Source of the DNA: a virus
Direction: 5' to 3' (one strand)
IMG/VR virus record: IMGVR_UViG_3300022746_000019
Location: 26,008 to 90,007 of that record
DNA: 64,000 nt
The position numbers and the translations under genes were made by a program. Shown here piece after piece: positions 1-64,000 of this stretch. Below the pieces are notes generated by a model. The model searched no databases, was not told the DNA's origin, and saw only the letters and a list, made by a program, of their open reading frames with translations. Every line of letters starts with the position of its first letter. Position 1 is the stretch's first letter.

Positions 1-879
1 GTTCAGGAAGTCTGGATCATCGATGGAGCCAATGAGAAGTTCTGCGGAGCGGCGGACATTGCCCGATACGACGCAGACGCCAATGAGGTTGCCAATGTCA
101 GCAATGTCCTTGCGGGTGACCTGCTCACCGGCGCGTCCCTTGAACAAGTTAGCAATGTGATTGTGCAAACGCATAAGTGGCTCGGGGCCAGCTGCGGTGC
201 CGCCGAAAGTGCGGATGGGTTCTCCCGCCAAACGAATCTGGGAGTAGTCAAACTCCACGCATGGCTGATCCGACTTCAAGTAGGAGTTGATTACCTCAAC
301 CACGGACTCTACCCAGCCTTCGCGAGTGTCCGGAATGACCGCGGTCTTGCACTCGTCCTTGGGCTGGTAGATGGTGAATCCCTTGTCCGCACCCTTCTGG
401 TCGAACCCGACACCGACGCCCAGCATGGACGCTTCCATGAGGAACGCGAACGGAGCGGCGGGGTTGTTCTTCGTCATGCTCTCGGTGCTGACGAACGCAC
501 AGTTCTGCAGGGCGGCACTGTTCTTCTGCTCATTGACGAGCGGGGTACCCATGACCCACAGCCCACGACCGGGCGGAGTCCACTTGAGGTTGAACAGTCG
601 ATCGAAGGCTTCTTTGGCCGACGCAGCGGCGCGGCTGTCATTCCAGGGAAGTCGGTTGGACTTGCAGTGATCCTTCTGCAGGCTGTACATACCGTTGATG
701 ACGCGCTCGCAAACATCTACCCAAGTCTCCTTGGTGCCGTCCTCTTTCAAACGACTGTAGGTGCGGAGAAATGTAATCTCACCAACGGAATTACCGGCGG
801 CATCTCGATACCCCCAAGGAACGGGTTTGCCTCTGTAACCAGCGACAAAGTCTTCAGCAAGACGGAACGAAAGTGCCAT
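1..879 (-). CDS. nrdJ: Class II (adenosylcobalamin-dependent) ribonucleotide reductase, partial
   Basis: The window holds the first 293 codons; the 3' part is off the left edge. My translation begins MALSFRLAED and contains the segments KWTPPGRGLW (about 99-108), ALQNCAFVST (123-132), FLMEASMLGVGVGFD and IRTFGG, which match the N-terminal half of monomeric B12-dependent ribonucleoside-triphosphate reductases (Lactobacillus leichmannii type). Cys127 fits the first member of the redox-active pair; the thiyl-radical cysteine would lie beyond the edge. The enzyme makes deoxynucleotides and needs host-derived or salvaged cobalamin but no oxygen and no second subunit. The start overlaps the upstream stop (TAATG), with GAGGAG just upstream. 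The reading frame is open to the edge and no radical-generating subunit is visible. Class and family are fairly certain; completeness is unknown. Confidence 0.88.
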   Translation of the reverse strand, partial: MALSFRLAEDFVAGYRGKPVPWGYRDAAGNSVGEITFLRTYSRLKEDGTKETWVDVCERVINGMYSLQKDHCKSNRLPWNDSRAAASAKEAFDRLFNLKWTPPGRGLWVMGTPLVNEQKNSAALQNCAFVSTESMTKNNPAAPFAFLMEASMLGVGVGFDQKGADKGFTIYQPKDECKTAVIPDTREGWVESVVEVINSYLKSDQPCVEFDYSQIRLAGEPIRTFGGTAAGPEPLMRLHNHIANLFKGRAGEQVTRKDIADIGNLIGVCVVSGNVRRSAELLIGSIDDPDFLN

Positions 880-1100
880 TAATTTACTCCTCTAAGGTTG
901 CGTACTTTATTTTCACATTTTTGACACTCAACCCATTGGGACGGGAAAGTGTAAGAATCATTGTCTATGCGGGCGGTGGGGCGGTCAGCATCATGCTCTA
1001 CGCGAACCCCGCAAAATGACTTTAAGCCTGGGGCTTCCTCAATCTGATCGGTGGCATGCCAAACACCCGTACCACTGCGGACTGCGTAGTGCCTATTCAT
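879..1100 (-). CDS. Hypothetical protein, 73 aa, cysteine-containing
   Basis: Small protein of unknown function. It starts MNRHYAVRSG and carries Cys30 (SFCGV) and a C-x2-C pair near residues 59-62 (ECQKC), so three cysteines are available for metal binding. AGGAG lies a few bases upstream of the ATG. Its stop overlaps the ribonucleotide reductase start by one base, so the two are translationally coupled, but that alone does not show a shared function. Confidence 0.7.
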   Translation of the reverse strand: MNRHYAVRSGTGVWHATDQIEEAPGLKSFCGVRVEHDADRPTARIDNDSYTFPSQWVECQKCENKVRNLRGVN

Positions 1101-1139
1101 TATTCTCCTAGAGTGTGCAGTTTCATGCAGTTGTGGTAG

Positions 1140-1156
1140 GACATATCAACTATGTC
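1140..1156. repeat. Short inverted repeat behind the 466-aa gene
   Basis: GACATA and TATGTC face each other across five bases (TCAAC). The repeat lies between the stop of the 466-aa gene and the 73-aa gene, in a 55-base gap. Six-base arms are short, and no U-tract follows on the minus strand, so it is a weak terminator at best; an operator is equally possible. Confidence 0.3.
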
Positions 1157-2556
1157 TAACCTTCAATTTGACCTTGGATAACCTTAGTCGTTTGGTCTTC
1201 GGTGAGGCCTTCGTTGGGCAGATTCTGCAATACAGCAGCCCTGTCGCCAAACAGATTGGAAAGAACTCCGCTGGATGCCCGGCCTTCAACAGTCATCCTA
1301 ATGAAGGATTGCGAATCATCCAAATCTTTGGTGGTCTTCAGCATTCGGAACAGCCGGTCGACCTCTTGGGAAACATTCGGATCTGGGTATCCGCCGTTCA
1401 TTTCCTCACTAAAACGCGCAAAAGCAATGCGTTGTCCCTGCATTTCAATCATGGTATTAATCAAGGCTTTGAGTTGCTCTTTGGTCTTTACCTCGACAGG
1501 GAGTTTGAAAGCGCACTGGGTGTTGGGCTTGAAAGCGGGGCAGTTGTCGGCTACGAAGCAGGTATTGCACATACGCAGCGAGGCGGACTGGGAGGTGAGC
1601 AGCGGGACATCCTTGACCACATCGCGGCCATCTTCGTCCTTCTCAATAACGCTGGAAACCTCGACTCCGAATACCGGAAGCTGCATCATTTCGGTCTCGG
1701 AACGGGCAGAAAACTTCCGTGCCACTACCCCCGACTTATCAACATCCCCGGAGTCAAGTTCCGTGCGAGTTTCTTCATCCATTCCATCGTACCTATCAAC
1801 TATGTTCCCTGTATTAACGCGTGCCTCGTATTGGGCGTACGACCACAGGGCGAGTTTGCTTACTTCTTTGGAATCATCCTCAAGAATTTTGTTGAAGTCG
1901 AGCCCAGCCTTATCGTACATATGCGTGTACCGGGGACGCGCCTGCTCTCGCATTCGCTTCGGGTACCGGACAAGTCTAGTGCCGTCCCAGACAATAGTCT
2001 CCCCTCGCATCATGGGGGACAACCACGACATAGTGCTGGCGGTCTCTACTCGGACTTGTCGCAGGGAGTCGGGCTTGGCGCAGGCTACGGCGTGGAAGCG
2101 GGCACCTTCGCCGTGGAGGCTTTGGGTGGCTGCGGCGAGGAAGTAATTGGTCTCAATATCCTCACCCTTGATACCGATGTTCTTAACGCCTCGGTCCACC
2201 AGCTTCTCCAAGCCGGGTCGGCCGGTCTCGGCGTCCCACATATGAATGACTCGATCTCCCCAGTGCGGCAGGGGCGGGACATCGGCGTAGATGTATTCGA
2301 TACGGCTCAGGTTGAGGTCTACGAAGTCCAGATACTTGCTCTCGTAGTCATCTGGGATGTCCTCGTCCTTGGGGTGACCAGAGTAGACATGGATGCGCAT
2401 GTTGTCGGGGAAATAATCTTCCAGACGGTACTCTTTGGTCTTCGGCAGCCCGCGCTTGTAGGCTCGCCAGAATGAAAACCCGACATTCGAAATGCCGGAT
2501 TCTTCGAGTATTACGCGGTTCGACGGTACATCGGAACCTAGGTAGACAATTTTCAT
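1156..2556 (-). CDS. Unknown 466-aa protein, possible TGT-like barrel with 4-Cys cluster
   Basis: Function not established. The first 200 or so residues run through YLDFVDLNLS, a GVKNIGIKG segment, a FHAVACAK segment and STMSWLSP. This order resembles the second half of the TIM barrel in tRNA-guanine transglycosylases and their phage DpdA relatives (a 'G..yvGIg', then 'vHa.G', then 'S.DS..W' pattern), but the catalytic aspartate is not evident, since VETAST replaces the usual VDS. Around residues 333-351 four cysteines are spaced C-x2-C-x5-C-x7-C (MCNTCFVADNC...QCAF), suitable for zinc or an iron-sulfur cluster. The resemblance is by eye only. No preQ0 synthesis genes are in the window, so a DNA-modification role is a guess. 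It overlaps the upstream gene by four bases (ATGA). Confidence 0.75.
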   Translation of the reverse strand: MKIVYLGSDVPSNRVILEESGISNVGFSFWRAYKRGLPKTKEYRLEDYFPDNMRIHVYSGHPKDEDIPDDYESKYLDFVDLNLSRIEYIYADVPPLPHWGDRVIHMWDAETGRPGLEKLVDRGVKNIGIKGEDIETNYFLAAATQSLHGEGARFHAVACAKPDSLRQVRVETASTMSWLSPMMRGETIVWDGTRLVRYPKRMREQARPRYTHMYDKAGLDFNKILEDDSKEVSKLALWSYAQYEARVNTGNIVDRYDGMDEETRTELDSGDVDKSGVVARKFSARSETEMMQLPVFGVEVSSVIEKDEDGRDVVKDVPLLTSQSASLRMCNTCFVADNCPAFKPNTQCAFKLPVEVKTKEQLKALINTMIEMQGQRIAFARFSEEMNGGYPDPNVSQEVDRLFRMLKTTKDLDDSQSFIRMTVEGRASSGVLSNLFGDRAAVLQNLPNEGLTEDQTTKVIQGQIEG

Positions 2557-3005
2557 TTAACGCGGTCGTCCTCCGCGTACAGTCCTTGCTGCCGTCCAAG
2601 TTCGGCAATGATGTCATCCCACGAGGCTCGGTTCCTGCCGTCAGGTCGGAACTCTGGGCGGATGTACATTGGGTGCAAGAACAGGAATGTGTTAAGCCCA
2701 GCCTCAAGCAGTCGGGTTGCCAGTTCAACATCGGCGGTAATAACCAAATCTACTCGGCCTCTGGCACGGCAATATTCAACAAGCTTGAAGTCTTGATCTT
2801 CTTTGCCCGGAAGCACGGAGTAATCCACCATGTCGTCCACAGTGCCAATGTTCACAGACTTAAGCCAGCGGTCGGTGTCGCGGTTGTCCTTGGACAGGAC
2901 GGTGACTTTCTTAGAGTCTTTGACCGCGTTAAGGATGGCGGTAACTTCGTAGATGGGCGAACCCTTGGGGTTACGCAATACATCGTCCAAAAAAATCAAA
3001 AGCAT
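2553..3005 (-). CDS. HAD-like hydrolase domain protein, degenerate
   Basis: The protein opens MLLIFLDDVLRNP, a hydrophobic strand ending in an aspartate, as in HAD-superfamily phosphatases, and continues with VTVLSKDNRD and WLKSVNIG, which fit the second conserved strand and a following helix. The classical DxD is not present (LDDV), so catalysis is doubtful. I prefer the ATG at 3005 (150 codons); a TTG at 3017 would add four residues and has no better ribosome site. The C-terminal part contains VDLVITADVELATRLLEAG, a typical Rossmann beta-alpha unit. It sits between a nucleotidyltransferase-like gene and the 466-aa gene. Confidence 0.6.
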   Translation of the reverse strand: MLLIFLDDVLRNPKGSPIYEVTAILNAVKDSKKVTVLSKDNRDTDRWLKSVNIGTVDDMVDYSVLPGKEDQDFKLVEYCRARGRVDLVITADVELATRLLEAGLNTFLFLHPMYIRPEFRPDGRNRASWDDIIAELGRQQGLYAEDDRVK

Positions 3006-3035
3006 ATGTTTGTCCAACCGTCGTATAGACGTAGT

Positions 3036-3974
3036 TTAGTGGGTTCGGTACTGGGATGCAGCGCGGCGAATCAGCGTGGCTGCGTCGGGGAGTTCCACCC
3101 CGTACAAGGAAACATCAGACTCTTTCTGAGCCTTCTTTACCAAGTCTTTAAGGGACTTCATAGCCTGGACAGTTCCAGACGCCTTACCACTCTGCCACCT
3201 GAAATTGGCAAAGTCGGAGTAACCGGCACCTTTAGGGCTGAATGCTTGGGTCCGACCTCCGTGAATTTCCTCAAACAATGCCGCGCCCTGTTTGGCGGCC
3301 AGCAACAGGGCTGTCTGGGCGTTACTGGTAGTGATTGCATCACGCGCCATGGTCAAATCATTAAGGGCTTGCTGGTAACGGGAAACGATGTCCTGCGCCA
3401 TTCTGGCGTCACGGTTTGCCTCAGAAAACCAATGCTCAGGGAATTTGGTCTCGTCTGCCGTTGGCTCTACGGTCCAATCGTCACGCGTCAGGGAGTACGC
3501 GGCGTAGGGCTTGATAGTTACAATATCGCTGGCGGTATTGACAAAAAATGTCAACTCAAACGCGCCCATGAACTCTTCGGTGGTGGGGTGAACATCCTCG
3601 CGAAACGCTTCGTTCATCATGTCGGCAATCTCTTTGTCAGACATACCAAAGTAACGGGTGTTTGCTTCGCGAAACGCTACGAAATTAACCCCTACCAGAC
3701 AATCCAAGTCTCCGGGCGAACGATGAGCAGTCCACTGGTACGAAACGCCCGATCCAGCCAACCATACGGTAGTCCAAGACTCTGGGCTGGAGTAATACTG
3801 GTTTAGGTGGCCGTACAAAACGCCTAGGACAGCGTTGCGAACAGACGGAATAAGTTTGGAGCCCCGGAACAGACGCGGGTCCAACATCAACGCTGGCGCT
3901 GAAAAGTAGGATGTCTGCGACTCTACAATCTGTACCGGGGAAGCCTGCGACCTCAGGGCTTCATAAAGGTCCAC
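3036..3974 (-). CDS. Nucleotidyltransferase-like protein
   Basis: A 312-residue protein. AGSGVSYQWTAHRSPGDLDC near residues 73-92 carries the nucleotidyltransferase-fold pattern: GS followed, after a helix, by an acidic DxD (DLD). Such proteins move a nucleotide from an NTP to a small molecule, nucleic acid or protein; the target cannot be told from sequence. Toward the C-terminus it becomes helical, with QALNDLTMAR and LVKKAQKESD. The start is GTG, overlapping the upstream TAG by one base (TAGTG). Homologues with the same motif occur in actinobacterial phages, as I remember the family. An antitoxin or toxin role is possible but unsupported. Confidence 0.65.
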   Translation of the reverse strand: MDLYEALRSQASPVQIVESQTSYFSAPALMLDPRLFRGSKLIPSVRNAVLGVLYGHLNQYYSSPESWTTVWLAGSGVSYQWTAHRSPGDLDCLVGVNFVAFREANTRYFGMSDKEIADMMNEAFREDVHPTTEEFMGAFELTFFVNTASDIVTIKPYAAYSLTRDDWTVEPTADETKFPEHWFSEANRDARMAQDIVSRYQQALNDLTMARDAITTSNAQTALLLAAKQGAALFEEIHGGRTQAFSPKGAGYSDFANFRWQSGKASGTVQAMKSLKDLVKKAQKESDVSLYGVELPDAATLIRRAASQYRTH

Positions 3975-4171
3975 TAGTTATCTCCGTCTTTGAGCGGCAT
4001 TTTTACAGTCTTCGTGCTTCGCCGTTCTTCAGTGACTAACGGGGCCATGAAGCCGTGTTGGGCGTGCGCGTCGGCAAACCGTTGCGCCCACAGCAACAGC
4101 AAATTATCTGAGGCATCTGGGAGGTCAAGTTGCAAATCTGCGCCGCAGGTGCAAGTCATCGTGATAAGCAT
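3974..4171 (-). CDS. Hypothetical protein, 65 aa
   Basis: It starts MLITMTCTCGADLQLDL, with a C-x-C pair close to the N-terminus, and ends in a basic and charged tail (RRSTKTVKMPLKDGDN). Nothing identifies a function. It lies 25 bases downstream of the 177-aa gene, and its TAG overlaps the GTG of the nucleotidyltransferase-like gene, so the genes form one operon. Confidence 0.6.
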   Translation of the reverse strand: MLITMTCTCGADLQLDLPDASDNLLLLWAQRFADAHAQHGFMAPLVTEERRSTKTVKMPLKDGDN

Positions 4172-4196
4172 TGGTCCTCCTATACCCTAGTTTACT

Positions 4197-4730
4197 CTAG
4201 TTATACAGGCCTTTTGCTTTGAAGGCCAGCTTCTGCTTTGCGCTCTTAACTGGGCAAAAATCGCACAGGTAGACTTGCGGGGAACGGGAGCTTCCGAGAC
4301 CGGCATCTCTGCGTTCCTTGTCGGTTCCGGGCTTCAACAACTTTCGATCATGCTTGTAATCGCCACAATCTAACGTTCGATTGTGCAATTTCCAACAAGT
4401 CATGGCGTCTTCGCCAAATTGGGATTTGGTGTTGTAGTAATTGGTTCCGAATACGTCAAGACCAGCGGATCCGCCCTCGCGAATCTGCGCCATGATGGAC
4501 TCTTTGACATCGGGACGCGCCCAGTACTTGACGGGAAACTTGTACAACTGTCCGAGGTGGGGCTCAGGGTTTTGATGACGCTCTACGGTAAGCTGTAGCA
4601 AGACATCGTCAGCTGGGCTGCCGTCCCAATCGGGAAGTTCTTCTGCCGATTTGCATGTACGGCAAACAAGGAGCCGAATCTGCGGCTCCGTGCGTTCCTG
4701 TACGGCGAGGTCTTTCGGGTCTACTGCCAT
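4197..4730 (-). CDS. Hypothetical zinc-binding protein, 177 aa
   Basis: There are two clear cysteine pairs: LLVCRTCKSAEELPDWDG near residue 23, which looks like the start of a zinc ribbon, and YLCDFCPVKS near 154. Two further cysteines (TCWKLHNRTLDCGDY) lie around 111-122. This is a recurring actinophage-type protein of unknown role; the paired CxxC units suggest structural zinc. It is followed 25 bases later by the 65-aa gene. Confidence 0.7.
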   Translation of the reverse strand: MAVDPKDLAVQERTEPQIRLLVCRTCKSAEELPDWDGSPADDVLLQLTVERHQNPEPHLGQLYKFPVKYWARPDVKESIMAQIREGGSAGLDVFGTNYYNTKSQFGEDAMTCWKLHNRTLDCGDYKHDRKLLKPGTDKERRDAGLGSSRSPQVYLCDFCPVKSAKQKLAFKAKGLYN

Positions 4731-4766
4731 GTTGTGCTCCTAATAAATGACGAGTAAGTGTATCGA

Positions 4767-5267
4767 CTAACCTCGCGGTCGTCTAAAGTCTTCTGCCTTT
4801 GGGGCGTTGGTGCAAGTTTCGCCAGCTTGTGCGCAGTTAGTGATAACGTTTGCTCCGCCACCGTGCTCGTGGGTTCGACCGCATCCTGGGGTTGAACAAG
4901 GAATTTCCATACCAGCAGTTGCTTTTACGCCTCTTTTTAGCGCGTCGTGGACTAGATTTCGCGATGCTTCGGCAGCTCCGCGGTTTTTGCGGGCTGAGTG
5001 ACTGATGAAATTTGCCGAATCTTGCGCAAGTGCAGCCTGGTCTGAGGTGGCGGCGGTGCGCCCCTTAAAACCAGCCTCACCGCTCCAGCCTGCGAGGAGT
5101 CGGTCCTCACTAGGGCTAAGCTGGCTCTGTACTGAACCGTACTCTTTTTCTTGCGCAGCTGAACTTGCGGAAAGTTCACGCTCTACAGCGCTATTTTTAG
5201 CCTTACGCTGGGCGTTGCGTTTTTCAATTTCGGCTGAAAGGTCTTCGTGTTCGGGTAGGCCTGCCAT
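4767..5267 (-). CDS. Hypothetical protein, 166 aa
   Basis: The N-terminal two thirds are hydrophilic and helical (DLSAEIEKRNAQRKAKNSAV, then many A, S, Q and E). The C-terminal part has four cysteines: IPCSTPGCGRTHEHGGG, TNCAQAGETC. This could be a small metal site with histidines. The protein is rich in low-complexity sequence and may be virion-associated, but nothing in it proves that. The ATG has only a weak ribosome site and follows a 22-codon ORF, so translation may be coupled. Confidence 0.65.
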   Translation of the reverse strand: MAGLPEHEDLSAEIEKRNAQRKAKNSAVERELSASSAAQEKEYGSVQSQLSPSEDRLLAGWSGEAGFKGRTAATSDQAALAQDSANFISHSARKNRGAAEASRNLVHDALKRGVKATAGMEIPCSTPGCGRTHEHGGGANVITNCAQAGETCTNAPKAEDFRRPRG

Positions 5268-5272
5268 TTCAA

Positions 5273-5341
5273 TTACCCGCGAATTCCGCCGGAGGCTTGT
5301 CCTGGGGTATGAAGAATAGATTGAACTGACAATTGTGACAT
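5273..5341 (-). CDS. Possible 22-residue peptide
   Basis: An open frame beginning MSQLSVQSILHTPG and ending SGGIRG is preceded by CAGGAG with eight bases to the ATG, which is better than the ribosome site of the following 166-aa gene. It sits in the 77-base gap between the 68-aa and 166-aa genes. It could be a real microprotein or a translation leader that keeps ribosomes on the message. Support is limited to start context and placement. Confidence 0.35.
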   Translation of the reverse strand: MSQLSVQSILHTPGQASGGIRG

Positions 5342-5344
5342 TTA

Positions 5345-5551
5345 TTACGCTCCTGGGTTTACTTTGACTGGCTCTTCGGAATTAATAAACCCATAGTTCA
5401 TGTATGGGTGCAGACCGGCGCGGTTCTGCACGACTGCCTGATCGCCCATGCCGGGGGCAACGGTGGTGTTGGGGCGGCGCTTACGGTACTTACCGTCGGT
5501 TGCGCCTTCCAGCAATTCGGCGTTCTCGGAGCGCGCTTTACGAACTGTCAT
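5345..5551 (-). CDS. Hypothetical protein, 68 aa
   Basis: A short, mostly disordered-looking protein (MTVRKARSENAELLEG, then RKRRPNTTVAPGMG). It has a basic N-terminal half and an aromatic stretch LHPYMNYGFI. No family is recognised. It lies eight bases downstream of the 84-aa gene in a run of closely packed small genes. Confidence 0.6.
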   Translation of the reverse strand: MTVRKARSENAELLEGATDGKYRKRRPNTTVAPGMGDQAVVQNRAGLHPYMNYGFINSEEPVKVNPGA

Positions 5552-5559
5552 GGCTGTCC

Positions 5560-5814
5560 TTAAATCTCTCCGTTAAAACGGTCGGGGTCAATCCGTTTTG
5601 CTTTTTCTCGGGCTTCGGCCGCCTTAGGAGTTGGCGAAACATACGGATCAGTGGGGGTAACGGCCGGTCGCGGTGCGCGAATTACGCCTTCACCTCGTGG
5701 TGATACTTTAGGTTCGGTAGACCTGTAACCGCTTGCGTAACCGCGGACGTGCTTGTCTGCGGCCTTCCAAATTTGACGGGCGGGGTCTTTTCCGCGGTCT
5801 TTAGGTGCGCTCAT
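5560..5814 (-). CDS. Hypothetical protein, 84 aa
   Basis: A basic, proline-rich protein of unknown function (KDRGKDPARQIWKAADKHVR; later APRPAVTPTDPYVSPTPK). Its ATG follows the upstream stop directly (TAA then ATG). The composition suggests an extended, possibly nucleic-acid or virion-bound protein, but this is inference only. Confidence 0.6.
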   Translation of the reverse strand: MSAPKDRGKDPARQIWKAADKHVRGYASGYRSTEPKVSPRGEGVIRAPRPAVTPTDPYVSPTPKAAEAREKAKRIDPDRFNGEI

Positions 5815-6033
5815 TTATACCATTCCGTTCTTGAAGCGAGTGCTGTGGGCTTTACGCCTACAGGTAGGGCAAAGGCTGTCAAGGAGCGCTTCGTACGGGT
5901 CCATGTTGTACCCGCAGTTCTTGCATCCCTTGGTACCATTATAAAGGGTTTTCTGGGTAGAAAACTTGACATCCGTGGCACCGGCCATGCCTTCGCCCGT
6001 AGAATCTGTAAAAAGGCCCGGATCGTTAATCAT
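5815..6033 (-). CDS. Zinc-ribbon microprotein, 72 aa
   Basis: The C-terminal half holds two C-x2-C knuckles: GCKNCGYNMDPYEALLD and LCPTCRRKAH, spaced 17-18 residues apart as in zinc ribbons. The N-terminal 30 residues are hydrophilic. The fold is clear and the partner unknown. It overlaps the upstream gene by four bases (ATGA). Confidence 0.65.
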   Translation of the reverse strand: MINDPGLFTDSTGEGMAGATDVKFSTQKTLYNGTKGCKNCGYNMDPYEALLDSLCPTCRRKAHSTRFKNGMV

Positions 6034-6386
6034 ACTGACTCTCCTAGGGTATTTCGGCTGGTGGACTGGGTGGTATTGGGTGTCTGACTATGGTCAGACT
6101 CTACACGCTGTTCCTGCACACGACCACGAAGCTGGACAATGTCCTCAATCCCCACCTGGTCGGTCCAATAACCGTACTTTTGGGGGAAAAGGCGCACCTG
6201 CGGGAGCGGCGGACGGACATACTCATGAATTTCTTCAGAGGTCATGGTAGAAACGGCCATAGCCTGGTTCAGCATCCGCTCCATATTGCTGGAGAATGGA
6301 CCAATGTAAGCCTGTGGTGGGTAAGCAATTCTCGTGTCTGCGACCCACGGCTTGGTGCGGTCGTACTGTGCGTCAAACTCCGACAC
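6030..6386 (-). CDS. Hypothetical protein, 118 aa
   Basis: I start it at the GTG at 6386, which overlaps the upstream TAG by one base (TAGTG); a GTG at 6395 in the same frame would overlap by ten. The protein has aromatic and proline-rich segments (WVADTRIAYPPQAYIGPFSS, YVRPPLPQVRLFPQKYGYW) followed by a polar tail rich in T, Q and S. There is no recognisable domain. Together with the 178-aa gene it could encode minor virion proteins, but they lie far from the structural module. Confidence 0.6.
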   Translation of the reverse strand: MSEFDAQYDRTKPWVADTRIAYPPQAYIGPFSSNMERMLNQAMAVSTMTSEEIHEYVRPPLPQVRLFPQKYGYWTDQVGIEDIVQLRGRVQEQRVESDHSQTPNTTQSTSRNTLGESV

Positions 6387-6922
6387 TACTGCCACCGGGG
6401 TTTCAGGCGGGACAACTGATTCACGCGGCGCTGGTCGATTTCGCCCGGCGAGGTGCTGACCGTGTTGGCCTTACCGTCGTTAGGCAAGTGAGGGGCTGGT
6501 ACCAGTTCGACTTCTGGGGCATTTCTCAGGCTGGTAATGGTGTTTCCTTGGCGCATGGCGGTCTGCATCTGGCGCAGAATACCACGGTCATTTCGCAAGG
6601 ACTCTGGGTAGTAGTAATCAGACGGGTCGATGCGCTCGCCACGATGGACGCCGCGCTGGTATGAACGCTGGGTTACTCGAATCTTGACGGCGTCTAGGGC
6701 GCGCTCTGAGCCGCCGTTTGCCTTGCCTCGATCATCGCGGCGGGTGCGGATTGTTCCAAGGTAGCCGTCTGGGTATTCTGCGGACGGCTCTCGGCCTACG
6801 CCCATACGCAGGAAGTCGAGCTCAGAACGGGCTACGGGTACGCCACCGCCGCCATAGGCGGTGTTGGTACCGTACATTCCGCCGGCACCTAGGTATTGGA
6901 TGTTTTGGTGAAGCCCTGCCAT
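6386..6922 (-). CDS. Hypothetical protein, 178 aa
   Basis: The Gly-rich N-terminus (YLGAGGMYGTNTAYGGGG) is followed by a basic, arginine-rich middle (RTRRDDRGKANGGSERALD, QRSYQRGVHRGERID) and the tail QRRVNQLSRLKPRWQ. It resembles a nucleic-acid or virion-bound basic protein; I cannot name a family. It is the first gene of a co-oriented run behind a 107-base gap that contains a promoter-like site. Confidence 0.65.
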   Translation of the reverse strand: MAGLHQNIQYLGAGGMYGTNTAYGGGGVPVARSELDFLRMGVGREPSAEYPDGYLGTIRTRRDDRGKANGGSERALDAVKIRVTQRSYQRGVHRGERIDPSDYYYPESLRNDRGILRQMQTAMRQGNTITSLRNAPEVELVPAPHLPNDGKANTVSTSPGEIDQRRVNQLSRLKPRWQ

Positions 6923-6989
6923 CAGTCCCCACCTACCTTTTCTAACATACGGCGACTAGTTGTCGAGACACTGCGGGTGTAAGACATCT

Positions 6990-7019
6990 GCCCTATTGTA
7001 AACTTTTTATCGTCGTCAA
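6990..7019 (-). promoter_or_regulatory. Candidate sigma-70/SigA-type promoter
   Basis: On the minus strand TTGACG (7019-7014) and TAGGGC (6995-6990) are separated by 18 bases. TTGACR and TAGRRT are the vegetative promoter hexamers of high-GC actinobacteria; this site matches 6/6 and 5/6. It sits in the longest gap of the left region and would serve the 178-aa gene and those downstream. There are no further supporting data. Confidence 0.45.
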
Positions 7020-7029
7020 TATGGTCAAA

Positions 7030-7596
7030 CTATGCGAGGCGTTTTTGGTAAAAAACCGTGGCTTCTTGGCCTGTCCCGATATCCCAATCGCCGGCTACTT
7101 CAATCGCCCGCTCTAGGCTCGCTTGGGTGAACTTCTTGACGCTTGACAGGAACCCCAACGCGTAGGCGGATCCGGATCCTTGGGCATAAATACCGCGCTG
7201 GTCCTGCGTGATGCCCCACTCGGCATCCACGGAAAACACGACACCGTTCACGCAAACAATCATGTCAATGCCGTATTCGTCTGGCTTTTCCTGGATTAAC
7301 TCAACGGGGTACTTATGCTCCAGATACAAGTTTTGCAGGTACGGAACAAAAGTGCGTGCCATAAAACGCGTCAAATGTTCAATATCTGATGTCTCAGGCG
7401 GTTCTGGTGGGGTAGCGAGCCATTTAATGATGTTAAGGGCTCGTATGTCGCCGGCTCCAGCAATTAGGTAATGCTGATCATTGTAGATTTTGTAATCGTC
7501 TGGGGATAGGCGCCATCTACGCGATACCTCAGTAGCTTGTGTATCTGCGGCCATATATGCGCCGGTGCTTGTCTGCACCGCAATAATCGTAGTCAT
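7030..7596 (-). CDS. Proteasome beta/HslV-like Ntn hydrolase
   Basis: A 188-residue protein with the full signature of a self-activating threonine protease. After Met1 comes TTIIAVQTSTGAYMAAD: Thr2 would be the catalytic Thr1 and Asp18 the conserved Asp17. Lys36 in DDYKIYND corresponds to Lys33, AGAGDIRAL fits the Gly47 loop, and GSGSAYALGFL fits the Ser129-x-Tyr-Ala strand. No propeptide is present, so removal of Met alone would expose Thr, as in HslV. Such subunits stack into rings that enclose a proteolytic chamber. No HslU, Mpa or other unfoldase is seen here, so it may work with host ATPases, alone like Anbu-type assemblies, or on a phage substrate. It ends a run of accessory microprotein genes. 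Confidence 0.85.
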   Translation of the reverse strand: MTTIIAVQTSTGAYMAADTQATEVSRRWRLSPDDYKIYNDQHYLIAGAGDIRALNIIKWLATPPEPPETSDIEHLTRFMARTFVPYLQNLYLEHKYPVELIQEKPDEYGIDMIVCVNGVVFSVDAEWGITQDQRGIYAQGSGSAYALGFLSSVKKFTQASLERAIEVAGDWDIGTGQEATVFYQKRLA

Positions 7597-7619
7597 GCTC
7601 TACCCAACATTATTTAACG

Positions 7620-7769
7620 CTATTTACGCGTCTTCTCAATCTTAAGCTCAAGTAGCGCGTCCAAGATATGTTCAGCCAACCATCGGAGTTCTACATCCGT
7701 AAGGGGCAGGCCAAACATATTAATCTTCAACGCTTCGGCAATTTTATCAATTTTTTTCTTGCGCTTCAC
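7620..7769 (-). CDS. Lysine-rich microprotein, 49 aa
   Basis: Found by reading the gap: GTG start, MKRKKKIDKIAEALKIN, a helical middle (DVELRWLAEHILDALLELK) and stop TAG. GAGGTG lies four bases before the GTG. It overlaps the 46-aa gene out of frame by 23 bases and precedes the proteasome-like gene by 23 bases. The strongly basic head and amphipathic helix suggest binding to nucleic acid or a protein partner. Confidence 0.6.
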   Translation of the reverse strand: MKRKKKIDKIAEALKINMFGLPLTDVELRWLAEHILDALLELKIEKTRK

Positions 7770-7887
7770 GGATCACCTCTGTAAGTTCTCGTATGGTTTC
7801 GGCTATTGCAAGCATGGCGTAAACTAAACCAACATTAGACGCCAATGCGGATTTTGCTGACAATGAATAGTCGTCATATTTACTCAT
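7747..7887 (-). CDS. Microprotein, 46 aa
   Basis: Found by reading the gap. The ATG at 7887 overlaps the end of the preceding WPCxT gene by eight bases and has GGAGGGG at good spacing. The product (MSKYDDYSLSAKSALA, then LVYAMLAIAETIRELTEVI) forms one long helix with a hydrophobic face, either a weak membrane segment or a coiled coil. Function unknown. Confidence 0.6.
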   Translation of the reverse strand: MSKYDDYSLSAKSALASNVGLVYAMLAIAETIRELTEVIREAQEKN

Positions 7888-8095
7888 TCAACCCCTCCAA
7901 AGGGTCTTCTCCGTCTAAGGCTTTGATTGTTGGGCAGGGCCAATTGCCTGAGTCCGGATTGTCAAACTGGCAAAAACTGCAGAAATTATCTTTACCGTCA
8001 AAGTCTTTGATATGCAAGTCACGCACCCGCTGGATGGCTTCTTCAGCCTTTTCCAGCGAGTCATAATACTTCATGCGGTCACATTCATCACACAT
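7880..8095 (-). CDS. WPCxT-family microprotein, 71 aa (paralogue 1)
   Basis: Start chosen at the ATG at 8095, one base after the stop of the previous paralogue (TAAAATG). It shows an N-terminal C-x2-C (MCDECDRM), a helix AEEAIQRVRDLH, a second C-x2-C (FCSFCQF) and the closing signature WPCPTIKALDGE. The helix plus WPCxTxxALDGE is shared with three neighbours, so these genes arose by tandem duplication. The cysteines probably bind zinc. The same short signature recurs in unassigned actinophage proteins, as far as I recall; no function is known to me. Confidence 0.75.
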   Translation of the reverse strand: MCDECDRMKYYDSLEKAEEAIQRVRDLHIKDFDGKDNFCSFCQFDNPDSGNWPCPTIKALDGEDPLEGLNE

Positions 8096-8096
8096 T

Positions 8097-8294
8097 TTAC
8101 TCACCGTCCAATGCTTCAAGGGTTTCGCACGGGTATGGCCCGCCGCATGTGCAATGCGGTTCATCTGGCTTTGGTTGATGCAGGTCACGCACTCGCTGAA
8201 CCTTTGCTGCCTCCATTTCCAGCCAGTAGGCAAGGTTGTCTACTTCGTTCGTAACCCTGTCAATCTGACGCTGGATTCGTTCGTCTCTGCTCAT
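8097..8294 (-). CDS. WPCxT-family microprotein, 65 aa (paralogue 2)
   Basis: An N-terminal helix (DERIQRQIDRVTNEVDNLAY) leads to VQRVRDLH, a C-x-C (HCTCGG) and the signature YPCETLEALDGE. AGGAGG precedes the ATG. It overlaps the end of the unrelated 77-aa zinc gene by 35 bases. Compared with paralogue 1 the metal site has one residue between the cysteines instead of two, so the copies have diverged in the knuckle but not in the helix and tail. Confidence 0.75.
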   Translation of the reverse strand: MSRDERIQRQIDRVTNEVDNLAYWLEMEAAKVQRVRDLHQPKPDEPHCTCGGPYPCETLEALDGE

Positions 8295-8493
8295 ACTTTC
8301 CTCCTACTGAGTTGCACAGACATGTTTCTGAGCAATAAGTTTTTGGTGGTTCAGCTGCGCGTCCCCACTCAGATTTCCATACCATGAACCATCCTTCAGG
8401 AAGTTCTTTATCACGGTAGGACATTTCGCTAACGTTTTTGCTAACCTCAAATATGTTGCAATGGTCGCACACGGCTCCATATCCTACGCTCAT
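8260..8493 (-). CDS. Zinc-knuckle protein, 77 aa
   Basis: Pairs of cysteines VCDHC (9-12) and YCSETC (53-58) frame a segment rich in aromatic residues (GWFMVWKSEWGR). This looks like a zinc ribbon or treble-clef and is not related to the WPCxT copies on either side. Its start overlaps the upstream paralogue by four bases (ATGA), and its last 12 codons run into the next gene, whose ribosome site lies inside its coding region. Confidence 0.65.
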   Translation of the reverse strand: MSVGYGAVCDHCNIFEVSKNVSEMSYRDKELPEGWFMVWKSEWGRAAEPPKTYCSETCLCNSVGGKYEQRRTNPASD

Positions 8494-8864
8494 ACCTGCT
8501 CACCGTCCATGTCGTCAGGGTGCGGGACAGGCTTAGGGTATTCCGAGTCCTCACCGTCCAATGCGCGGATAGTGGCGCACGGCCAATCTTCAGCACAGCC
8601 TAGACATTCGATGCCTTCATGGCCTTCGCCGCAGCACCCGTCAGTGCAACCGGGGATTTCCCATTCCTGTCCAACGTGCAGGTCGCGGACGCGTTGGATG
8701 GCTTCCTCAGCCTTCAATGCCCGCTTCAAGAAAGTTTCCATGCCAAGGACGGCATCGCCAATAAGGTCATATGGCACAGAAACAAACGGGGGTTCGCTTG
8801 GTTGCTGATAATGAATCATGTTCTGAATTGCCTGACGCATGGCAGTTGCCAGAGTGTCACTCAT
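8490..8864 (-). CDS. WPCxT-family protein, 124 aa (paralogue 3)
   Basis: The longest copy. It has an N-terminal helical domain of about 50 residues (LATAMRQAIQNMIHYQ; a proline break; DLIGDAVLGMETFLKR), then AEEAIQRVRDLH, a cysteine-rich insert (GCTDGCCGEGHEGIECLGC) and WPCATIRALDGED. AEEAIQRVRDLH is identical to the segment in paralogue 1, showing recent duplication or conversion. The tail ends in an acidic stretch. It overlaps its neighbours by four bases on both sides. Confidence 0.75.
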   Translation of the reverse strand: MSDTLATAMRQAIQNMIHYQQPSEPPFVSVPYDLIGDAVLGMETFLKRALKAEEAIQRVRDLHVGQEWEIPGCTDGCCGEGHEGIECLGCAEDWPCATIRALDGEDSEYPKPVPHPDDMDGEQV

Positions 8865-9094
8865 GCCTGCTCACCATCCATAATTCTAATAGTGGCGCAC
8901 GGGTACGGCGTATCGCACACAATGCAATTTTTAATCCAAACCGGCCCAATTTGGTGAATCTTTCTAATACGCTCAAGTTTGTTAACTTGCTCGTGGAAAT
9001 GATCCAACGCCTCTAACCTCAAATCCTGCTCTTCTTCTGGCAACCACCTGCGGACGCCAGAGACGACTAAACTCCACGCTCTCCTAGTATCCAT
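8861..9094 (-). CDS. WPCxT-family microprotein, 77 aa (paralogue 4)
   Basis: The most diverged copy. Helix LERIRKIHQIG replaces VQRVRDLH, the knuckle is NCIVCDT, and the signature reads YPCATIRIMDGE. The N-terminus is basic and aromatic (DTRRAWSLVVSGVRRWLP). AGGAGAAGGT precedes the ATG. It is the first member of the family in transcription order. Confidence 0.75.
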   Translation of the reverse strand: MDTRRAWSLVVSGVRRWLPEEEQDLRLEALDHFHEQVNKLERIRKIHQIGPVWIKNCIVCDTPYPCATIRIMDGEQA

Positions 9095-9102
9095 ACCTTC
9101 TC

Positions 9103-9276
9103 CTAGTCTAGGTCTGTGCCAAAATCAATGGGTGGCTTGATGGGCTCCCACAGTTTGAATACATCGTAATCAAGTATCGACCTTTTCAGCATATACCGAG
9201 TGTCGCACTCAGAGCAAACCCAGGTGTCACCCAACTTGCGCAGGAATACTCTGGGTACATCGCATACGTGTGTCAT
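9103..9276 (-). CDS. Zinc-ribbon microprotein, 57 aa
   Basis: Found by reading the 178-base gap: MTHVCDVPRVFLRKLG, then WVCSECDTRYML, then a polar tail ending DFGTDLD. Cys5 and the C-x2-C at 21-24 give a three-cysteine knuckle with nearby His3. The ATG overlaps the phosphoesterase stop by four bases (ATGA), and the gene ends nine bases before paralogue 4. Function unknown. Confidence 0.65.
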   Translation of the reverse strand: MTHVCDVPRVFLRKLGDTWVCSECDTRYMLKRSILDYDVFKLWEPIKPPIDFGTDLD

Positions 9277-10283
9277 TTGGCCCTAAATTCCTGACCGCCG
9301 TAGACAGCTGCTCCATCCATGATGTGAATCAACTCCACTCGGAATGAACCAGATGGCTTGTACCAGACGACGCCAATCCCCTGCTGCCAGTTTTCAAACT
9401 GAGTAATTGGCTTCTCATCTAGATTGATTCCGCCCTTGTAAGAGGGCACGGTGCCATCTACGCGGCACAGACATCCCGGGCTAATTGCACCATTCATGAC
9501 AGGGCCGTCAATGGTGGAGTGGGTCTTGTACGCCTGCTCAAGCCGGTGGCTGTGCCCAAACAGGGTCGTCTGCATTGGGTTCTGGTTAATGTATTGGTAG
9601 GCAGTCGATCCGTTGGACCGGGCATTGGTGCCGTGGACGGCAATCAGCCGATTGTTCAAGTAATAACGGCTTGCTGGGTATCCTGAGGCGTAGGTAATGT
9701 TCAAATCATCGAACCGCATAAGGTGGGGGAGGCTGGTTACCGGGAACGCGTCTTCTCCAACGCGTCGCATATTGGATGCCGCGGGTGCGCGGTTCTTAAG
9801 GTACTTCTCAATCCGGCAGTCGTGGTTTCCTTCAAGGAACACGATGTCAGCGTTTGGGGCAATTGCTCGCTGAGCTGCAAAGAAATCGTGACCGGCCTTC
9901 AGGGTCTCGTTAACCGTGTTGAAAAACGAGTTCTCTTGTTCGTACTTTCCAAACATCGGCAAATCCATAGAATCTCCGAGGTTGATTACGGCATCCACCG
10001 TGAATTCATCTTGAAGGGCGGCAGTAATCTGCAAAGCTACGGAAATGGCATCCGCATCCGAGAATGGATCGAGGGTGCCATCCTCAAACTTCCTAAACCC
10101 AATCTGGGCATCGGGAAGCAGGACGGCGCAGTTCCACTCCGAGTCTTTTTTAACCCGTGACTTTGGCTTCTTCTTAGGCATGTCTGCCTTGGTCACTTGC
10201 GCTAAGGGGAGTGGGGCCGCGATGTTGGGGCTAGTCATCGCGGAACGAAGAATTTCAAGGAATTCTAAACTTACTTCTTGCAC
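9273..10283 (-). CDS. Calcineurin-like metallophosphoesterase
   Basis: A 336-residue enzyme with the metallophosphoesterase motif set in order: LPDAQIGF (Asp58; the usual DxH reads DxQ), NLGDSMD (Gly103-Asp104), EGNHDCR (152-155), AVHGTN (His217) and FGHSHRLE (243-246). These residues hold two metal ions for hydrolysis of phosphomono- or diesters. The first 48 residues are an extension with a basic stretch (PKKKPKSRVKK). Phage members are often proposed to act on DNA ends or nucleotides; the substrate here is open. GTG start, overlapping the upstream stop by 13 bases, with GAGAGGG upstream. Confidence 0.85.
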   Translation of the reverse strand: MQEVSLEFLEILRSAMTSPNIAAPLPLAQVTKADMPKKKPKSRVKKDSEWNCAVLLPDAQIGFRKFEDGTLDPFSDADAISVALQITAALQDEFTVDAVINLGDSMDLPMFGKYEQENSFFNTVNETLKAGHDFFAAQRAIAPNADIVFLEGNHDCRIEKYLKNRAPAASNMRRVGEDAFPVTSLPHLMRFDDLNITYASGYPASRYYLNNRLIAVHGTNARSNGSTAYQYINQNPMQTTLFGHSHRLEQAYKTHSTIDGPVMNGAISPGCLCRVDGTVPSYKGGINLDEKPITQFENWQQGIGVVWYKPSGSFRVELIHIMDGAAVYGGQEFRAK

Positions 10284-10504
10284 GAGCAGTACCCTCTCAT
10301 GTGCATACGGAACAATGTAATCTTGAATGGAAGCGGTGAATGTTGGTTAAGGTCAGAAAACAAGGACGACAAGTTGATTGACTTATTCTCTTGCAATTTC
10401 TCAAACATGCTTTGCACCTCTTTGGGCTGGGATGACAGCCAAATATTCATGGCGCATCCTTCTCCCGAAGGTTGAGCAATGTACTGCTCTAGTATATCAA
10501 TCAT
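10271..10504 (-). CDS. Hypothetical small protein, 77 aa, HTH-like tail
   Basis: I start it at the ATG at 10504 (GGAG five bases upstream) rather than at earlier GTGs. The protein is helical (VQSMFEKLQENKSINLSS) and ends LPFKITLFRMHMRGYCSCKK. A 'PF....L..H.RG.C.C' ending is frequent in small phage proteins with a helix-turn-helix-like end, where the last helix would contact DNA. That is pattern memory, not proof. It is the first gene after a terminator and promoter pair. Confidence 0.6.
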   Translation of the reverse strand: MIDILEQYIAQPSGEGCAMNIWLSSQPKEVQSMFEKLQENKSINLSSLFSDLNQHSPLPFKITLFRMHMRGYCSCKK

Positions 10505-10557
10505 GGGCACTCCTTCATGGCGCATCACGGTGTGACACACAGTACCATGACATATTC

Positions 10558-10566
10558 ACCCTAGCA
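10558..10566 (-). promoter_or_regulatory. Candidate extended -10 promoter after terminator
   Basis: On the minus strand TGC-TAGGGT forms an extended -10 element (TGn plus TAGRRT) directly downstream of the terminator, about 55 bases before the 77-aa gene. The -35 region would fall inside the terminator hairpin and is poor, which an extended -10 can tolerate. It would restart transcription for the 10.5-7.0 kb operon. Confidence 0.4.
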
Positions 10567-10569
10567 AAC

Positions 10570-10599
10570 AAAAACCCCCGCCGAAGCGGGGGTTTTTTG
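10570..10599 (-). terminator. Bidirectional intrinsic terminator
   Basis: The perfect stem CCCCCGC / GCGGGGG with a four-base loop (CGAA) is flanked by A and T runs on both sides, so it works in principle in either direction. On the minus strand it ends the transcript of the 110-aa gene; no plus-strand gene is present to need it. Confidence 0.9.
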
Positions 10600-10612
10600 T
10601 CGCTAACTTAGG

Positions 10613-10945
10613 TCAGTCGAGATCCGTGTAACCAGCCTGGAAGTTCGGGGCGCTACGGTTGATTGCCGAGGTGAACAGGCGACCATTTGCGAGGGTCTGG
10701 CCTGCTGCCGGGTCAACGCCGCCGCCAACCTTCACACGGATGCCGTAACTAGCTCCTGCGCGGGTTGCGGAGCGGTTAGCCACTGGCTGGGTGGCAGGGT
10801 CGCCGCTCTGGGCGCCCTTCTTACCAACGGGCTTGGTGTTTGCGGAAGGGGCGCTGGATGCGTCTCGGACGGGAACGCCAGACTTAAGTGCTGCAGAATC
10901 CGTAGGCGCAATAGGCGACGGATTGTTGAAAGAATCATTCTTCAT
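10613..10945 (-). CDS. Hypothetical low-complexity protein, 110 aa
   Basis: Start at the ATG at 10945, preceded by AAAGGAAAACC. The sequence is rich in Ser, Ala, Pro and Gly (PSPIAPTDSAALKSG, SSAPSANTKPVGKKG) and looks disordered up to about residue 75, then YGIRVKVGGGVD and a polar end. It could be a virion-associated or DNA-binding protein. It lies between two inverted repeats and a strong terminator, as a single-gene unit downstream of spoVS. Confidence 0.6.
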   Translation of the reverse strand: MKNDSFNNPSPIAPTDSAALKSGVPVRDASSAPSANTKPVGKKGAQSGDPATQPVANRSATRAGASYGIRVKVGGGVDPAAGQTLANGRLFTSAINRSAPNFQAGYTDLD

Positions 10946-10951
10946 GGTTTT

Positions 10952-10988
10952 CCTTTGGCCAAAGGGGTGGTAATACAAAAATACCACC
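10952..10988. repeat. Tandem inverted repeats before the 110-aa gene
   Basis: There are two adjacent dyads: CCTTTGGCCAAAGG (a perfect 14-base palindrome, 10952-10965) and GGTGGTA/TACCACC with a nine-base T-rich loop (10966-10988). The first includes part of the ribosome site (AAAGG on the minus strand). They may form an operator, or hairpins that control translation of the 110-aa gene. Neither has a following U-tract. Confidence 0.45.
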
Positions 10989-11008
10989 TAATGAACAAAA
11001 TATCTGGC

Positions 11009-11290
11009 TTAATTGGACTTGGCTTGAACCGTAAGCACAATTGCTGAAATTTGACCTTCTCGGCTGTCAATCGAGGCAAATCCTGGGATGCAAACAAGAT
11101 CGATTCCGCGAGGGGCGGTGTATCCGCGGGCAATTGCCACTGCCTTTACCGCCTGATTTACGGCTCCAGCGCCTACCGCCCGGAGTTTGCACGCACGGCT
11201 TTCGTAGATAGCATGGGCAATAGCCGAGGCTACGGCCTGCGGGTTGGAGCCAGCGCCTACGCGCAGGACTTGTTCTTCTGTTTCTGACAT
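11009..11290 (-). CDS. spoVS: SpoVS-family protein
   Basis: A 93-residue protein that follows the stage V sporulation protein S family almost end to end: LRVGAGSNPQAVASAIAHAI, AVGAGAVNQAVKAVAIARGY, and GIDLVCIPGF. SpoVS is a small Alba-like fold first known from Bacillus sporulation and common in Thermus, Deinococcus and some phages; its biochemical role is unclear, with nucleic-acid binding suggested by the fold. The ATG follows AGAGGTC. It has its own promoter-like site and is separated from the WhiB/RuvC operon, suggesting independent expression. Confidence 0.9.
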   Translation of the reverse strand: MSETEEQVLRVGAGSNPQAVASAIAHAIYESRACKLRAVGAGAVNQAVKAVAIARGYTAPRGIDLVCIPGFASIDSREGQISAIVLTVQAKSN

Positions 11291-11322
11291 TGTGACCTCT
11301 TATTGGGACGAATGGTGTTCGG

Positions 11323-11350
11323 ACCCTACAAGTTTGACACAATTTGTCGA
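11323..11350 (-). promoter_or_regulatory. Candidate promoter of spoVS
   Basis: On the minus strand TCGACA (11350-11345), 16 bases, then TAGGGT (11328-11323). The -10 matches the actinobacterial TAGRRT consensus completely and the -35 matches TTGACA in five of six. The transcript would start about 25 bases before the spoVS ATG, leaving room for the ribosome site. Confidence 0.5.
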
Positions 11351-11360
11351 TAAATCGTCC

Positions 11361-11621
11361 TTAAATAGACTGCTTTTTGCCATTTTTGTACACATACCCC
11401 ATGTCGTAACCTTCAATAATTCTGGGGGTGAGGTACGCCAAAACTTCGCGCCAATAACAGGTGTCGCAACCACAGTACAACGCGCTGGTTACTGTCTCAA
11501 TTGTCTCGCCTGATTCCTGAACCCCGAGGACAAGCATGTCCATGTAGTCCGCGACACTTGCCTGAAGCTCTTGCGCCCACGCCCGGTTAGATACTTCGGT
11601 GAAGGGAGTATCAAATGACAT
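11361..11621 (-). CDS. Hypothetical protein, 86 aa
   Basis: An acidic helical protein with a CGCDTC cluster near residue 50 (ALYCGCDTCYWREVLAYL). It starts within the end of the RuvC-like gene (11-base overlap), so it belongs to the same transcript, and it is the last gene before the spoVS promoter gap. Three closely spaced cysteines suggest metal binding. No family is recognised. Confidence 0.65.
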   Translation of the reverse strand: MSFDTPFTEVSNRAWAQELQASVADYMDMLVLGVQESGETIETVTSALYCGCDTCYWREVLAYLTPRIIEGYDMGYVYKNGKKQSI

Positions 11622-12189
11622 GGTCGGTCCTTTCGCGGTACTTGGGATCTGACATCAGTAGGTCCACGACTTCTTTCTCGTAAGAAGTAGCGGCGTGCTT
11701 AGACGCTAATTTAGCCAATGAGTAGGCGTCAGCGGCGTTGTCGTCAAGCAGCTCAATACCCCACTTTTTATAAACATGGAGCATGACTTGGCTCTTTTTG
11801 CTGGCGTTGCCCTTACCTGTCACATACTTTTTAAGTGATGTAGGCGGGACAATGAGTGGGTATACGCCGTAGGTATTCTTTAGGTTCATCTTTACCACCG
11901 CGCCTAATTCCCCGGCCTTGTGCGCAACTTGGGAGCCATAGGAATAACCTTCCATGGCAATGTCCAACACTTTATTACCGGCGGCCGTAATTTGCACGTG
12001 TTTCGTGGTGAGGTACTCGTAAATATCTACCAAACGGTCTACGCCTTGACCTCCAAACTGAACTACCTCTACGAAGTATGAATTATCTGAGCCGACGACG
12101 GCAAAACCAAAACCGCTGTACGACTGATCGATTCCAATTGTTACGGTTTCTCCGAGGGTTACACCTGGACCAAAGTGCTTGTATTTCAC
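11611..12189 (-). CDS. RuvC-like Holliday junction resolvase
   Basis: A 192-residue RNase H-fold nuclease. The acidic residues expected for RuvC are present: Asp21 in IGIDQSYSGFGFA, Glu80 in IAMEGYSYG, and Asp150/Asp154 in LDDNAADAYSLAKLA. The segment VPPTSLKKYVTGKGNASK resembles the DNA-binding loop of RuvC (the 'P..vKk..tG.G.A.K' pattern). It would cut four-way and branched DNA during recombination and before packaging. It lies next to a Cas4-like nuclease and RecA, consistent with a recombination unit. Confidence 0.88.
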   Translation of the reverse strand: MKYKHFGPGVTLGETVTIGIDQSYSGFGFAVVGSDNSYFVEVVQFGGQGVDRLVDIYEYLTTKHVQITAAGNKVLDIAMEGYSYGSQVAHKAGELGAVVKMNLKNTYGVYPLIVPPTSLKKYVTGKGNASKKSQVMLHVYKKWGIELLDDNAADAYSLAKLASKHAATSYEKEVVDLLMSDPKYRERTDHVI

Positions 12190-12686
12190 GGGGTTGCCCA
12201 GTTTCCGCGTGAGCGTGCTGCTCCGCCCGAAGTTCGTCGGGTAAGTTCGCGGCTAATAAGGTTGGTATCACGCTCCGCGTTATTAGCCATGACCTCAACA
12301 AGTTTCCTGTACGCGTACTTGCCTTCATGTGCATGGGTTTGGCGCATGACTTCGGGTTCCATGGCAACCTGCACTTTCAGCAAGGTAACTGTGTCTTTGC
12401 TCCCCTTAGCTCCGTTGGCCTTAAGCAGGGCCACATTCTCTTCCCAGTTCAATTCGCGCTCAGCGGCGCGCTCGTCAATGATTGCCACAGCGAGCTGCGC
12501 GGAAAGAAAGTTCCAGTACGAGGTAAAGTGAACAAAAAGTTCCATAAGCTGTTCGTCAGAAAGATCGCTCAAGTCTGACGGAAGCGCCGGTGTGTCGATA
12601 TCAGATGATGTGGGAAAATGAAGCCCCTGTGCTTCTAGGGATTTAATCGTGTCCCAGTTATCTGAGTTAATCTTCAAGCTTGGCAT
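12186..12686 (-). CDS. Hypothetical helical protein, 166 aa
   Basis: Start at the ATG at 12686 (GGAGG upstream), giving MPSLKINSDN. The middle is strongly helical (DLSDEQLMELFVHFTSYWNF, then LAVAIIDERAAERELNWEE), and it ends with a basic segment SRELTRRTSGGAARSRG. It is located between the Cas4-like nuclease and the RuvC-like resolvase with overlaps on both sides, so a role in recombination or replication is plausible. I recall similar proteins in actinophage replication regions but no function. Confidence 0.7.
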   Translation of the reverse strand: MPSLKINSDNWDTIKSLEAQGLHFPTSSDIDTPALPSDLSDLSDEQLMELFVHFTSYWNFLSAQLAVAIIDERAAERELNWEENVALLKANGAKGSKDTVTLLKVQVAMEPEVMRQTHAHEGKYAYRKLVEVMANNAERDTNLISRELTRRTSGGAARSRGNWATP

Positions 12687-13560
12687 TTTCAACCTCCAGA
12701 TAGTGGTTGCATTTAGCGCAACCAGCAACGGGGTCGATATTACACGCAGGTGGGGTGCTGTTGTCAACTGCGGCGTTAATCATCTCTACGGACTTGAACA
12801 GCTCCACAATACCGAAATCACTCTTCGGAATTACGAATTCTTTTACCTCTTGGGTAGCCTTGTTTTCGTAGATAAAAACTACTTCTTCTGGGGGATTGCT
12901 AAACCCGATAAGTTCAATCAGCTTCATGTAAATCTGCGTTTGCATAATGTGGCTATAGAAGGGGGAGTCAAACTCCGACCACATCTTCTTGATGTCACCG
13001 TTGTGCTTGTAGAACAGGTCTGGGTTTTCCCACCGGAATGACCCTTCTCCAACAGATTTAATCTCCAGAAGCAGGTCATCACCAAGTCCCTTGACCCAAC
13101 CATCAGCATGACCGCTGATACGGAGCGGCTCATATTTTAGGGGAACCTCTTTATAAGAAGCATGAGTCCCCTCGCCGCAGGCTGTGCAGGTGTCCCCGCC
13201 CATGCCCCAGGAAATGGCGTAGCAGATGTCGCACTCCCAGAGGCCGTAGAGGTTGCCCATCTGGCCAATCCAGTCCTGCCAGCGGCCATGAATGCGGTGA
13301 CCCTCCGAGAAAACCAACAACTGCTTGAGGCTAACCTTGAACTTGGACGGCGGGGGCGGGGCGCCCTGCAGCATGTAGTACTGCGCTCGGTGGCACCAAT
13401 CAGGCTTGGCCATGTCGGACGGGTGGATTACTGTATAAACTCGATCACCCGAGGCGGGTCGGGAAAGCAAGAAACGCTCCACAGAGCCGACGACCCTAGA
13501 GTTCTTATCTCTAACATCTAGGAACTTTTTAAGCGTTCCTGTCGGCTTTTGCTTCTTCAT
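12667..13560 (-). CDS. Cas4-like PD-(D/E)XK exonuclease
   Basis: A 297-residue nuclease. The catalytic core reads GHADGWV (Asp153), LLLEIKSV (Glu166-x-Lys168) and QTQIYM (Gln207...Tyr211), as in the RecB/Cas4 family. Cys56 near the N-terminus and three C-terminal cysteines (273, 281, 284) occupy the positions that in Cas4 and AddB hold a 4Fe-4S cluster. An extra knuckle is inserted between the first cysteine and the core: C110-x2-C113 and C125-x2-C128, likely a zinc ribbon. It probably resects DNA ends for RecA-type recombination. It overlaps whiB by four bases. Confidence 0.85.
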   Translation of the reverse strand: MKKQKPTGTLKKFLDVRDKNSRVVGSVERFLLSRPASGDRVYTVIHPSDMAKPDWCHRAQYYMLQGAPPPPSKFKVSLKQLLVFSEGHRIHGRWQDWIGQMGNLYGLWECDICYAISWGMGGDTCTACGEGTHASYKEVPLKYEPLRISGHADGWVKGLGDDLLLEIKSVGEGSFRWENPDLFYKHNGDIKKMWSEFDSPFYSHIMQTQIYMKLIELIGFSNPPEEVVFIYENKATQEVKEFVIPKSDFGIVELFKSVEMINAAVDNSTPPACNIDPVAGCAKCNHYLEVENAKLED

Positions 13561-13874
13561 CTCTTACCTGCCCTAACCCATTCCTCTAATGTCGAACCGC
13601 TCTTTTCGGCTTTACGCCGCAGAGCGTTGCGCTCCCGGTGGCTCATGCCACCCCAGATACCGTGCTGCTCGTCGTTCTTTTCGGCGTACAGTAGGCAATC
13701 AACTAGCGCTTGGCATTTGGGATGCCCGTCCCTGCCGAGGCAAATGTTCTTTGCTTGATCGGCAATTTTTTTGTACAAATCTTTATCCCGCGGTGGGTAC
13801 CAAAGCTCTGGGTTGTAGTTGCGGCAATTTGCCTCACCACGCCAGGCCTCAGGGCCCTCGTCGTCGTAGTACAA
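13557..13874 (-). CDS. whiB: WhiB-family transcription factor, atypical cysteine spacing
   Basis: A 105-residue protein with ANCRNYNPELWYPP, four cysteines (17, 45, 54, 60) and the turn GIWGGMSHRER before a basic C-terminal helix (NALRRKAEK). WhiB proteins bind a 4Fe-4S cluster and the sigma factor of actinobacteria. The usual spacing is C-x(n)-C-x2-C-x5-C; here the middle gap is eight residues (CLGRDGHPKC). Phage WhiB proteins can override host WhiB control. TTG start with AGGAG upstream; no ATG is available that keeps Cys17. Confidence 0.85.
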   Translation of the reverse strand: MYYDDEGPEAWRGEANCRNYNPELWYPPRDKDLYKKIADQAKNICLGRDGHPKCQALVDCLLYAEKNDEQHGIWGGMSHRERNALRRKAEKSGSTLEEWVRAGKR

Positions 13875-13938
13875 AAGGTGCTCCTAGATGGTCGGTTGTT
13901 AACCTTCCTTCTCCCTAGGAGGCAGTAGTTTAGCAGCC

Positions 13939-14199
13939 TTAGTACTTATTGCGATTAGCGCTGCACCATTCGCAGGTGCACCGGCCAACCCATACATGGC
14001 CGTACCGTTTCCACAGCTGGCGGTCTTCTTCTGTAGCCTGCTTTTGCGGTTTACCTCGACGAACCCAGGTTTCTTCTGAGTAATCAGGTTCCAGCGGAAT
14101 CTTCTTCTTTTCAACAGGCTTTTCGCATTTATGCGTCAAACCACGCCACCAAACTTTGCAGTCTGGGCACTTAACGGGGGTGTTTTCGTTTACTGTCAC
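13939..14199 (-). CDS. Zinc-finger protein, 86 aa
   Basis: There are two knuckles, VKCPDCKVWWRGLTHKC at the N-terminus (C-x2-C...C) and GRCTCEWC near the C-terminus, with a charged linker (PVEKKKIPLEPDYSEE). It is probably a nucleic-acid or protein-binding accessory of the recombination unit. It is followed by a 64-base gap before whiB that holds no gene and no clear promoter. Confidence 0.65.
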   Translation of the reverse strand: MTVNENTPVKCPDCKVWWRGLTHKCEKPVEKKKIPLEPDYSEETWVRRGKPQKQATEEDRQLWKRYGHVWVGRCTCEWCSANRNKY

Positions 14200-14201
14200 A
14201 A

Positions 14202-14516
14202 TTACTCCTCAAGGTTGTGCAGCAGTTCAAGGAAGTCGTTTTCTTCCAGAACCACATAGTTTTCATTGTTTAAGTGGAAACCAAATACCGGCACTCTGCC
14301 GTCAAGAATGGCTTCCTTGACTATCTTTTCCAGCTCTACGGCCTTTAGCGTGAACTGCGACTTTCCGGTCCACTTATGCTCAATAAGGAAGTCTTTAGAC
14401 CGTACATCGCCTTTGCGGCTCCAAAACGCGCCGCTGGCGGCGGTGCGCTGCCCTCCAAACGCCTTCTCAAGTCGTTTCTCGTGCTTTTGGGACTGCTTCT
14501 GGCCTTCAGACTTCAT
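14202..14516 (-). CDS. PD-(D/E)XK Holliday-junction-resolvase-like nuclease
   Basis: A 104-residue protein with the compact nuclease layout seen in many phages: an N-terminal helix with an acid (QKHEKRLEKAFGG), AASGAFWSRKGDVRS (Asp37), DFLIEHKWTGKS (Glu46-x-Lys48) and the strand RVPVFGFHL. It matches small archaeal-type resolvase and endonuclease relatives. Its ATG overlaps the RecA stop (TGATG), so it is co-translated with RecA. A second branched-DNA nuclease beside the RuvC-like one is notable but not rare in large phages. Confidence 0.75.
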   Translation of the reverse strand: MKSEGQKQSQKHEKRLEKAFGGQRTAASGAFWSRKGDVRSKDFLIEHKWTGKSQFTLKAVELEKIVKEAILDGRVPVFGFHLNNENYVVLEENDFLELLHNLEE

Positions 14517-15568
14517 CAGTCTTCCTCAACGACATATTTAGAACCGGCCCGGACCGTCTCCAAAACTTCCTTCTCCAAAGCCTCGCGGAGATCGAGTTCT
14601 TCGCGGATAGACGCTACAAGGGCGTCTGCGCCCTGCCATTGGCGCTCTGCGTACCGGTAGTACGCTCCAGCCCTGACAATGACCTTGTTCAAAATGCCCA
14701 ACGCGACAATCTCTTTAGCGAAGTCAAAACTTCCGGGGGCTACATGGCCACCGTCAGAAAAATAGAAATCCACATAAGCAGTCTGGGACGGCGGGGCAAT
14801 CTTGTTCTTAATAGTCCGGATCTTCATGGTCTGGCCGACGCGGCGCTTTTCCTGACCGCTACCTGCCTCAATCCAATCATCGCGCTTAATCTCTACGCGG
14901 GTAAAGGCCGCGTAGTCCTTGCCCTTACCACCCGGAGTAGTACGAGGGTCGCCGTACATGACGCCAACCTTATCGCGCCACTGGTTAATCATGATTCCGA
15001 TGAACGGGCGTTCATACTCTGTCAAACTGCGCTTTGAAGCGAGGCCTACCTTGCGAAAAAACTTGTTGGTGAGCATTGCGCCGCGACCAACCGTGAACTC
15101 GCCCATGTCCTTGTCGTCCTCGGCTCCTGGAACAAGCGCGGGCAGTGAGTCAATAACGACGCAGTCGACAGCCTTTGACTCAACAAAGTCAACTACGGCG
15201 TCGTAGGCCTCTTCCATAAGGTTGGTGGACACTACGAACACGCGGTTGGTATCAACCCCGCACAATTCAGCGTAGGACGGAACCCATTGTTCTGCGGCTA
15301 CCCATACGGTGGTAAATTCGGGATCGAGCGCCTGGTTAGCGGCAATAGTCTTCAATGCAAGGGCGGTCTTTCCGTTGCTGGCTTCGCCAATCAGTTCAAC
15401 CCATTGGTTGGTGGGCCAGCCGCCGCCAAGAATCACATCTACAGCCAATGATCCGCTGGTGATTCGACCAATCAAATCGTCCCGGATTTCAGACCCATTG
15501 ACAACTGTGTCTGGGCCAAACTTCTTGTTGATTTTGGCAATGACTTTTGCAAGGTCAGGATTTGTCAT
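14516..15568 (-). CDS. recA: RecA/UvsX-type recombinase
   Basis: A 350-residue strand-exchange ATPase. The Walker A motif reads GEASNGKT (61-68), the Walker B VVIDS (137-141), and MINQWRDKVGVMYGDP corresponds to the conserved RecA L1 region. The tail is acidic (VVEED), as in bacterial RecA. It pairs single-stranded DNA with duplex in recombination-dependent replication and repair. It sits with the nuclease genes and polymerase in one operon. Confidence 0.92.
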   Translation of the reverse strand: MTNPDLAKVIAKINKKFGPDTVVNGSEIRDDLIGRITSGSLAVDVILGGGWPTNQWVELIGEASNGKTALALKTIAANQALDPEFTTVWVAAEQWVPSYAELCGVDTNRVFVVSTNLMEEAYDAVVDFVESKAVDCVVIDSLPALVPGAEDDKDMGEFTVGRGAMLTNKFFRKVGLASKRSLTEYERPFIGIMINQWRDKVGVMYGDPRTTPGGKGKDYAAFTRVEIKRDDWIEAGSGQEKRRVGQTMKIRTIKNKIAPPSQTAYVDFYFSDGGHVAPGSFDFAKEIVALGILNKVIVRAGAYYRYAERQWQGADALVASIREELDLREALEKEVLETVRAGSKYVVEED

Positions 15569-15579
15569 GTTTACTCCGA

Positions 15580-15948
15580 TTAATCAATTCTACCGATGAT
15601 GGCGGTTGGGTTCCAACCACCAGTAGGGACCTGCTTTGCTGGCGCTGAGGCTCCACCGCCACTCCCAGTAATACCTACGGTTCCGGTGCCTGTCTGGGAA
15701 ATTGGGTACCCACAGTCATAGCAACGCGGGCGGGCTTCGGGAGAAGCGCTGCCGTAATTTCCACTGCCACATCCTGGGCAACGCGATGTATTAGTAGCGC
15801 TTGCTGGAAGACGCGGCGGGGCTGCCTGCTGCTCAACAGGTGCATACTGCTGCGCTGGCTGCTGGACTGGAGGAAGGTAAGGGGCTTGTGGCGCCTGAGT
15901 GGCTGGAGGGTTAGTAAGCCTCCGTGACCACCAATCTGAGTTAGTCAT
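15580..15948 (-). CDS. Pro/Gln-rich protein with zinc ribbon
   Basis: A 122-residue protein with a long extended segment of P, Q and A (TQAPQAPYLPPVQQPAQQYA), then a zinc ribbon made of RCPGCGSGNYG and RCYDCGYPIS. The remainder is Gly- and Ala-rich. This combination is common in actinophage genes near recA but has no assigned role to my knowledge. It overlaps the 154-aa gene by eight bases. Confidence 0.65.
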   Translation of the reverse strand: MTNSDWWSRRLTNPPATQAPQAPYLPPVQQPAQQYAPVEQQAAPPRLPASATNTSRCPGCGSGNYGSASPEARPRCYDCGYPISQTGTGTVGITGSGGGASAPAKQVPTGGWNPTAIIGRID

Positions 15949-16405
15949 CGAATGAATCCTTCATAGTACTTCCTACAAGACCGGGGTTCTTAATAATCCC
16001 AATCTCCAAGGCGGCTGAAAACGCGGCGTACAAGGCTGCGTAGGACAACGAGCTGTAGACATCGCTCAACATATCAACAATCTCTTCCTTCTCAGCATCC
16101 TGCATATCAGATTCGGAAAGAAAAATGTTCTTGCTGACCTCCATCGTGGCTTTGGCATTGATTTCTGACATCAAGGTGATGAAGTCAAGGTAAGGATCGA
16201 CGCGTTCGCGGCGAATCTCGCTAGCCATGAGCTCGGTAGTTTCTCCCTCAGAACTTGCCGGAAGGAGCCCGAAAGCTTTTGCAACAGTCTCTGGTGATGA
16301 AACCTCGGTATCATAAAGGTACCAACGGGCAATAGTTGCAACAGAAACTGCCGTGTAATCAACTTTCTTAGCCGGCTCGGTCTTGCCCCAAAACTTCCAC
16401 TTCAC
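15941..16405 (-). CDS. Hypothetical protein, 154 aa
   Basis: I choose the GTG at 16405, which overlaps the polymerase stop by four bases (GTGA) and has GGGGAG eight bases upstream; an ATG at 16420 would add five residues. The protein is helical and acidic (ETVAKAFGLLPASSEGE, DMQDAEKEEIVDMLSD) with a hydrophobic helix near the end (LSYAALYAAFSAALEIGI). Position between polymerase and RecA suggests a replication accessory. Confidence 0.65.
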   Translation of the reverse strand: MKWKFWGKTEPAKKVDYTAVSVATIARWYLYDTEVSSPETVAKAFGLLPASSEGETTELMASEIRRERVDPYLDFITLMSEINAKATMEVSKNIFLSESDMQDAEKEEIVDMLSDVYSSLSYAALYAAFSAALEIGIIKNPGLVGSTMKDSFDD

Positions 16406-18381
16406 TTTGCTTCTCCCCATCGCTGAACAATCTTTACATCTGCCACAAGCGGAACGCTGAGCACATCAATTCCTTCCATAGCGGTTCTAATGGCTTCAGC
16501 GGTTTCCTCAGCCACATGGTCTGGTGCAAGGGTGACAATTTCGTCATGCACAGTGAGAATCATCCTAGCATCTTCTGGAATCATCTTATGCGCCCGCACC
16601 ATGGCAATCTTAATAATGTCGGCTGCCGTACCCTGGATGCGGGTGTTGAACGCCTGCCGTTCTGCGGATGCCTTTAGTTGGGTATCCGACGAAGTGATGT
16701 CTGGGAGATACCGGCGCCTGCCGGTGATTGTGTTAACAAACGCGGGCTTTCGGTTGCGGGTAACAGTGAGCACCTTGCTGCGGTACTTATTTACCGCCTG
16801 AAACTCTCGGCTGAACTTGGTCAGGAGCTCCTTGGCTTCGGTTGTGGAGCAACCAATCTGACGGGCAATCTTGTCTGGTCCCACGCCGTAGGCCATGGAC
16901 AGAACTAGGACTTTGCCGGCTTTTCGGTCAACTCCCACGGTGTCGCCCACGGTGGTGTAAATGTCTCGACCTTCAAGGTAGTTAGCCACCATGATAGGGT
17001 CTTGGGAGAGCGACGCAATAACTCTAGGTTCAATCTGTGAGTAGTCCGCGACAATAAGTTTGTAGCCTTCAGGCGCGTAGAACAGGTTACGGATAGCCTT
17101 CCCGTGAGCCGTGCTAGGAGATGGTACATTCTGAAGATTAGGGTTGCGGCTGCTGAAGCGGCCCGTTTCCGCACCATGCTGAACAAAGTCACAGTGAATC
17201 CTTCCGTTAATAAGCAGGCTGTCCTTGTGCTCAATCTTCGACTTACCGCTGCTAGTCCGGACAACATCGCCTCCCAGATAGGGGACGACATAGGTTCCGT
17301 GCAACTTGTTCAAGTCTGCGTACTTGAGAAGGGCGTCTACTAGAGGGTCTTGGTTCTTGTAGGCCTCTAGGGCTTCTGCGGACACCGAATAATCAGACAG
17401 GCTCAATGCTTGGCCGGCCTTGTCCTTCTCGTAGCCCTTATTAGTGAGCAGTTTTGGCTTAAGGCCTCTACCGCCCGCATCCTTTGAGGAGTAAAGCAAA
17501 TCCTGCTTCTCGGCGTTGGAATTGATGTTGAACACGCGACCAGCAATGCGGTAAATATCCGCCCTAGCCTGCTCAATCTCCTTCTCCAAGTTCTCGCTGA
17601 GCAACCCGAGAGACTCGGTGTCTATGGGAGCTCCTGTGAGTTTCATATCGCACAGAACCTCAAGCACATCCATCTCTAGGTTGAATACTCGATCCAGCTC
17701 GTACTGCTCAATCTTGGGGGCGAGGACCTTCCACAGAAGGAAGGTGTACTTGGAGTCAAGGTAGGCGTACTTGGCGACTTCGTTGAACGAATAGACCTCG
17801 ACCTCTTTGCCGACTCCCTTCGCCATTTCGTAGCCAAACTCGCGCTTCAAACAATCGGCAAGGCCGCACTTGTTCTTGTTGCGGTTGTCCGTAATGAACG
17901 ACGCAATCATGGTGTCAAAGTAAGGACCGACCGGAACACGGCCTCCGTAGTACTTTGCCACGGAGGTGAGATCAAACAACAAGTTGTGACCAATGGTCAG
18001 AATCTCGCTGTTGAACATCAGGGGCTCAAGTACGGCAAATACTTCCCCTGGGAACAATTGGGCGGGCGGATCAGAAAAGACCTTGGTGGCCTTCTTGATG
18101 TCCCTAGAGTAATCGAACTCACGGGCCTTCAAACCTTTGTCAACGCGAGCCTGACCTTGGCCAGTAAGAGGGTAAACGACATCAAGGAGTTCGCCGTTTG
18201 GGTGTCCCATAGGAATTACATCACAGCGGCCATGAGTAGCTAGGGTAATCCACAAGACCTCATTCACCGGGGTATCGCCGCGCCGGTCTCCTACGGTTTC
18301 AACATCGTAGGCAAATGCGTCTTGAGTAAGATAAAACGCAACCATGTCTTCAAGTTGCTGCTTAGTAGTAATTATGTTCAT
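16402..18381 (-). CDS. polA: Family A DNA polymerase with 3'-5' exonuclease
   Basis: A 659-residue replicative polymerase with no 5'-3' exonuclease domain. Exonuclease motifs: FAYDVETVG (Asp26, Glu28), GHNLLFDLTS (about 131-140) and YAYLDSKYTF (206-213). Polymerase: TGRFSSRNPNLQNVP (406-420), motif A VADYSQIEPRV (Asp446), motif B R486...K490...Y498-G499, motif C VHDEIV (His611-Asp612-Glu613, within one residue). The residue matching E. coli Phe762 is Leu494, a choice found in many environmental phage polymerases and linked in virioplankton surveys to slower or temperate lifestyles. The ATG has GGAG upstream; a 12-bp hairpin separates it from the preceding gene. Confidence 0.95.
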   Translation of the reverse strand: MNIITTKQQLEDMVAFYLTQDAFAYDVETVGDRRGDTPVNEVLWITLATHGRCDVIPMGHPNGELLDVVYPLTGQGQARVDKGLKAREFDYSRDIKKATKVFSDPPAQLFPGEVFAVLEPLMFNSEILTIGHNLLFDLTSVAKYYGGRVPVGPYFDTMIASFITDNRNKNKCGLADCLKREFGYEMAKGVGKEVEVYSFNEVAKYAYLDSKYTFLLWKVLAPKIEQYELDRVFNLEMDVLEVLCDMKLTGAPIDTESLGLLSENLEKEIEQARADIYRIAGRVFNINSNAEKQDLLYSSKDAGGRGLKPKLLTNKGYEKDKAGQALSLSDYSVSAEALEAYKNQDPLVDALLKYADLNKLHGTYVVPYLGGDVVRTSSGKSKIEHKDSLLINGRIHCDFVQHGAETGRFSSRNPNLQNVPSPSTAHGKAIRNLFYAPEGYKLIVADYSQIEPRVIASLSQDPIMVANYLEGRDIYTTVGDTVGVDRKAGKVLVLSMAYGVGPDKIARQIGCSTTEAKELLTKFSREFQAVNKYRSKVLTVTRNRKPAFVNTITGRRRYLPDITSSDTQLKASAERQAFNTRIQGTAADIIKIAMVRAHKMIPEDARMILTVHDEIVTLAPDHVAEETAEAIRTAMEGIDVLSVPLVADVKIVQRWGEAK

Positions 18382-18396
18382 ACCGTCTCCAAAGAT

Positions 18397-18427
18397 GCCT
18401 AGAGGCCGCTTATCACGGCCTCTAGGC
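18397..18427 (-). terminator. 12-bp hairpin between SSB-like gene and polymerase
   Basis: GCCTAGAGGCCG and CGGCCTCTAGGC pair perfectly with a seven-base loop. On the minus strand only ATCTTT follows before the polymerase ribosome site (GGAG), so the U-tract is weak. It may act as a partial terminator lowering polymerase expression relative to the upstream single-strand DNA-binding gene, or as a processing or stability element. Confidence 0.6.
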
Positions 18428-18435
18428 TAGTTCTT

Positions 18436-19110
18436 TTAGGAAAGGGCTTCCGCCACATCCAACAATTCCGCAACAGTGTGGGTCTTGATGGAGTCAGAGG
18501 TGAAGGGCTCAAACTCAGCGAGCTGGGCTTCAACTTCTTCGGGATTGAGTCCCCAATCTTCGCCAAGATCACGAGACTTGACAGAAAGGAGAGTGTACTG
18601 AGTCGACTGCATCTTTCCGGTGCGATTAATCGACCAGAAGTTCTTGTTGAGCGGTCCCTGGGGGGAGAACTCGGCGGCATGCAGGGTCTTGTACAAGCGA
18701 GGGCTTGCAATGAGCATCTGGCGCTGCGGGGTTCCGTCGACAAACACAACAACGCTGAATGCGGTCTTGCGTTCGGGGCGATCCTGCAACTTGACGCAGA
18801 GAGGGCAGTTTGGACCAGTGCAGACGTATGAACGACGGCCTTCGGTCTTCTGCTTCAGGAAGTGCTGCGAGTAAGTGGCAAACGGTCCACTCTTATCAAT
18901 GAACTTGAGCAGCTGGTACTGCTCGCTGTGCTTGAACTCGATAGGGAAATCGCCACCCGTAGGGGCGTTCTGTGCATCTGCATCGGCCCAGCCGGAGCCG
19001 ACGCCAGTGCTTGCTGATGGTGCCGAGGCAGCGGCGGGCCGCTCGTCGACATTAAATGCGTCCTCTTCAGTGAGGTACTTTTCAGTTCGGGCTACGCCCA
19101 TTGTTATCAT
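18436..19110 (-). CDS. Probable single-strand DNA-binding protein
   Basis: A 224-residue protein. After a disordered N-terminus (RPAAASAPSASTG) come a beta-rich region and a metal knuckle SYVCTGPNCPLC, then KTAFSVVVFVDG and basic-aromatic strands (NFWSINRTGKMQ). The C-terminal part is acidic (NPEEVEAQLAEFEPF). Zinc plus OB-like strands plus an acidic tail is the layout of gp32-type proteins, and the gene lies beside the polymerase. I do not see a diagnostic motif, so the name is an inference. The ATG at 19110 overlaps the upstream TGA; an ATG at 19101 has better spacing to AAGGA. Confidence 0.6.
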   Translation of the reverse strand: MITMGVARTEKYLTEEDAFNVDERPAAASAPSASTGVGSGWADADAQNAPTGGDFPIEFKHSEQYQLLKFIDKSGPFATYSQHFLKQKTEGRRSYVCTGPNCPLCVKLQDRPERKTAFSVVVFVDGTPQRQMLIASPRLYKTLHAAEFSPQGPLNKNFWSINRTGKMQSTQYTLLSVKSRDLGEDWGLNPEEVEAQLAEFEPFTSDSIKTHTVAELLDVAEALS

Positions 19111-19583
19111 TCCTTAGTTGCATTGTTTGCAGTTTCATTTGCGAGGATTTTGGTCCACGCCTCGCCAATGTCAGTGGTGACTTGGCGGTTCGATACCCAG
19201 TCTACACGAGACACTGACAGAATGCCAGCGCGGTCAAAGATGTCCACGACAGCGTCAATCATTGGCTTGGTGTAGAGCCGCCTTCCGGCGACCTCCTTGC
19301 CGTGCGAGCCTACCACAGAGGGCATTCGGTACGGGGAATTCGGAAGGCGACCTTCCTTCATCCAGAGCCGGACTGTTGGAAGAGGTCTACCGATGGCAGC
19401 GGCTAGCGTGCCTAAGGTATACATTTCAACATCTTTGCCATTAGGCAAAGTCTTTTTGTATGAGCGGGCTTCCCACTTGGGTTCAACCTTTTGCTTAGCC
19501 AAGTATTCTTGACGAGCCTTAGGGCGAACTCCGGGGTAGATGTCATCCAACCCCGAAAAAGTCTGCTCAATGAAATCGGACAT
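19107..19583 (-). CDS. MerR-like helix-turn-helix protein
   Basis: A 158-residue protein. MYTLGTLAAAIGRPLPTVRL is a MerR/excisionase-type helix-turn-helix (sheltered TLAAAIG then PTVRLW), followed by a wing (EGRLPNSPYR) and GRRLYTKPM, the usual second wing or helix start. It is probably a transcription or replication control protein rather than an excisionase, as no integrase is seen. It precedes the SSB-like gene with a four-base overlap. Confidence 0.75.
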   Translation of the reverse strand: MSDFIEQTFSGLDDIYPGVRPKARQEYLAKQKVEPKWEARSYKKTLPNGKDVEMYTLGTLAAAIGRPLPTVRLWMKEGRLPNSPYRMPSVVGSHGKEVAGRRLYTKPMIDAVVDIFDRAGILSVSRVDWVSNRQVTTDIGEAWTKILANETANNATKE

Positions 19584-19984
19584 TAAAGTGACTGCACCTG
19601 TGAGGTGTACTGGGGGCAGTAGGCCGCCACAGAAACGCCGATGATGTACCCGACTGCTTCCTGCGAAGCAGAAGTTGTGAAGTTGCCGCTGTTTGCAAGT
19701 GCAGCAATGAGATCATAGACGGTGACGCCCTGATCGAGTGCATCGCAAACCTGATGACCAATCTGAATCAAAAGGGTGTCGCTGCTTGAGTCAATGTACT
19801 GGTTGCCAAGATCATGAAGAGTGGCAAGGTACACGCCGTCAATTCCGGTGTCGGTGTTGGACGAACCGGATGTATCAGACTGAGTTTCAGTTACGGTGAC
19901 TGTCGGCTGTGCGGTGTTTGAGCTTCCGCAGGCCGTCAGGGCAAACGCTGCTACGAGCGCGAGTGCTAGTGCTTTGAGTTTCAT
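19583..19984 (-). CDS. DUF732-type lipoprotein
   Basis: A 133-residue secreted lipoprotein. It has signal sequence MKLKALALALVAAFALTAC with lipobox LTAC (Cys19 would be lipidated), then a Thr/Ser-rich stalk, then a domain with YLATLHDLG, GHQVCDALDQG and AAYCPQYTSQ. The two cysteines, the 'G..vC..l..G' element and the terminal 'yCP' match DUF732 proteins of mycobacteria and relatives. It would be anchored on the outer face of the host membrane. Phage lipoproteins can block superinfection, but its place inside the replication operon gives no clue. Confidence 0.8.
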   Translation of the reverse strand: MKLKALALALVAAFALTACGSSNTAQPTVTVTETQSDTSGSSNTDTGIDGVYLATLHDLGNQYIDSSSDTLLIQIGHQVCDALDQGVTVYDLIAALANSGNFTTSASQEAVGYIIGVSVAAYCPQYTSQVQSL

Positions 19985-19995
19985 ATCTTCTCCCG

Positions 19996-20403
19996 TTAAA
20001 TAATGAAGGCGTAGGAAACCTTCGACGGAAACATAGCATCGATGTCATCTTCCGTCAATTCGCCCTTATAGAACGCCGCCATAATGGCTTCTTCGTTGAG
20101 TGTGGGGATGAATTCGAGGCAGTCCTCGATGATGTCCTTGTCAGTAAGGATTTTTTCGGCAGTCTCCATATCCAGAGACTTCGATACGCGGCGCTGATTA
20201 GTCAGGGCCTTGACGCCGCTTACCGGATCGTCAATTTCAAGGACTTGATGGCCGCGGCCGTCAACTTCGCCGAGTTCTGTAACGGCCTTCTGAAGTGCTT
20301 TCTTCAGCTCATTCTGCCTAGCAGTTAGCAAAGTCATCTGTTCTTTGATTGCAACATACTGGCGAATGTCATCGACCAGTGCGTCGGAATTTGCCTTTTC
20401 CAT
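19996..20403 (-). CDS. Hypothetical coiled-coil protein, 135 aa
   Basis: The N-terminus is a predicted coiled coil (VAIKEQMTLLTARQNELK), then a beta segment (GRGHQVLEIDD) and a helical acidic end (ELTEDDIDAMFPSK). This is a frequent but uncharacterised phage replication-region layout. Its ribosome site sits in the loop of a small hairpin (20404-20425). Confidence 0.65.
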   Translation of the reverse strand: MEKANSDALVDDIRQYVAIKEQMTLLTARQNELKKALQKAVTELGEVDGRGHQVLEIDDPVSGVKALTNQRRVSKSLDMETAEKILTDKDIIEDCLEFIPTLNEEAIMAAFYKGELTEDDIDAMFPSKVSYAFII

Positions 20404-20425
20404 GGCACCCCTTTCCTTGGGTGCC
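20404..20425 (-). promoter_or_regulatory. Hairpin with the ribosome site in its loop
   Basis: GGCACCC and GGGTGCC pair perfectly (7 bp); on the minus strand the loop is AAGGAAAG, the ribosome site for the ATG that follows the stem immediately. Displaying the site in a loop may help or gate initiation of the 135-aa gene. No partner protein or ligand is visible. Confidence 0.4.
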
Positions 20426-20441
20426 CAAAGGCTATAGCCGA

Positions 20442-20600
20442 CTATTCGGCTTTGTCAACCTGGCTGATGTAGTCTTCCAACGCCTTGATAATTACGCTGG
20501 TAACGGTGACGCCTTCAATGGCCGCCTTGTTCTGTACGGCAAGCCACAAATCGTCAGAAACGCGCAGCGTGCGCGTGGGCGTTTTGGGTGCATTAGGCAT
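20442..20600 (-). CDS. Ribbon-helix-helix protein, 52 aa
   Basis: Start at the ATG at 20600; earlier in-frame GTG starts would overlap the FmdB-type gene. PTRTLRVSDDLWLAVQNKA then GVTVTSVIIKALEDYI is a ribbon-helix-helix (Arc/CopG) fold: one beta strand for the DNA major groove and two helices for dimerisation. It may repress its own operon. No ribosome site is visible; TATAAT lies seven bases before the ATG, so a leaderless message is possible. Confidence 0.7.
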   Translation of the reverse strand: MPNAPKTPTRTLRVSDDLWLAVQNKAAIEGVTVTSVIIKALEDYISQVDKAE

Positions 20601-20607
20601 AGGTGTA

Positions 20608-20613
20608 ATTATA
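20608..20613 (-). promoter_or_regulatory. -10 element (TATAAT) before the ribbon-helix-helix gene
   Basis: Perfect TATAAT on the minus strand inside the motif GTATAATTA, seven bases before the ATG at 20600. No -35 is found. The same nine bases recur before two structural genes (46334-46342 and 50510-50518). Transcription would begin at or next to the start codon. Confidence 0.4.
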
Positions 20614-20619
20614 CTTACT

Positions 20620-20796
20620 TTAGCGGGAGTCTGTGGAGTAAAACCCGCCACCCTTAAATGCCACAGGCGTGGGCTCCCAGAGCCTTTGCGTCAGGAGCCC
20701 ACACGCAGGGCAGATTGGGACCTCCTCGTTGTCATGGATAGACCGGGTAACCTCTAACACCTCGGAACAACCGAGGCACTTGTACACGTATCTCAT
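20620..20796 (-). CDS. FmdB-type zinc-ribbon protein, 58 aa
   Basis: Found by reading the gap. MRYVYKCLGCSEVLEV, then PICPACGLLT and VAFKGGGFYSTDSR. The order 'Y.Y.C..C', 'CP.CG' and terminal 'FKG.GFY.TD.R' is the FmdB regulatory-family zinc ribbon, common as a small unassigned bacterial gene. The start overlaps the SNF2 stop by four bases (ATGA). It may bind nucleic acid; the function of the family is poorly known. Confidence 0.8.
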   Translation of the reverse strand: MRYVYKCLGCSEVLEVTRSIHDNEEVPICPACGLLTQRLWEPTPVAFKGGGFYSTDSR

Positions 20797-22379
20797 ACAG
20801 ACGATCCTAAGAGAAATTTCCTGAGGCTACCAATTGTCATATCCAGACCGCCCTTGTCGTCAATGCCTTCGCCGTCAAGGACTGCGTCTGCTACGGCAGT
20901 CTTATGCTGGAGGGATTCCCACTGCCTTTCTTCAATGGAGCCTCGGATTAGGATGTCCTGAACAACGATTGTCTCCCAGGTGGAAGACGCCCGTTTAATG
21001 CGTCCATTTCGTTGAGTGGCTTGCCCAGCCGACCATGGCAAATCATAATTGATTAGTAGGTTGGCTGCTGGGAGATCGACGCCGTAACCACCGGCATCCG
21101 AAGATATGAGAACTCGGATATCGGGAGTCTCGTTAAACGCAATTTTGTTTTCTTCTTTTGTCTTTGCGTCTAGTTTTCCTGAATATACGCGACAGCGTTC
21201 TTCACCCAAAAGGCTGGCAATCTTTGTTCCCATGTCAACATAGGAAGCAAAGATCACAACCTTGTTTCTTTCGTCTTCATCCAAAAAGTCTTTGACGTAC
21301 TGAACAAGCACATCTAATTTGGGAGTCGCCTTGATGTCGTCAAGTAGACCTTCTGTCTGAAGGTCATAAGCATACGACGAACCCTCGCCATTCATCTCGG
21401 TATACTTCTTAGCAGATGTCCTAAGAAGTTGTGGATCTGAGCAAAGCATGCGAAGGCAACTGATTTTTGCCATGATTTTTCCGCGAGCTTCTGCTTCAGG
21501 GCCGCTGTTGGCACTATCAATGCCATAATGCGCAAAAATATTGAAGTTACCGCCAAACAACGCCTGAGCCTCTTCAAGTTCAAAAATCAAGTCGGAAATG
21601 ATGCGTTTGTACAGACCGGCGGTTTTTCTATCAAGAGGCACTAGCATCGGGTCATTGTGAATCGCGTCAGGCAAATACGGAGCTACATCTGGGTCTTTCT
21701 GAGCCTTTCTTACACAGGCTTCTTTTAGCTTCTCGTGCAAAACGGGAAGATTGCAGTAACGCTCAACCCCGCCAAATCCGTTTCTTACAATGAATGCCTT
21801 GTCAAAGATGTCAAACCGGCCCAATACGCCGTTGTCTACGAACTGCATAATTGAAAAGAGTTCTTCGGGCTTGCCGTTCTCAATGGGTGTGCCAGTAAGC
21901 GCAAACTTAAAGGGCGCGTTTGCCAACTTTTTCACAGCGCGTGAACGCTTGGCTCTAAAACTCTTAATGGCGGTGGCTTCGTCAATAACCACAAAACCTC
22001 GGGGAAGCTTCTTTACTTGATCCCAGTCGTTGACCACTTGCTCGTAGTTCATGATGATGTAGTCAACCCCAGAAGATTCCCAATCCATGGCGGTCTCGTA
22101 TTGAGAGGCTCGTTGCTTAGGGGTGCCGTCAATGACTAGTGGAGTGGATGTGCCGTTAGTGAATTTTGTAATCTGGTTTGCCCATTGGTACTTCAAAGAC
22201 GAAAGGCAAATCACAAGACCGGGTTCTTGAATCTTGTTTGAATCCATCAACCGCTCAACTGCGGCAATGGTTAGGACAGTCTTTCCAAGACCCATATCGT
22301 AGGCAACCAGCATCTTTTGCCGGTTACACATTTTGTCTACAGCCTCAGGCTGGTAGGGGAGAAGGGTTCCCGTAAACAT
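20793..22379 (-). CDS. SNF2-family DNA helicase/translocase
   Basis: A 528-residue superfamily 2 ATPase. Motif I DMGLGKT (28-34), motif II DEAT (133-136), motif III LTGTPIENG, motif V GGYGVDLPAANLLI and motif VI QRNGRIKRA are all present. These proteins translocate on duplex DNA to remodel protein-DNA complexes or branched DNA. Phage copies are often near replication genes; strand annealing or fork remodelling is likely. No nuclease domain is fused. It overlaps the dNMP kinase gene by 35 bases. Confidence 0.92.
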   Translation of the reverse strand: MFTGTLLPYQPEAVDKMCNRQKMLVAYDMGLGKTVLTIAAVERLMDSNKIQEPGLVICLSSLKYQWANQITKFTNGTSTPLVIDGTPKQRASQYETAMDWESSGVDYIIMNYEQVVNDWDQVKKLPRGFVVIDEATAIKSFRAKRSRAVKKLANAPFKFALTGTPIENGKPEELFSIMQFVDNGVLGRFDIFDKAFIVRNGFGGVERYCNLPVLHEKLKEACVRKAQKDPDVAPYLPDAIHNDPMLVPLDRKTAGLYKRIISDLIFELEEAQALFGGNFNIFAHYGIDSANSGPEAEARGKIMAKISCLRMLCSDPQLLRTSAKKYTEMNGEGSSYAYDLQTEGLLDDIKATPKLDVLVQYVKDFLDEDERNKVVIFASYVDMGTKIASLLGEERCRVYSGKLDAKTKEENKIAFNETPDIRVLISSDAGGYGVDLPAANLLINYDLPWSAGQATQRNGRIKRASSTWETIVVQDILIRGSIEERQWESLQHKTAVADAVLDGEGIDDKGGLDMTIGSLRKFLLGSSV

Positions 22380-22905
22380 CGTACCAATCCATCGTAGAAA
22401 CTACCATTGCTTCAAGTTCGTCTTTGCCAAAGTTATTTCGAAGAATATTGTCAAACTTCCAACCGGTCATATTTGATTCTGAAATGTGTTCATTGACTGG
22501 GCCAACGCCTTTTCGATCAATGCGCCAGACAGTGCCGCCCAATCTTATGATTGCGGCGGCCTCTTCTCGAAACCGCACATCGGAAAAAACCACTCGTTCT
22601 TCTGGGTTGAGCGACTCTGTGGCTAACTTTACCCATACATCTTTACCGAACTGCTCCTTGGCAAACTCTGTGCCAAACACCTGCAACAAACGGCGTACTT
22701 CTGGATTTCCTTTTGCAACTTGCCAGCCGTACTCGTCAACAACATCCTGTAGCCGAACCGCTGTGTCAATCATTGGGTTGATAGCGTACAAGCCTTTACG
22801 AATGGGATCAGCAAACGCCCTTTTGTCGTACCCGTATCTGGCCACCAAAATGTCAGCAACGGTGTCTTTTCCGGCTCCCGCGTAACCTGATAATCCGATA
22901 ATCAA
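22345..22905 (-). CDS. Deoxynucleoside monophosphate kinase
   Basis: A 186-residue P-loop kinase: GYAGAGKDT (7-15), RAFADPIRKGLY, LLQVFGTEF and VFSDVRFREEA. This is the phage T4 gp1-like dNMP kinase family, which raises dNMPs to diphosphates, complementing the ribonucleotide reductase and replicative enzymes. DxRF in the second half is typical of the substrate-binding region. It overlaps the primase by four bases. Confidence 0.85.
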   Translation of the reverse strand: MIIGLSGYAGAGKDTVADILVARYGYDKRAFADPIRKGLYAINPMIDTAVRLQDVVDEYGWQVAKGNPEVRRLLQVFGTEFAKEQFGKDVWVKLATESLNPEERVVFSDVRFREEAAAIIRLGGTVWRIDRKGVGPVNEHISESNMTGWKFDNILRNNFGKDELEAMVVSTMDWYDVYGNPSPLPA

Positions 22906-23828
22906 GTTAGGGCCCTTTCTCCTCTTAGTGAATGCCGTGCGTTATCAATGCCAAAAACTATCTCATTTTTGCTCATACCGCCAACATCCTTGCAGTCAAT
23001 CCCAGAATAATTGAAAAACACGCACTCAAACCCGTACTTAATGGAAAAATTAAGCAGAGCCTTGGACGACTCAACCCCGGCCTCATCGTGGTCCATAGCG
23101 ACAACCAGACGGTCAGCTCCCCGCAGTAGGTTTACCTGCGCCTTGGAAACCAGTGCCCCATAGGTGGCTACCCCTCCGCTAATGCCCACGGAGGCAAGCC
23201 GTACGGCGTCTAGGGGGGATTCAACAACAATCATGTCTCCGCCAGAGTACAGGTCATACCCAAACAGGGTGTTGCTCTTCTGTACGCCCTTTGGGTAGTT
23301 CTTAAAGTACCGGCCGCTTACTCCCTTTTCTTGCCACCCGAGCAGTGTGGAGGTGAGTGGGTCGCGAATGGGCAAAATCCAAGCGTCTTTGCGGGAGTCG
23401 TACTTAACGCCGTAGTCCTCCGCCGCGTCCATGGTCAAGCCTCTTCCACGCAACATATCCTGCGTGGGGGTAGTGAACGCTGCCAACATTGACTCTGTGA
23501 TAGTGGTGACTTCTTCATAGGTGGGCTTATGCGCTACGGCGCGTTCCAACCGGCGGCTAAGGCCGTCAGCAGAAGTGAGCCACTCAGCTGCATCCTCATA
23601 CGTAACACCCTGGGTGTAAGAAATAAGGGTTTGCAAACCGCCCTTAAACTGGCAGGAGAAACAGATGAAGGCGCCTGTGTCGGAATTAACCCACATAGAC
23701 GGATTGTGATCGATATGGCCTGTCCGCTCTAAGTGAGCGGGGCAGGATGTCTGCACCTCATACCCCCTAGTTGACACGACGTCTAAGCCGAGCCGAACAA
23801 GGAGGTCCTCCATCTGGTCTACTGTCAT
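22902..23828 (-). CDS. DnaG-type DNA primase
   Basis: A 308-residue primase. The zinc-binding domain has Cys29 and His32, then Cys56-x2-Cys59 (FICFSC), as in DnaG (CHC2). The catalytic TOPRIM part shows VVESPLDAVRL (Glu203, Asp207) and VAMDHDEAG (Asp246, Asp248). It makes RNA primers for the lagging strand with the DnaB-like helicase encoded nearby. It is shorter than bacterial DnaG, lacking the C-terminal helicase-interaction domain. Confidence 0.9.
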   Translation of the reverse strand: MTVDQMEDLLVRLGLDVVSTRGYEVQTSCPAHLERTGHIDHNPSMWVNSDTGAFICFSCQFKGGLQTLISYTQGVTYEDAAEWLTSADGLSRRLERAVAHKPTYEEVTTITESMLAAFTTPTQDMLRGRGLTMDAAEDYGVKYDSRKDAWILPIRDPLTSTLLGWQEKGVSGRYFKNYPKGVQKSNTLFGYDLYSGGDMIVVESPLDAVRLASVGISGGVATYGALVSKAQVNLLRGADRLVVAMDHDEAGVESSKALLNFSIKYGFECVFFNYSGIDCKDVGGMSKNEIVFGIDNARHSLRGERALT

Positions 23829-24004
23829 TGGTAGGTATCTTTGAGAATTTGAAGTTCGTATTCAAGCGATCTGATAGGCGCCAAATGAAGACCAACCAAT
23901 GTGTAGTTATCCACCATTTTTACAACCGCGTTGAGACACTCATTGAACCCAGCCTTGAAAACCTCTTTGTCCTCCGGGCTAAGGGCGTCGTATTTTTCAG
24001 ACAT
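23825..24004 (-). CDS. Helical microprotein, 59 aa
   Basis: Found by reading the gap: MSEKYDALSPEDKEVFKA, helical throughout (VVKMVDNYTLVGLH), ending EYELQILKDTYQ. It overlaps the methyltransferase by eight bases and the primase by four (ATGA). It may be a helicase or primase partner. No family is known. Confidence 0.65.
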   Translation of the reverse strand: MSEKYDALSPEDKEVFKAGFNECLNAVVKMVDNYTLVGLHLAPIRSLEYELQILKDTYQ

Positions 24005-25361
24005 TGCTATCCACTGCTACCAATCTAGAGATAATCCACGATACTACTGGAACTGCGACTGCATTGCCCATTTGCTTGTACCGGGCGCTGTCTGGCTGTC
24101 CTTTGACCTCTTGCTTCTTGTAGTCGAAGCGCTCGGCCGTCCATCCGTCAGGGAAACCCTGAAGCCGTTCGCATTCGGTCGGTGTTAAGCGTCGAACAAC
24201 CGAAGTCAAAGCGCCAGTAGATTGTCGAGTTCCAGCCCTGAGCGTGTGGTGCAGCTCTTCGTTAAGTTGGTCGTTGAACTCGTCGTACCCATAAGCAAGA
24301 ACCGTGGCGCGGGTGTCTCCGCCGTTGTCAAACACATTCAATGTGGGGCTGACATCGTCTTCGCGCCATGTTTCGGCGTCTTCAGACGAGCGAGCGCGAC
24401 CAGCCTTGACAAAGGTGGCTGGTGGAAACAAGACCTGGTCATTGCCAGTGGAAATGGTCAAAGACTTTTCCACGCTCAGCAGCGGACCTTTACCGCCTCC
24501 GGCTTTGCCTTCTCGCTGACGCATAAGAACTGCGTCTGAGTCGTTAACAACGAGGTCTGTTGCATCCTTATGATCGCGAGCTTTGAGAGCGCTGGCGGTA
24601 CTGTCCTCTTCATAGTCACCAAACCCACGCATACGGTAAGTGAGGGTGTCTCTGGCGCGAGCAGCGCTGAGAGTGGGTGCTACTTCTGAATCTGGGAAGT
24701 CGTATAGTTCGAAGTTTCCCGCTCTACTACCGCCTCCAGCGCCTGCTGAAGTCGCGGTGGAAGTGTTTTGCCGCGACGGTTGGCCCGCAAAAGGATTCCC
24801 GCCGCTGCCTTCGGCGATAGCCAGTACTTGCGCAGGTAATCTTCCGTCGTCTCCAAGACATCCGACAATGAAGACACGACGGCGTCGCTGGGGGACTCCG
24901 AAATGTTGAGCGTCCAGCACCCTCCAGGAGATGCCGTACCCGCGCTCAACCAGCGCCCCGATGACGACTCCCATGTCCCGTCCTGATTTAGATGACAAGA
25001 GACCAGGGACGTTTTCGAGTACGACCCACTTCGGCTTTGTTTCGTCGAGGAGACGGCAGATTTCCCAAAAGAGACCGCTGCGTCCGCCATCCAATCCGGC
25101 ACGTTTTCCTGCAACAGAGAGGTCTTGGCAAGGGAAACCCCCGACGATGACTCCTCTGTCTGGAACAAATCCGGCTCCGATAAGTTGTTCACCTGTTACA
25201 TCCTTTACATCTTCAAACAAAGTGGTTTCTGGGAAGCGGTGCTTGAGTACTCCTCGTGCCGCTGGGTCAATCTCTACCGCCGCTGCAACCTTTGCACCGT
25301 TGGCAGTTAACGCAATGTCAAATCCGCCAACTCCGGCGAACAGTGAAACTGCTGTAAGCAT
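23997..25361 (-). CDS. C5-cytosine DNA methyltransferase
   Basis: A 454-residue enzyme with FAGVGGFD (8-15), catalytic GFPCQDLS (Cys78), LENVPG (ENV 116-118) and QRRRRVF (158-164), then a target-recognition region and the terminal motifs CERLQGFPDGWT and YKQMGNAVAVPV. It transfers methyl from S-adenosylmethionine to carbon 5 of cytosine. The region between motif VIII and motif IX is unusually long and Gly/Ser-rich, suggesting a variable specificity domain. No cognate restriction gene is adjacent, so it most likely protects phage DNA from host restriction. Confidence 0.93.
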   Translation of the reverse strand: MLTAVSLFAGVGGFDIALTANGAKVAAAVEIDPAARGVLKHRFPETTLFEDVKDVTGEQLIGAGFVPDRGVIVGGFPCQDLSVAGKRAGLDGGRSGLFWEICRLLDETKPKWVVLENVPGLLSSKSGRDMGVVIGALVERGYGISWRVLDAQHFGVPQRRRRVFIVGCLGDDGRLPAQVLAIAEGSGGNPFAGQPSRQNTSTATSAGAGGGSRAGNFELYDFPDSEVAPTLSAARARDTLTYRMRGFGDYEEDSTASALKARDHKDATDLVVNDSDAVLMRQREGKAGGGKGPLLSVEKSLTISTGNDQVLFPPATFVKAGRARSSEDAETWREDDVSPTLNVFDNGGDTRATVLAYGYDEFNDQLNEELHHTLRAGTRQSTGALTSVVRRLTPTECERLQGFPDGWTAERFDYKKQEVKGQPDSARYKQMGNAVAVPVVSWIISRLVAVDSNV

Positions 25362-25373
25362 GTGTAACCTTTT

Positions 25374-25556
25374 CTACTTAGCGCAGTGAATGCAGTGGGG
25401 TGGGCAGGAACCTGTCTCGATTCCATCCCGCTTGTTTATTAAAATTTCAAGAAGTGTGTCAAACAGATACAGCTCCCTAAAAGTCAGTTTATTGAAATCA
25501 TTGGAATTAACCAAATTGACCATCTTCTTGAACTTCCTAATCCAGCGAGGGGACAT
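25374..25556 (-). CDS. Microprotein, 60 aa, cysteine-rich end
   Basis: Start ATG at 25556, two bases after the helicase stop. It begins basic (MSPRWIRKFKKMVNLVNS), continues as a helix (LTFRELYLFDTLLEILI) and ends SCPPHCIHCAK, where three cysteines and two histidines could bind zinc. Longer upstream starts would lie inside the helicase gene. No family is known. Confidence 0.6.
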   Translation of the reverse strand: MSPRWIRKFKKMVNLVNSNDFNKLTFRELYLFDTLLEILINKRDGIETGSCPPHCIHCAK

Positions 25557-25557
25557 A

Positions 25558-26790
25558 CTACAAGTCCGTCCCATCAATCTCGCGGAACCGGCCTTCGGCC
25601 CACTGCCAATCCAGAGTCGCCTCGGCTGGCCCTGAGTTACGGCTGGCGACAACTCTCAACAGTCGGGTATCGTCAATTTCCTCGTCTTCACGCTGAAGCC
25701 CGAGAATAACGTCTGCGTCCTGGAAGAACGAGGACGAGTAGCCAATGGCATCCGCGGTTACTTTTCCGCCCTTCATCTTCCATGTCAAGACCTGGGTGGA
25801 AATAACTATGGGGAGTTGGTACTTCTGGGCAAGACGCTTGAGTGATCGAGTGATGTTGGTAAGAGCCTGAGGGGTGTTGGCCTCGCCGCTCTGTTCGTCA
25901 ATCATCAGGTAGACGCCGTCAATGAACACAATGTCTGGTTGGAGCGTCTGAATCTTGCTGGCAATACCAGATACTGTCTGGCCAGCGGCGGAGTCCACCA
26001 GCCAAAACTTGTGCTCCACATTGTCAAGGTTCTTGAGAATCCTCTGGTAACGGGCCTCTTCTTCTTGAGTCAGAGTTCCGGTTAAGAGCCTGTGGTGAGA
26101 GATTAGGGAGCGCATGGCGTCATATCGGTTGAGCTGCTCATGGTTGCTCATTTCAAAAGACTGAAACATAGGAACCTTTGACTGCTCTCGGTGAATGTTC
26201 AGCGCAACCTGCAACGCCAAGGTTGACTTACCTGTCTTGGGCGGGGCAATGATGACAACAAGCTGTCCGTCCTGCAGTCCGCTGGTCGCAGCGTCAATTG
26301 TCGGAAAACCTGTGGGAAGCCCCCTAAGACCGTTAGGAAGGTTCTTTCGCTCAACATACTCTTCCCAGCGCTTGAGGGGTTCATCCGTAAGATCGACGTC
26401 ATTGGTCTGGGTTAATCCGCCCTCTTCAAGGGATACAAGCCCGCGCTGAAGTACCAGCAGCGCCTTCTCGTGGTCCTTCTGCTTCTCCATGCTGTCGATT
26501 GCGTCGGACAACATCTTGGTTGTAGCAAACCGGCGCTGTGCGTCAAGAACAGAATCAATCAGGTACTCAAGAGAATCTTCGGAAGCTGCAAACTCATAAG
26601 TCGGATAGTTGGATTTGACCACATCCATGCTTGGGGATTCGCCGTACTTGACAAAATGTTCCCTGACGAATGTCCACATCCGCTGGTCTTCATCGTCAGC
26701 AAACCAACTGGTGTTTACGCCTCGGCTAAGCAGCGCTGAAACATCTCGATCGTTAATGGCTCTACTTAGGAGCCGGCGCTCATTGTTCAT
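25558..26790 (-). CDS. DnaB-like replicative helicase
   Basis: A 410-residue RecA-fold helicase. I start it at the ATG at 26790, which overlaps the upstream stop (TAATG); a TTG 18 bases upstream is weaker. The N-terminal domain is helical with a DnaB-N-like region; GLPTGFPTIDAATSG precedes Walker A APPKTGKST (about 182-190), Walker B PDIVFIDG, and VVISTQV with SSSFFQDADVIL toward the end, as in DnaB H3/H4. It unwinds the fork with the DnaC-like loader and primase. Confidence 0.9.
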   Translation of the reverse strand: MNNERRLLSRAINDRDVSALLSRGVNTSWFADDEDQRMWTFVREHFVKYGESPSMDVVKSNYPTYEFAASEDSLEYLIDSVLDAQRRFATTKMLSDAIDSMEKQKDHEKALLVLQRGLVSLEEGGLTQTNDVDLTDEPLKRWEEYVERKNLPNGLRGLPTGFPTIDAATSGLQDGQLVVIIAPPKTGKSTLALQVALNIHREQSKVPMFQSFEMSNHEQLNRYDAMRSLISHHRLLTGTLTQEEEARYQRILKNLDNVEHKFWLVDSAAGQTVSGIASKIQTLQPDIVFIDGVYLMIDEQSGEANTPQALTNITRSLKRLAQKYQLPIVISTQVLTWKMKGGKVTADAIGYSSSFFQDADVILGLQREDEEIDDTRLLRVVASRNSGPAEATLDWQWAEGRFREIDGTDL

Positions 26791-27188
26791 TAAAAATCCA
26801 ATCCCCAATGACCGTAGCGAAGAAATCTAGTGGGAATGTCTATCACACCGGCCACCTCTGGGCGAAACGGAAGTTCCGCCACCAAATGCTCGGAGGACTG
26901 GTACACCGAAAAATACCTAAATGGGTTAGTACCCATTTCGTCCATAGCCTCAACTAATTCTTTGAGCGCTTCTTCGTCTAAATCAAAGGATACTAATTCA
27001 AGACTGACGGAGTTACGATCCGCGTAAAGGTACAGGCGGCTCAAAACTTGTCGGTTGTATACATAAGACTTTTCTGGAACCTTAATGAATTTAAGAACCT
27101 TTTTCACAGTAACCTGCTCGTCTCGGATTACATCAAGAGACACGAGAACGCGTTTGGTCAAACTATTGCTCAAATCATTGTTCTGCAT
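26790..27188 (-). CDS. Hypothetical protein, 132 aa
   Basis: Mixed alpha/beta protein between the SWIM gene and the helicase, overlapping both by one-base stop/start junctions (TAATG). Segments: TKRVLVSLDVIRDEQV, NRQVLSRLYLYADR, LDEEALKELVEAMD. No catalytic motif is seen. The tight coupling implies a replication accessory role. Confidence 0.65.
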   Translation of the reverse strand: MQNNDLSNSLTKRVLVSLDVIRDEQVTVKKVLKFIKVPEKSYVYNRQVLSRLYLYADRNSVSLELVSFDLDEEALKELVEAMDEMGTNPFRYFSVYQSSEHLVAELPFRPEVAGVIDIPTRFLRYGHWGLDF

Positions 27189-27487
27189 TAGTAAACCTCA
27201 ATACTTCCGTATTTTCGAATAAATTTGTTCATTTCAGGAACCGAAGAAAGTGCTCGCTCAAGCTCTAAGTCTGTGTAATCGCCGACTAGTTCTAGTGGGT
27301 ACGCCCCACCAGAAGTTTCTTTAATCTTCTTCTCTACATAGTCAATGTGTTTGCACATCTTTTTAGCCCAATACCCAGGGCAACTGCACACAAAATCGTC
27401 ATCATCATCTACGCATACCTCTGCGTATGATGGAACGGGTGAGCTCTTCCCAGATAGGAAAATCTGAAGCAATTTAAGGTTGCTCAC
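27188..27487 (-). CDS. SWIM zinc-finger protein, 99 aa
   Basis: FVCSCPGYWAKKMCKHIDYV gives C34-x-C36-x8-C45-x-H47, the SWIM consensus (CxCx(n)CxH), a zinc fold known to bind DNA or proteins, preceded by an acidic DDDDD stretch. It lies between the helicase-loader gene and a small unknown gene, so a role in loader or fork function is reasonable. Homologous short SWIM proteins appear in bacteria and phages but are poorly understood. Confidence 0.75.
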   Translation of the reverse strand: MSNLKLLQIFLSGKSSPVPSYAEVCVDDDDDFVCSCPGYWAKKMCKHIDYVEKKIKETSGGAYPLELVGDYTDLELERALSSVPEMNKFIRKYGSIEVY

Positions 27488-28167
27488 TTACGCAGGTCTC
27501 CGCTCGGTGACTGCAGTTCCACAATAACGAACGCTTCGTGCATGAACGAGTCAGTAGCTTCTCCGTAAGTGGTGTTCCACTTTTTAAGGTTAGTTGTGAC
27601 AATGGTCGGAAGGCCATTATTGAACCTTGTGCGAAGAATGTGGTGAAGCAGGGAAGACTGCCAGCCAGACCCGGACTGGTGCTCCTTACCGATGTCGTCA
27701 ATAACCAACACTCGGATGTTGTATGTGTCCTCCTTGGACTCCCCCAAAACACCTTCCCAAAGGCGAAGTTTATCTGGGGTGGCGTCGTTCATGATTTCCC
27801 CGCGAAGTTCGACAAGGCTGGAGTATTGGATGAAATAGCACGGTCGCGCCATGGTGGTCCCGTCGTTGACCGCAAAGTTCTCCATGCTGAAATCTCGGAT
27901 GATGTCCTGCAAAAGTGCGAGGGCCAAAGTAGTCTTGCCGTGACCGGGTGATCCGTACAACATCAAGCCTAGACCGCACGAATTCTTACCTACGGCACGG
28001 ATGATGTTGTTTGACTTTGCTCGGGACAGCCACTTCTTGATAACTTCCATGTCATCCTTAGCAACATCCACGCAGTCTTCCAATTCCCAGCCCAATCGGC
28101 TCTTTGGAATGGCGGCTAATTTCAGCCATGTACGGCGGCGAAGTGGCAGGTCGTCTGCTACAAACAT
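27484..28167 (-). CDS. DnaC-like helicase loader ATPase
   Basis: A 227-residue AAA+ protein: Walker A YGSPGHGKTT (about 71-80), Walker B VLVIDDIGKE, then TIVTTNLKKW (sensor 1). Replicative helicase loaders place a DnaB ring on DNA. It sits two genes upstream of the DnaB-like helicase and directly downstream of a winged-helix initiator-like gene, the expected order. Confidence 0.88.
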   Translation of the reverse strand: MFVADDLPLRRRTWLKLAAIPKSRLGWELEDCVDVAKDDMEVIKKWLSRAKSNNIIRAVGKNSCGLGLMLYGSPGHGKTTLALALLQDIIRDFSMENFAVNDGTTMARPCYFIQYSSLVELRGEIMNDATPDKLRLWEGVLGESKEDTYNIRVLVIDDIGKEHQSGSGWQSSLLHHILRTRFNNGLPTIVTTNLKKWNTTYGEATDSFMHEAFVIVELQSPSGDLRK

Positions 28168-29009
28168 CAGTCCTCCAATCGTGACGCGCCCTTGGCGGTC
28201 CTGACTTTGGCTTCCTCGGTTACCTCTTCGTTAGCAAGAGCCATGTTGCGCACCTGCGACAGGAAACTGGGAAAGCGCTTGATAAACATCTTCCACAAAA
28301 GTTCTGGGTCATCGTAGGTCTCAAGGCTAATCGAGTCAAAGAACCGGCGCATAACCTCAACCTCTACGTCGCCTGTGGTGGCGTGCTGGCGGCGAACTGT
28401 AGCCAACGCCGGAACAAAACGACTTTGGACAACGGAAAACGGGCGGATGTTCCAATGCTCGGCCAATTTGGCGGAAAATTCGTTGGCAACATCAGAGACT
28501 GTCCAACTCTGGAGCGGAATAGACGCTCGGGACTGGTACTTAGCTGCAGATGTGGCTGCCCGCTTCTCGTCGTAGTCCTTCTGCTTCGCAGTTTCCCACT
28601 TAGCCTTTTCGGCTGCCCGCTCGTCTCGATCTAGTGACGAGGTTTTATCAAAAAAATCGTATCCCATTTCAGGTTCTTTTTCTTCCCCCACCGGCTCCGC
28701 CGGTGGATTTATAATAGTCTTATATGAGTAAGGAATAACTTTGTTATTGCTACTCTGCACATTCCGCTGTATCAGAAGACGGGTTTCCAGCCGCTGGAAA
28801 CCCGCGCTGGTAATCCCCGATGCCGTCACCCACTTGCCATCAATTTTCTGGCGAGTTCGGTAGATGTAGCCCGCGTTCTGGAGCTCCTTAAGGCAGGTCC
28901 GAATGGCATCCCGGCCCTCTGAAAAATGGGTCGCAAGAGCCTCAGCAGATACCGCCACATCGGTAGTGGCGATCTCAAATAATACCCCGATGGACCTAGC
29001 GGAAATCAC
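28167..29009 (-). CDS. Winged-helix replication initiator-like protein
   Basis: A 280-residue protein. The N-terminal 80 residues fold as a winged helix (LFEIATTDVAVSAEALATHF; IRTCLKELQNAGYIYRTRQK; KWVTASG). A charged linker (KAKWETAKQKDYDEKRAATS) leads to a helical C-terminal domain. This is the architecture of phage O/DnaD-type replication proteins that bind the origin and recruit the loader; the ATPase loader is next to it. I see no iteron array in the window. Confidence 0.75.
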   Translation of the reverse strand: MISARSIGVLFEIATTDVAVSAEALATHFSEGRDAIRTCLKELQNAGYIYRTRQKIDGKWVTASGITSAGFQRLETRLLIQRNVQSSNNKVIPYSYKTIINPPAEPVGEEKEPEMGYDFFDKTSSLDRDERAAEKAKWETAKQKDYDEKRAATSAAKYQSRASIPLQSWTVSDVANEFSAKLAEHWNIRPFSVVQSRFVPALATVRRQHATTGDVEVEVMRRFFDSISLETYDDPELLWKMFIKRFPSFLSQVRNMALANEEVTEEAKVRTAKGASRLED

Positions 29010-29659
29010 TTCTTCAGACGCTCCACGACAATATCCGCAATCATCTCGGCAAATGCGTACATTCCGCTATAAATAGCTTCCGATATGTCCACCCCAGGGG
29101 TGTCCTCGTCATCGATGTAGTCCTCGTCATCTGAGGAGTCGTCCAAAACCTCGTCAGAAGGGGTCTCAGGGGCTATTTCAGGGACGGTCTCCTCTTCCGG
29201 TATAGCAGGCCGCTCCTGGGGCTCCAGAGACGGCGCAGGCTCAATATCTGCCAATCCGTTTCTTAGGTCCATAGCCCGAACACCGTACTTTTTGCAGTAG
29301 GAGAGGCACTCCGCCGATTCTGGGTCATCGTCAGACCAGAGGATAAATGCCCAGCCGTTATCACCGAAGGACTCTGCCATCTGGCAGGCCTCGTCAAACG
29401 GATTATTCGTGGTTACTCGGGTGCCCTGTGGGAGGCCATCGAAAGCCCCATGTTCAGGGCTCATAATCACGATATCAAGGCCTTTTGAGGCGGCAAGTTG
29501 GGCGGCCCAAATCTGACCGGCCGAGGGCCGCATTACAAACGCGATGACCAAAACGCCATCTTTTCCGTTTGCGTAGTACTGGTCTTCAATCAGGGCGTCA
29601 ACATTTGCCCTGCTCGTCTCACCACTACCCGCAACCAGCATTACATACTGATATTTCAT
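29006..29659 (-). CDS. Rossmann-like protein with acidic linker
   Basis: A 217-residue protein. Opens YQYVMLVAGSGETSRANVDA, a beta strand and a Gly-rich turn resembling nucleotide-binding folds (SLOG/TIR-like group), then VLVIAFVMRPSAG and LDIVIMSPEHGAF. A long acidic linker (PEEETVPEIAPETPSDE...DDSSDDEDYIDDED) joins a C-terminal helix. It could sense nucleotides, but no catalytic residue set is confirmed. It overlaps the initiator-like gene by four bases, at the start of the replication operon. Confidence 0.65.
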   Translation of the reverse strand: MKYQYVMLVAGSGETSRANVDALIEDQYYANGKDGVLVIAFVMRPSAGQIWAAQLAASKGLDIVIMSPEHGAFDGLPQGTRVTTNNPFDEACQMAESFGDNGWAFILWSDDDPESAECLSYCKKYGVRAMDLRNGLADIEPAPSLEPQERPAIPEEETVPEIAPETPSDEVLDDSSDDEDYIDDEDTPGVDISEAIYSGMYAFAEMIADIVVERLKK

Positions 29660-29689
29660 AGTTCTCCTTATGGACGGAGAACCAACCTA

Positions 29690-29956
29690 TCACAGGTTCG
29701 GACGTTGTCCAACCGGACGCGAAATGGCGAGGGGGATTGCCGTCACTCGAGTGGCTACCGCCACTAGGAGCGGACCCATGAACGCGGATGCAACTGCCGT
29801 CACCACAGCCGTGTGTGGTTCGGAAATAATTGCTGAAGCGCCGGTAGCGGAAGCAAGCAATGAGATTAAGGCTTTGAACTTTCCGAGGGGCGCAATTTGT
29901 TCCAAAACAGCCAGCAAAAACGCGACAGCACAACTAATTAGAACAAGGTTTTCCAT
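29690..29956 (-). CDS. Small membrane protein, holin candidate
   Basis: An 88-residue protein with two or three hydrophobic segments (LVLISCAVAFLLAVLEQIAP; FKALISLLASATGASAI; TAVVTAVASAFMGPLLVAVA) and a charged end. That matches small holins, but it lies away from the lysins, after the tail genes. It could also be another membrane effector. The helices are visible; the role is inferred. Confidence 0.55.
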   Translation of the reverse strand: MENLVLISCAVAFLLAVLEQIAPLGKFKALISLLASATGASAIISEPHTAVVTAVASAFMGPLLVAVATRVTAIPLAISRPVGQRPNL

Positions 29957-29965
29957 GCACGAATC

Positions 29966-32218
29966 CTACGGCTGGGCGTAGTAAAGAGCAAACGACGATC
30001 CAACTGGGACATAGTCAACTATTGTCTTTTGCAAGCGATTGTTCACAGATGTGAAGTTTCGGTAGAAATGGCTTCTGGACGCGTTAGCCGTTCCTTCCCA
30101 CATGAGCCAGGACGCGTCTTCCACGCCAGTGCTTCCATCAAAGAACGCCGTGAGACCGGCTACCTTTTCAAACAAAGCCTCGTCCACCAGCAGGGCGGCA
30201 CCAGTCGAACTTGGTGTCCAAGTCAAAGTCACTTTTGCTGATGCAGCGTTTTCAGGAGCAACCGCAATAACAAACGGCCGGACCCACACAGGAAGGCTAG
30301 TAGTGTAGGAGAGCGACGACCACGCGGTAGACCCGTTACCAATCTTGAACAAACCGGTATCGGTTTCAAGACCAATCTCACCAAGGGCAAGGACAGTGGC
30401 ACCAGACCAGTCGGCGGCTAGTTTTCGAGTGATTATTACATCTTCACTCGCGTACGGAAGACTGTTCCAGTAAGTTACGCCGTCACCAATTTTCCACTGT
30501 AGTGTGTCGGATTCCACTCCAACGCATCCGTTGTTAAGGAGCGTGTTTTCCTCAGCAAACACCGATGCAGTGTCCCTGCGGTAATTAAGCGCAGAACTAG
30601 TATTGTTTGAAATTAGAGACGCAGAACCGTCGTACCAGTCAATAGTTACAGACACATCATCAGAGGTGCTTGGGTCTACCGCGTACTCCGCAACACTTGC
30701 GTTAATGCTGAACGTGTAATACTCACTTGGAGTAACGGAAGCTACAGACGCTTTAGCAGTTACATTGGATGCAGATGCTGGGTAAAGCTCCAGCGCACTT
30801 CCAATCATGCCTGCGTGGGCGTTAGTTCCAGAACTGCTTGTGATACCCGTGCTACCGCCGGTATTCGTAAGAGTCCAGCCCGCGTAATCAGTGGTGAAGT
30901 TTGGGTTAGTTAGTTCGTTAATGCGGGTTGCAGTCAACACCACATTAATTCGTCGAGCTTCTTCAAACGCCGTTACAGAAGACGATTCTTCAAACTGAGC
31001 GGCGTCAAAGTATTGGTCTCCCGTGTACGAGGTTATTACTACTTTAGGCCTTGCAAAAGCCGCGTTAGACGGAGCAGTTCCCGTCACATGAACCCGCGTA
31101 AACCCAGATGCACCGTAAGTCACTGACGCGGTAGATGTAGAAATTGATACACCAGCACGAGTAAACCATTCAATACCGATAGTAGCGTTCGATGTGCCAG
31201 AGGAACTTCTTGCGTAAATGCTGAAAGAATAATCAACAGACGCGGTAGGAAGCGGAATCATGTCCTTGATTGATGAGCTTCCGCAAACCATAGTTATCGA
31301 ACCAGCACCCGCCGGAGTTACTGTAAGAACTCCGTTCTGGCGGTTAGGGTACCCAGAAGGAGATTCTGGGGAAACCGCAAACGGGGTGACATGAGTATTT
31401 GACTCCCCAGCTGCATTTGTGAAAGCCCAAAGACCGGGGTGACCTGTTACGGGAGTTTTTTCAAAAGATGATGCGTTGTAGTCAAGGAAAAGATTTTTTC
31501 CAATAGACACCGATGCGTCGTACCCACTGAATGCTTTGAGAAAAAGCAACAAACCTTCAAGTGATCCGCGACTCTGATTTAGCCGAACAGCATTTGCAGC
31601 CATCACTCGCATACGCTGGTAGCCAAGCGCCGGCTCGTAGGTAAGACCCATCTGGTTAACCAAAGGCTTCAATAGTGCTGCAGGGGCGGTGCTTGGGTGG
31701 ATAGCGCCTCTAATGAGGTATGCCTGAGTCTTAATTCGGTCGTACTCAAATGCCACGAGCCGCATAAACGTGTTCAAGTCTTCGTTGCTTCGACCAGTGT
31801 CTACAACCGTTCGGTTGACCGTCTTAACTGCGGCAGGCAAGTGGTCCATCATGATGTCGTAAGAACCGAAGTCTTTAACAGACAGTCCAATTGCGCTTGC
31901 CAGCTTTACCCAAGTGCCGAGGGATCGAGCAAAGATTGTGTAGTAGACTTCCGAGCCCTGTGCCAAATTGGAATCGGGGCGAGGCATTGGTTCGGCCAAG
32001 GGGCTTTCGTGGATAACTTCACCGTCGTCAGGGTCAACCGGGTATCCGTAAGTATTCCGTACGACAATGAACCTATCAAACGACAGGTTTGGGTATGACC
32101 ACGACAGCGTGATTTCTCCGTACCCCGTTGAAGTAGCAGAAAGATAGGTCGCACCACCCGCGGCAGAAGTGTCGCCATAAGTGATTGACCCGTATTTTCC
32201 TAGACCGTAATAAGTCAT
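29966..32218 (-). CDS. Tail/baseplate fibre protein (tail protein I-like N-terminus)
   Basis: A 750-residue protein. It begins MTYYGLGKYGSITYGDTS, has a fibronectin-like segment (ITLSWSYPNLSFDRFIVVRN), and then a region like P2 gpI (AFEYDRIKTQAYLIRGAIHP; LEGLLLFLKAFSGYDASVSI). Later come beta modules and two repeats of the hyaluronidase/tail-fibre type (DTLQWKIGDGVTYWNSLPY; DTGLFKIGNGSTAWSSLSY). It probably links the baseplate periphery to a receptor-binding fibre. It is the last gene of the tail operon. Confidence 0.8.
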   Translation of the reverse strand: MTYYGLGKYGSITYGDTSAAGGATYLSATSTGYGEITLSWSYPNLSFDRFIVVRNTYGYPVDPDDGEVIHESPLAEPMPRPDSNLAQGSEVYYTIFARSLGTWVKLASAIGLSVKDFGSYDIMMDHLPAAVKTVNRTVVDTGRSNEDLNTFMRLVAFEYDRIKTQAYLIRGAIHPSTAPAALLKPLVNQMGLTYEPALGYQRMRVMAANAVRLNQSRGSLEGLLLFLKAFSGYDASVSIGKNLFLDYNASSFEKTPVTGHPGLWAFTNAAGESNTHVTPFAVSPESPSGYPNRQNGVLTVTPAGAGSITMVCGSSSIKDMIPLPTASVDYSFSIYARSSSGTSNATIGIEWFTRAGVSISTSTASVTYGASGFTRVHVTGTAPSNAAFARPKVVITSYTGDQYFDAAQFEESSSVTAFEEARRINVVLTATRINELTNPNFTTDYAGWTLTNTGGSTGITSSSGTNAHAGMIGSALELYPASASNVTAKASVASVTPSEYYTFSINASVAEYAVDPSTSDDVSVTIDWYDGSASLISNNTSSALNYRRDTASVFAEENTLLNNGCVGVESDTLQWKIGDGVTYWNSLPYASEDVIITRKLAADWSGATVLALGEIGLETDTGLFKIGNGSTAWSSLSYTTSLPVWVRPFVIAVAPENAASAKVTLTWTPSSTGAALLVDEALFEKVAGLTAFFDGSTGVEDASWLMWEGTANASRSHFYRNFTSVNNRLQKTIVDYVPVGSSFALYYAQP

Positions 32219-32224
32219 TTCAGG

Positions 32225-32608
32225 TTACAGCCCCGCGAACAACATCGCAGTAACTAGAGAAGCCGTAGTTGCCCCAGCAGCGACCGCTGCCGAAGAATCC
32301 ACATACGACTTAGTGGCTGCGTCAGAGGAATCAGTTGGAGTTCCTAATCCAGTAACTTTATTACCAGACATAGCGAGATTACCGGTTACGGTTCCGCCCG
32401 CGGCAGGTAGTGCAGCATTAGCAGTTGTTTCAACGGCTTCAATTCGGGATTTAACGGTAGCAGACGCTCCGGCAGGCAATACGCCAAGCACGGTTTCAAT
32501 AGCCACAACTTCATTCTGAATGTCGTTTGGGTGCGCCGCTACGACGCTTTCGGTGTAGTCAACGTGGGTAACGAAAGACTTAATACTTCCTGGGTATGAC
32601 GCGGCCAT
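32225..32608 (-). CDS. Fibre/baseplate attachment protein, 127 aa
   Basis: Opens MAASYPGSIKSFVTHVDYTE followed by HPNDIQNEVVAIETVLGVLP, a common start of phage fibre proteins (the 'AH.ND.Q.EV.AIE..LG' pattern). Then GGTVTGNLAMSGNKVTGLGT and DAATKSYVDSS, the tail-fibre repeat seen in many fibres, and an Ala-rich end. It probably caps or trims a fibre. Between gpJ-like and tail protein I-like genes it is part of the baseplate. Confidence 0.7.
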   Translation of the reverse strand: MAASYPGSIKSFVTHVDYTESVVAAHPNDIQNEVVAIETVLGVLPAGASATVKSRIEAVETTANAALPAAGGTVTGNLAMSGNKVTGLGTPTDSSDAATKSYVDSSAAVAAGATTASLVTAMLFAGL

Positions 32609-32617
32609 TTGGACTCC

Positions 32618-34096
32618 TTAGACGATTCCGCCGTTAGCGTGGACAGTAATGGTGTTGAGGTAAGGAATTTCTCCAATAGCGCATTGGATGTCCCCAATTC
32701 CAGCGGGGCTACCGTGAACATATAAATTTTGGATTGACGAGTACAAGACGCCATTGGTCAAACCAATTGCAAGCGCCAAGTCCTGCTGGCTTACCATTTG
32801 CCCAAAACTAACATTGTCGTAAGCCAACAAATCCTTAATGGAGTTTTCCGTGGCGGTCTTCACAGTAGATTGTGAATAAGTTCCATTTACTTGGATAGTT
32901 ACTTCAATGTCGACTGGGACCATCGTTGGAGGAAGCACGGTGACGCTTGCTCCCGGAGCAACCTTGTTAGCCAAGTAATTTTCTACATCAGTCTGGTAGG
33001 TGTCCCAAATGGAAAGCGGAGAACCTGCGCCGTCTAGGCCAGAACTTCCGGCAAGGCTCATGTACAAAATAATGTTTGAGTAGACCGACGCGTCCGCGCT
33101 GGTCTTGCCCACGCCGACCACCTGCGAGGCGAGGCCTGCGTAATCTTCCGCCGTAACGGCGCGATTGATGGCTCGCATACTGCGGGGAGTGTTGATACGC
33201 ACAGAGGTAGTCGACTCAGGGTCAGTTCCGCCAGCGGCTGCCGATGCGTTCGTGACAGTAAGACCCGAAGCGTCAGATCCATCAGGCTTGGTGTAAGTGG
33301 AAGTGATGTAGTTAATCGAGTTAGCGGCCACATTTCCAGCTGCGCCGTTGACTACTCGGTAAGTGGTAGAAACAATTGAGCCCTTGGGAGGGATACGACC
33401 GCCGATGTTGTCGCCAAACGCCACATAGGTGTTTCCGTCGGAGTCAACAAAACTTGTGTAAACAGCGGCGGAGCCGTCTGAGTCAATAAGGTTTTCTACA
33501 CGCAGGTACGGCACATCATCGACATACACTCCCATCGTGTACAACTCGATTTTCTTTTCGGCAAGTTTGAACACCTGGTTTGGGAGTCCATTGAACGAGT
33601 AACTCAGTTCCTCATACGAAACCGTACGTCCCTCACGGGCAGAGATAACGGCCGTGCCGCCGGCTGCCACATCTACATATGAGGTGTTCATGGTTTCAAA
33701 CTCAAGCTGGGTGGCTGCCGAGTCCGATGCGGTCGAGGTGGACACCGTCAAACCGGGCATAATTCGGATGGTATCCGTGGCGTGGTTATTCTTAAAGGTC
33801 AAGTCAGCGGATGCCGAGATGCCCATGTTCGGCGTGTAGCCAAACATATTTGCCAGTGAAATAATGGAGGAACGCTGGGTAGCGGTGCTCAAGAAAGATT
33901 CGTTAGCAGCACGATCGATGTAGAACGACATGATGTCGCCCATGTAAGCAAACAGCTCCAGCAATACAATGCCAAGGTCGTTGGGGTCCCGGCTGGTCCA
34001 CTGCGGGGCAAACCGCTGGATGTTGCTGAGTAGGTCGGCGCGGATAGCGTAATAATCCCTAGATGTGTAGTCAATCTGGGGGGCGTATTCAGCCAT
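32618..34096 (-). CDS. Baseplate wedge protein (gpJ/gp6-like)
   Basis: A 492-residue protein that opens MAEYAPQIDYTSRDYYAIRA, then RFAPQWTSRDPNDLGIVLLE and LFAYMGDIMSFYIDRAANES, the signature of baseplate J-family wedges in P2- and T4-like contractile tails. The C-terminal half is beta-rich (TVLPPTMVPVDIEVTIQVN). It forms the baseplate rim and triggers sheath contraction on host binding. Overlaps the gp25-like gene by one base. Confidence 0.92.
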   Translation of the reverse strand: MAEYAPQIDYTSRDYYAIRADLLSNIQRFAPQWTSRDPNDLGIVLLELFAYMGDIMSFYIDRAANESFLSTATQRSSIISLANMFGYTPNMGISASADLTFKNNHATDTIRIMPGLTVSTSTASDSAATQLEFETMNTSYVDVAAGGTAVISAREGRTVSYEELSYSFNGLPNQVFKLAEKKIELYTMGVYVDDVPYLRVENLIDSDGSAAVYTSFVDSDGNTYVAFGDNIGGRIPPKGSIVSTTYRVVNGAAGNVAANSINYITSTYTKPDGSDASGLTVTNASAAAGGTDPESTTSVRINTPRSMRAINRAVTAEDYAGLASQVVGVGKTSADASVYSNIILYMSLAGSSGLDGAGSPLSIWDTYQTDVENYLANKVAPGASVTVLPPTMVPVDIEVTIQVNGTYSQSTVKTATENSIKDLLAYDNVSFGQMVSQQDLALAIGLTNGVLYSSIQNLYVHGSPAGIGDIQCAIGEIPYLNTITVHANGGIV

Positions 34097-34509
34097 TACC
34101 TAATCACCTCGATTTTTTCCCCGTAACGGTCAAAGGCAGCGGTCTTGAACGAAAACTCGTCTGGGGTGCCGTCCGGAAGGATATAGTTTATCGTAATATT
34201 GAGAATACCTTCGGTTGTATCGAAGTCTGTATCTACGCTTGACAAAGAGAGTTTCGGAAGCCACCGGTAAAACGCACCAGCAATGGTTTCTCGGGCCACT
34301 TGTGCAGCCGAGTCCCCTGAGTCCAGTACTGACCGTGCCAGAAGCGTTCCGTATTCAGGACGCATAAGCCGTTCGTTTACTCCCGTGAGAACGGCGATGT
34401 ATACCCGATCCCTCCAGATGTATCGCGGGTCTGAGGTTGAGTTAAGGCCACCTGGGACACCTGATTCAACGCCAAACCTAAAGGGAAGCGAGATGGCTAT
34501 TTCGCTCAT
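34096..34509 (-). CDS. Baseplate wedge protein gp25-like (gpW family)
   Basis: A 137-residue protein: LLARSVLDSG and RLMRPEYGTLLARS around residue 50-60 are typical of gp25/gpW, and it ends ILNITINYILPDGTPDEFSF. It forms the inner wedge that touches the sheath's first ring. Order spike, gp25, J-like is the usual baseplate order. Confidence 0.88.
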   Translation of the reverse strand: MSEIAISLPFRFGVESGVPGGLNSTSDPRYIWRDRVYIAVLTGVNERLMRPEYGTLLARSVLDSGDSAAQVARETIAGAFYRWLPKLSLSSVDTDFDTTEGILNITINYILPDGTPDEFSFKTAAFDRYGEKIEVIR

Positions 34510-34847
34510 AGACTAACTCCTATCCATACAGGAAAATTCGGGTCCCCACCAATGAACATAACCCAGACCTGCTGGTTAATGTCGGGGGTCTTTTTGTGGT
34601 CGGTGTGGGAGAAGTCAACCCCCACCGTGTGAGTGTGGCTGGGAGCCCCATTAGCGGAGCTGGTGATTGTTGCGCTGTGGTGAGAGTGCTGACCCGTAGC
34701 GGTCACAGGCAGGCAAGCATCCGCCCAGTTAGTCATAGCCGCGCCCAGAACTTGCGGGACTCGCAGACGGATGCGGGACCGGCCGTGGGGGTCAGCGTTA
34801 TCAACACAAACACCGGCGTAAAGCCCGTAAAACTTATTGTCTGTCAT
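34506..34847 (-). CDS. Baseplate spike OB-fold protein (gpV/gp5 N-terminal-like)
   Basis: A 113-residue protein with GLYAGVCVDNADPHGRSRIR and LRVPQVLGA at the start and QVWVMFIGGDPNFPVWIGV at the end. This is the OB-fold of phage base-plate assembly protein V. The middle is His-, Ser- and Thr-rich (TGQHSHHSATITSSANGAPS), perhaps a metal-binding loop. It connects the hub to the needle; no lysozyme domain or beta-helix needle is fused, so a separate tip protein is expected. Confidence 0.85.
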   Translation of the reverse strand: MTDNKFYGLYAGVCVDNADPHGRSRIRLRVPQVLGAAMTNWADACLPVTATGQHSHHSATITSSANGAPSHTHTVGVDFSHTDHKKTPDINQQVWVMFIGGDPNFPVWIGVSL

Positions 34848-36094
34848 CTGCTAATAACCTGACTTGCCTTTGCAGTTGCGAGGTAATCGTTTCTCAAATC
34901 CGCAGCGGAACCCTGCCACATTGCGCTAACAGAAGATGCGGCAGCGTCGGACAGACGGTTCGCAACTTTGGAAAACTTAAGCGTCTTTGCTGGCAGAACC
35001 GGGGCGTGGGAAACTTTCAATGTCGGCGGCGGAACCACAACCTTAGACGCGGGACCGGGCGGGGTCTTCTTCAAGGTTGATCCCAAGGAATCTAGGCCAA
35101 TCACAACTTCAGTTGTGTACATCCCGTCTTCCACGATGTGATTCGCCTCAAGGACAATCCAGTACCCGTCCAAATCCGAATTAACCCCAGAAATGATGAT
35201 TGGCATATCAGGCCGCAAAGTCGGGGTGCCAACAAGGACAGCAAACGCTCGGTAGGGGAACCTGTTAAGTTCCTGAGCCGCCTGCACTTCGTATTTGGCG
35301 GCGGTTACGGTAGTTGCAGAGGTGGTGACATCAAATCTATCGAACAAATCTGGGTTTACGCGAGCTCGGAGGCTATCGGCCTGTGAGTCGTTGATAACCG
35401 AAAATCGGGTGTTAGATTTAGGGTCGTAGCCCGTAACCGCCACAGCGCCTTTCATGGCGTCGCCGTAATCGACTGACTCACCAACAATTGGCTTAATAGA
35501 GTACAGCGACGGTGGGATGGGGTTACCGGGCTTAACTGCGATGAACGATGGAGCCTCATCAAGCATCTTCAAGTAGTCCTCGGTAAGGGGCTTGAAGAAC
35601 AGAGAAGTGCCTTCGGAACGTAGCGTATAGCCGACCTTCTTTGCGAGGTCAGCCATAAGTTGCCACTGCGTGTAGCCAGGGCTAGCAATTTGGGGGAACA
35701 TACGGTCGTGTGGAGCGACATCGTATGAGAACCGATTATTGACAGCAATCTGGGACACGACATTGGATGCCGTGGTGTTGGAGTAGACCTTTTGCACCGG
35801 CTGCTTCATTACATACGAAGCGCCAATTACATACACATCAACATAACTCGAGTCTGATGTTCGGGTGTGCACCACATGGTGGATATATCCGTAGTGGGTC
35901 TTAGACACATCACCATATTTTACGATGATGCGAACAGGCGACCCAGACGACAGCACTACAGGGTCTGGGTTCCAGTCAGCAAATCTAATCTTTCCCATGT
36001 CATGCTCATAGCGTCGCTGATCCCAATTAAACTGACTGATCTTGTACGGAGAGTCAGCGGTAAGTGGGAAGTAGACTTCTACAAACTTAAGCAC
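34844..36094 (-). CDS. Baseplate hub protein (gpD/gp27-like)
   Basis: A 416-residue protein. It has beta-rich gpD/gp27 features (VRIIVKYGDVSKTHYGYIHH; GASYVMKQPVQKVYSNTTAS; SPGYTQWQLMADLAKKVGYT) and a Pro- and Val-rich end. It forms the trimeric hub between tube and spike. It overlaps the spike gene by four bases and the LysM-like gene by eight. Confidence 0.82.
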   Translation of the reverse strand: MLKFVEVYFPLTADSPYKISQFNWDQRRYEHDMGKIRFADWNPDPVVLSSGSPVRIIVKYGDVSKTHYGYIHHVVHTRTSDSSYVDVYVIGASYVMKQPVQKVYSNTTASNVVSQIAVNNRFSYDVAPHDRMFPQIASPGYTQWQLMADLAKKVGYTLRSEGTSLFFKPLTEDYLKMLDEAPSFIAVKPGNPIPPSLYSIKPIVGESVDYGDAMKGAVAVTGYDPKSNTRFSVINDSQADSLRARVNPDLFDRFDVTTSATTVTAAKYEVQAAQELNRFPYRAFAVLVGTPTLRPDMPIIISGVNSDLDGYWIVLEANHIVEDGMYTTEVVIGLDSLGSTLKKTPPGPASKVVVPPPTLKVSHAPVLPAKTLKFSKVANRLSDAAASSVSAMWQGSAADLRNDYLATAKASQVISR

Positions 36095-36368
36095 GAGGAA
36101 TCCTCAGCACCTTCCCGTTTGGGATGTTCTGGAAGTCATCAATTTCGGGGTTATGCTCGGCGATAACCCACCACAAGTCTGGTGTGCCGTAGGTATCCGT
36201 AGACAGAAGGTCAAGCCGGTCACCAGTTTTCCATGTGTATTCTGTGTAAGTAACCGTACCCAAGGAGTCCATGTAATAGAACAGGACCGGGTGCTTGTCG
36301 CCTACATAGCCAAGCGGTAGATAATCTACTACCGCGTACTCGTAACGAGAACCTCTTTGAACGCTCAT
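36087..36368 (-). CDS. LysM/gp53-like baseplate protein
   Basis: A 93-residue protein: TWKTGDRLDLLSTDTYGTPD, LWWVIAEHNPEIDDF, IPNGKVLRIPRA. This is the LysM-like fold of T4 gp53 and of P2 gpX-type tail proteins, which joins the baseplate wedges to the hub. It need not bind peptidoglycan. Confidence 0.85.
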   Translation of the reverse strand: MSVQRGSRYEYAVVDYLPLGYVGDKHPVLFYYMDSLGTVTYTEYTWKTGDRLDLLSTDTYGTPDLWWVIAEHNPEIDDFQNIPNGKVLRIPRA

Positions 36369-37759
36369 CCTCGTGGATCAACTCCGCCCCAACTCGGGTT
36401 TTCAGGCAAAGGCTTGTACTTAGGAACCATCGTGGGATGGCGGGAGTCGGCGTTACCAGTGATAGTAAATTGCGTCGGGCTGGACCTAGCAACGACTCCA
36501 TTGCTTGGGTCACTGGTCCTAGCGCTTGCAGTAGCGTTGCCAGAAATACCCAACATATCGCTACCATTCGCCATGATGTTTGCCGTGATTGTTACATCGG
36601 TACGAATTGGGATGTAATCTTCAGTAAACGCAGTGTGGTTGACATTAACACCAGTCACGTAGCCCAAGTAGTACACAGGGCCCACTTCAATGCAGACAAT
36701 AAAGAAGCCGATAAATCCGACATCAGCCGTGACGAATCCGTCGCCAAGTGACTTGTTAACAATGTGAATGTCAGTGAACACGCGGTACAAGTATTCCAAG
36801 TCCGCCAAGGTTCCAAACTTCATAAGCCAGTCAAGCTTAGAGATTGCACGGTTGTTAATGCGGTCGTACGCACGGTCATACTCGCCGTAAATAATCTCTG
36901 GGTAATACTCAGAAATCAAAGCTTCTTTGGCCGCGTCCGTAAGGTCGCTTGTTCCATTTTTGTAGTACCTACGGAAGCAGGCAAAGTCATTAGTCCTATC
37001 GAGCCGCACGGTGAAACTAACAGTCTCAACGCCAGGGAACATACCGGCACCGCTAACCCAAATGTCGTCCTTGCTGGGCGTTACATCTGGCTGCAGCGTG
37101 GTGTTGGTCGAGTACCCTTCTGGATTCCACATGAACTGGAATCCATACTTTCGGGCGTCACCTGTCGTGTATGAGCCAGTCTGGGGCTTGGCTGCTCCGG
37201 GATTCTCAGGGTCCTCAGCAATTGTGACAGGGGCCTGGTCCTGCGGGTTAAACGTGTAGTAAAAAATCTTTCCGCGCCGTTCGGCGCTGATTTTTTTACC
37301 ACCGTAAACTTCTTGATTTACAAAAGGCATGCTCCACTTATGCGGAGGCAAATTCCACTTGCAGTTTTGCTTCATCACATACCGGCTTACACCAGCTGAA
37401 GCGGCTGTAGCCGCAGCCTTCTTGTTCTTCTTGCTCTTACGGATTGAATCTTCCGTATTACTGAACTTAGGGTCTAACTGTTGGAAACTTTGCCCAGAAT
37501 ATTGAGTACTATCGAGCGAAGAAACGGTCGCTTGTTCAACAGATCCCGCAGGCATTCCAGCAGGGTTTACTGTTTTCAGTCCGTTATGGCGTGCGTACCA
37601 AAGCAATACATCGTAAAAAGTTAGAAGGCTTCCCTTTTTTCGGTTTTGGTTGTAAATCTGCTTTGCCTCAGACCACTGCCACTCTTGGTAGGTATAGGTA
37701 ACCGAGTTTCCAAGATACGTTCCAGAACCGGGGGTGGAGAAGGTTACGGTATGGCTCAC
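36365..37759 (-). CDS. Baseplate/tail structural protein, 464 aa
   Basis: The gene lies between the tape measure and the LysM-like gene with four-base overlaps at both ends. It has a beta- and aromatic-rich N-terminus (YTYQEWQWSEAKQIYNQN), a long domain with RYVMKQNCKWNLPPHKWSMP, and the central segment WLMKFGTLADLEYLYRVFTD. The C-terminus is polar and ends SWGGVDPRG. I recognise no family, but the operon position makes a baseplate hub or tail-tube end role likely. Confidence 0.7.
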   Translation of the reverse strand: MSHTVTFSTPGSGTYLGNSVTYTYQEWQWSEAKQIYNQNRKKGSLLTFYDVLLWYARHNGLKTVNPAGMPAGSVEQATVSSLDSTQYSGQSFQQLDPKFSNTEDSIRKSKKNKKAAATAASAGVSRYVMKQNCKWNLPPHKWSMPFVNQEVYGGKKISAERRGKIFYYTFNPQDQAPVTIAEDPENPGAAKPQTGSYTTGDARKYGFQFMWNPEGYSTNTTLQPDVTPSKDDIWVSGAGMFPGVETVSFTVRLDRTNDFACFRRYYKNGTSDLTDAAKEALISEYYPEIIYGEYDRAYDRINNRAISKLDWLMKFGTLADLEYLYRVFTDIHIVNKSLGDGFVTADVGFIGFFIVCIEVGPVYYLGYVTGVNVNHTAFTEDYIPIRTDVTITANIMANGSDMLGISGNATASARTSDPSNGVVARSSPTQFTITGNADSRHPTMVPKYKPLPENPSWGGVDPRG

Positions 37760-39168
37760 TTGGTCTTAGCCTTTCGCTCAATCGTGGCCGCATCCAGCAT
37801 CCGCTTCAACTCACGAACCATCTTTTCTTCAGAGAATGTTGCAGGCACATTGATTTCAATCTTCACGCCACCGTAATTCACATTTTGGCTTGTCACAGGT
37901 GAATGTCCACTGGGTAGTTTACCCGAACCGTCTGCAGCGTACTTTGCTGGCATTGGCATACGCATAGATTCTGGAAGCTTGTGGTTAGGTACCACAACGC
38001 CGTTCGTAGATGGGATGAACACCTCAGGACCGCGCTCGCCAACTACATAAGGAACAGAAGCCGATGTAGGTCCACCATCCGCCTTACCAGAACCCTGCAT
38101 GGTGTCATTAAAGCCTTTGCCATATGCAAGGCCCTCCGCAGCAATACCCAACGCCTTAAAACTGGCTGTGAGGCCGTTGACAACAGATGCCAAATCGTTA
38201 GTGGCCTGCCGGACACCCACTAGGTAGGGTTCATCAAACTCTTGCGCCAACCCCAATTTAGCCGTGGTTCGCTTTGACTGAGCCACGATAACGCCAGTAG
38301 TAATCCCAGCCTGACTCATTTCGTCTTTGGTAAACCCTGATACACCAGATGCTTTCGCGTACAGCATCTGGATAACGGTCTGGCGCAGGTCCTCGTTTCC
38401 AGAAAAGTATTGGCTTAGTGTGAAATCCAAGGAGTTACCCGGAAGCAGTGCAAAGGCAATGTCTGCCTTCGTAATCTCTCGTCCTACACTCTTTCGGGTG
38501 TTCAATTGCTGCCAAAGCTGGTTAACAATGTCATCGATAGACTTAGGGTGACCAGCCTGATCACGAAGTTGCACGCCAATGAGTTTTGCCATATTGACAT
38601 TGCGTCCAGCCTGCGAGGACGCATACACATCGGCAGCGCCAGATAGACCGAGGCCTGGCATAACGTTTGAGATTGATTGGATGCTCTGAGAGTACGCTCC
38701 AATGTCTTTTCCACCGAAGCCCGTGAGGCCAGCACGCTGCATAGCCACCGCAGCATCGGTGAGAGATGTGGCCGTACCGCCGGCTGACGCGGCCATAATT
38801 CCGCGCTTAGCTTCGTCTTTGCTTCCAAACGCACCAAACGCTGCTGCTTGGCTTTGAGCCAATTGAAGCGCAATCGATTGGTTGAGGGATGGCAATTGAG
38901 CAATAGCCGCGTTAACCGCACCAGCTACTACCTTGCCCGTGGCAGTGGCCACGGCAGTTTGGGCCACCGTCGGACCACCGTAAGGCTGAGGGGTATACGA
39001 GGGCGTGGTAGCGCCCGGAAGTTCGGGCAGTTCTGGGAGGTGTCCAATAGAGGTGCTACCACCTCCACCGCCACCGCTGCTCCCTGCTCCCGCAGCGACG
39101 CGGGTCTTGATGCTGGAGCCTACGGAGCGGACAATGTCCTCCATAATTTGGTCAATAAGACCAGCCAT
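37756..39168 (-). CDS. Tape measure protein, short
   Basis: A 470-residue protein. The N-terminus has a Gly run, then helical Ala-rich regions (VATATGKVVAGAVNAAIAQL). The C-terminal VPYVVGERGPEVFIPSTNG with VVVPNH is a signature of many tape measure proteins. At roughly 1.5 angstrom per residue the tail would be about 70 nm, short for a contractile tail. It may be accompanied by other tail-length factors. The upstream 62-aa gene fits a tape-measure chaperone. Confidence 0.78.
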   Translation of the reverse strand: MAGLIDQIMEDIVRSVGSSIKTRVAAGAGSSGGGGGGSTSIGHLPELPELPGATTPSYTPQPYGGPTVAQTAVATATGKVVAGAVNAAIAQLPSLNQSIALQLAQSQAAAFGAFGSKDEAKRGIMAASAGGTATSLTDAAVAMQRAGLTGFGGKDIGAYSQSIQSISNVMPGLGLSGAADVYASSQAGRNVNMAKLIGVQLRDQAGHPKSIDDIVNQLWQQLNTRKSVGREITKADIAFALLPGNSLDFTLSQYFSGNEDLRQTVIQMLYAKASGVSGFTKDEMSQAGITTGVIVAQSKRTTAKLGLAQEFDEPYLVGVRQATNDLASVVNGLTASFKALGIAAEGLAYGKGFNDTMQGSGKADGGPTSASVPYVVGERGPEVFIPSTNGVVVPNHKLPESMRMPMPAKYAADGSGKLPSGHSPVTSQNVNYGGVKIEINVPATFSEEKMVRELKRMLDAATIERKAKTK

Positions 39169-39178
39169 CAGTTACCCA

Positions 39179-39367
39179 CTATCTACGTTTGGTGGCTCTT
39201 TCGAGCCAGTTCTTTCGTTCTCTCGCGGAAAGCGACCTAACATCCGCGATTGTCCAACCAGGGAAACTTCTGAATAGGATTTCGTAAGCGTCCATCAGAA
39301 GTTCGTATTCCTTAGCGCTATAGGCGAAACAAGCTTGCCAGACTAAGCGGAGTAGAAATTTTCTCAC
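39179..39367 (-). CDS. Probable tape-measure chaperone, 62 aa
   Basis: A basic helical protein: LLRLVWQACFAYSAKEYELL, then DAYEILFRSFPGWTIADVRS and SLSARERKNWLERA. Short helical proteins at this site, ending in 'RE..NWLE'-type helices, serve as tape-measure chaperones (lambda gpG/GT position). It overlaps the gp26-like gene by 50 bases in a frame one base further along, so translation may restart at GTG 39367 (GAGG upstream) or ATG 39295, or arise by +1/-2 slippage. Start uncertain. Confidence 0.6.
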   Translation of the reverse strand: MRKFLLRLVWQACFAYSAKEYELLMDAYEILFRSFPGWTIADVRSLSARERKNWLERATKRR

Positions 39368-40106
39368 CGCAAGCCTCGCAAGTCGTCACCACCTCCAGCA
39401 GGCGTGGTCCGGGTGCGTTATCCGCGATAACCTTGAGAAGTTTCTCGCGGTCACCGATTCCGAGTTCAAGGGCGATGCGCGACGGAACAACGGGGAGACC
39501 ATCCACCATCAGGATGCACCCCGAGAGAAGAATCGTGCTGAGTTCTGCGGCAGTAAGATCAGTGTTCTCCATGAGAGACCGCTGGGTCTTGCCGTCCGGC
39601 AGCGCAATCTTCACTAGACCGAGCTTGGTCTGGATATCCCAGTCCCATTCGCCGTTAAACCTACGGGTCGGCACATCGGTATTCAAGTCAATACTGATGG
39701 GTACCCGAGTCGAGCAGGACTGGCAAGTGATTTCCGCGGTCAGTTCGCTTCCGAAGGTGAGGCTGCGAATAGCCAACATCAGGTGGTCGCGGTCTCCCGA
39801 CACCATCTGATCGAGCAATTCATCCGTGGCCTTTTCGTTGCCAACACGCACAACGCCTCGGCGAAGAATCATCGACAGAGACTTACCCAAGGTACCGGCT
39901 TTAGCGATAGCCTCTTCGTCCGCGCCATTCAACTCTCGGATTTCAACTTCGGTGACAATCTTGCCATCCAGTTCCACACCCGCAATGAGTTTCACGAGGG
40001 TGGACGCAGGAGCCTGAGTTTCAATTACGGCCGCAGGCTCCTGCGTGAAGTTCTTTGCATAGTTTGCCAAAAGTTCTGCGTCTGTTATTACTTCTACGTT
40101 TTCCAT
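39318..40106 (-). CDS. Baseplate protein gp26-like, zinc-binding
   Basis: A 262-residue protein. It contains LVKLIAGVELDGKIVTEVEI, AEITCQSCSTRVPI and VTTCEACGEKISTPLSLASL, with two paired cysteines (C-x2-C twice) that may bind one zinc. It belongs to the T4 gp26-type baseplate/tail assembly group that sits between tube and tape measure. It has a long N-terminal acidic segment. Confidence 0.72.
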   Translation of the reverse strand: MENVEVITDAELLANYAKNFTQEPAAVIETQAPASTLVKLIAGVELDGKIVTEVEIRELNGADEEAIAKAGTLGKSLSMILRRGVVRVGNEKATDELLDQMVSGDRDHLMLAIRSLTFGSELTAEITCQSCSTRVPISIDLNTDVPTRRFNGEWDWDIQTKLGLVKIALPDGKTQRSLMENTDLTAAELSTILLSGCILMVDGLPVVPSRIALELGIGDREKLLKVIADNAPGPRLLEVVTTCEACGEKISTPLSLASLFRL

Positions 40107-40122
40107 ATTGTGTCCTTAAGTG

Positions 40123-40758
40123 CTACTTGACTGCGGTGCCGTCCGACTTGACGAAGTTCCAGGTCAGACCCTCGTGAACGAGAATCATCGATTCGAACAG
40201 GATTTCGTTAGTTACGGAGCTGAGGTCGGTGTAACTGACATTGGTGATCCAAGCGTTGTGCAGAGTGAACTTAATCTTGGGAACCAGGGAGTTACCGGTG
40301 TTCGGGTGGTCTGCAACATAGATGTTGACATTGACGCGGAAGTTCTTTGCTCCACCGTTGGTGGTCGGATTGAGGCCGCTACCGGCCGTAACCGAAGCAA
40401 GACCCTTGACCCACGTCATTGCCTGATCGTTGCCGAAAAGGACGCCGCGCTGAAGCGTGACCGGCGGGTAAGTAACCAGACCGGGAACGTGGTGCGCGGT
40501 GACATTGAAGCCGCCTTCGCGGTAAGCAATGTCCTGGATGTTCATCGAGAGGCCACCAATTTGGGTGAAACCACCGACGAAGCCTGACGACTTGCCGCGG
40601 GTAGGCAACGCGTTCTTGTTCTTCGCATCAAGGATGCGGTTGTCGAACACGGTGTGGTCATTTTCTGCTGGCACGAACTCCGCGTAGAACCTAAAGTTAC
40701 GCAGCGGGTCCGATGCCAATGACGAAAATCGGCCGATGCTGCCAATATTCTGTGTCAT
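40123..40758 (-). CDS. Tail tube protein (T4 gp19-like)
   Basis: A 211-residue protein with the tube fold elements: PLRNFRFYAEFVPAENDHTV, FTQIGGLSMNIQDIAYREGG, FNVTAHHVPGLVTYPPVTLQ. It ends VHEGLTWNFVKSDGTAVK. It polymerises into the inner tube of the contractile tail, directly after the sheath gene. Confidence 0.9.
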   Translation of the reverse strand: MTQNIGSIGRFSSLASDPLRNFRFYAEFVPAENDHTVFDNRILDAKNKNALPTRGKSSGFVGGFTQIGGLSMNIQDIAYREGGFNVTAHHVPGLVTYPPVTLQRGVLFGNDQAMTWVKGLASVTAGSGLNPTTNGGAKNFRVNVNIYVADHPNTGNSLVPKIKFTLHNAWITNVSYTDLSSVTNEILFESMILVHEGLTWNFVKSDGTAVK

Positions 40759-40773
40759 TCTTACTTATCTCCT

Positions 40774-42291
40774 TTAGGCGACGGTGACGGTAGTTCCGCC
40801 CTCAAATTGGCCAATCTTGATGATTACATATTCAGCGGGGCGCTGGAGTGCCACACCGATTTCGATATTAACCTCACCGGCGTCAATCGAAGAGAGGGTG
40901 TTGATGTCTTCGTCGCACTTAACAAAGAACGCCTGCTCGGGCTCGTCACCGCGAAGGCCGCCGCTCTGCCAGAACGAAGTGAGGAACTTCGAACAGATGT
41001 CGGTCAAATCACGCCACAGACGGCTGTCGTTAGGCTCAAACACAGCAAACTCGGTCAAGTCCGACAGAGCCTTGCGGAGGTAAATGAGCGTGCGGCGAAC
41101 CGAGATGTAGCGGTCAGCGTACCCACCCTTGAGGGTGCGAGCGCCCATAACCACAATGCCTGAGCCCGGGATGTAGCGGATAGCGTTGACCGGGGCAGCG
41201 GCAACGTTCAATGCGTCAAGTTCAGCGTTGCTGAGGGACGCGATTGAGACAGCACCAGCAATACGAGCGCTCTGTCCAGCGGGGGACTTGAACACGCCAC
41301 GCGAAATGTCGGTTGCTGCATAGAGGCCCAGAACCGCACCAGCGGCGCTGATGGTAGCCGTGGTTCCACGAGTCGGGTTGGTCGGGTCGTTGACCACAAG
41401 GCTCGGGTAGTAGACCGCTGCGTGGGATGACGGCGTGTACGACGAGGCAAGAGAAATTTGGTCATCAGGGGTACCCGGACCCGTATCAACAACGACGAAC
41501 ACATCTGCGCGACCCTCTGCGTAGGAAATGAGTTCGTTGACGTAAGCCGGCGTGTAAACACCCGCTGCGTTCAGGATAAGCGAGTTGCGAACCGAATCAA
41601 ACTTCGACACTTCGCCCGAGATCATGGACTCAGTAACGGGCTCTCCATCGGTGCCGCTGCTGAGGGTGACGGGGGTAGTGCCCGTAGCAGCCGGGTGGTT
41701 CTCGGTCAAAGCGGTGACAGTGATGTAGCCTGACGAAGAATTAACCACGTGTTCGACAAAACGGTCGTTGGTGGAGACGTTTGACACGGCGCTGTAGCGT
41801 TCGACAGAGTATGCCGCGGTGACGCCACCAGAGTAAACGGCGATGTCGTAAACCATGTCTGGGTCTCCCACGCCACGGTTGGCGTCGTAAGCATCCGAGA
41901 TGCTAATGGAAACCGAGTTACCCCAGCTGCCAGGGCTGATTGCCGAAACCGTCAGGCTAGCCGCAGGGGAGACAGCGTCGTCATTGAGGGTGGTGTGAGC
42001 AGGGGTCAACGAGAAGTCAGAAAGGACGCGCTGCACATAAGCCATAGAGCCGCCGTTCTGGAAGAACATCCAGACAGCGAGAGGCAAAAAGTTTGTGTTG
42101 CCGTTGTTACGGTTCCAACCGCCGAACAGGTTCTTGTACTGGCTCCATGAGTTAACGACGGTGGGTTCAATCGGACCCTGGTCGCTCGCTCCAATGAACG
42201 CCGCAACGGCAACAGATTCTGCCGTGACAACCGGTGCAATTGGATTAAGTGTCTCTTCTACGTAGACACCAGGCCGCTGGTAAATGGCCAT
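40774..42291 (-). CDS. Contractile tail sheath protein
   Basis: A 505-residue sheath protein: MAIYQRPGVYVEETLNPIAP, AAFIGASDQGPIEPTVVNSW, then variable beta-rich surface domain, and the conserved end NDSRLWRDLTDICSKFLTSF and AFFVKCDEDINTLSSIDAG. It proves a contractile (myovirus) tail. Sheath contracts to drive the tube through the cell envelope. Confidence 0.95.
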   Translation of the reverse strand: MAIYQRPGVYVEETLNPIAPVVTAESVAVAAFIGASDQGPIEPTVVNSWSQYKNLFGGWNRNNGNTNFLPLAVWMFFQNGGSMAYVQRVLSDFSLTPAHTTLNDDAVSPAASLTVSAISPGSWGNSVSISISDAYDANRGVGDPDMVYDIAVYSGGVTAAYSVERYSAVSNVSTNDRFVEHVVNSSSGYITVTALTENHPAATGTTPVTLSSGTDGEPVTESMISGEVSKFDSVRNSLILNAAGVYTPAYVNELISYAEGRADVFVVVDTGPGTPDDQISLASSYTPSSHAAVYYPSLVVNDPTNPTRGTTATISAAGAVLGLYAATDISRGVFKSPAGQSARIAGAVSIASLSNAELDALNVAAAPVNAIRYIPGSGIVVMGARTLKGGYADRYISVRRTLIYLRKALSDLTEFAVFEPNDSRLWRDLTDICSKFLTSFWQSGGLRGDEPEQAFFVKCDEDINTLSSIDAGEVNIEIGVALQRPAEYVIIKIGQFEGGTTVTVA

Positions 42292-42330
42292 ATAAGTTAT
42301 CTCCTTAGATAATGGCGGTAGTTAGCAATT

Positions 42331-42948
42331 TTACACGGGATTGAGCGACGAGGGGATGTCCCCAGTAATACCGTTAATAACGACTTTTTCGACAATCTTG
42401 TCGCTTACGCTGTCTGCCTGGGCGGGAGTCATTTCACTCACAATGCGGACAGTGAACAGGTTACGGAAAACGCGACGACCATCTTCAACATAGTTGATTT
42501 TGGCAAACGCGTCTAAGAACATACTGCGCTGAGCAGTTTCTGTACCCAAGTCATTGGGAACAGCGAGCTTCCCGTACTTTGCCGGGAGGCGGTTTCGCAG
42601 CATCTGCTGCAACAATGCGCGGTCATGGCGCGGGTGGCGCGACCAACTGCTGACTTGGTAAACTAGGTCGTAGGCAACCGGCATGTAATATGTATAGACG
42701 GTATCTTCCTGAGCGGGGATGGTGCCTAGGTAGTCTTTGTCAAACATATACCCAGAAGTCTGGCGTTCGTTTGCGGGGCGAATGTCCACCAAGTCAATGG
42801 TGATATACGGGTAGCGCTGCTGACGGATTTCAACATCTGGGATTGCGTAGAACACGTCTACTGGTCGTTCTGGCTGTTTATCGTCTGATACAGTCATCCC
42901 AGCAAACAGGTTCTTCAGCGCTTCATCCTCTGAAAGAACAAAACTCAT
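42331..42948 (-). CDS. Neck/tail terminator-like protein
   Basis: A 205-residue protein directly before the sheath gene: VFYAIPDVEIRQQRYPYITI, YDLVYQVSSWSRHPRHDRAL, LLQQMLRNRLPAKYGKLAV. The pattern of a beta core followed by a helix fits tail terminators and tail completion proteins (Mu gp37/T4 gp15 class), as does position. No diagnostic residue is known to me. Confidence 0.6.
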   Translation of the reverse strand: MSFVLSEDEALKNLFAGMTVSDDKQPERPVDVFYAIPDVEIRQQRYPYITIDLVDIRPANERQTSGYMFDKDYLGTIPAQEDTVYTYYMPVAYDLVYQVSSWSRHPRHDRALLQQMLRNRLPAKYGKLAVPNDLGTETAQRSMFLDAFAKINYVEDGRRVFRNLFTVRIVSEMTPAQADSVSDKIVEKVVINGITGDIPSSLNPV

Positions 42949-43271
42949 AAAGACTCCATAATTGTGTCTACGCTGTTTTTGAACTCAGCGGCTATGGCTT
43001 CCTCTATTAATTTTGGCACTTGGGCCGAAAAACGTCGAATAACCGCCGTCGGAGTGTGCTTAGAGTTTCCGTACTCCAGCCCCTCCACTAGTTCCTTTTG
43101 AGCAGGTTCAATGGTTACCTTGAAGTCGCCCTTAACATCTTGAACCGAAACCGCTTCGATAGCATCTTCTGGCCAGCCGGCCTCTTCCGCCATCTCTTTC
43201 AGTTTCCTAGTAAGACTTGGAACAGATCTTGACACAATGTTTTTTACCATGTCATCGTACCCATTAACCAT
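42945..43271 (-). CDS. HK97 gp10-like tail/neck completion protein
   Basis: Start at the ATG at 43271 (CGAGGG upstream); longer starts would begin in a region with a separate peptide ORF. A 108-residue protein with DDMVKNIVSRSVPSLTRKLK and LEYGNSKHTPTAVIRRFSAQ, which fits the 'EyG....P.a.lr' pattern of HK97 gp10-type proteins. It would join head to tail. It is the first gene of the tail operon and overlaps the terminator-like gene by four bases. Confidence 0.65.
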   Translation of the reverse strand: MVNGYDDMVKNIVSRSVPSLTRKLKEMAEEAGWPEDAIEAVSVQDVKGDFKVTIEPAQKELVEGLEYGNSKHTPTAVIRRFSAQVPKLIEEAIAAEFKNSVDTIMESL

Positions 43272-43284
43272 AAAAACCCTCGTT

Positions 43285-43329
43285 TCACCTAGCCCACGAT
43301 GCCCTATTGCTACGCTTACGCAGAGGCAT
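43285..43329 (-). CDS. Possible 14-residue leader peptide
   Basis: MPLRKRSNRASWAR then TGA, with GTAAGGAG six bases before the ATG, a stronger ribosome site than that of the gp10-like gene 13 bases further on. Highly basic for its length. It could attenuate or couple translation of the tail operon, or it could be a chance ORF. Confidence 0.35.
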   Translation of the reverse strand: MPLRKRSNRASWAR

Positions 43330-43374
43330 CGCATACTCCTTACGGAGGGGGCAAGATAAAGCAAGGGTTTTCAT

Positions 43375-43390
43375 GGTCTCGCACGAGACC
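43375..43390. repeat. Inverted repeat GGTCTCG-CA-CGAGACC
   Basis: Perfect seven-base arms around CA. With a two-base loop it is a near-palindromic DNA site rather than a good RNA hairpin. It lies between the lysis terminator and the tail operon, so an operator or protein-binding site is plausible. Confidence 0.4.
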
Positions 43391-43398
43391 TCTACAAG

Positions 43399-43442
43399 AA
43401 TAACGAAAAGGCAGCGATTACGCTGCCTTAACGCTCGTTATT
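43399..43442 (-). terminator. Terminator after the lysis genes
   Basis: AAGGCAGCG and CGCTGCCTT pair across ATTA (43408-43429), enclosed by AATAACG/CGTTATT outer arms. On the minus strand the hairpin is followed by TTTTCGTTATT, a U-rich run. It directly follows the stop at 43443 and separates lysis from tail transcription. Confidence 0.85.
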
Positions 43443-43886
43443 TTAAGCCGGAGCTGGTCCGCTGAGTTTGCCTGAAAGGTCGTATCCCTCAAAGTAAGTT
43501 GACCAACCTAGGTAGGTTCCACCCCACCGCGCCTTTAATCCCGCTCCAGACATTAGACCAATCATGTTGTCCACAGGAAGGTCGGTAGTCCAAATATAGT
43601 CAGCTTTATGAGCCTGCAAAGCTACATGGCCGTGGGCACCAATATCCCAGAAGTGAGGGGCTCCGATAGGGGCGTCAAGCGGGTTATTGTGTTTGTACTT
43701 CTTTGGGATTCTGGCCCACTCGGCAATAGCGTCTGTGCTGCTGCCCGGTAGACCCCAAGCCATACGACACACCTTTAGGCAATACCCGTGAATGGCAAAG
43801 GTTTGACTACCGTCGTTAATTTTGGTCGATCCGGCCATGGACTGACGCATCATCCAGTCAGCGGCAACGATTCCGTTTGTGCGCAC
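43443..43886 (-). CDS. Cell-wall hydrolase, NlpC/P60- or CHAP-like
   Basis: A 147-residue protein: HGYCLKVCRMAWGLPG (catalytic Cys36 candidate), PIGAPHFWDIGAHGHVALQA (His87 candidate), then YLGWSTYFEGYDLSGKLSG. This Cys/His order fits the papain-like cysteine peptidases used as endolysins in actinophages. No signal peptide, so it needs a holin. It pairs with the neighbouring M15-type lysin. GTG start with AAGAGG. Confidence 0.75.
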   Translation of the reverse strand: MRTNGIVAADWMMRQSMAGSTKINDGSQTFAIHGYCLKVCRMAWGLPGSSTDAIAEWARIPKKYKHNNPLDAPIGAPHFWDIGAHGHVALQAHKADYIWTTDLPVDNMIGLMSGAGLKARWGGTYLGWSTYFEGYDLSGKLSGPAPA

Positions 43887-43888
43887 TA

Positions 43889-43981
43889 TTACCTCTTATT
43901 AATCTTGTCGTAGTGCCGCTTGTCCAGCTTAATTTTTGCCAACGCGCCAATAACTACTGCGGCTAGGATGGCAATAATCAC
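43889..43981 (-). CDS. Single-span membrane peptide, 30 aa
   Basis: Found by reading the gap between two lysins: GTG start, MIIAILAAVVIGALAKIKLD then KRHYDKINKR. One hydrophobic helix of about 15 residues followed by a basic tail, oriented with the tail in the cytoplasm by the positive-inside rule. Overlaps the M15-type lysin stop by four bases (GTGA). It may be a small holin or lysis accessory. Very short, but composition and placement are notable. Confidence 0.55.
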   Translation of the reverse strand: MIIAILAAVVIGALAKIKLDKRHYDKINKR

Positions 43982-44505
43982 GGCTTCTTCTTTGCCGGCG
44001 CTTTCTTTGCTACGGCCTTCTTGACCGGTGCGGCTGCCTTCTTGACAGCAGGCTTACGAACAACGGGCTTGCCAGCCTTGCTGTCCCAAATAACCTTGGG
44101 GTCGGGGCGGTAGGTGGGGTCTGCGTGATGACCCTTCAGTCCATTGAGGCCCTTGTCGTAATCGACAACCTGTGCCTTTGCCAGCGGTGCCGAATCAGGG
44201 CAGCCAATTGCAACAGCGTGGACGTGATTGGAATCGAAACCTTGATCCATCGTGCGGTACCAAGCGGCAAAGCCAGCGTCCTTGAGTGCCTTGACCATCT
44301 TTGCGCGACGGGCTTCAGTCATCAGGCGAACGGAAAAATCAACGACACCTCCGCCGTCATGCGTGCCAGCGGAGGCTGCAACACCGCCCTTGTTGTACGA
44401 GCCCTGAGTGATGCGGAACGCAAAGCCCGCAGTCTTTTCGGCCCACTTAATCATTTCGATGGTGCGGGCATCAAACAGGTACCCACGGAAGTTAACAGCA
44501 GACAT
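43978..44505 (-). CDS. Endolysin, peptidase M15-like, with Lys/Ala-rich tail
   Basis: A 175-residue protein. ITQGSYNKGGVAASAGTHDG, then GGVVDFSV and NHVHAVAIGC give His49, Asp56, His94 and His96, the zinc ligands of D,D- or L,D-peptidases (M15 group). Its role is to cut peptidoglycan stem peptides. The last 35 residues are Lys, Ala and Pro (KPAVKKAAAPVKKAVAKKAP), like histone H1 tails, and may bind anionic wall polymers. Overlaps the next Lys-rich gene by one base. Confidence 0.85.
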   Translation of the reverse strand: MSAVNFRGYLFDARTIEMIKWAEKTAGFAFRITQGSYNKGGVAASAGTHDGGGVVDFSVRLMTEARRAKMVKALKDAGFAAWYRTMDQGFDSNHVHAVAIGCPDSAPLAKAQVVDYDKGLNGLKGHHADPTYRPDPKVIWDSKAGKPVVRKPAVKKAAAPVKKAVAKKAPAKKKP

Positions 44506-44720
44506 TACTTATCGCTCTTCTTAATCTTCTTGATAATCTTGGCGTCAATTTTCTTGTCTTCGGCCATGGTCTTTGGCTTCTTCTTGGCTCCGTGAGCCTT
44601 GTCAGCCTTCTCGAACTTAGCCTTTTCGTCCTTGTCGAAGCCAGCCTTTTTCAGCATGGCTGCGTCCTTCTTCTTGTCCTTGGACTCTGTGTACTTGCCC
44701 TTTTCGAATGGCTTAGCCAT
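44505..44720 (-). CDS. Lysine-rich microprotein, 71 aa
   Basis: About one third lysine (DKKKDAAMLKKAGFDKDEKA; KKIDAKIIKKIKKSDK) with alternating acid residues. Helical, charged, no cysteine. One of five small genes in a row with similar composition next to the lysins. Function unknown; could bind nucleic acid or the cell wall. Confidence 0.65.
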   Translation of the reverse strand: MAKPFEKGKYTESKDKKKDAAMLKKAGFDKDEKAKFEKADKAHGAKKKPKTMAEDKKIDAKIIKKIKKSDK

Positions 44721-44729
44721 GTGTACTCC

Positions 44730-45005
44730 TTAACAGTCCCAAGCCCGAAGCGACTTATTGATTCGGCTATTGGGGTCTTTCGCGGTTTTTGCGGATGTGT
44801 TTTTTTTCTTCATGCCTTCCATACGACTGCAAAATGAGTCGCGGCGGGCGGCAGAGGTCTTGGATTTTGCTGCTTGAGCCTTTTTTACAGGAGGCTTAAG
44901 GTCCGACCCTGGGTTGGCTTTTTCGTAAGATTTGCGGCCCTTTTCGTTAAGGCCACCCTTTGCGTTCTTGCCTTCTTTGCGCTGCCATGCTTCAGATTTA
45001 GCCAT
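44730..45005 (-). CDS. DUF6321-like protein, 91 aa
   Basis: MAKSEAWQRKEGKNAKGGLN EKGRKSYEK at the start (split here at 20), then KPPVKKAQAAKSKTSAARRD SFCSRMEGMKKK and INKSLRAWDC at the end, which fits the phage DUF6321 family as I remember it. It is common in freshwater and marine phage genomes; role unknown. Two cysteines (SFCSRM and the terminal C). Confidence 0.7.
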   Translation of the reverse strand: MAKSEAWQRKEGKNAKGGLNEKGRKSYEKANPGSDLKPPVKKAQAAKSKTSAARRDSFCSRMEGMKKKNTSAKTAKDPNSRINKSLRAWDC

Positions 45006-45186
45006 TCTTTTTATGCCAATCTTTGGTTGCTTTAACTCCCTGAGCGATGGTCTTTGCGCCGGCCTTTTTGGTCAAATTGACTTTGTCGTACTTGCCATTA
45101 TTACCAGCGTGATTGACTATTACCTCGCCCTTTTTGTTCTTTTTAACCGTGTGCTTTTCCCCAGCAGCTTTGAATGTCTTAGACAT
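44998..45186 (-). CDS. Lysine-rich microprotein, 62 aa
   Basis: MSKTFKAAGEKHTVKKNKKG, VIVNHAGNNGKYDKVN, then AGAKTIAQGVKATKDW. Basic, with a short beta-like core flanked by helices. Overlaps the next gene by eight bases and the previous gene by one base (TAATG). Confidence 0.65.
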   Translation of the reverse strand: MSKTFKAAGEKHTVKKNKKGEVIVNHAGNNGKYDKVNLTKKAGAKTIAQGVKATKDWHKKNG

Positions 45187-45362
45187 TATTTATTTTTCTT
45201 TGACTTACCGGCTTCGCTTAGAGCAATTGCGATGGCCTGCTTTTTGGACTTTACCTCAGGTCCCTTGCCAGGTCCCGGCTTACCGGATTTAAGTTTGCCA
45301 GCCTTGTACTCGCGCATAACCTTTTCGACTTTGGCATCGCCCTTAGGCTTCTTACTTGCCAT
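45186..45362 (-). CDS. DUF6496-like protein, 58 aa
   Basis: Found by reading the gap: MASKKPKGDAKVEKVMREYK, KAGKLKSGKPGPGKGPEVKS, KKQAIAIALSEAGKSKKNK. The 'KVMREyKAGKLKSG' start and 'S.KQAIAIaLSEAgK' end are the DUF6496 pattern known from phages and bacteria. Function unknown. GGAGGAATAGC precedes the ATG. Confidence 0.78.
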   Translation of the reverse strand: MASKKPKGDAKVEKVMREYKAGKLKSGKPGPGKGPEVKSKKQAIAIALSEAGKSKKNK

Positions 45363-45363
45363 G

Positions 45364-45483
45364 CTATTCCTCCGTGTTTGTGTTGGGTGCGCTTTGAAGC
45401 TCTGCCAGTTCCTCGGCTGTTGCGTACCTAGAGGTTACTTCCCCAGTAGCGCAGTTGACTTCTGTGATTGAAGGTCGTTCCAT
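45364..45483 (-). CDS. Microprotein, 39 aa
   Basis: Found by reading the gap: MERPSITEVNCATGEVTSRY, ATAEELAELQSAPNTNTEE. Acidic, unlike its basic neighbours. Overlaps the upstream gene by one base (TAATG), so translation is coupled. No family recognised. Confidence 0.6.
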   Translation of the reverse strand: MERPSITEVNCATGEVTSRYATAEELAELQSAPNTNTEE

Positions 45484-45986
45484 TAGACCACTCCGTAAAG
45501 CGTGATGTTATTTGCGGAAAAAGTGCCACCACCGGCGTTCAGACCCACGCTAGTAATGGCGGAAGTAAGCGACCGACAGGTTCCCTTGGTTATTACAGTT
45601 CCGTGGTTGTAACTAGTTGAGTTAAACAGGGATTCAATGGGGCGGACGCCCGTGTTAGCATCAGAGTACGCAACAAAACGGATTACTGCCCGGTCGTTAG
45701 GTGTCGTAGAGTTCGTAATTGAAAACGCCGTGTCACCACCAATAGCCGTAGTAGTGGCCGTGGTTCCTGTGTGGTCCATTTGGATGTAGTCGTAGGAAGC
45801 CGAACTAATGTTGTTAACGGTCAACGCAATAGGCCATCCAACTGCGGTCACATTAGTTACAACCAGAACGAGTTCGCTATAGTGCTGCGGGATAGACCCA
45901 ATGTTTAGGGAAGCTGTGGAAAGGCTGTCCACACTAACTATTTTTTTCCATCCGTCATTACTGGTTCCGAAATACTTGACTGTCAT
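45483..45986 (-). CDS. Beta-rich structural protein, 167 aa
   Basis: No cysteine pair or catalytic motif. Beta-strand pattern with many S, T, N and V (VLVVTNVTAVGWPIALTVNN; ISSASYDYIQMDHTGTTAT), as in virion surface proteins. It directly follows another small beta protein and the collagen-like fibre, so a decoration or fibre-associated role is likely. Not assignable further. Confidence 0.6.
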   Translation of the reverse strand: MTVKYFGTSNDGWKKIVSVDSLSTASLNIGSIPQHYSELVLVVTNVTAVGWPIALTVNNISSASYDYIQMDHTGTTATTTAIGGDTAFSITNSTTPNDRAVIRFVAYSDANTGVRPIESLFNSTSYNHGTVITKGTCRSLTSAITSVGLNAGGGTFSANNITLYGVV

Positions 45987-46312
45987 TAGCCCACCACGGT
46001 GCCAAAGGCGTTAAAACTGCAGGTTCCAAGATCAGAGGAAACGTACACAGTATCCGCGGATGCTAGCGAAAGCCCAAGGCTAATGGCCACGAAAGAGTAT
46101 GAGTCAAGAGTTACTTTGTAAGCGACATACTGTTTGTTATCTGCAGCAGCATCGGCCACAGCAACTCGAATGTAAAATGAGTCGGACACAGTTCCACGAT
46201 TAGCCACGGTAATGGTGGATACCACAGCGTCGCTTGCGCGGGCCGAAATCAGCTTTACCGGGGTGCTAGCAGCCGGTGAGGCCTGCCCAAGCACTGGGAA
46301 TGTCGTTGCCAT
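45986..46312 (-). CDS. Beta-rich structural protein, 108 aa
   Basis: A 108-residue protein with PVKLISARASDAVVSTITVA, SDSFYIRVAVADAAADNKQY, TVYVSSDLGTCSFNAFGT. Ig- or jelly-roll-like pattern; probable virion surface protein. Preceded by GTATAATTA about 25 bases upstream and AAGGAG at the ribosome site. Confidence 0.62.
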   Translation of the reverse strand: MATTFPVLGQASPAASTPVKLISARASDAVVSTITVANRGTVSDSFYIRVAVADAAADNKQYVAYKVTLDSYSFVAISLGLSLASADTVYVSSDLGTCSFNAFGTVVG

Positions 46313-46333
46313 AAATCTCCTTGAATAGTGGCC

Positions 46334-46341
46334 TAATTATA
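46334..46341 (-). promoter_or_regulatory. -10-like TATAATTA before small structural genes
   Basis: TATAATTA on the minus strand, preceded by G, ends 22 bases before the ATG of the 108-aa gene at 46312. No -35 is seen. It matches the elements at 20606-20613 and 50510-50517 in eight or nine bases, which suggests a shared phage-specific promoter class. Confidence 0.45.
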
Positions 46342-46371
46342 CTTGGTATGTCTTAACTTGGTTTTATTAAC

Positions 46372-48530
<2,159 letters not shown>

Positions 48531-48531
<1 letters not shown>

Positions 48532-49151
48532 CAGTCACCGTATCCGTTCAGGGGAGATGAGGTATCTCCGTAACCTCCAGAGCCGTAGCCGTAGTTAGGA
48601 GGCAAGGTTGTCTTAACATAGGAACGCGGATCGTCGTACGGTCCGGCGTACCTGCTGAATTGCGGGTCGTTTACCAGTTCGTCGTTCATGACCTGGATGC
48701 AGTCCACAACCACCAAAGAGAACCGGTTTGCCACAATTGCGGCTTGCTGTACCTTTACCGGGCGGAAAACTTCGTTTAGCCAGACGATACGGCCGCGTCC
48801 CTGAAGGTCGGGGTTTCCAACAACTCCTGGAGCAACCTTCTCAATATCCTCAGCGTTGAGGGTGAGATGCAGAAGGTCGCCGTTGTAGAAGCCTCGATCT
48901 GTGAGTGGAACAGCGCCCTGCTGGATAACGGCTCTTACAACGGGCAGGTTGTACGGACCACGCCAGCGTCGCCCGACGCCGTCGTAGGAGCCCACATCGT
49001 AAACCGGATCAATCCCCGTGTTGTCTGGGTCATAGACCCACCACTCAGCCGCTGTTCCAGAGAAGCGCTGTAGGTCGTGGTTTATACCAGCGTCGATACT
49101 GTCAGACTCAAAGTCGGGGTCAAACCGACCCCCCTGATGGTATCCGCGCAT
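48531..49151 (-). CDS. Structural protein, 206 aa
   Basis: Opens [20 protein letters not shown], then [20 protein letters not shown] and [20 protein letters not shown]; ends in a Gly/Tyr-rich tail ([20 protein letters not shown]). The pattern resembles head- or fibre-associated virion proteins of actinophages. Overlaps the glycosyltransferase gene by 32 bases. No specific function. Confidence 0.6.
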
Positions 49152-50205
49152 TACCGTCCAACGCCTCTCGGTAGTACTTCAAGTTTATTTGAATACGCTC
49201 ATCATTTGGGGCTAAAATGGCCGCCCGTTCCCCGTATTCAACTGCTTTAGAGGCGTCGCCTAAATGATACGCGGCAAGCGCGGACAAATCGTATGGAAGT
49301 TCTCCCCATGCCCATGCCTCATTAATGTAGACAAGCGGCTTCTCAGTGATTGACAGAGCGGCCTCGCCCGCCATCAGGCATTCCGCCCAATTCCCCATAT
49401 CGTGATGGTACCGCGCCAGTTCAACCAACGGTTCTCTGAGGTGCGGCGCTTCCTCACAAGCAGTGGTTAAGTGCTCAAGTGTGTACTGTAGTTCACACTT
49501 TGCTAGGTATCGGTAGGCGGCAGATCGCTCTGCGTCCCACTTTGCTGTGGGGAGTTCGAGATACCGCCTAAATTCTCTGGCAGCCTCATCTGTGCGACCA
49601 TAAAAGAATAACTCTCGGGCGAAGTAGAACGCATTACGGTCATCGGATGGGTCTTCTCGAACTGACAACTCGAGCAGGGGCAGGTATTGACTCCGGGGCT
49701 TCGATGAATCCGCATGATGGTGGATTTCCATGGAAATCCAGTCCTGCACCTCTTCCTGACCGTATGACACCAACACCTCGTGAACGGGGTGCTTCCAACG
49801 ATAACCAATGCGACTGTGGATTTTGTCGCCACCGTATTGGAGACCGGGTGATCCGTCAGGATTCCATGACCATGTGTATTTGTATCGTGGGCGAGTAACT
49901 CCCGGCTTTACGGCCTCTAGGGTATCGCGCCAACCGTCTACCAATACCTCGTCCATATCAAGGGCGATGCAGTAGTCAATGTCGATGGGCAAAGCCGCTA
50001 AAGCGGCATTTCGTGCATCATCGAACCGGAAGGGCGATACCCGTAGAGGTACTACATTGATGCCGAGAGACTCGGCCAGTTCTACCGTCTTGTCTGTAGA
50101 GCCTGTGTCTGCAATCAGCAGGTAATCTGCGGCCTTTGCGGAATCATGCCAGGCTTGTACAAATTGCTCCTCATTGAGGGCAATCGTGTAGACGGCAATC
50201 TTCAT
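49120..50205 (-). CDS. Family 2 glycosyltransferase with TPR-like tail
   Basis: A 361-residue enzyme: MKIAVYTIALNEEQFVQAWH, LLIADTGSTDKTVELAESLG, DIDYCIALDMDEVLVDGWRD (DxD at about 90), then helical repeats (SVREDPSDDRNAFYFARELF; ALAAYHLGDASKAVEYGERA) like TPR. It is the GT-A 'beta-glycosyltransferase' group fused to a TPR scaffold. It probably glycosylates virion proteins, with the Thr-rich collagen-like fibres an obvious candidate, or the host surface. It lies in the fibre module and is duplicated as a fragment 2 kb upstream. Confidence 0.85.
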   Translation of the reverse strand: MKIAVYTIALNEEQFVQAWHDSAKAADYLLIADTGSTDKTVELAESLGINVVPLRVSPFRFDDARNAALAALPIDIDYCIALDMDEVLVDGWRDTLEAVKPGVTRPRYKYTWSWNPDGSPGLQYGGDKIHSRIGYRWKHPVHEVLVSYGQEEVQDWISMEIHHHADSSKPRSQYLPLLELSVREDPSDDRNAFYFARELFFYGRTDEAAREFRRYLELPTAKWDAERSAAYRYLAKCELQYTLEHLTTACEEAPHLREPLVELARYHHDMGNWAECLMAGEAALSITEKPLVYINEAWAWGELPYDLSALAAYHLGDASKAVEYGERAAILAPNDERIQINLKYYREALDGNARIPSGGSV

Positions 50206-50240
50206 GTAGTAGTCCGTAAATGTTGGGTTTCCCCAGCTGA

Positions 50241-50471
50241 TTATTCAGCGGCGGGGAGGGAGGCCAGTTCAGCCTGATGGGTAGCGATTGCTGCCGAGAT
50301 GGTAGCGATTGCTGCCTCAGATGCTGCAACTGCTTCTTCCTGACCAAGGGCTTCTGCAGCCTTCTTGTTCAGTTCGTGCTGCCAGCCCTCGTGAGCAAAG
50401 CCAGCAATGCGGGCTTCAAGAATCTGGCGCTTTTCTTCGGGGGAGAGCAGCGCTCCAAAATCGATTGACAT
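50241..50471 (-). CDS. Helical microprotein, 76 aa (paralogue A)
   Basis: LLSPEEKRQILEARIAGFAH, EGWQHELNKKAAEALGQEEA, VAASEAAIATISAAIATHQA. Helical throughout. Shares the 'LL.PE.KR.I...R...FA...YQHE.N....EA.G.E' order with the 81-aa gene at 51542. Each copy stands directly before a glycosyltransferase gene or fragment, so the pair was duplicated. Role unknown; possibly a partner or chaperone. Confidence 0.7.
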   Translation of the reverse strand: MSIDFGALLSPEEKRQILEARIAGFAHEGWQHELNKKAAEALGQEEAVAASEAAIATISAAIATHQAELASLPAAE

Positions 50472-50509
50472 ATGGTTTCCTTAAACTAGTTTAGGCGTTA
50501 GCCAGTGGG

Positions 50510-50517
50510 TAATTATA
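50510..50517 (-). promoter_or_regulatory. -10-like TATAATTA before the paralogue A gene
   Basis: TATAATTA on the minus strand, preceded by G, ends 39 bases before the ATG at 50471. It is the third copy of this element and also lacks a -35. It sits just after the fibre fragment ends (stop at 50524). Confidence 0.45.
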
Positions 50518-50523
50518 CATTAT

Positions 50524-51354
50524 TTAGGCCCAGTTACCTGCAATATTTGTTGCTGTACCTACACCTAATTTTTGTATCTCAATATATGAACCAGCCTGCA
50601 TGTAGGCTCCAGCGTTTGAAGCAGCGGTACAAATAAACTGGGGGGTAAACGTGCTAGCCAAGGTTGCGTTAGTAACAAAATACCCATCAACTTCAATTAC
50701 CCATGCGCCACCAGTTCCTGATGGAACTACTGTGGAAGCAGCATTTGTTGCATAATATCCCTGATATGTAACAACTGTTCCAGGGGATTGTGGGTATGTT
50801 TTGAAAGAATATTTGAAAGTTGTCGGCGCATTGCTAAAAGCAAATCCAATATTAATTGCACCCGCAGTTCCGTTATATGTAAATGAGCAATAATATTTTG
50901 CCTTAAATCGGTAAAGTTTACTGTACTCAAGTGAAGTCAGAACGTCATTTGCTGCAGCGAAAACGTTTTGCGTAGTATTAGCAGATGAGGTTGGGTTGTT
51001 GGCTTGTGAAAAAACCATTTGTGGCGCTTGAAGCAGACCAGAGCCAGCCTGATTCGCTGACGTCGCTCCTGCAGTAGGGTTAAATGCTAAAAGGTTATCT
51101 CCATTATATTGAATAGAACCACCGCTGGTATAGCCAACATAATTGCTATAAAAGTGCAGTGGAGAACTTAAGTATATTGGGCCACCACCGCCATTGGATA
51201 TTGAATTTGAACTAACATTAAGCGGAGAACCTAAAATAATACCAAGTGTACTTGGACTGCCAATGGTGATATTTCCATTTGAAGTTCCACCAGCACCAGC
51301 ACGTATAGTTACATCGCCGCCAGAGCCGCGTTGCGGGCCATATCGAATCGCCAA
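50524..51354 (-). CDS. AT-rich tail fibre fragment, 5'-truncated
   Basis: An open frame of 276 codons from a TTG (51354) with no ribosome site, overlapping the glycosyltransferase fragment. Beta-rich sequence with NGNITIGSPSTLGIILGSPL and NLLAFNPTAGATSANQAGSG, typical of fibre interiors, ending LGVGTATNIAGNWA. Its first real residues (GSGGDVTIRAGAGGTS) look like the middle of a fibre. Base composition is clearly lower in G+C: 45%, 32% and 40% in three 60-base lines I counted, against 67% in a line 300 bases upstream. It is therefore probably the 3' end of an imported fibre gene joined by recombination; function is doubtful without a proper start. Confidence 0.6.
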   Translation of the reverse strand: MAIRYGPQRGSGGDVTIRAGAGGTSNGNITIGSPSTLGIILGSPLNVSSNSISNGGGGPIYLSSPLHFYSNYVGYTSGGSIQYNGDNLLAFNPTAGATSANQAGSGLLQAPQMVFSQANNPTSSANTTQNVFAAANDVLTSLEYSKLYRFKAKYYCSFTYNGTAGAINIGFAFSNAPTTFKYSFKTYPQSPGTVVTYQGYYATNAASTVVPSGTGGAWVIEVDGYFVTNATLASTFTPQFICTAASNAGAYMQAGSYIEIQKLGVGTATNIAGNWA

Positions 51355-51527
51355 GGCGTGATGTTGACCGAAACAACAGTGACCCCAAGGGACTCCGCCA
51401 GTTCTACCGTCTTGTCTGTCGAACCTGTGTCCGCGATGAGGATGACGTCAGCCTCTCGGGCCGACGCCACCCATCGCTCGACGAACTGCTCCTCATTCAG
51501 AGCAATCGTGTAAACCGCTACTTTCAT
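51309..51527 (-). pseudogene. Glycosyltransferase 5' fragment (72 aa)
   Basis: MKVAVYTIALNEEQFVERWV, ILIADTGSTDKTVELAESLG and WRFDMARNAALAAM, then a stop. It matches residues 1-70 of the 361-aa glycosyltransferase (MKIAVYTIALNEEQFVQAWH...RFDDARNAALAAL), but stops where that protein goes on to its DMDE motif. The break falls in GGCTCTGGCGGCGATG, shared by both partner sequences, so it is a microhomology junction. It lacks the catalytic DxD, so it is inactive unless it has another use. Confidence 0.85.
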
Positions 51528-51541
51528 GCCCTCAGGTGTCA

Positions 51542-51787
51542 CTACTCAGTAGGAGCGGGCTCTTCTGCCGGCAGCGAGTCGCGCTCTGCTTCGTGGACGT
51601 TGATCGCCTTTTCAAGTTCAGCAAGGGCGGCATTCGACTCATTCGCGAGGTTCTCATCGCCGGTGGCTTCAGCAACACGGAGGTTGATCTCGTGCTGGTA
51701 GGCGGTAGCCGCAAACTGGGTAAGTCGCTGCGCGATGATGTTGCGCTTCTGTTCCGGCGTGAGCAGGTTGGTGTAATCAATAGCCAT
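51542..51787 (-). CDS. Helical microprotein, 81 aa (paralogue B)
   Basis: Start at the ATG at 51787. MAIDYTNLLTPEQKRNIIAQ, RLTQFAATAYQHEINLRVAE, ATGDENLANESNAALAELEK, then an acidic Pro-rich end. Paralogue of the 76-aa gene at 50241. It lies directly before the glycosyltransferase fragment, the same gene order as the intact pair. Confidence 0.7.
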   Translation of the reverse strand: MAIDYTNLLTPEQKRNIIAQRLTQFAATAYQHEINLRVAEATGDENLANESNAALAELEKAINVHEAERDSLPAEEPAPTE

Positions 51788-51862
51788 TTCTGGGTATTCC
51801 AATCAGTTCTTGAAGTCGTGGTTGCCCCTCAAACTTTACGAGGCAGTCACGAAGAGTAGGCC

Positions 51863-52705
51863 CTAAACCGCGGGTGTATTTACCTTTTCAAGAGCGTACC
51901 GGTAAACATCAACATCCAGACTGTTCAAGTCATACACCCGAGCCCGCTCAGCGTCAGTAAGCAGGGCCTTGAGGCCTTCCGTTGTCCAAACAGTGCCGCC
52001 GGCATCAGTGTAGAACCCAAAATTGAAGAAGGGATTGCCACCTGCTTTATCGGCCAGCGCGGCCTTGAAATCAGTCTCGATGTCGAGGTTGTAGTTGTCC
52101 CTGAACCACGTCATGACGCGGGATGTGAAGTCTGCGTGGTTTTCTGTGGTCCCAAGGAGATTCACCCTGTCGAGGGTGTCATACGCCTTGCTTAATGAGG
52201 TGTTGTCCGTCAAGTACCAACTCTTGTAGTAGTCCTTGGAAACGTCCGCACGTTTGAGGGGGATGTCTGTGCCATCCTCCCAGAACGGCGACACATACAT
52301 GAGCCTGAAGATTGTGGGGTCTGTGCCGTTGGAAAGGAACCTAGTCATGAGGTTGTTCACGGGGTACTGGGTTTCCTCAAAGAGGTAGTACCGAAGAAGT
52401 TGTCCCATGTCCGCTGACGATGCATAGGGCTCGTACTTCTGCAGTTCCCCTTGCATCATCAACCAGATGAAACTGCTTACCACCCTGTCAAAAGGTTCTC
52501 GAACCAAGCAAGCCACATCGATGTCAGGGTTTTGGTCAATAGGGAGAGTTCCAAAATGCCCGTGGAGGTAGGCATGCTGGTCGAAGCCTTGGAATTGGAA
52601 CGGGGACGGGTAGGTAGGAATCCCGTGCTTGAAGAGGATATCTGAGATGGTCCTAATTCCAAGCCCCCCCGTTTTGGGGATATGCAGCATGTAAAGAGTT
52701 CTCAC
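51863..52705 (-). CDS. Sulfotransferase
   Basis: A 280-residue enzyme. HIPKTGGLGIRTI (residues 8-20) is the 5'-phosphosulfate loop and VREPFDRVVSSF (68-79) the 3'-phosphate site of PAPS-dependent sulfotransferases. It moves sulfate to a sugar or protein hydroxyl. It lies between two fibre-type structural genes, together with a glycosyltransferase, so a sulfated glycan on the virion or on the host wall is a reasonable idea. Substrate unknown. Confidence 0.85.
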   Translation of the reverse strand: MRTLYMLHIPKTGGLGIRTISDILFKHGIPTYPSPFQFQGFDQHAYLHGHFGTLPIDQNPDIDVACLVREPFDRVVSSFIWLMMQGELQKYEPYASSADMGQLLRYYLFEETQYPVNNLMTRFLSNGTDPTIFRLMYVSPFWEDGTDIPLKRADVSKDYYKSWYLTDNTSLSKAYDTLDRVNLLGTTENHADFTSRVMTWFRDNYNLDIETDFKAALADKAGGNPFFNFGFYTDAGGTVWTTEGLKALLTDAERARVYDLNSLDVDVYRYALEKVNTPAV

Positions 52706-52714
52706 TATTTAGTC

Positions 52715-53929
52715 CTACGCATACGTGTAGATCGAACTTGGAACGGACCCACTGGTCGGCGTGTAGGTGTTGGCAGCCCAACCAAAGGCAGACAGTACGT
52801 TACTCAGAACATAAGTTGATGCTCCGCTAAATGACGGGGTTTGGTCTGTCACGGTGTAGCCCGTGAAAGCGCTGTACGTCAGCGTGGTTCCGCCAAAGGA
52901 AACCGTACCGAATGTAGTCCCTGCCGGCTTCGATTTCGTTGTCAGGGTCGCGTAGTTGGAGATTACATCGCCCGTGGACGTGACCCCGACGGACGTGTAG
53001 CCGCCAGTAGCCGGGCTGAATACGTATGAGTTAGCCCATTGAACCACGCCAGATGTGTTCAATTTGAAAAGCGCGGATTCCCCAGATTTTGACAGTGGAA
53101 CAACATATGTGTTTCCAGATGAGTCAACTCCCAGTCCAGCACTGTACCCGGTCACATAGGTTGCCTTGGCAAATCGCTTTGACCATGCGACCGTTCGCGA
53201 GGTGCCAACCTTGGTTACGTCAGCATTGTTTTGAAGGTAGAGATTTCCGGAGGGATCAACAGCCATGGCGTAGACGGCCCCAGTACAAGAGTATTGATTT
53301 ACCAACGTGTTGCCCGTAGATGAAACCAGCAGTACCGCGCTACCCACACCAAGAACGCCTGACACCCACGCGTTCCCGCTTCCGTCGGCTACCACGCTAG
53401 TAGCCAAGCCGGTTCCGGCAGTTACTGCTGTTTGCAGTGATCCGTCGCTCTTAAGAACTGTGATGATGTACCAAGAGTCGGAATCTTTTGCGTCAACCGC
53501 ATGGTGGTTTGCCGTCACAATCAGTTTTGTAGACGACAGGTTCTCGACTCTAGGTCCGTACAAAGTAGAAGATGCGGCGTTGATAATGCTCGTGGTCTTC
53601 TTGGACCACTGCAGGGCTCCACTATGATTAAACATGGCCACGTACAGCATCGCTCCATCAGTGCCGACCACATACACGCCATTGGCGTCAGCAACTGCAG
53701 CCGTCGGGGCAAAGTTTGTGCTCTTTGACCACACGATTGCCCCGTCTTTACCCATCTTGACGAGGGTGTTTGAGCCGGTTACAGGCAGGTAATGATTGCC
53801 TGAAGAATCTTCCGCTGCGCCGACTCTAGCAACTGATGCCCGCATTGAATACGCCGCAAAATACTTGTTTGCAACAGCAGCAGTCGCCGCCTTAACGCTG
53901 CCGATAATCCCACCAAGAACGCCACTCAT
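52715..53929 (-). CDS. Beta-propeller-like structural protein
   Basis: A 404-residue protein with repeating blade-like units: DSSGNHYLPVTGSNTLVKMG, DANGVYVVGTDGAMLYVAMF, DGSGNAWVSGVLGVGSAVLL, DPSGNLYLQNNADVTKVGTS, DSSGNTYVVPLSKSGESALF. The 'D.SGN.Y....' motif at about 40-60-residue intervals is the SBBP/NHL-type propeller. A hydrophobic N-terminal helix (GVLGGIIGSVKAATAAVANK) may anchor it. It likely sits at the fibre tip and binds host polymers. The end (SFSGASTYVLSNVLSAFGWA) differs from the blades. Confidence 0.75.
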   Translation of the reverse strand: MSGVLGGIIGSVKAATAAVANKYFAAYSMRASVARVGAAEDSSGNHYLPVTGSNTLVKMGKDGAIVWSKSTNFAPTAAVADANGVYVVGTDGAMLYVAMFNHSGALQWSKKTTSIINAASSTLYGPRVENLSSTKLIVTANHHAVDAKDSDSWYIITVLKSDGSLQTAVTAGTGLATSVVADGSGNAWVSGVLGVGSAVLLVSSTGNTLVNQYSCTGAVYAMAVDPSGNLYLQNNADVTKVGTSRTVAWSKRFAKATYVTGYSAGLGVDSSGNTYVVPLSKSGESALFKLNTSGVVQWANSYVFSPATGGYTSVGVTSTGDVISNYATLTTKSKPAGTTFGTVSFGGTTLTYSAFTGYTVTDQTPSFSGASTYVLSNVLSAFGWAANTYTPTSGSVPSSIYTYA

Positions 53930-56900
53930 TAGGTCAGCCCGTTGCCGCTAATCATCCAAGAAGTGGAGGTGATCTTTACTGCAGTGGCCATGCCGTAGGG
54001 AGCCAACGTCCGAGATCCGGTGGTACCAGCGCCGGCTAGATACATCGTGTCGGTAGTGATGGCGATTGTCATGGTCGCTCCCGCGCCTGCAATGAAAGTA
54101 AGAGTGGTTCCCACCGGAAGAGCAAGGTTTGCATTGGAGTCAATAGTGACGGTGCGGGTCGCAGAAGCGTAGATGTGCTTTCCGGCGTCCGCCGCAACCA
54201 CGGTGTACGCGCCTGTTGTGGTCGAATTCTGCGGAAGTCCAAGGAAGCCAACCCCGTTTGCCGCCGTCGCTGTGGTGCCGCCGTTGGCCAACACGCTGGG
54301 GCCGATTGTCAGGGTGTCTGTTCCGGTCTGATCGATGTTGTCGAACAGGCCCTCTTCAACACCAGATGCTCCTGCACGGACGACGAGTTTGAGTGTGCCA
54401 GCGGTAGTGCCGTCACGGAAATAGAGTTTGGCAACGCCAGCACCGGGATTTGCTGCCGCCGCTGTCTGTTTCGTCAGGCGCACCTGACCGCCACTGTTCT
54501 CCTCAAACAACCGTCCGTATTGGTTGAATGTGTTGAACTGCGGTGATGTGAAGGAGCCTGCGCTGTCGACCTTGGCGAGCACTGTGCCAGTGGAATCGTG
54601 CCACTCTGTGAGATTCGCACTCTGCGATGCAAAGCCCTTGATGATTGAACCAATAGTGGTTGCGCTAGGTGCCTGAACGGCGAACCGCGTGGTGCTTATG
54701 TATCCCGAGTTGGCATACAGGCCGTTGCCAGCAGCAACATACGCATGGCCGTTGTTGTCAACAAACACAGTGTTTGTGCCAGCACCAGTCTGCACTGCAA
54801 GAATGTTGTTTACCTGACTGGCCGCACCACGAATAACCAGCGTCGGAGTAGCAGCAGACCGCGAAACAATCGAAGCCTGCGGGTAGGTGTATTGCGAACC
54901 TGCAACCGTCTGTGCGCCAGTAGTTGTATTGGCATACGAATACGAAGTTGATGTTGGTACTGCCGTGATTACATAGGTACCGTTGTAACCTGTCGGCGTT
55001 ACACCAGTGACGGTAACGAGGTCGCCTACTGCAAGGCCGTGTGCGACTGTCGTGGTGATTGTTGCGACGGTGCCTGTGCCAGAAGCTGCAGTCGTTGCAC
55101 CACCAACATACGCTTGAAGGGGTGTGGTTCCGCCGCTGTAAATCTGGGCATTGGCGGTGCGTCCACCGATGACAGTGCCAGCAGATGATTGATACTGAGC
55201 CAAGTCGCCGTACTGACCAGAGAACCCAACCTTTAGACCGAGTGCAATCTGCGTGGCTGACTGAGTAGTTGAAGTAATCGCTGCGAAAGCGGTAGAGCCG
55301 TAAGTAAAGCGACCAGCAGAATCTACGCTTGACAGCACCGTGCCGCTGTTGTTTGTCCACTGTTGGATGTCTGCCGTCTGAGATGCGGCAGCACGCAGAA
55401 TCCCTGTGACCTGAGTCGCGGTGGTACTGGAAGCGAAGAAGATTGATGCGCCGTTTACCGCATTAGCACCGACCGTGAGCCTGCCGCTAAAGGCTGCTTG
55501 ACCAGAGGCATTGATGAGACTGAGCACCGCGCCGCTGGAGTCCTGCCACTGAGTGAGGTCGGCCGTTTGAGATGCAGCAGCCTTGACGATGATGCCAACA
55601 CGGCTCACGTTATTGGTGGATGCAAAGAGCGATGCCGTGCTGGGATTGCCCGCAGGGGTACGCAAGTACAAAGAGCCGTCATTGCCGAAGCCGCTCAATA
55701 CGTTTCCGGCAATCTGACGAATGGAAAGAATGTCAACCGTATGACCGCTAACGCCAGACACTATGAGCGGAGTAACCGAAGTGCTTTGCGCGGTAATCGT
55801 GTGACCGCCAACCGTGAACGCATTAGCCGAACCCAACAACGCCAAACCAGTCGTCGGATGCACATGGTCAGCACGCGACACTTCGCCAGCCACACCAGCC
55901 GAAGCCGTACCAAGCGCGGACGGGCTAGACGAGCCATAGATAGACGAAGCCAACTTGGCGACAGTCACCGTGCCATCAGTCGGTGTGCGCGTATCAGACA
56001 GGCGCGAGTCGGTGGTGATGACAGCCGTGCCGGTCACCTGAGACGGGGCAACCGTCAATGCTGTCTGGTCAATGCCAATCGTCACATCACCCGACGTGCC
56101 GCCACCCGTAATCGGCGCGGACACATTCACCGACGTAATATCGCCAACCGTTGGGGTTGCCCACTTCACACCAGCCGACTGTGACGAATCTGCCGTCAAC
56201 ACCTGACCGTCAGTGCCCACATGGACGTTCTGCCACACCGACCCGTCACGGGCCAACAGATCACCCTTAGCCACCGACGTGATAGCCACATCATGCAGCT
56301 CATCCAACTCGTAGCCATTTTGCGGCGTAACAAAAATCAGACCATTGCCGGCATTGGCACGAAGGCACACACCGACAAACACCATGTGATTCGGCGCGGA
56401 CGGCTTCACATTCGTCATGCCACCCGGTGTAGCCGACAACCACAAAATGTCGCCAGGTGCATACGCCGACGTATTCACCTTCGACACCACACCACGGTTC
56501 ATCACAAACCCTGTGCCATTAGCCGTAATAGCCTCAGCAACAATGCCGAACGTCTTGGAAGAAGTCGCGTCAGAAGTATTGTAGGCACGCTTCACAGTCG
56601 GACGATCACCCTGCGCCCCATACAGGTACACAACTTCGCCCACATTCAACGTCGTCGATTCGGCATTAGTCACATACGTGATAACTTCCTGACCCAAAGC
56701 AATCGTCACATTGCCGCCACCAAGGCCAAGGTTCAGGGTTTGCTGACCATCCCAATACAATTTCGCAGCTGCCGACACCTGCGACGACAACGTGTCAAAG
56801 TTGATGGCACCAATACTGAAAGACTGGCTGGCATCACGCTGCACCACATAGTTTGCCATATCGGCAGAAGAAGCGTTGATGCCAATTACGGCGCTAGTTG

Positions 56901-57747
56901 GCGTACCAGTATTAGTGATAGGACCAGTAACGCCAACTACACCAGAAGACCCCGTAGGTCCGGCAGCGCCCGTTGCTCCTACGGGTCCCGTGGGACCCAT
57001 AGGGCCAGTCTCACCCGTAGCACCAGTGGGGCCAGTAACCGTTGAATCCGCGCCCGTTGCACCCGTAGGACCAGTAGGCCCTGTGGGGCCAACTTCTCCC
57101 TGAGGACCGGTAGGTCCAGTAGCGCCCGTAGGACCAGTCACACCTTGGATGCCTTGGGTGCCCGTAGGGCCAGTAGGACCAGTCGGTCCTGTGGGGCCCG
57201 TAGGTCCTGTTACGGTTGAATCCGCGCCAGTAGGTCCTACAGCACCTGTAGGACCTGTAGGACCCATGAGGCCCGTTGCTCCAGTGGGACCTGTAGGTCC
57301 TACAACACCTCTAGGCCCGGTCGGGCCTGTAGCTCCTGTAAGGCCATTTGGGCCTGTATGGCCAGTAGGACCTGTTGGTCCTGTAATGCCCTGTGCGCCA
57401 GTAGAGCCCGTAGGTCCTGTTGCTCCAGTAGGTCCAGTCTGCCCGCGGAGACCTTGCGGACCAGTAGCGCCGCGAGGACCCGTAGGTCCCGTGGGGCCAG
57501 TCACATTGGAAGCAGCGCCCGTCGGGCCGGTATCACCAATAGGTCCAGTCGGACCGACAGATCCTGTAGGTCCAGTGGGGCCAGTAGGGCCTTGCGCACC
57601 GCCTTGACCAGGTCCAATCTCAATGATGCTTGAGGGGGTGTCTGGTCCGGTTGGAGTGGTAATTGTGAGATTGATTGGTGCTACAGGCGTGACAACAATT
57701 GGTTCACACGTGCAAGGATTCGGGTTACATACGTTGCAACTAGTCAA
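53929..57747 (-). CDS. Long collagen-like tail fibre, 1272 aa
   Basis: The largest gene in the window. A short Cys-rich N-terminus ([20 protein letters not shown]) precedes a collagen block of about 230 residues with [10 protein letters not shown] repeats. Then domain [20 protein letters not shown] with [20 protein letters not shown], several near-identical beta modules ([20 protein letters not shown] and relatives), a [19 protein letters not shown] unit, and a terminal [20 protein letters not shown]. Four modules share the '[16 protein letters not shown]' pattern, so it grew by internal duplication. It is probably the major receptor-binding fibre. Confidence 0.85.
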
Positions 57748-58798
57748 CGGTCACTCCCGAATCAACAAACACCTGACCCTTCACATAGGTGTGGGCCCAC
57801 GTGGAATCGGAATCGGATGTAATAAGCAAATCCCAATAAGCGCGCTGCGGCAGGTAGTCAGTATCTTTTGTGGTGAGGCTGAGTTTGATTGTCCCAGCTG
57901 CTCGGTCCAAGTACTCGATAGTGAAGGTTGCGTACAGTGACGGAGAATTCGGGTAGGTGCGAATCTGCGCTTTAGCCGTGTAACCAGTGAGGTCGAATGG
58001 GAAATCAAGCGTGAACTCGAACGAGTTGCCTTGCGTGAACACCAAATCGTAAATTTGAGCAGTAGTCGCTGCCGGCGTACGGCCGTAGAGGTCGTTCTGC
58101 AGGAAGATGCGCTCGGGGCGACGAGAATCATCGATTTCCTGAGCCAAGTAGACTGGCACGAGCTTGTTCGTGGTGCGGCTCACGCGACGAAGAGTTCCCA
58201 TTTCAATTCGCCAAAGGCCGACATTGAGGGCAGCGCAAAGGTCTTTGTACTGCTGCATACGCTGACCGATGATTCCAGTAAGTTGCTGGAAGCGCTGCGA
58301 TCGAGGAATGTGGACGCCGTCAGGGGCGATAATGTCAACATCGTATGACGCGTCAGTAGCCAATGCCCAGAGAGCCTCAATGGTAGAGAGGATGATAATT
58401 GGGTACTCTTCAACCGCCGGAATGCGGGCAATCGTCATAAGCGAACCAAAGGCGTCGCTCTTATTGTTGGTATGCTGCAAAACAGCCGTGTTGACGAATG
58501 TGCAAATTTCGTTATCGGTGAAATACCGCCACACAGACCCAGTAACTTCAATGACCGAGTTCACAGGCGGTGGGGTGACAAAATGGATGACGCCAAAGGT
58601 GTCTTCTAGGGTGTAGCCCGCCGGAGTAGGGACGGGCACACCATCTACCGTGACCAAAACTGTGGCTGCATCCACGGGCTTTACGGCAAGGGAAAACCTC
58701 GTGGTCAGACCATCCCCAGCAAACTCTTTTACAAACTGCTTGGGGCTGTCAGCGAGTTCCATGCGTACCCGGGAGACCAAATCGGTGAGGACAGCCAC
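57740..58798 (-). CDS. Fibre-anchoring or connector protein, 352 aa
   Basis: Opens [60 protein letters not shown]: the 'F.GDG.T..F....' pattern of many phage adaptor and fibre-base proteins. A helical middle ([20 protein letters not shown]) is followed by a beta end ([40 protein letters not shown]) like baseplate upper-protein domains. It overlaps the fibre gene by eight bases. It probably attaches the fibre to the particle. Confidence 0.68.
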
Positions 58799-58859
58799 GT
58801 ATTACTCCTTAGCCCACTATCGGGTCAATGATGCCCTAAAACAGGCAAAAAATCCGCCC

Positions 58860-58889
58860 AAACGAAAAGCGGCGGGGTATACCCGCCGC
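58860..58889 (-). terminator. Terminator after the head module
   Basis: GCGGCGGG and CCCGCCGC pair perfectly with a five-base loop (58869-58889), followed on the minus strand by TTTTCGTTT. It directly follows the stop of the 121-aa gene at 58903 and ends the head-gene transcript before the fibre module. The remaining bases up to 58798 hold the AAGGAG site of the next gene. Confidence 0.9.
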
Positions 58890-58902
58890 CCTACGTCACT
58901 TG

Positions 58903-59268
58903 TTAGAGAGTGTTCGCCAAGTAACCCTTTGATGCAAGGTGGTTGGCAAGTTTGCGAGAAACTTCGTACTTCTTTCCCGCGATGAACGTGTAAAGGTTGC
59001 CCGCGCCATAGGTCATGGCTTCAATGGTCTCAACCGTACGGATAACGACGGTGTCGCTCTCAGCACCGACCTTGGTGGCCTGATCAACGACTACTGTCGT
59101 GGAGGCGGGGGAGGTAGCGTCAATGATTTCGTTTTCCTCGTCAATAATCGCCTGAGCGGTAGCGAGGGAAATTTCGTTTGCTCGCGCTTGAATCTGGTCG
59201 GCGTTCTGTGCCATCATTTCTTCGCGCTTACGCCCAGTGACGTCGCTGGGCTTTGCTTTTGTAGCCAT
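58903..59268 (-). CDS. Small structural protein, 121 aa
   Basis: An acidic helical N-terminus (VTGRKREEMMAQNADQIQAR; ATAQAIIDEENEIIDATSPA), then TVVIRTVETIEAMTYGAGNL YTFIAGKKYEVSRKLANHL. Basic end with a beta hairpin. Such proteins follow the capsid gene in many phages and may be head completion or decoration proteins. Not named further. Confidence 0.65.
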   Translation of the reverse strand: MATKAKPSDVTGRKREEMMAQNADQIQARANEISLATAQAIIDEENEIIDATSPASTTVVVDQATKVGAESDTVVIRTVETIEAMTYGAGNLYTFIAGKKYEVSRKLANHLASKGYLANTL

Positions 59269-59295
59269 TTGTTCTCCAATGTAGTAACTGCGGGA

Positions 59296-59841
59296 TTAAA
59301 TTTTAGCAGACAGATATTCCGCTGCTTTTTTAAGAAGTTCGGGGGAATCCCTGAAGGCCCCTAAACCCCGATTGCATGGGTGGCACAAAAGGCCTCTCAC
59401 GCATTTGCCACAAGCTTTGCTGTCTGGGCAGCAAGAGTGGTCGTGGTCTACGCAAATTGATGTCCTACTGTGGGACAAGTCAACTTCGCATATGAGGCAC
59501 TTACCGTTCTGCATTTCAAGAAGCTCGTTGAACCTATCGACGGTTATGCCATATTTTTTAATTGTCTGTCGATTGCCATTGGCTTTGGCGCACTCCCGGC
59601 ACGTTCTTCGCCCTTGCGGGTTTATGTATGTGTTTTCCTGGGTGTAGCCATGCCCTTTAGGACAATGAGTTTTGGCTTTATTAAAGCCTCCTTGCCCAAG
59701 CCCCGGAGACGCCGCCCGTCGAATTCTCATTCGTTCTAGACGACATCTCCGGCAGTGCACGTATCCGTTTTTGTCTACGTAACTGTTTAAGTCATCATAA
59801 GGATGACCCTCGGGACATTTAGTTTTTTTAGGGCTAGTCAT
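59296..59841 (-). CDS. HNH endonuclease, endonuclease VII-like, with duplicated zinc arm
   Basis: A 181-residue mobile-type endonuclease. The core YGITVDRFNELLEMQNGKCL (about 97-116) with CLIC, SICVDHDHSC (132-135), GKCVRGLLCHPCNRGLGAFR and Asn157 is the T4 endonuclease VII family. Two N-terminal zinc modules in tandem (Cys9, His13, Cys30, Cys33; Cys60, His64, Cys81, Cys84) probably read DNA. It sits alone inside the head operon between capsid and 121-aa genes, with no role in head assembly: a freestanding homing-type insertion is likely. Its start is sequestered by a hairpin. Confidence 0.9.
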   Translation of the reverse strand: MTSPKKTKCPEGHPYDDLNSYVDKNGYVHCRRCRLERMRIRRAASPGLGQGGFNKAKTHCPKGHGYTQENTYINPQGRRTCRECAKANGNRQTIKKYGITVDRFNELLEMQNGKCLICEVDLSHSRTSICVDHDHSCCPDSKACGKCVRGLLCHPCNRGLGAFRDSPELLKKAAEYLSAKI

Positions 59842-59847
59842 CAGAAC

Positions 59848-59877
59848 CTCCTAAGCCGATTTTACCTGACTTAGGAG
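59848..59877 (-). promoter_or_regulatory. Hairpin sequestering the HNH gene's ribosome site
   Basis: CTCCTAAG (59848-59855) and CTTAGGAG (59870-59877) pair perfectly. On the minus strand the 3' arm is CTTAGGAG and includes the ribosome site (AGGAGG, five bases before the ATG at 59841). The 14-base loop contains GTAAAAT. In read-through transcripts from the capsid gene the site would be paired, so the nuclease would be silenced. A transcript starting inside the loop would not form the stem. Confidence 0.75.
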
Positions 59878-59900
59878 TGTTTCTGACTACAAACTAGTTC

Positions 59901-60968
59901 CTAATTGGTGCTGGCCACAATAACTGCCTGGTCGGTGATGAGACCAAGGCCGAAGATTGAGTACCAGGACAGGGCGTGCTCACGACCGAAGTCGAGGATG
60001 CCGCCGTCACGGAGTTCGACCGGCAGAGAGATTGCGTGGCCGAATGCGTTGTCACCGATGAAGAGAGCGTCGTAACGATCACGGTTACCGTTGCCTTCAA
60101 GGGTGGTCGGGGTGATGTAGCCACCGCCGGGGGTCACGGTCGGGGCGACCGAGTGGTCGGCGGTCCAGCCTGCACCTGCACCATTAGGAACCTTGCGTAC
60201 CTGAGTGGTTTCGATGAAGACGCAGTCGTACAGGCGGCCGATTTCACCGAGCATGAAGTTGCCGGGGGCGGCGTACTTCGTAACTTCGATGAATTCCGGA
60301 TTGTCGCGCAGACGACGGCTCTGGTGCGGGTGAACAAAAGCGACGTAAGTCTCGCCCAGACGCGGGATGTTCTTGAGGCTCAACTGTTCGACGGCGTCCT
60401 TGACGACGTGCGGGCTGAGGAAGAAGTCACCGGTCATTTCATCGTTACCAGCGGCAGAGGTGCCGTAGTCGTACCAGTTGTTGACACCGGACAGAGCGCC
60501 ACGCGATTCGCCCCAAATCTGCGAAGAAGCAGCGAGGAGGGTGTCGCGGGACAGAACGTCGAGGTAGGTAGCCATGTTGCGGCCGAGCAGACGCGAAGCC
60601 GAAGCCATGACGTCATCGAACGATGCGTTGAGCAGGAGCTCGGACACCGAGAGACCGTAACCGTGTTCGGTAACGGTGATGCTGAACTGCTGTGCAGTCA
60701 GCGCGTTGGTCTCCATACGAACACCTTCGACGAGCGCCGAAGCGTAGCCGAGGTTGTTGTAACGCATGAAGTTAATCTGAAGGCCGGGGGCGACGCCCAG
60801 TTCGGTCTTCTTGACTGCAAACTGCTCAAAGCGCAGAATCGGCATGGCCTGGAAAAGGATTTCCTTCGACCAGATCTGCTGAATTGCCTGAGTCAGCTGG
60901 GTATTGGTACCCGAGTATGCGGTAGGTGATGCGGCAAGATTGCCGGTACCGGTGATACCTGATGCCAT
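59901..60968 (-). CDS. Major capsid protein, N4-gp56 family
   Basis: A 355-residue protein. MASGITGTGNLAASPTAYSG, RFEQFAVKKTELGVAPGLQI, INFMRYNNLGYASALVEGVR, YVAFVHPHQSRRLRDNPEFI and GEIGRLYDCVFIETTQVRKV are the N4-gp56-family layout, an HK97-fold shell protein without a cleaved N-terminal delta domain. It is preceded by a separate scaffold. It forms the icosahedral shell. Confidence 0.92.
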   Translation of the reverse strand: MASGITGTGNLAASPTAYSGTNTQLTQAIQQIWSKEILFQAMPILRFEQFAVKKTELGVAPGLQINFMRYNNLGYASALVEGVRMETNALTAQQFSITVTEHGYGLSVSELLLNASFDDVMASASRLLGRNMATYLDVLSRDTLLAASSQIWGESRGALSGVNNWYDYGTSAAGNDEMTGDFFLSPHVVKDAVEQLSLKNIPRLGETYVAFVHPHQSRRLRDNPEFIEVTKYAAPGNFMLGEIGRLYDCVFIETTQVRKVPNGAGAGWTADHSVAPTVTPGGGYITPTTLEGNGNRDRYDALFIGDNAFGHAISLPVELRDGGILDFGREHALSWYSIFGLGLITDQAVIVASTN

Positions 60969-61005
60969 TTGGCTGTTATCTCCTTGGTTGGGGGTTTATT
61001 TTTGG

Positions 61006-61803
61006 CTATCCGAACAGACCCGACGTGCGACCCTGAGCCTTTTCACTCAAGAGCTGCTGACGGTATTTAGCGTAATCATTCATCGACATGGCTGAGATAT
61101 CCTCAGCCGAGAACTGACGTGAGCCCGTTTCAATATCCATTGGTCCGGTGGAAGGAAGCGTTGCACGCGTTCCAACCATTTGTCGGCGAGCATCCTGTGA
61201 GGCCTGCTGAACCGAGTCTAGAATGCGCAAAGTGCGCTGAGTCAGAGCTTCGATACTGGCGTCGATTTCTTCTCGGGTATTACCCGTCACCATATCGAGC
61301 AACTCTGGCATGATGTTGTCGCGCTCAGCTTCAATGCGCTGATTGCGGTAAGTCTGGAGTTCTGCAAACTGACGTTCGCGCTCCAAAAGTGCGAAGGCCT
61401 TTTCGCGCTCCTGCTTCTCTGCCTGGAGTGCGGCTTCCCATTCCTGCTGACGAATATTCAGCAGGTCCTTGGCGCTTAGTTCTTCTTCTACGCGCTTTCG
61501 TTCTTTTTCAACCTTTTCGGCTTCCCGTGCTTCAGCTTCGGCAGCCTTGCGTGCTGCTCGCTCTTCTCGTTCCTTCTTGAGGGCGAGAACTTCTTCCTTC
61601 AGACTTTCAATCTGAGGGTACAACTTGTCCTTTTCCTGAGCGCGGACCTTTGCGAGGTCTTCGTCAGTGTAGAACTTAGCGGTCTGCTTAGAAGCCGCAA
61701 TTGCGTCTTCAACAGCCGGAGTAGTTGTAGTGACGGGGGTTTCGACAATAGTCGGTGCGTAGCCCGACTCTTCTGCAAATGCAGATGCGTCTGCCTGTGG
61801 CAT
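61006..61803 (-). CDS. Capsid scaffold protein
   Basis: A 265-residue protein. A Thr/Pro-rich N-terminus leads to a long coiled coil (LYPQIESLKEEVLALKKERE; KVEKERKRVEEELSAKDLLN; QEWEAALQAEKQEREKAFAL). Then RILDSVQQASQDARRQMVGT and an end with SMNDYAKYRQQLLSEKAQGR. Coiled-coil, between portal and major capsid genes: a scaffold that drives shell assembly and is then lost. No protease domain is visible. Confidence 0.85.
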   Translation of the reverse strand: MPQADASAFAEESGYAPTIVETPVTTTTPAVEDAIAASKQTAKFYTDEDLAKVRAQEKDKLYPQIESLKEEVLALKKEREERAARKAAEAEAREAEKVEKERKRVEEELSAKDLLNIRQQEWEAALQAEKQEREKAFALLERERQFAELQTYRNQRIEAERDNIMPELLDMVTGNTREEIDASIEALTQRTLRILDSVQQASQDARRQMVGTRATLPSTGPMDIETGSRQFSAEDISAMSMNDYAKYRQQLLSEKAQGRTSGLFG

Positions 61804-61918
61804 AACTGATCCTTTGTATCCTAGAGGTCGTTTTACAAATTAATGGCACGAATGACCGAACATAATTATTTGTGTATTTAGTTTTTCATTTATACGAAAT
61901 TTTGTCAGCCTAAACTGA
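61804..61918 (-). other. AT-rich gap between portal and scaffold genes
   Basis: 115 bases with no ORF worth reporting. The minus strand carries TATAAATG (61889-61882 region) and TAGGAT just upstream of the scaffold ribosome site; either could be part of a promoter, but no -35 fits either convincingly. No hairpin of note. The high A+T content contrasts with the neighbouring genes. Confidence 0.4.
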
Positions 61919-63649
61919 TTAGTTTTCGTATCCTTCTGGAACGCGCCGCTGTGGGAGCTTTGTTCCATAAGCCTTGGTAACGAGGTTATTGCGGAGAGCC
62001 GATTCACCAAGTTGGGCCTCAACCTGAGCCGGATCGAGGACTGACGGAGCAGCCGAGACCGGAACCTGCTGCGGCATACCATCGGGCGACGGGGAGCCCG
62101 GTGCGCCGCCAGGGCTCATTGGCTGAGCGCCCTGCGGGTTAACCATGCCAGTGAGAAGCATGATTTCGTTTTCAATCTGGGTCTGGATAAGTTTGAGCGC
62201 GCCGTCCGAAACAGCGTCGTCAATGAGTTCAGTTCGGATTTCCTGCAGCTTCTCGGCTGGGAACTCTTCGCCCAACGCACGAAGCGCGCCTTCCTTGGAC
62301 TCAAGCCCGAGGGACATCTTCGACTGAATCTCGTTGAGAACAATCAACTTGTCAAGCGGGAGCGGGGGCGGGAACTGAACGATAGAGCGGTAACTGATGG
62401 GGTCACGCGGGTCAAGGCGGTCCAACTGACCGGCCTTAAGCGGGGTATCCGTATCAGGGTTCCAGATGAAGGTTTCAGGTTCCTTGAACGCCAGCGTGCG
62501 CAGGACAAGTTCATTGACGCGCTGAAGGCCGTACGAGTACTGAATAATCTTCTGGTGGTAGCGGTTCATCAGCGGCTGGAACATGATGCTCAGCGCAACA
62601 CCCGAGGTGTTGGAGATAGGCATAGCCTGACCGAGTGCAGTCTCAGGGACACCTGTGAGTTCGTGCATCGACTTCTTCAGCAATGCGAGGAAGTCCATAG
62701 CGCCCTTAAGACCCTGAGCGCCGCCTTCAAGGTTTTCTACCTTGGCGTCTTTGGGAAGACCGCCCCAGACCTTGTTAGCGCCCTTTTCTAGTTGGGCAGC
62801 CTTGGCACCGATGATGACCGTAACCGGCGCAGCGTGGTAGTTAACAATGTCGGCAACGTCAGTAGAAGTCTCGTTGTAGCTCCGATTGATAGGAATAATG
62901 TCGTAGCAATCGCTAAGACCCCAAGGGCTACCGCTAATACGCACATTTGGAATATGAACGACAGGAATAACGCCAAGAGGATTGGGACGCGAATCAATAA
63001 GTTCATCATTGATGTACTCCTCAATCATGTCTTCCGTGAGGATTTCGGTGTAGGTAAAGACCTGGCGAGTACCTTCAAGGCTGGTGCCCCAGAAACGGTA
63101 CTTCAACTTGAAGCGAATCAAGCGGTCGCGGTCGTGGGGGTGGAACTCGGGGAAGCAGAACGACGAGTTCAGCGGAAGGATGCGGACGCGTCCGGGGTGG
63201 AAGTTTCCTACGGAGTCGTCGTAGGGCTCTTCGTAAGCAACCTTGATGAAGCAGTCGCCAGAAACGCCGCCCTGCTGGCCAACTTCCCACAGAATGGTGG
63301 ACTTGTTGTTGTCAATCTCCCAGACGCGCTCAAGCAGATCAGGAATGATGGCTTCGGTCTCTTTGGGGCTGCGGAACTGCACGCCCTTGCCGAATGCAAA
63401 GTTAAGGATGTAATCGGTAATTGCTCGGTAGTAGTTGAGGATTACCTGAGTTTCGCCAGTCTGGCGGCGGTAGGAAGAGTGGTGTCCTAGGTACATCGCC
63501 CAGTTGAGCGAGTAGCGGTTGAGGCGGGGACCGTGAACCTCAAACTCTTCGTCCGCAAGTTCTACGAGACCGAGCGGGGAGATTGAGATAGTGAGGTCAG
63601 ATGATGCCGCACGATATGACGGGGGGGAAAAGTCAATTCCACCACTCAT
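61919..63649 (-). CDS. Portal protein
   Basis: A 576-residue protein. GETQVILNYYRAITDYILNF, KYRFWGTSLEGTRQVFTYTE and IPINRSYNETSTDVADIVNY, and LGQAMPISNTSGVALSIMFQ near residue 340 are typical portal segments. A Pro-, Gly- and Gln-rich part near 500 (PGGAPGSPSPDGMPQQVPVS) precedes a helical end. It forms the dodecameric ring at one vertex, through which DNA is packaged. Placed at the right edge with scaffold and capsid, the standard order. Confidence 0.88.
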   Translation of the reverse strand: MSGGIDFSPPSYRAASSDLTISISPLGLVELADEEFEVHGPRLNRYSLNWAMYLGHHSSYRRQTGETQVILNYYRAITDYILNFAFGKGVQFRSPKETEAIIPDLLERVWEIDNNKSTILWEVGQQGGVSGDCFIKVAYEEPYDDSVGNFHPGRVRILPLNSSFCFPEFHPHDRDRLIRFKLKYRFWGTSLEGTRQVFTYTEILTEDMIEEYINDELIDSRPNPLGVIPVVHIPNVRISGSPWGLSDCYDIIPINRSYNETSTDVADIVNYHAAPVTVIIGAKAAQLEKGANKVWGGLPKDAKVENLEGGAQGLKGAMDFLALLKKSMHELTGVPETALGQAMPISNTSGVALSIMFQPLMNRYHQKIIQYSYGLQRVNELVLRTLAFKEPETFIWNPDTDTPLKAGQLDRLDPRDPISYRSIVQFPPPLPLDKLIVLNEIQSKMSLGLESKEGALRALGEEFPAEKLQEIRTELIDDAVSDGALKLIQTQIENEIMLLTGMVNPQGAQPMSPGGAPGSPSPDGMPQQVPVSAAPSVLDPAQVEAQLGESALRNNLVTKAYGTKLPQRRVPEGYEN

Positions 63650-63722
63650 ACAAATAACTCCTTGTAACTGTGCCGATAGGCGAAGTTTAACACTTTTTGT
63701 CTACAAATAGATTTGAGTGTTT

Positions 63723-64000
63723 TTAGTACTTAAAACTTTCGCCCTTAGTAAGGTTCTTCCCCACAGGGTGGGTTACCTTTTTCTTAAGTGCTTTTTCACG
63801 CGCCTCTTGCGCCTCGTGGGCGTAGTCGCGGAAGCGAGGGTCGATGTCTTTCTTAGAAGTAACGAACTTTCCACCAAGCTGCGAGTAGCGGGCGTGAACC
63901 CAGTGAGCGGCAGCGGGGGATGGGTACTTCGCAAATTTTGTTTTTGCCTGAGTGGTAATCATGTTCCACAGGCGGGGATTTGCAGGAAGAAGTAGGGCCT
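63723..64000 (-). CDS. Small phage protein upstream of portal, 5' end off the window
   Basis: Open to the right edge. The visible part reads ALLLPANPRLWNMITTQAKT, YPSPAAAHWVHARYSQLGGK, ending THPVGKNLTKGESFKY. The 'NPRLW..M...A...Y.....A..WVH..Y...GG.F' order is common in small phage proteins found between terminase and portal, so the true start lies beyond base 64000. The internal ATG at 63962 would cut the conserved part. Function unknown. A 73-base gap without ORFs follows before the portal. Confidence 0.72.
   Translation of the reverse strand, partial: ALLLPANPRLWNMITTQAKTKFAKYPSPAAAHWVHARYSQLGGKFVTSKKDIDPRFRDYAHEAQEAREKALKKKVTHPVGKNLTKGESFKY

Follow-up and report, generated by a model that had tools for sequence, protein, structure and literature searches.

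A conserved hairpin predicted to mask the ribosome-binding site of a homing-endonuclease-like gene behind a phage capsid gene

Comparative folding shows that the HNH nuclease gene directly downstream of the major capsid gene is preceded by a conserved structure, tied to the HNH cassette at this site, that is predicted to hide the Shine-Dalgarno sequence (SD) of the nuclease gene on read-through RNA from the capsid gene. We consider it probable that this hairpin is a cis-acting translational brake of the HNH gene on the capsid read-through mRNA, complemented in most relatives, at the level of the family, by a putative internal promoter. The window, by which we mean the whole stretch of 64,000 nucleotides that was analysed, comes from a virus record of 90,007 bases, and the features relevant here are as follows.

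59901..60968, minus strand: major capsid protein gene (phrog_1357, E=3e-60), directly upstream of the HNH gene
59870..59885, minus strand: 5′ arm of the hairpin, CAGAAACA + CTCCTAAG (anti-SD)
59856..59869, minus strand: loop TCAGGTAAAATCGG, containing TAAAAT (59864-59859), a -10-like word lacking both TG and -35
59842..59855, minus strand: 3′ arm CTTAGGAGGTTCTG, containing the SD AGGAGG (59852-59847), P(paired) 0.98
59296..59841, minus strand: HNH gene, 181 aa, two N-terminal Cys modules and a C-terminal Endonuclease VII domain (PF02945, E=4e-23)
58903..59268, minus strand: next gene of the structural operon, 121 aa, directly after the capsid gene in HNH-less relatives
58854..58872, minus strand: terminator-like hairpin with T-rich tail, 3′ of the 121-aa gene

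On the minus strand, the gene order runs from portal through a scaffold-like gene, the major capsid gene and the HNH gene to the 121-aa gene. The structural genes are similar to those of Streptomyces phages BRock, Alone3, GiJojo and pSt2308, and among the matches listed the capsid protein has relatives with up to 86% amino acid identity. The HNH protein matches the T4 Endo VII structure 1e7d (PDB, E=2.5e-9), and its Endonuclease VII domain occupies residues 93-178 of 181. The DHHRN motif is intact, with all elements of its published definition conserved (CX2-4C, DHDH, R, CX2C, N; PMC6083498) and with C115, C118, D132 H133 D134 H135, R149, C153, C156 and N157 invariant; the C-terminal position of the motif is that of the endonuclease clade, an N-terminal one that of the resolvase clade. 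No other Endo VII gene was found in the 90-kb record, and across related genomes the same gap between the capsid gene and the next gene is occupied or empty, so that presence of the HNH gene is sporadic. These sequence features suggest a free-standing, Endo VII-type, homing-endonuclease-like gene that was inserted immediately downstream of the major capsid gene. Elsewhere in the window (53929-57747), a 1272-aa protein in which GPTGPTG repeats form a long collagen-like region is encoded next to an LtfC-like gene.

The initial annotation had described a perfect 8-bp stem at the SD of the HNH gene with GTAAAAT in its loop, and both elements are real. The stem pairs CTCCTAAG (59877-59870) with CTTAGGAG (59855-59848) around a loop of 14 nt that holds GTAAAAT at 59865-59859, within the 59 nt that separate the capsid stop from the HNH start. 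It takes in AGGAG of the SD, which stands 5 nt ahead of the HNH ATG (59841-59839), and in an extension of the stem the last SD G, TTCTG and part of the AUG pair with upstream CAGAAAC. The sense RNA from the capsid stop to the HNH AUG folds with a minimum free energy (MFE) of -23.0 kcal/mol (z -4.6) and the plus strand of a 101-nt region with -31.2 kcal/mol (z -3.3), 0 of 200 shuffles being as stable in either case. With a predicted SD pairing probability of 0.98, the HNH start ranks first of the 49 SD-bearing gene starts in the window and is the only one at or above 0.9. Rfam contains no known RNA family for the hairpin, the best match being a chance snoRNA (E=0.35). A chance or low-complexity inverted repeat would be conceivable from the 8-bp stem alone, which is common enough in 64 kb and has other 8-bp repeats nearby, but the z score, the rank among starts and the conservation with compensatory changes leave this explanation hardly any credence, and comparison with relatives led us to reject it.

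Three HNH proteins and an HNH profile, used as queries, yielded 61 loci with an HNH gene after the capsid gene and in the same direction (overlapping records); these collapse into 23 distinct gaps and, at 70% identity, 11 HNH clusters. The HNH proteins of these relatives share 35-58% identity with that of the window, and in nearly all of the loci the SD lies inside the 3′ arm, often with a different sequence (L124, TTCTCCTAGTAGG...CCTGCTAGGAGG; L082, AAACCTCCTAAGCT...AGCTTAGGAGGTTT; L083, AATCCTCCC...GGGAGGATT; L198, GAGACTCCC...GGGAGTTTC; L197, TTCCCTAGTA...TACTAGGGAG; L136, CTCTTAGTAGG...CTACTAAGGGAG). Exceptions are L130, where the SD is covered only in part (0.67-0.68), L142/L204, where the hairpin is present and a good SD absent, and L193 and L209, which have no comparable SD hairpin. 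All 17 HNH leaders that were folded are more stable than 200 of 200 dinucleotide shuffles, and the SD pairing probability averages 0.96 in 18 distinct HNH starts versus 0.43 in 54 distinct next-gene starts (Mann-Whitney p=1.5e-10). The distance from hairpin end to start codon in whole-gap folds was discarded as an uninformative measure, because weak outer pairs dominate these folds. In L193 (2968-3000), TGATAACCT lies just ahead of GGGGGAATG and would give a leaderless message. HNH genes convergent to the capsid gene are found in L084, L089 and L199 (capsid end near 3400-3600); the last of these carries TTGACA and TGATACACT, and a 13-bp hairpin surrounds TGATACACT. In L140 (388-2801), the major capsid gene is in five pieces, and two insertions match group I introns (Rfam RF00028).

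Pairing is maintained in 96% of pairing cells of a 14-sequence alignment, versus 34-59% with the partner slid; both sides have changed in 4 pairs, and column 19-36 runs through the full series U-A, U.G and C-G. Adding the window and L082 contributes further exchanges (GC to AU, UA to GC). A hand-registered stem of 11 pairs comprises 143 Watson-Crick, 9 G.U, 1 A.C and 1 other cell, the last belonging to L059, in which the HNH gene is deleted. The predominance of G.U over A.C is consistent with the sense RNA, and not the DNA or the antisense strand, being the target of selection, and the stem register tracks the SD even where the sequence is wholly different (L083, L130, L198). Both observations tell against an element acting at the DNA level, in which the Endo VII-type nuclease would recognise the inverted repeat as a boundary, cruciform or operator. 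In favour of such an element, enzymes of the Endo VII family act on branched DNA, and the repeat accompanies the HNH cassette and occurs also in HNH-deleted remnants; we nevertheless hold it to be very improbable. Folding models, together with covariation, thus predict that the SD is sequestered by an RNA hairpin on read-through transcripts.

For the loop, the initial annotation had proposed a promoter as in T4 I-TevI. Such a switch in the window itself, with TAAAAT as -10 element giving a short unpaired mRNA, is conceivable but doubtful. TAAAAT matches TATAAT at 5 of 6 positions, and the candidate words are TGTTAAAAT in L082, at the same site as TAAAAT, TGATAAGAT in L124 and GGTAAAAT in the window; an extended -10 is, moreover, found in most HNH clusters (see below). 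Against this, the window word has neither a TG extension nor a -35, the promoter scan reported no sigma-70 promoter in the window's hairpin, and neither the core clade nor L135 or L136 has the word. In addition, a transcript beginning 7 nt downstream of TAAAAT would have its 5′ end within the SD, for which the predicted pairing after release is still 0.75. GTAAAAT was rejected as a phage-wide promoter word (5 occurrences versus 6.8 expected). T4-type late promoters have the consensus TATAAATA, which does not occur in the gap, and the 90-kb record, which may be a fragment, gave no match to Sigma70_r2 or Sigma70_r4, models that may miss gp55-like factors.

At the level of the family, the idea of an internal promoter fares better. 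Of 11 HNH clusters, 8 have the extended -10 motif TGNTANNNT in the gap or hairpin, versus 0 of 52 HNH-less gaps (14 of 17 distinct HNH gaps in the first set); shuffles of the same gaps predict 0.65 clusters and never reached 8 in a million draws, a comparison in which the motif was picked after inspecting the sequences and core members are related. The motif resides in the 5′ arm in the core clade, L130, L190, L197 and L210 and in the loop in L082, L083 and L198, and its usual placement is such that RNA initiated there would be devoid of the anti-SD arm. In the core clade, TAAGA of the motif also pairs with TCTTA, so that the motif is partly stem, and a start 7 nt downstream, which removes the anti-SD, lowers the predicted SD pairing from 0.99-1.00 to 0.17-0.78. 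The L124 word TGATAAGAT is retained in L135 and L190 despite a changed opposite arm. T7-like-looking contigs (L156:2508-2586 and equivalents in L157, L158, L159 and L168) carry Endo VII-like genes that directly follow a primase/helicase gene (L156, L168). These genes are preceded by TTGACA, 17 nt and TATAAT (or near); in their leaders the spacer forms the 5′ arm (CCTGAAAC) and the SD overlaps the 3′ arm (GTTTCAGGAGG), L157 being without the stem.

As a translational brake, the hairpin would operate on the capsid read-through mRNA, where pairing of the SD-containing 3′ arm with the 5′ arm would let ribosomes only seldom start the nuclease and so keep its output low on a very abundant, presumably late message. 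In most relatives, the extended -10 in the 5′ arm, loop or gap may give rise to a short, translatable transcript without the anti-SD arm and, in many, to a small separate supply of nuclease. The second promoter is probably weak or absent in the window, and nuclease expression there would therefore rely on leakiness of the hairpin. Of the I-TevI-like arrangement put forward initially, SD masking on read-through RNA is thus well supported by the comparison, whereas the loop promoter is weak in the window; silencing until late infection is a less natural reading than low output on the most abundant late message, since the upstream message is that of the capsid gene and presumably late, and the early-silence, late-release account from T4 need not apply.

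The relatives without the HNH gene bear on a further explanation, in which the hairpin mainly serves the 3′ end of the capsid message, as a terminator or as an element for mRNA stabilisation or processing, and overlaps the SD only as a result of the short gap. We examined the 80 closest capsid loci among the matches listed, a set biased to close relatives, in nearly all of which the capsid gene is followed directly by the 121-aa gene. Their 52 distinct gaps have a median MFE of -25 kcal/mol (43 below -10, nine weaker), and most contain a GC-rich hairpin after the capsid gene that sits apart from the next SD. The suggestion that HNH-less relatives would also lack the hairpin is accordingly borne out for this hairpin, but mostly another one follows the capsid gene. 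HNH-bearing loci have lost this GC hairpin; the SD hairpin is their sole post-capsid hairpin, located in the capsid-HNH gap (median -30.6), with none 3′ of the HNH gene (median -1.5). In L024 (4068-5000; also L025), the insertion behind the capsid gene is of another kind: its ORF begins like a signal peptide and has, by eye, an apparent PA14-like region.

This distribution favours a role at the capsid 3′ end, as does L180, which has lost the HNH gene and has no GC hairpin but retains the SD hairpin intact; L082 alone has a U6 tract after the stem. On the other side, HNH-less hairpins spare the next SD (0 of 54 starts at or above 0.8) while HNH hairpins nearly always cover it, and in the window the hairpin has no U tract and is absent from the list of terminator-like structures, which tells against an intrinsic terminator (a GC stem followed by a U tract). 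A mainly 3′ end function is a tentative reading that we rate below even likelihood, and it is compatible with SD masking: neither role rules out the other. In the HNH deletion remnants of L059/L060 (near 4068-4250) and L180 (6257-6420), located between the capsid gene and the next gene, the hairpin persists together with the start codon and some 10 codons, which indicates that the hairpin may have another job; in L059/L060, a GC hairpin lies downstream and the SD stem has a mismatch. It is possible, though rather unlikely, that the regulatory hairpin of the HNH gene has replaced the capsid gene's own 3′ hairpin and does both jobs, ending or protecting the capsid message and masking the nuclease start. 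This second job is a lead drawn from two cases (L180; L059/L060); if true, a brake with a double role would be tied to an essential host gene, and the hairpin would outlive loss of the nuclease, as in L180.

A translational brake of this kind has counterparts in T4-type phages. For I-TevI, I-TevII and I-TevIII, a hairpin hides the ribosome-binding site (RBS) and a short transcript from an internal promoter frees it (PMC2988022); these nucleases are encoded in introns of early/middle genes and have an early-to-late timing switch, and intron splicing is also protected, in all of which they differ from the window. The same source describes this layout at I-TevI/II/III, segB and Aeh1 mobE, and its section 12 covers Aeh1 mobE and T4 segB as free-standing genes for homing endonucleases, the RBS being sequestered by an RNA hairpin; for this group, a promoter overlapping the hairpin is reported. 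Like them, the nuclease gene of the window stands free between two genes of a phage operon, with the SD in the 3′ arm on read-through RNA. mobE and segB, however, belong to T4-type phages with T4 late promoters, whereas the window family has a Streptomyces-phage-like structural operon with a capsid message, an Endo VII/DHHRN enzyme and extended -10 motifs. Judged by sequence, the promoter layout of the family would reproduce the I-TevI/segB/mobE geometry in phages outside the T4 group, on the late message of a capsid gene; the window itself resembles the T4-type systems by its anatomy, lacks the T4 late promoter, and would share their repression by analogy.

Masking of the SD and/or AUG in an mRNA helix is likewise described for T4 e, soc and gene 49 (PMC3014915). 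Gene 49, endonuclease VII, gives the nuclease domain its name and has a masked SD, but it is a resolvase with an N-terminal catalytic domain and is no optional insertion. F-CphI, a DHHRN (Endo VII-motif) homing endonuclease (PMC6083498), shares with the HNH protein the C-terminal Endo VII motif CX2C-DHDH-R-CX2C-N, a free-standing gene and a sporadic presence in related phages. It differs in its position beside psbA in a cyanophage and in its cooperation with an intron, and that paper makes no use of the word 'hairpin'.

T4-type phages are known to carry hairpins that mask the RBS of homing endonuclease genes (PMC2988022), and we met no case from other phages in the open-access papers searched. 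The same layout, with apparently re-made sequences, in a Streptomyces-phage-like capsid operon and with another family of nucleases suggests a convergent pressure that keeps selfish nuclease genes quiet on the strongest messages of their host. Several natural SD/anti-SD pairs, two HNH-deleted remnants and HNH-less alleles make this hypothesis testable.
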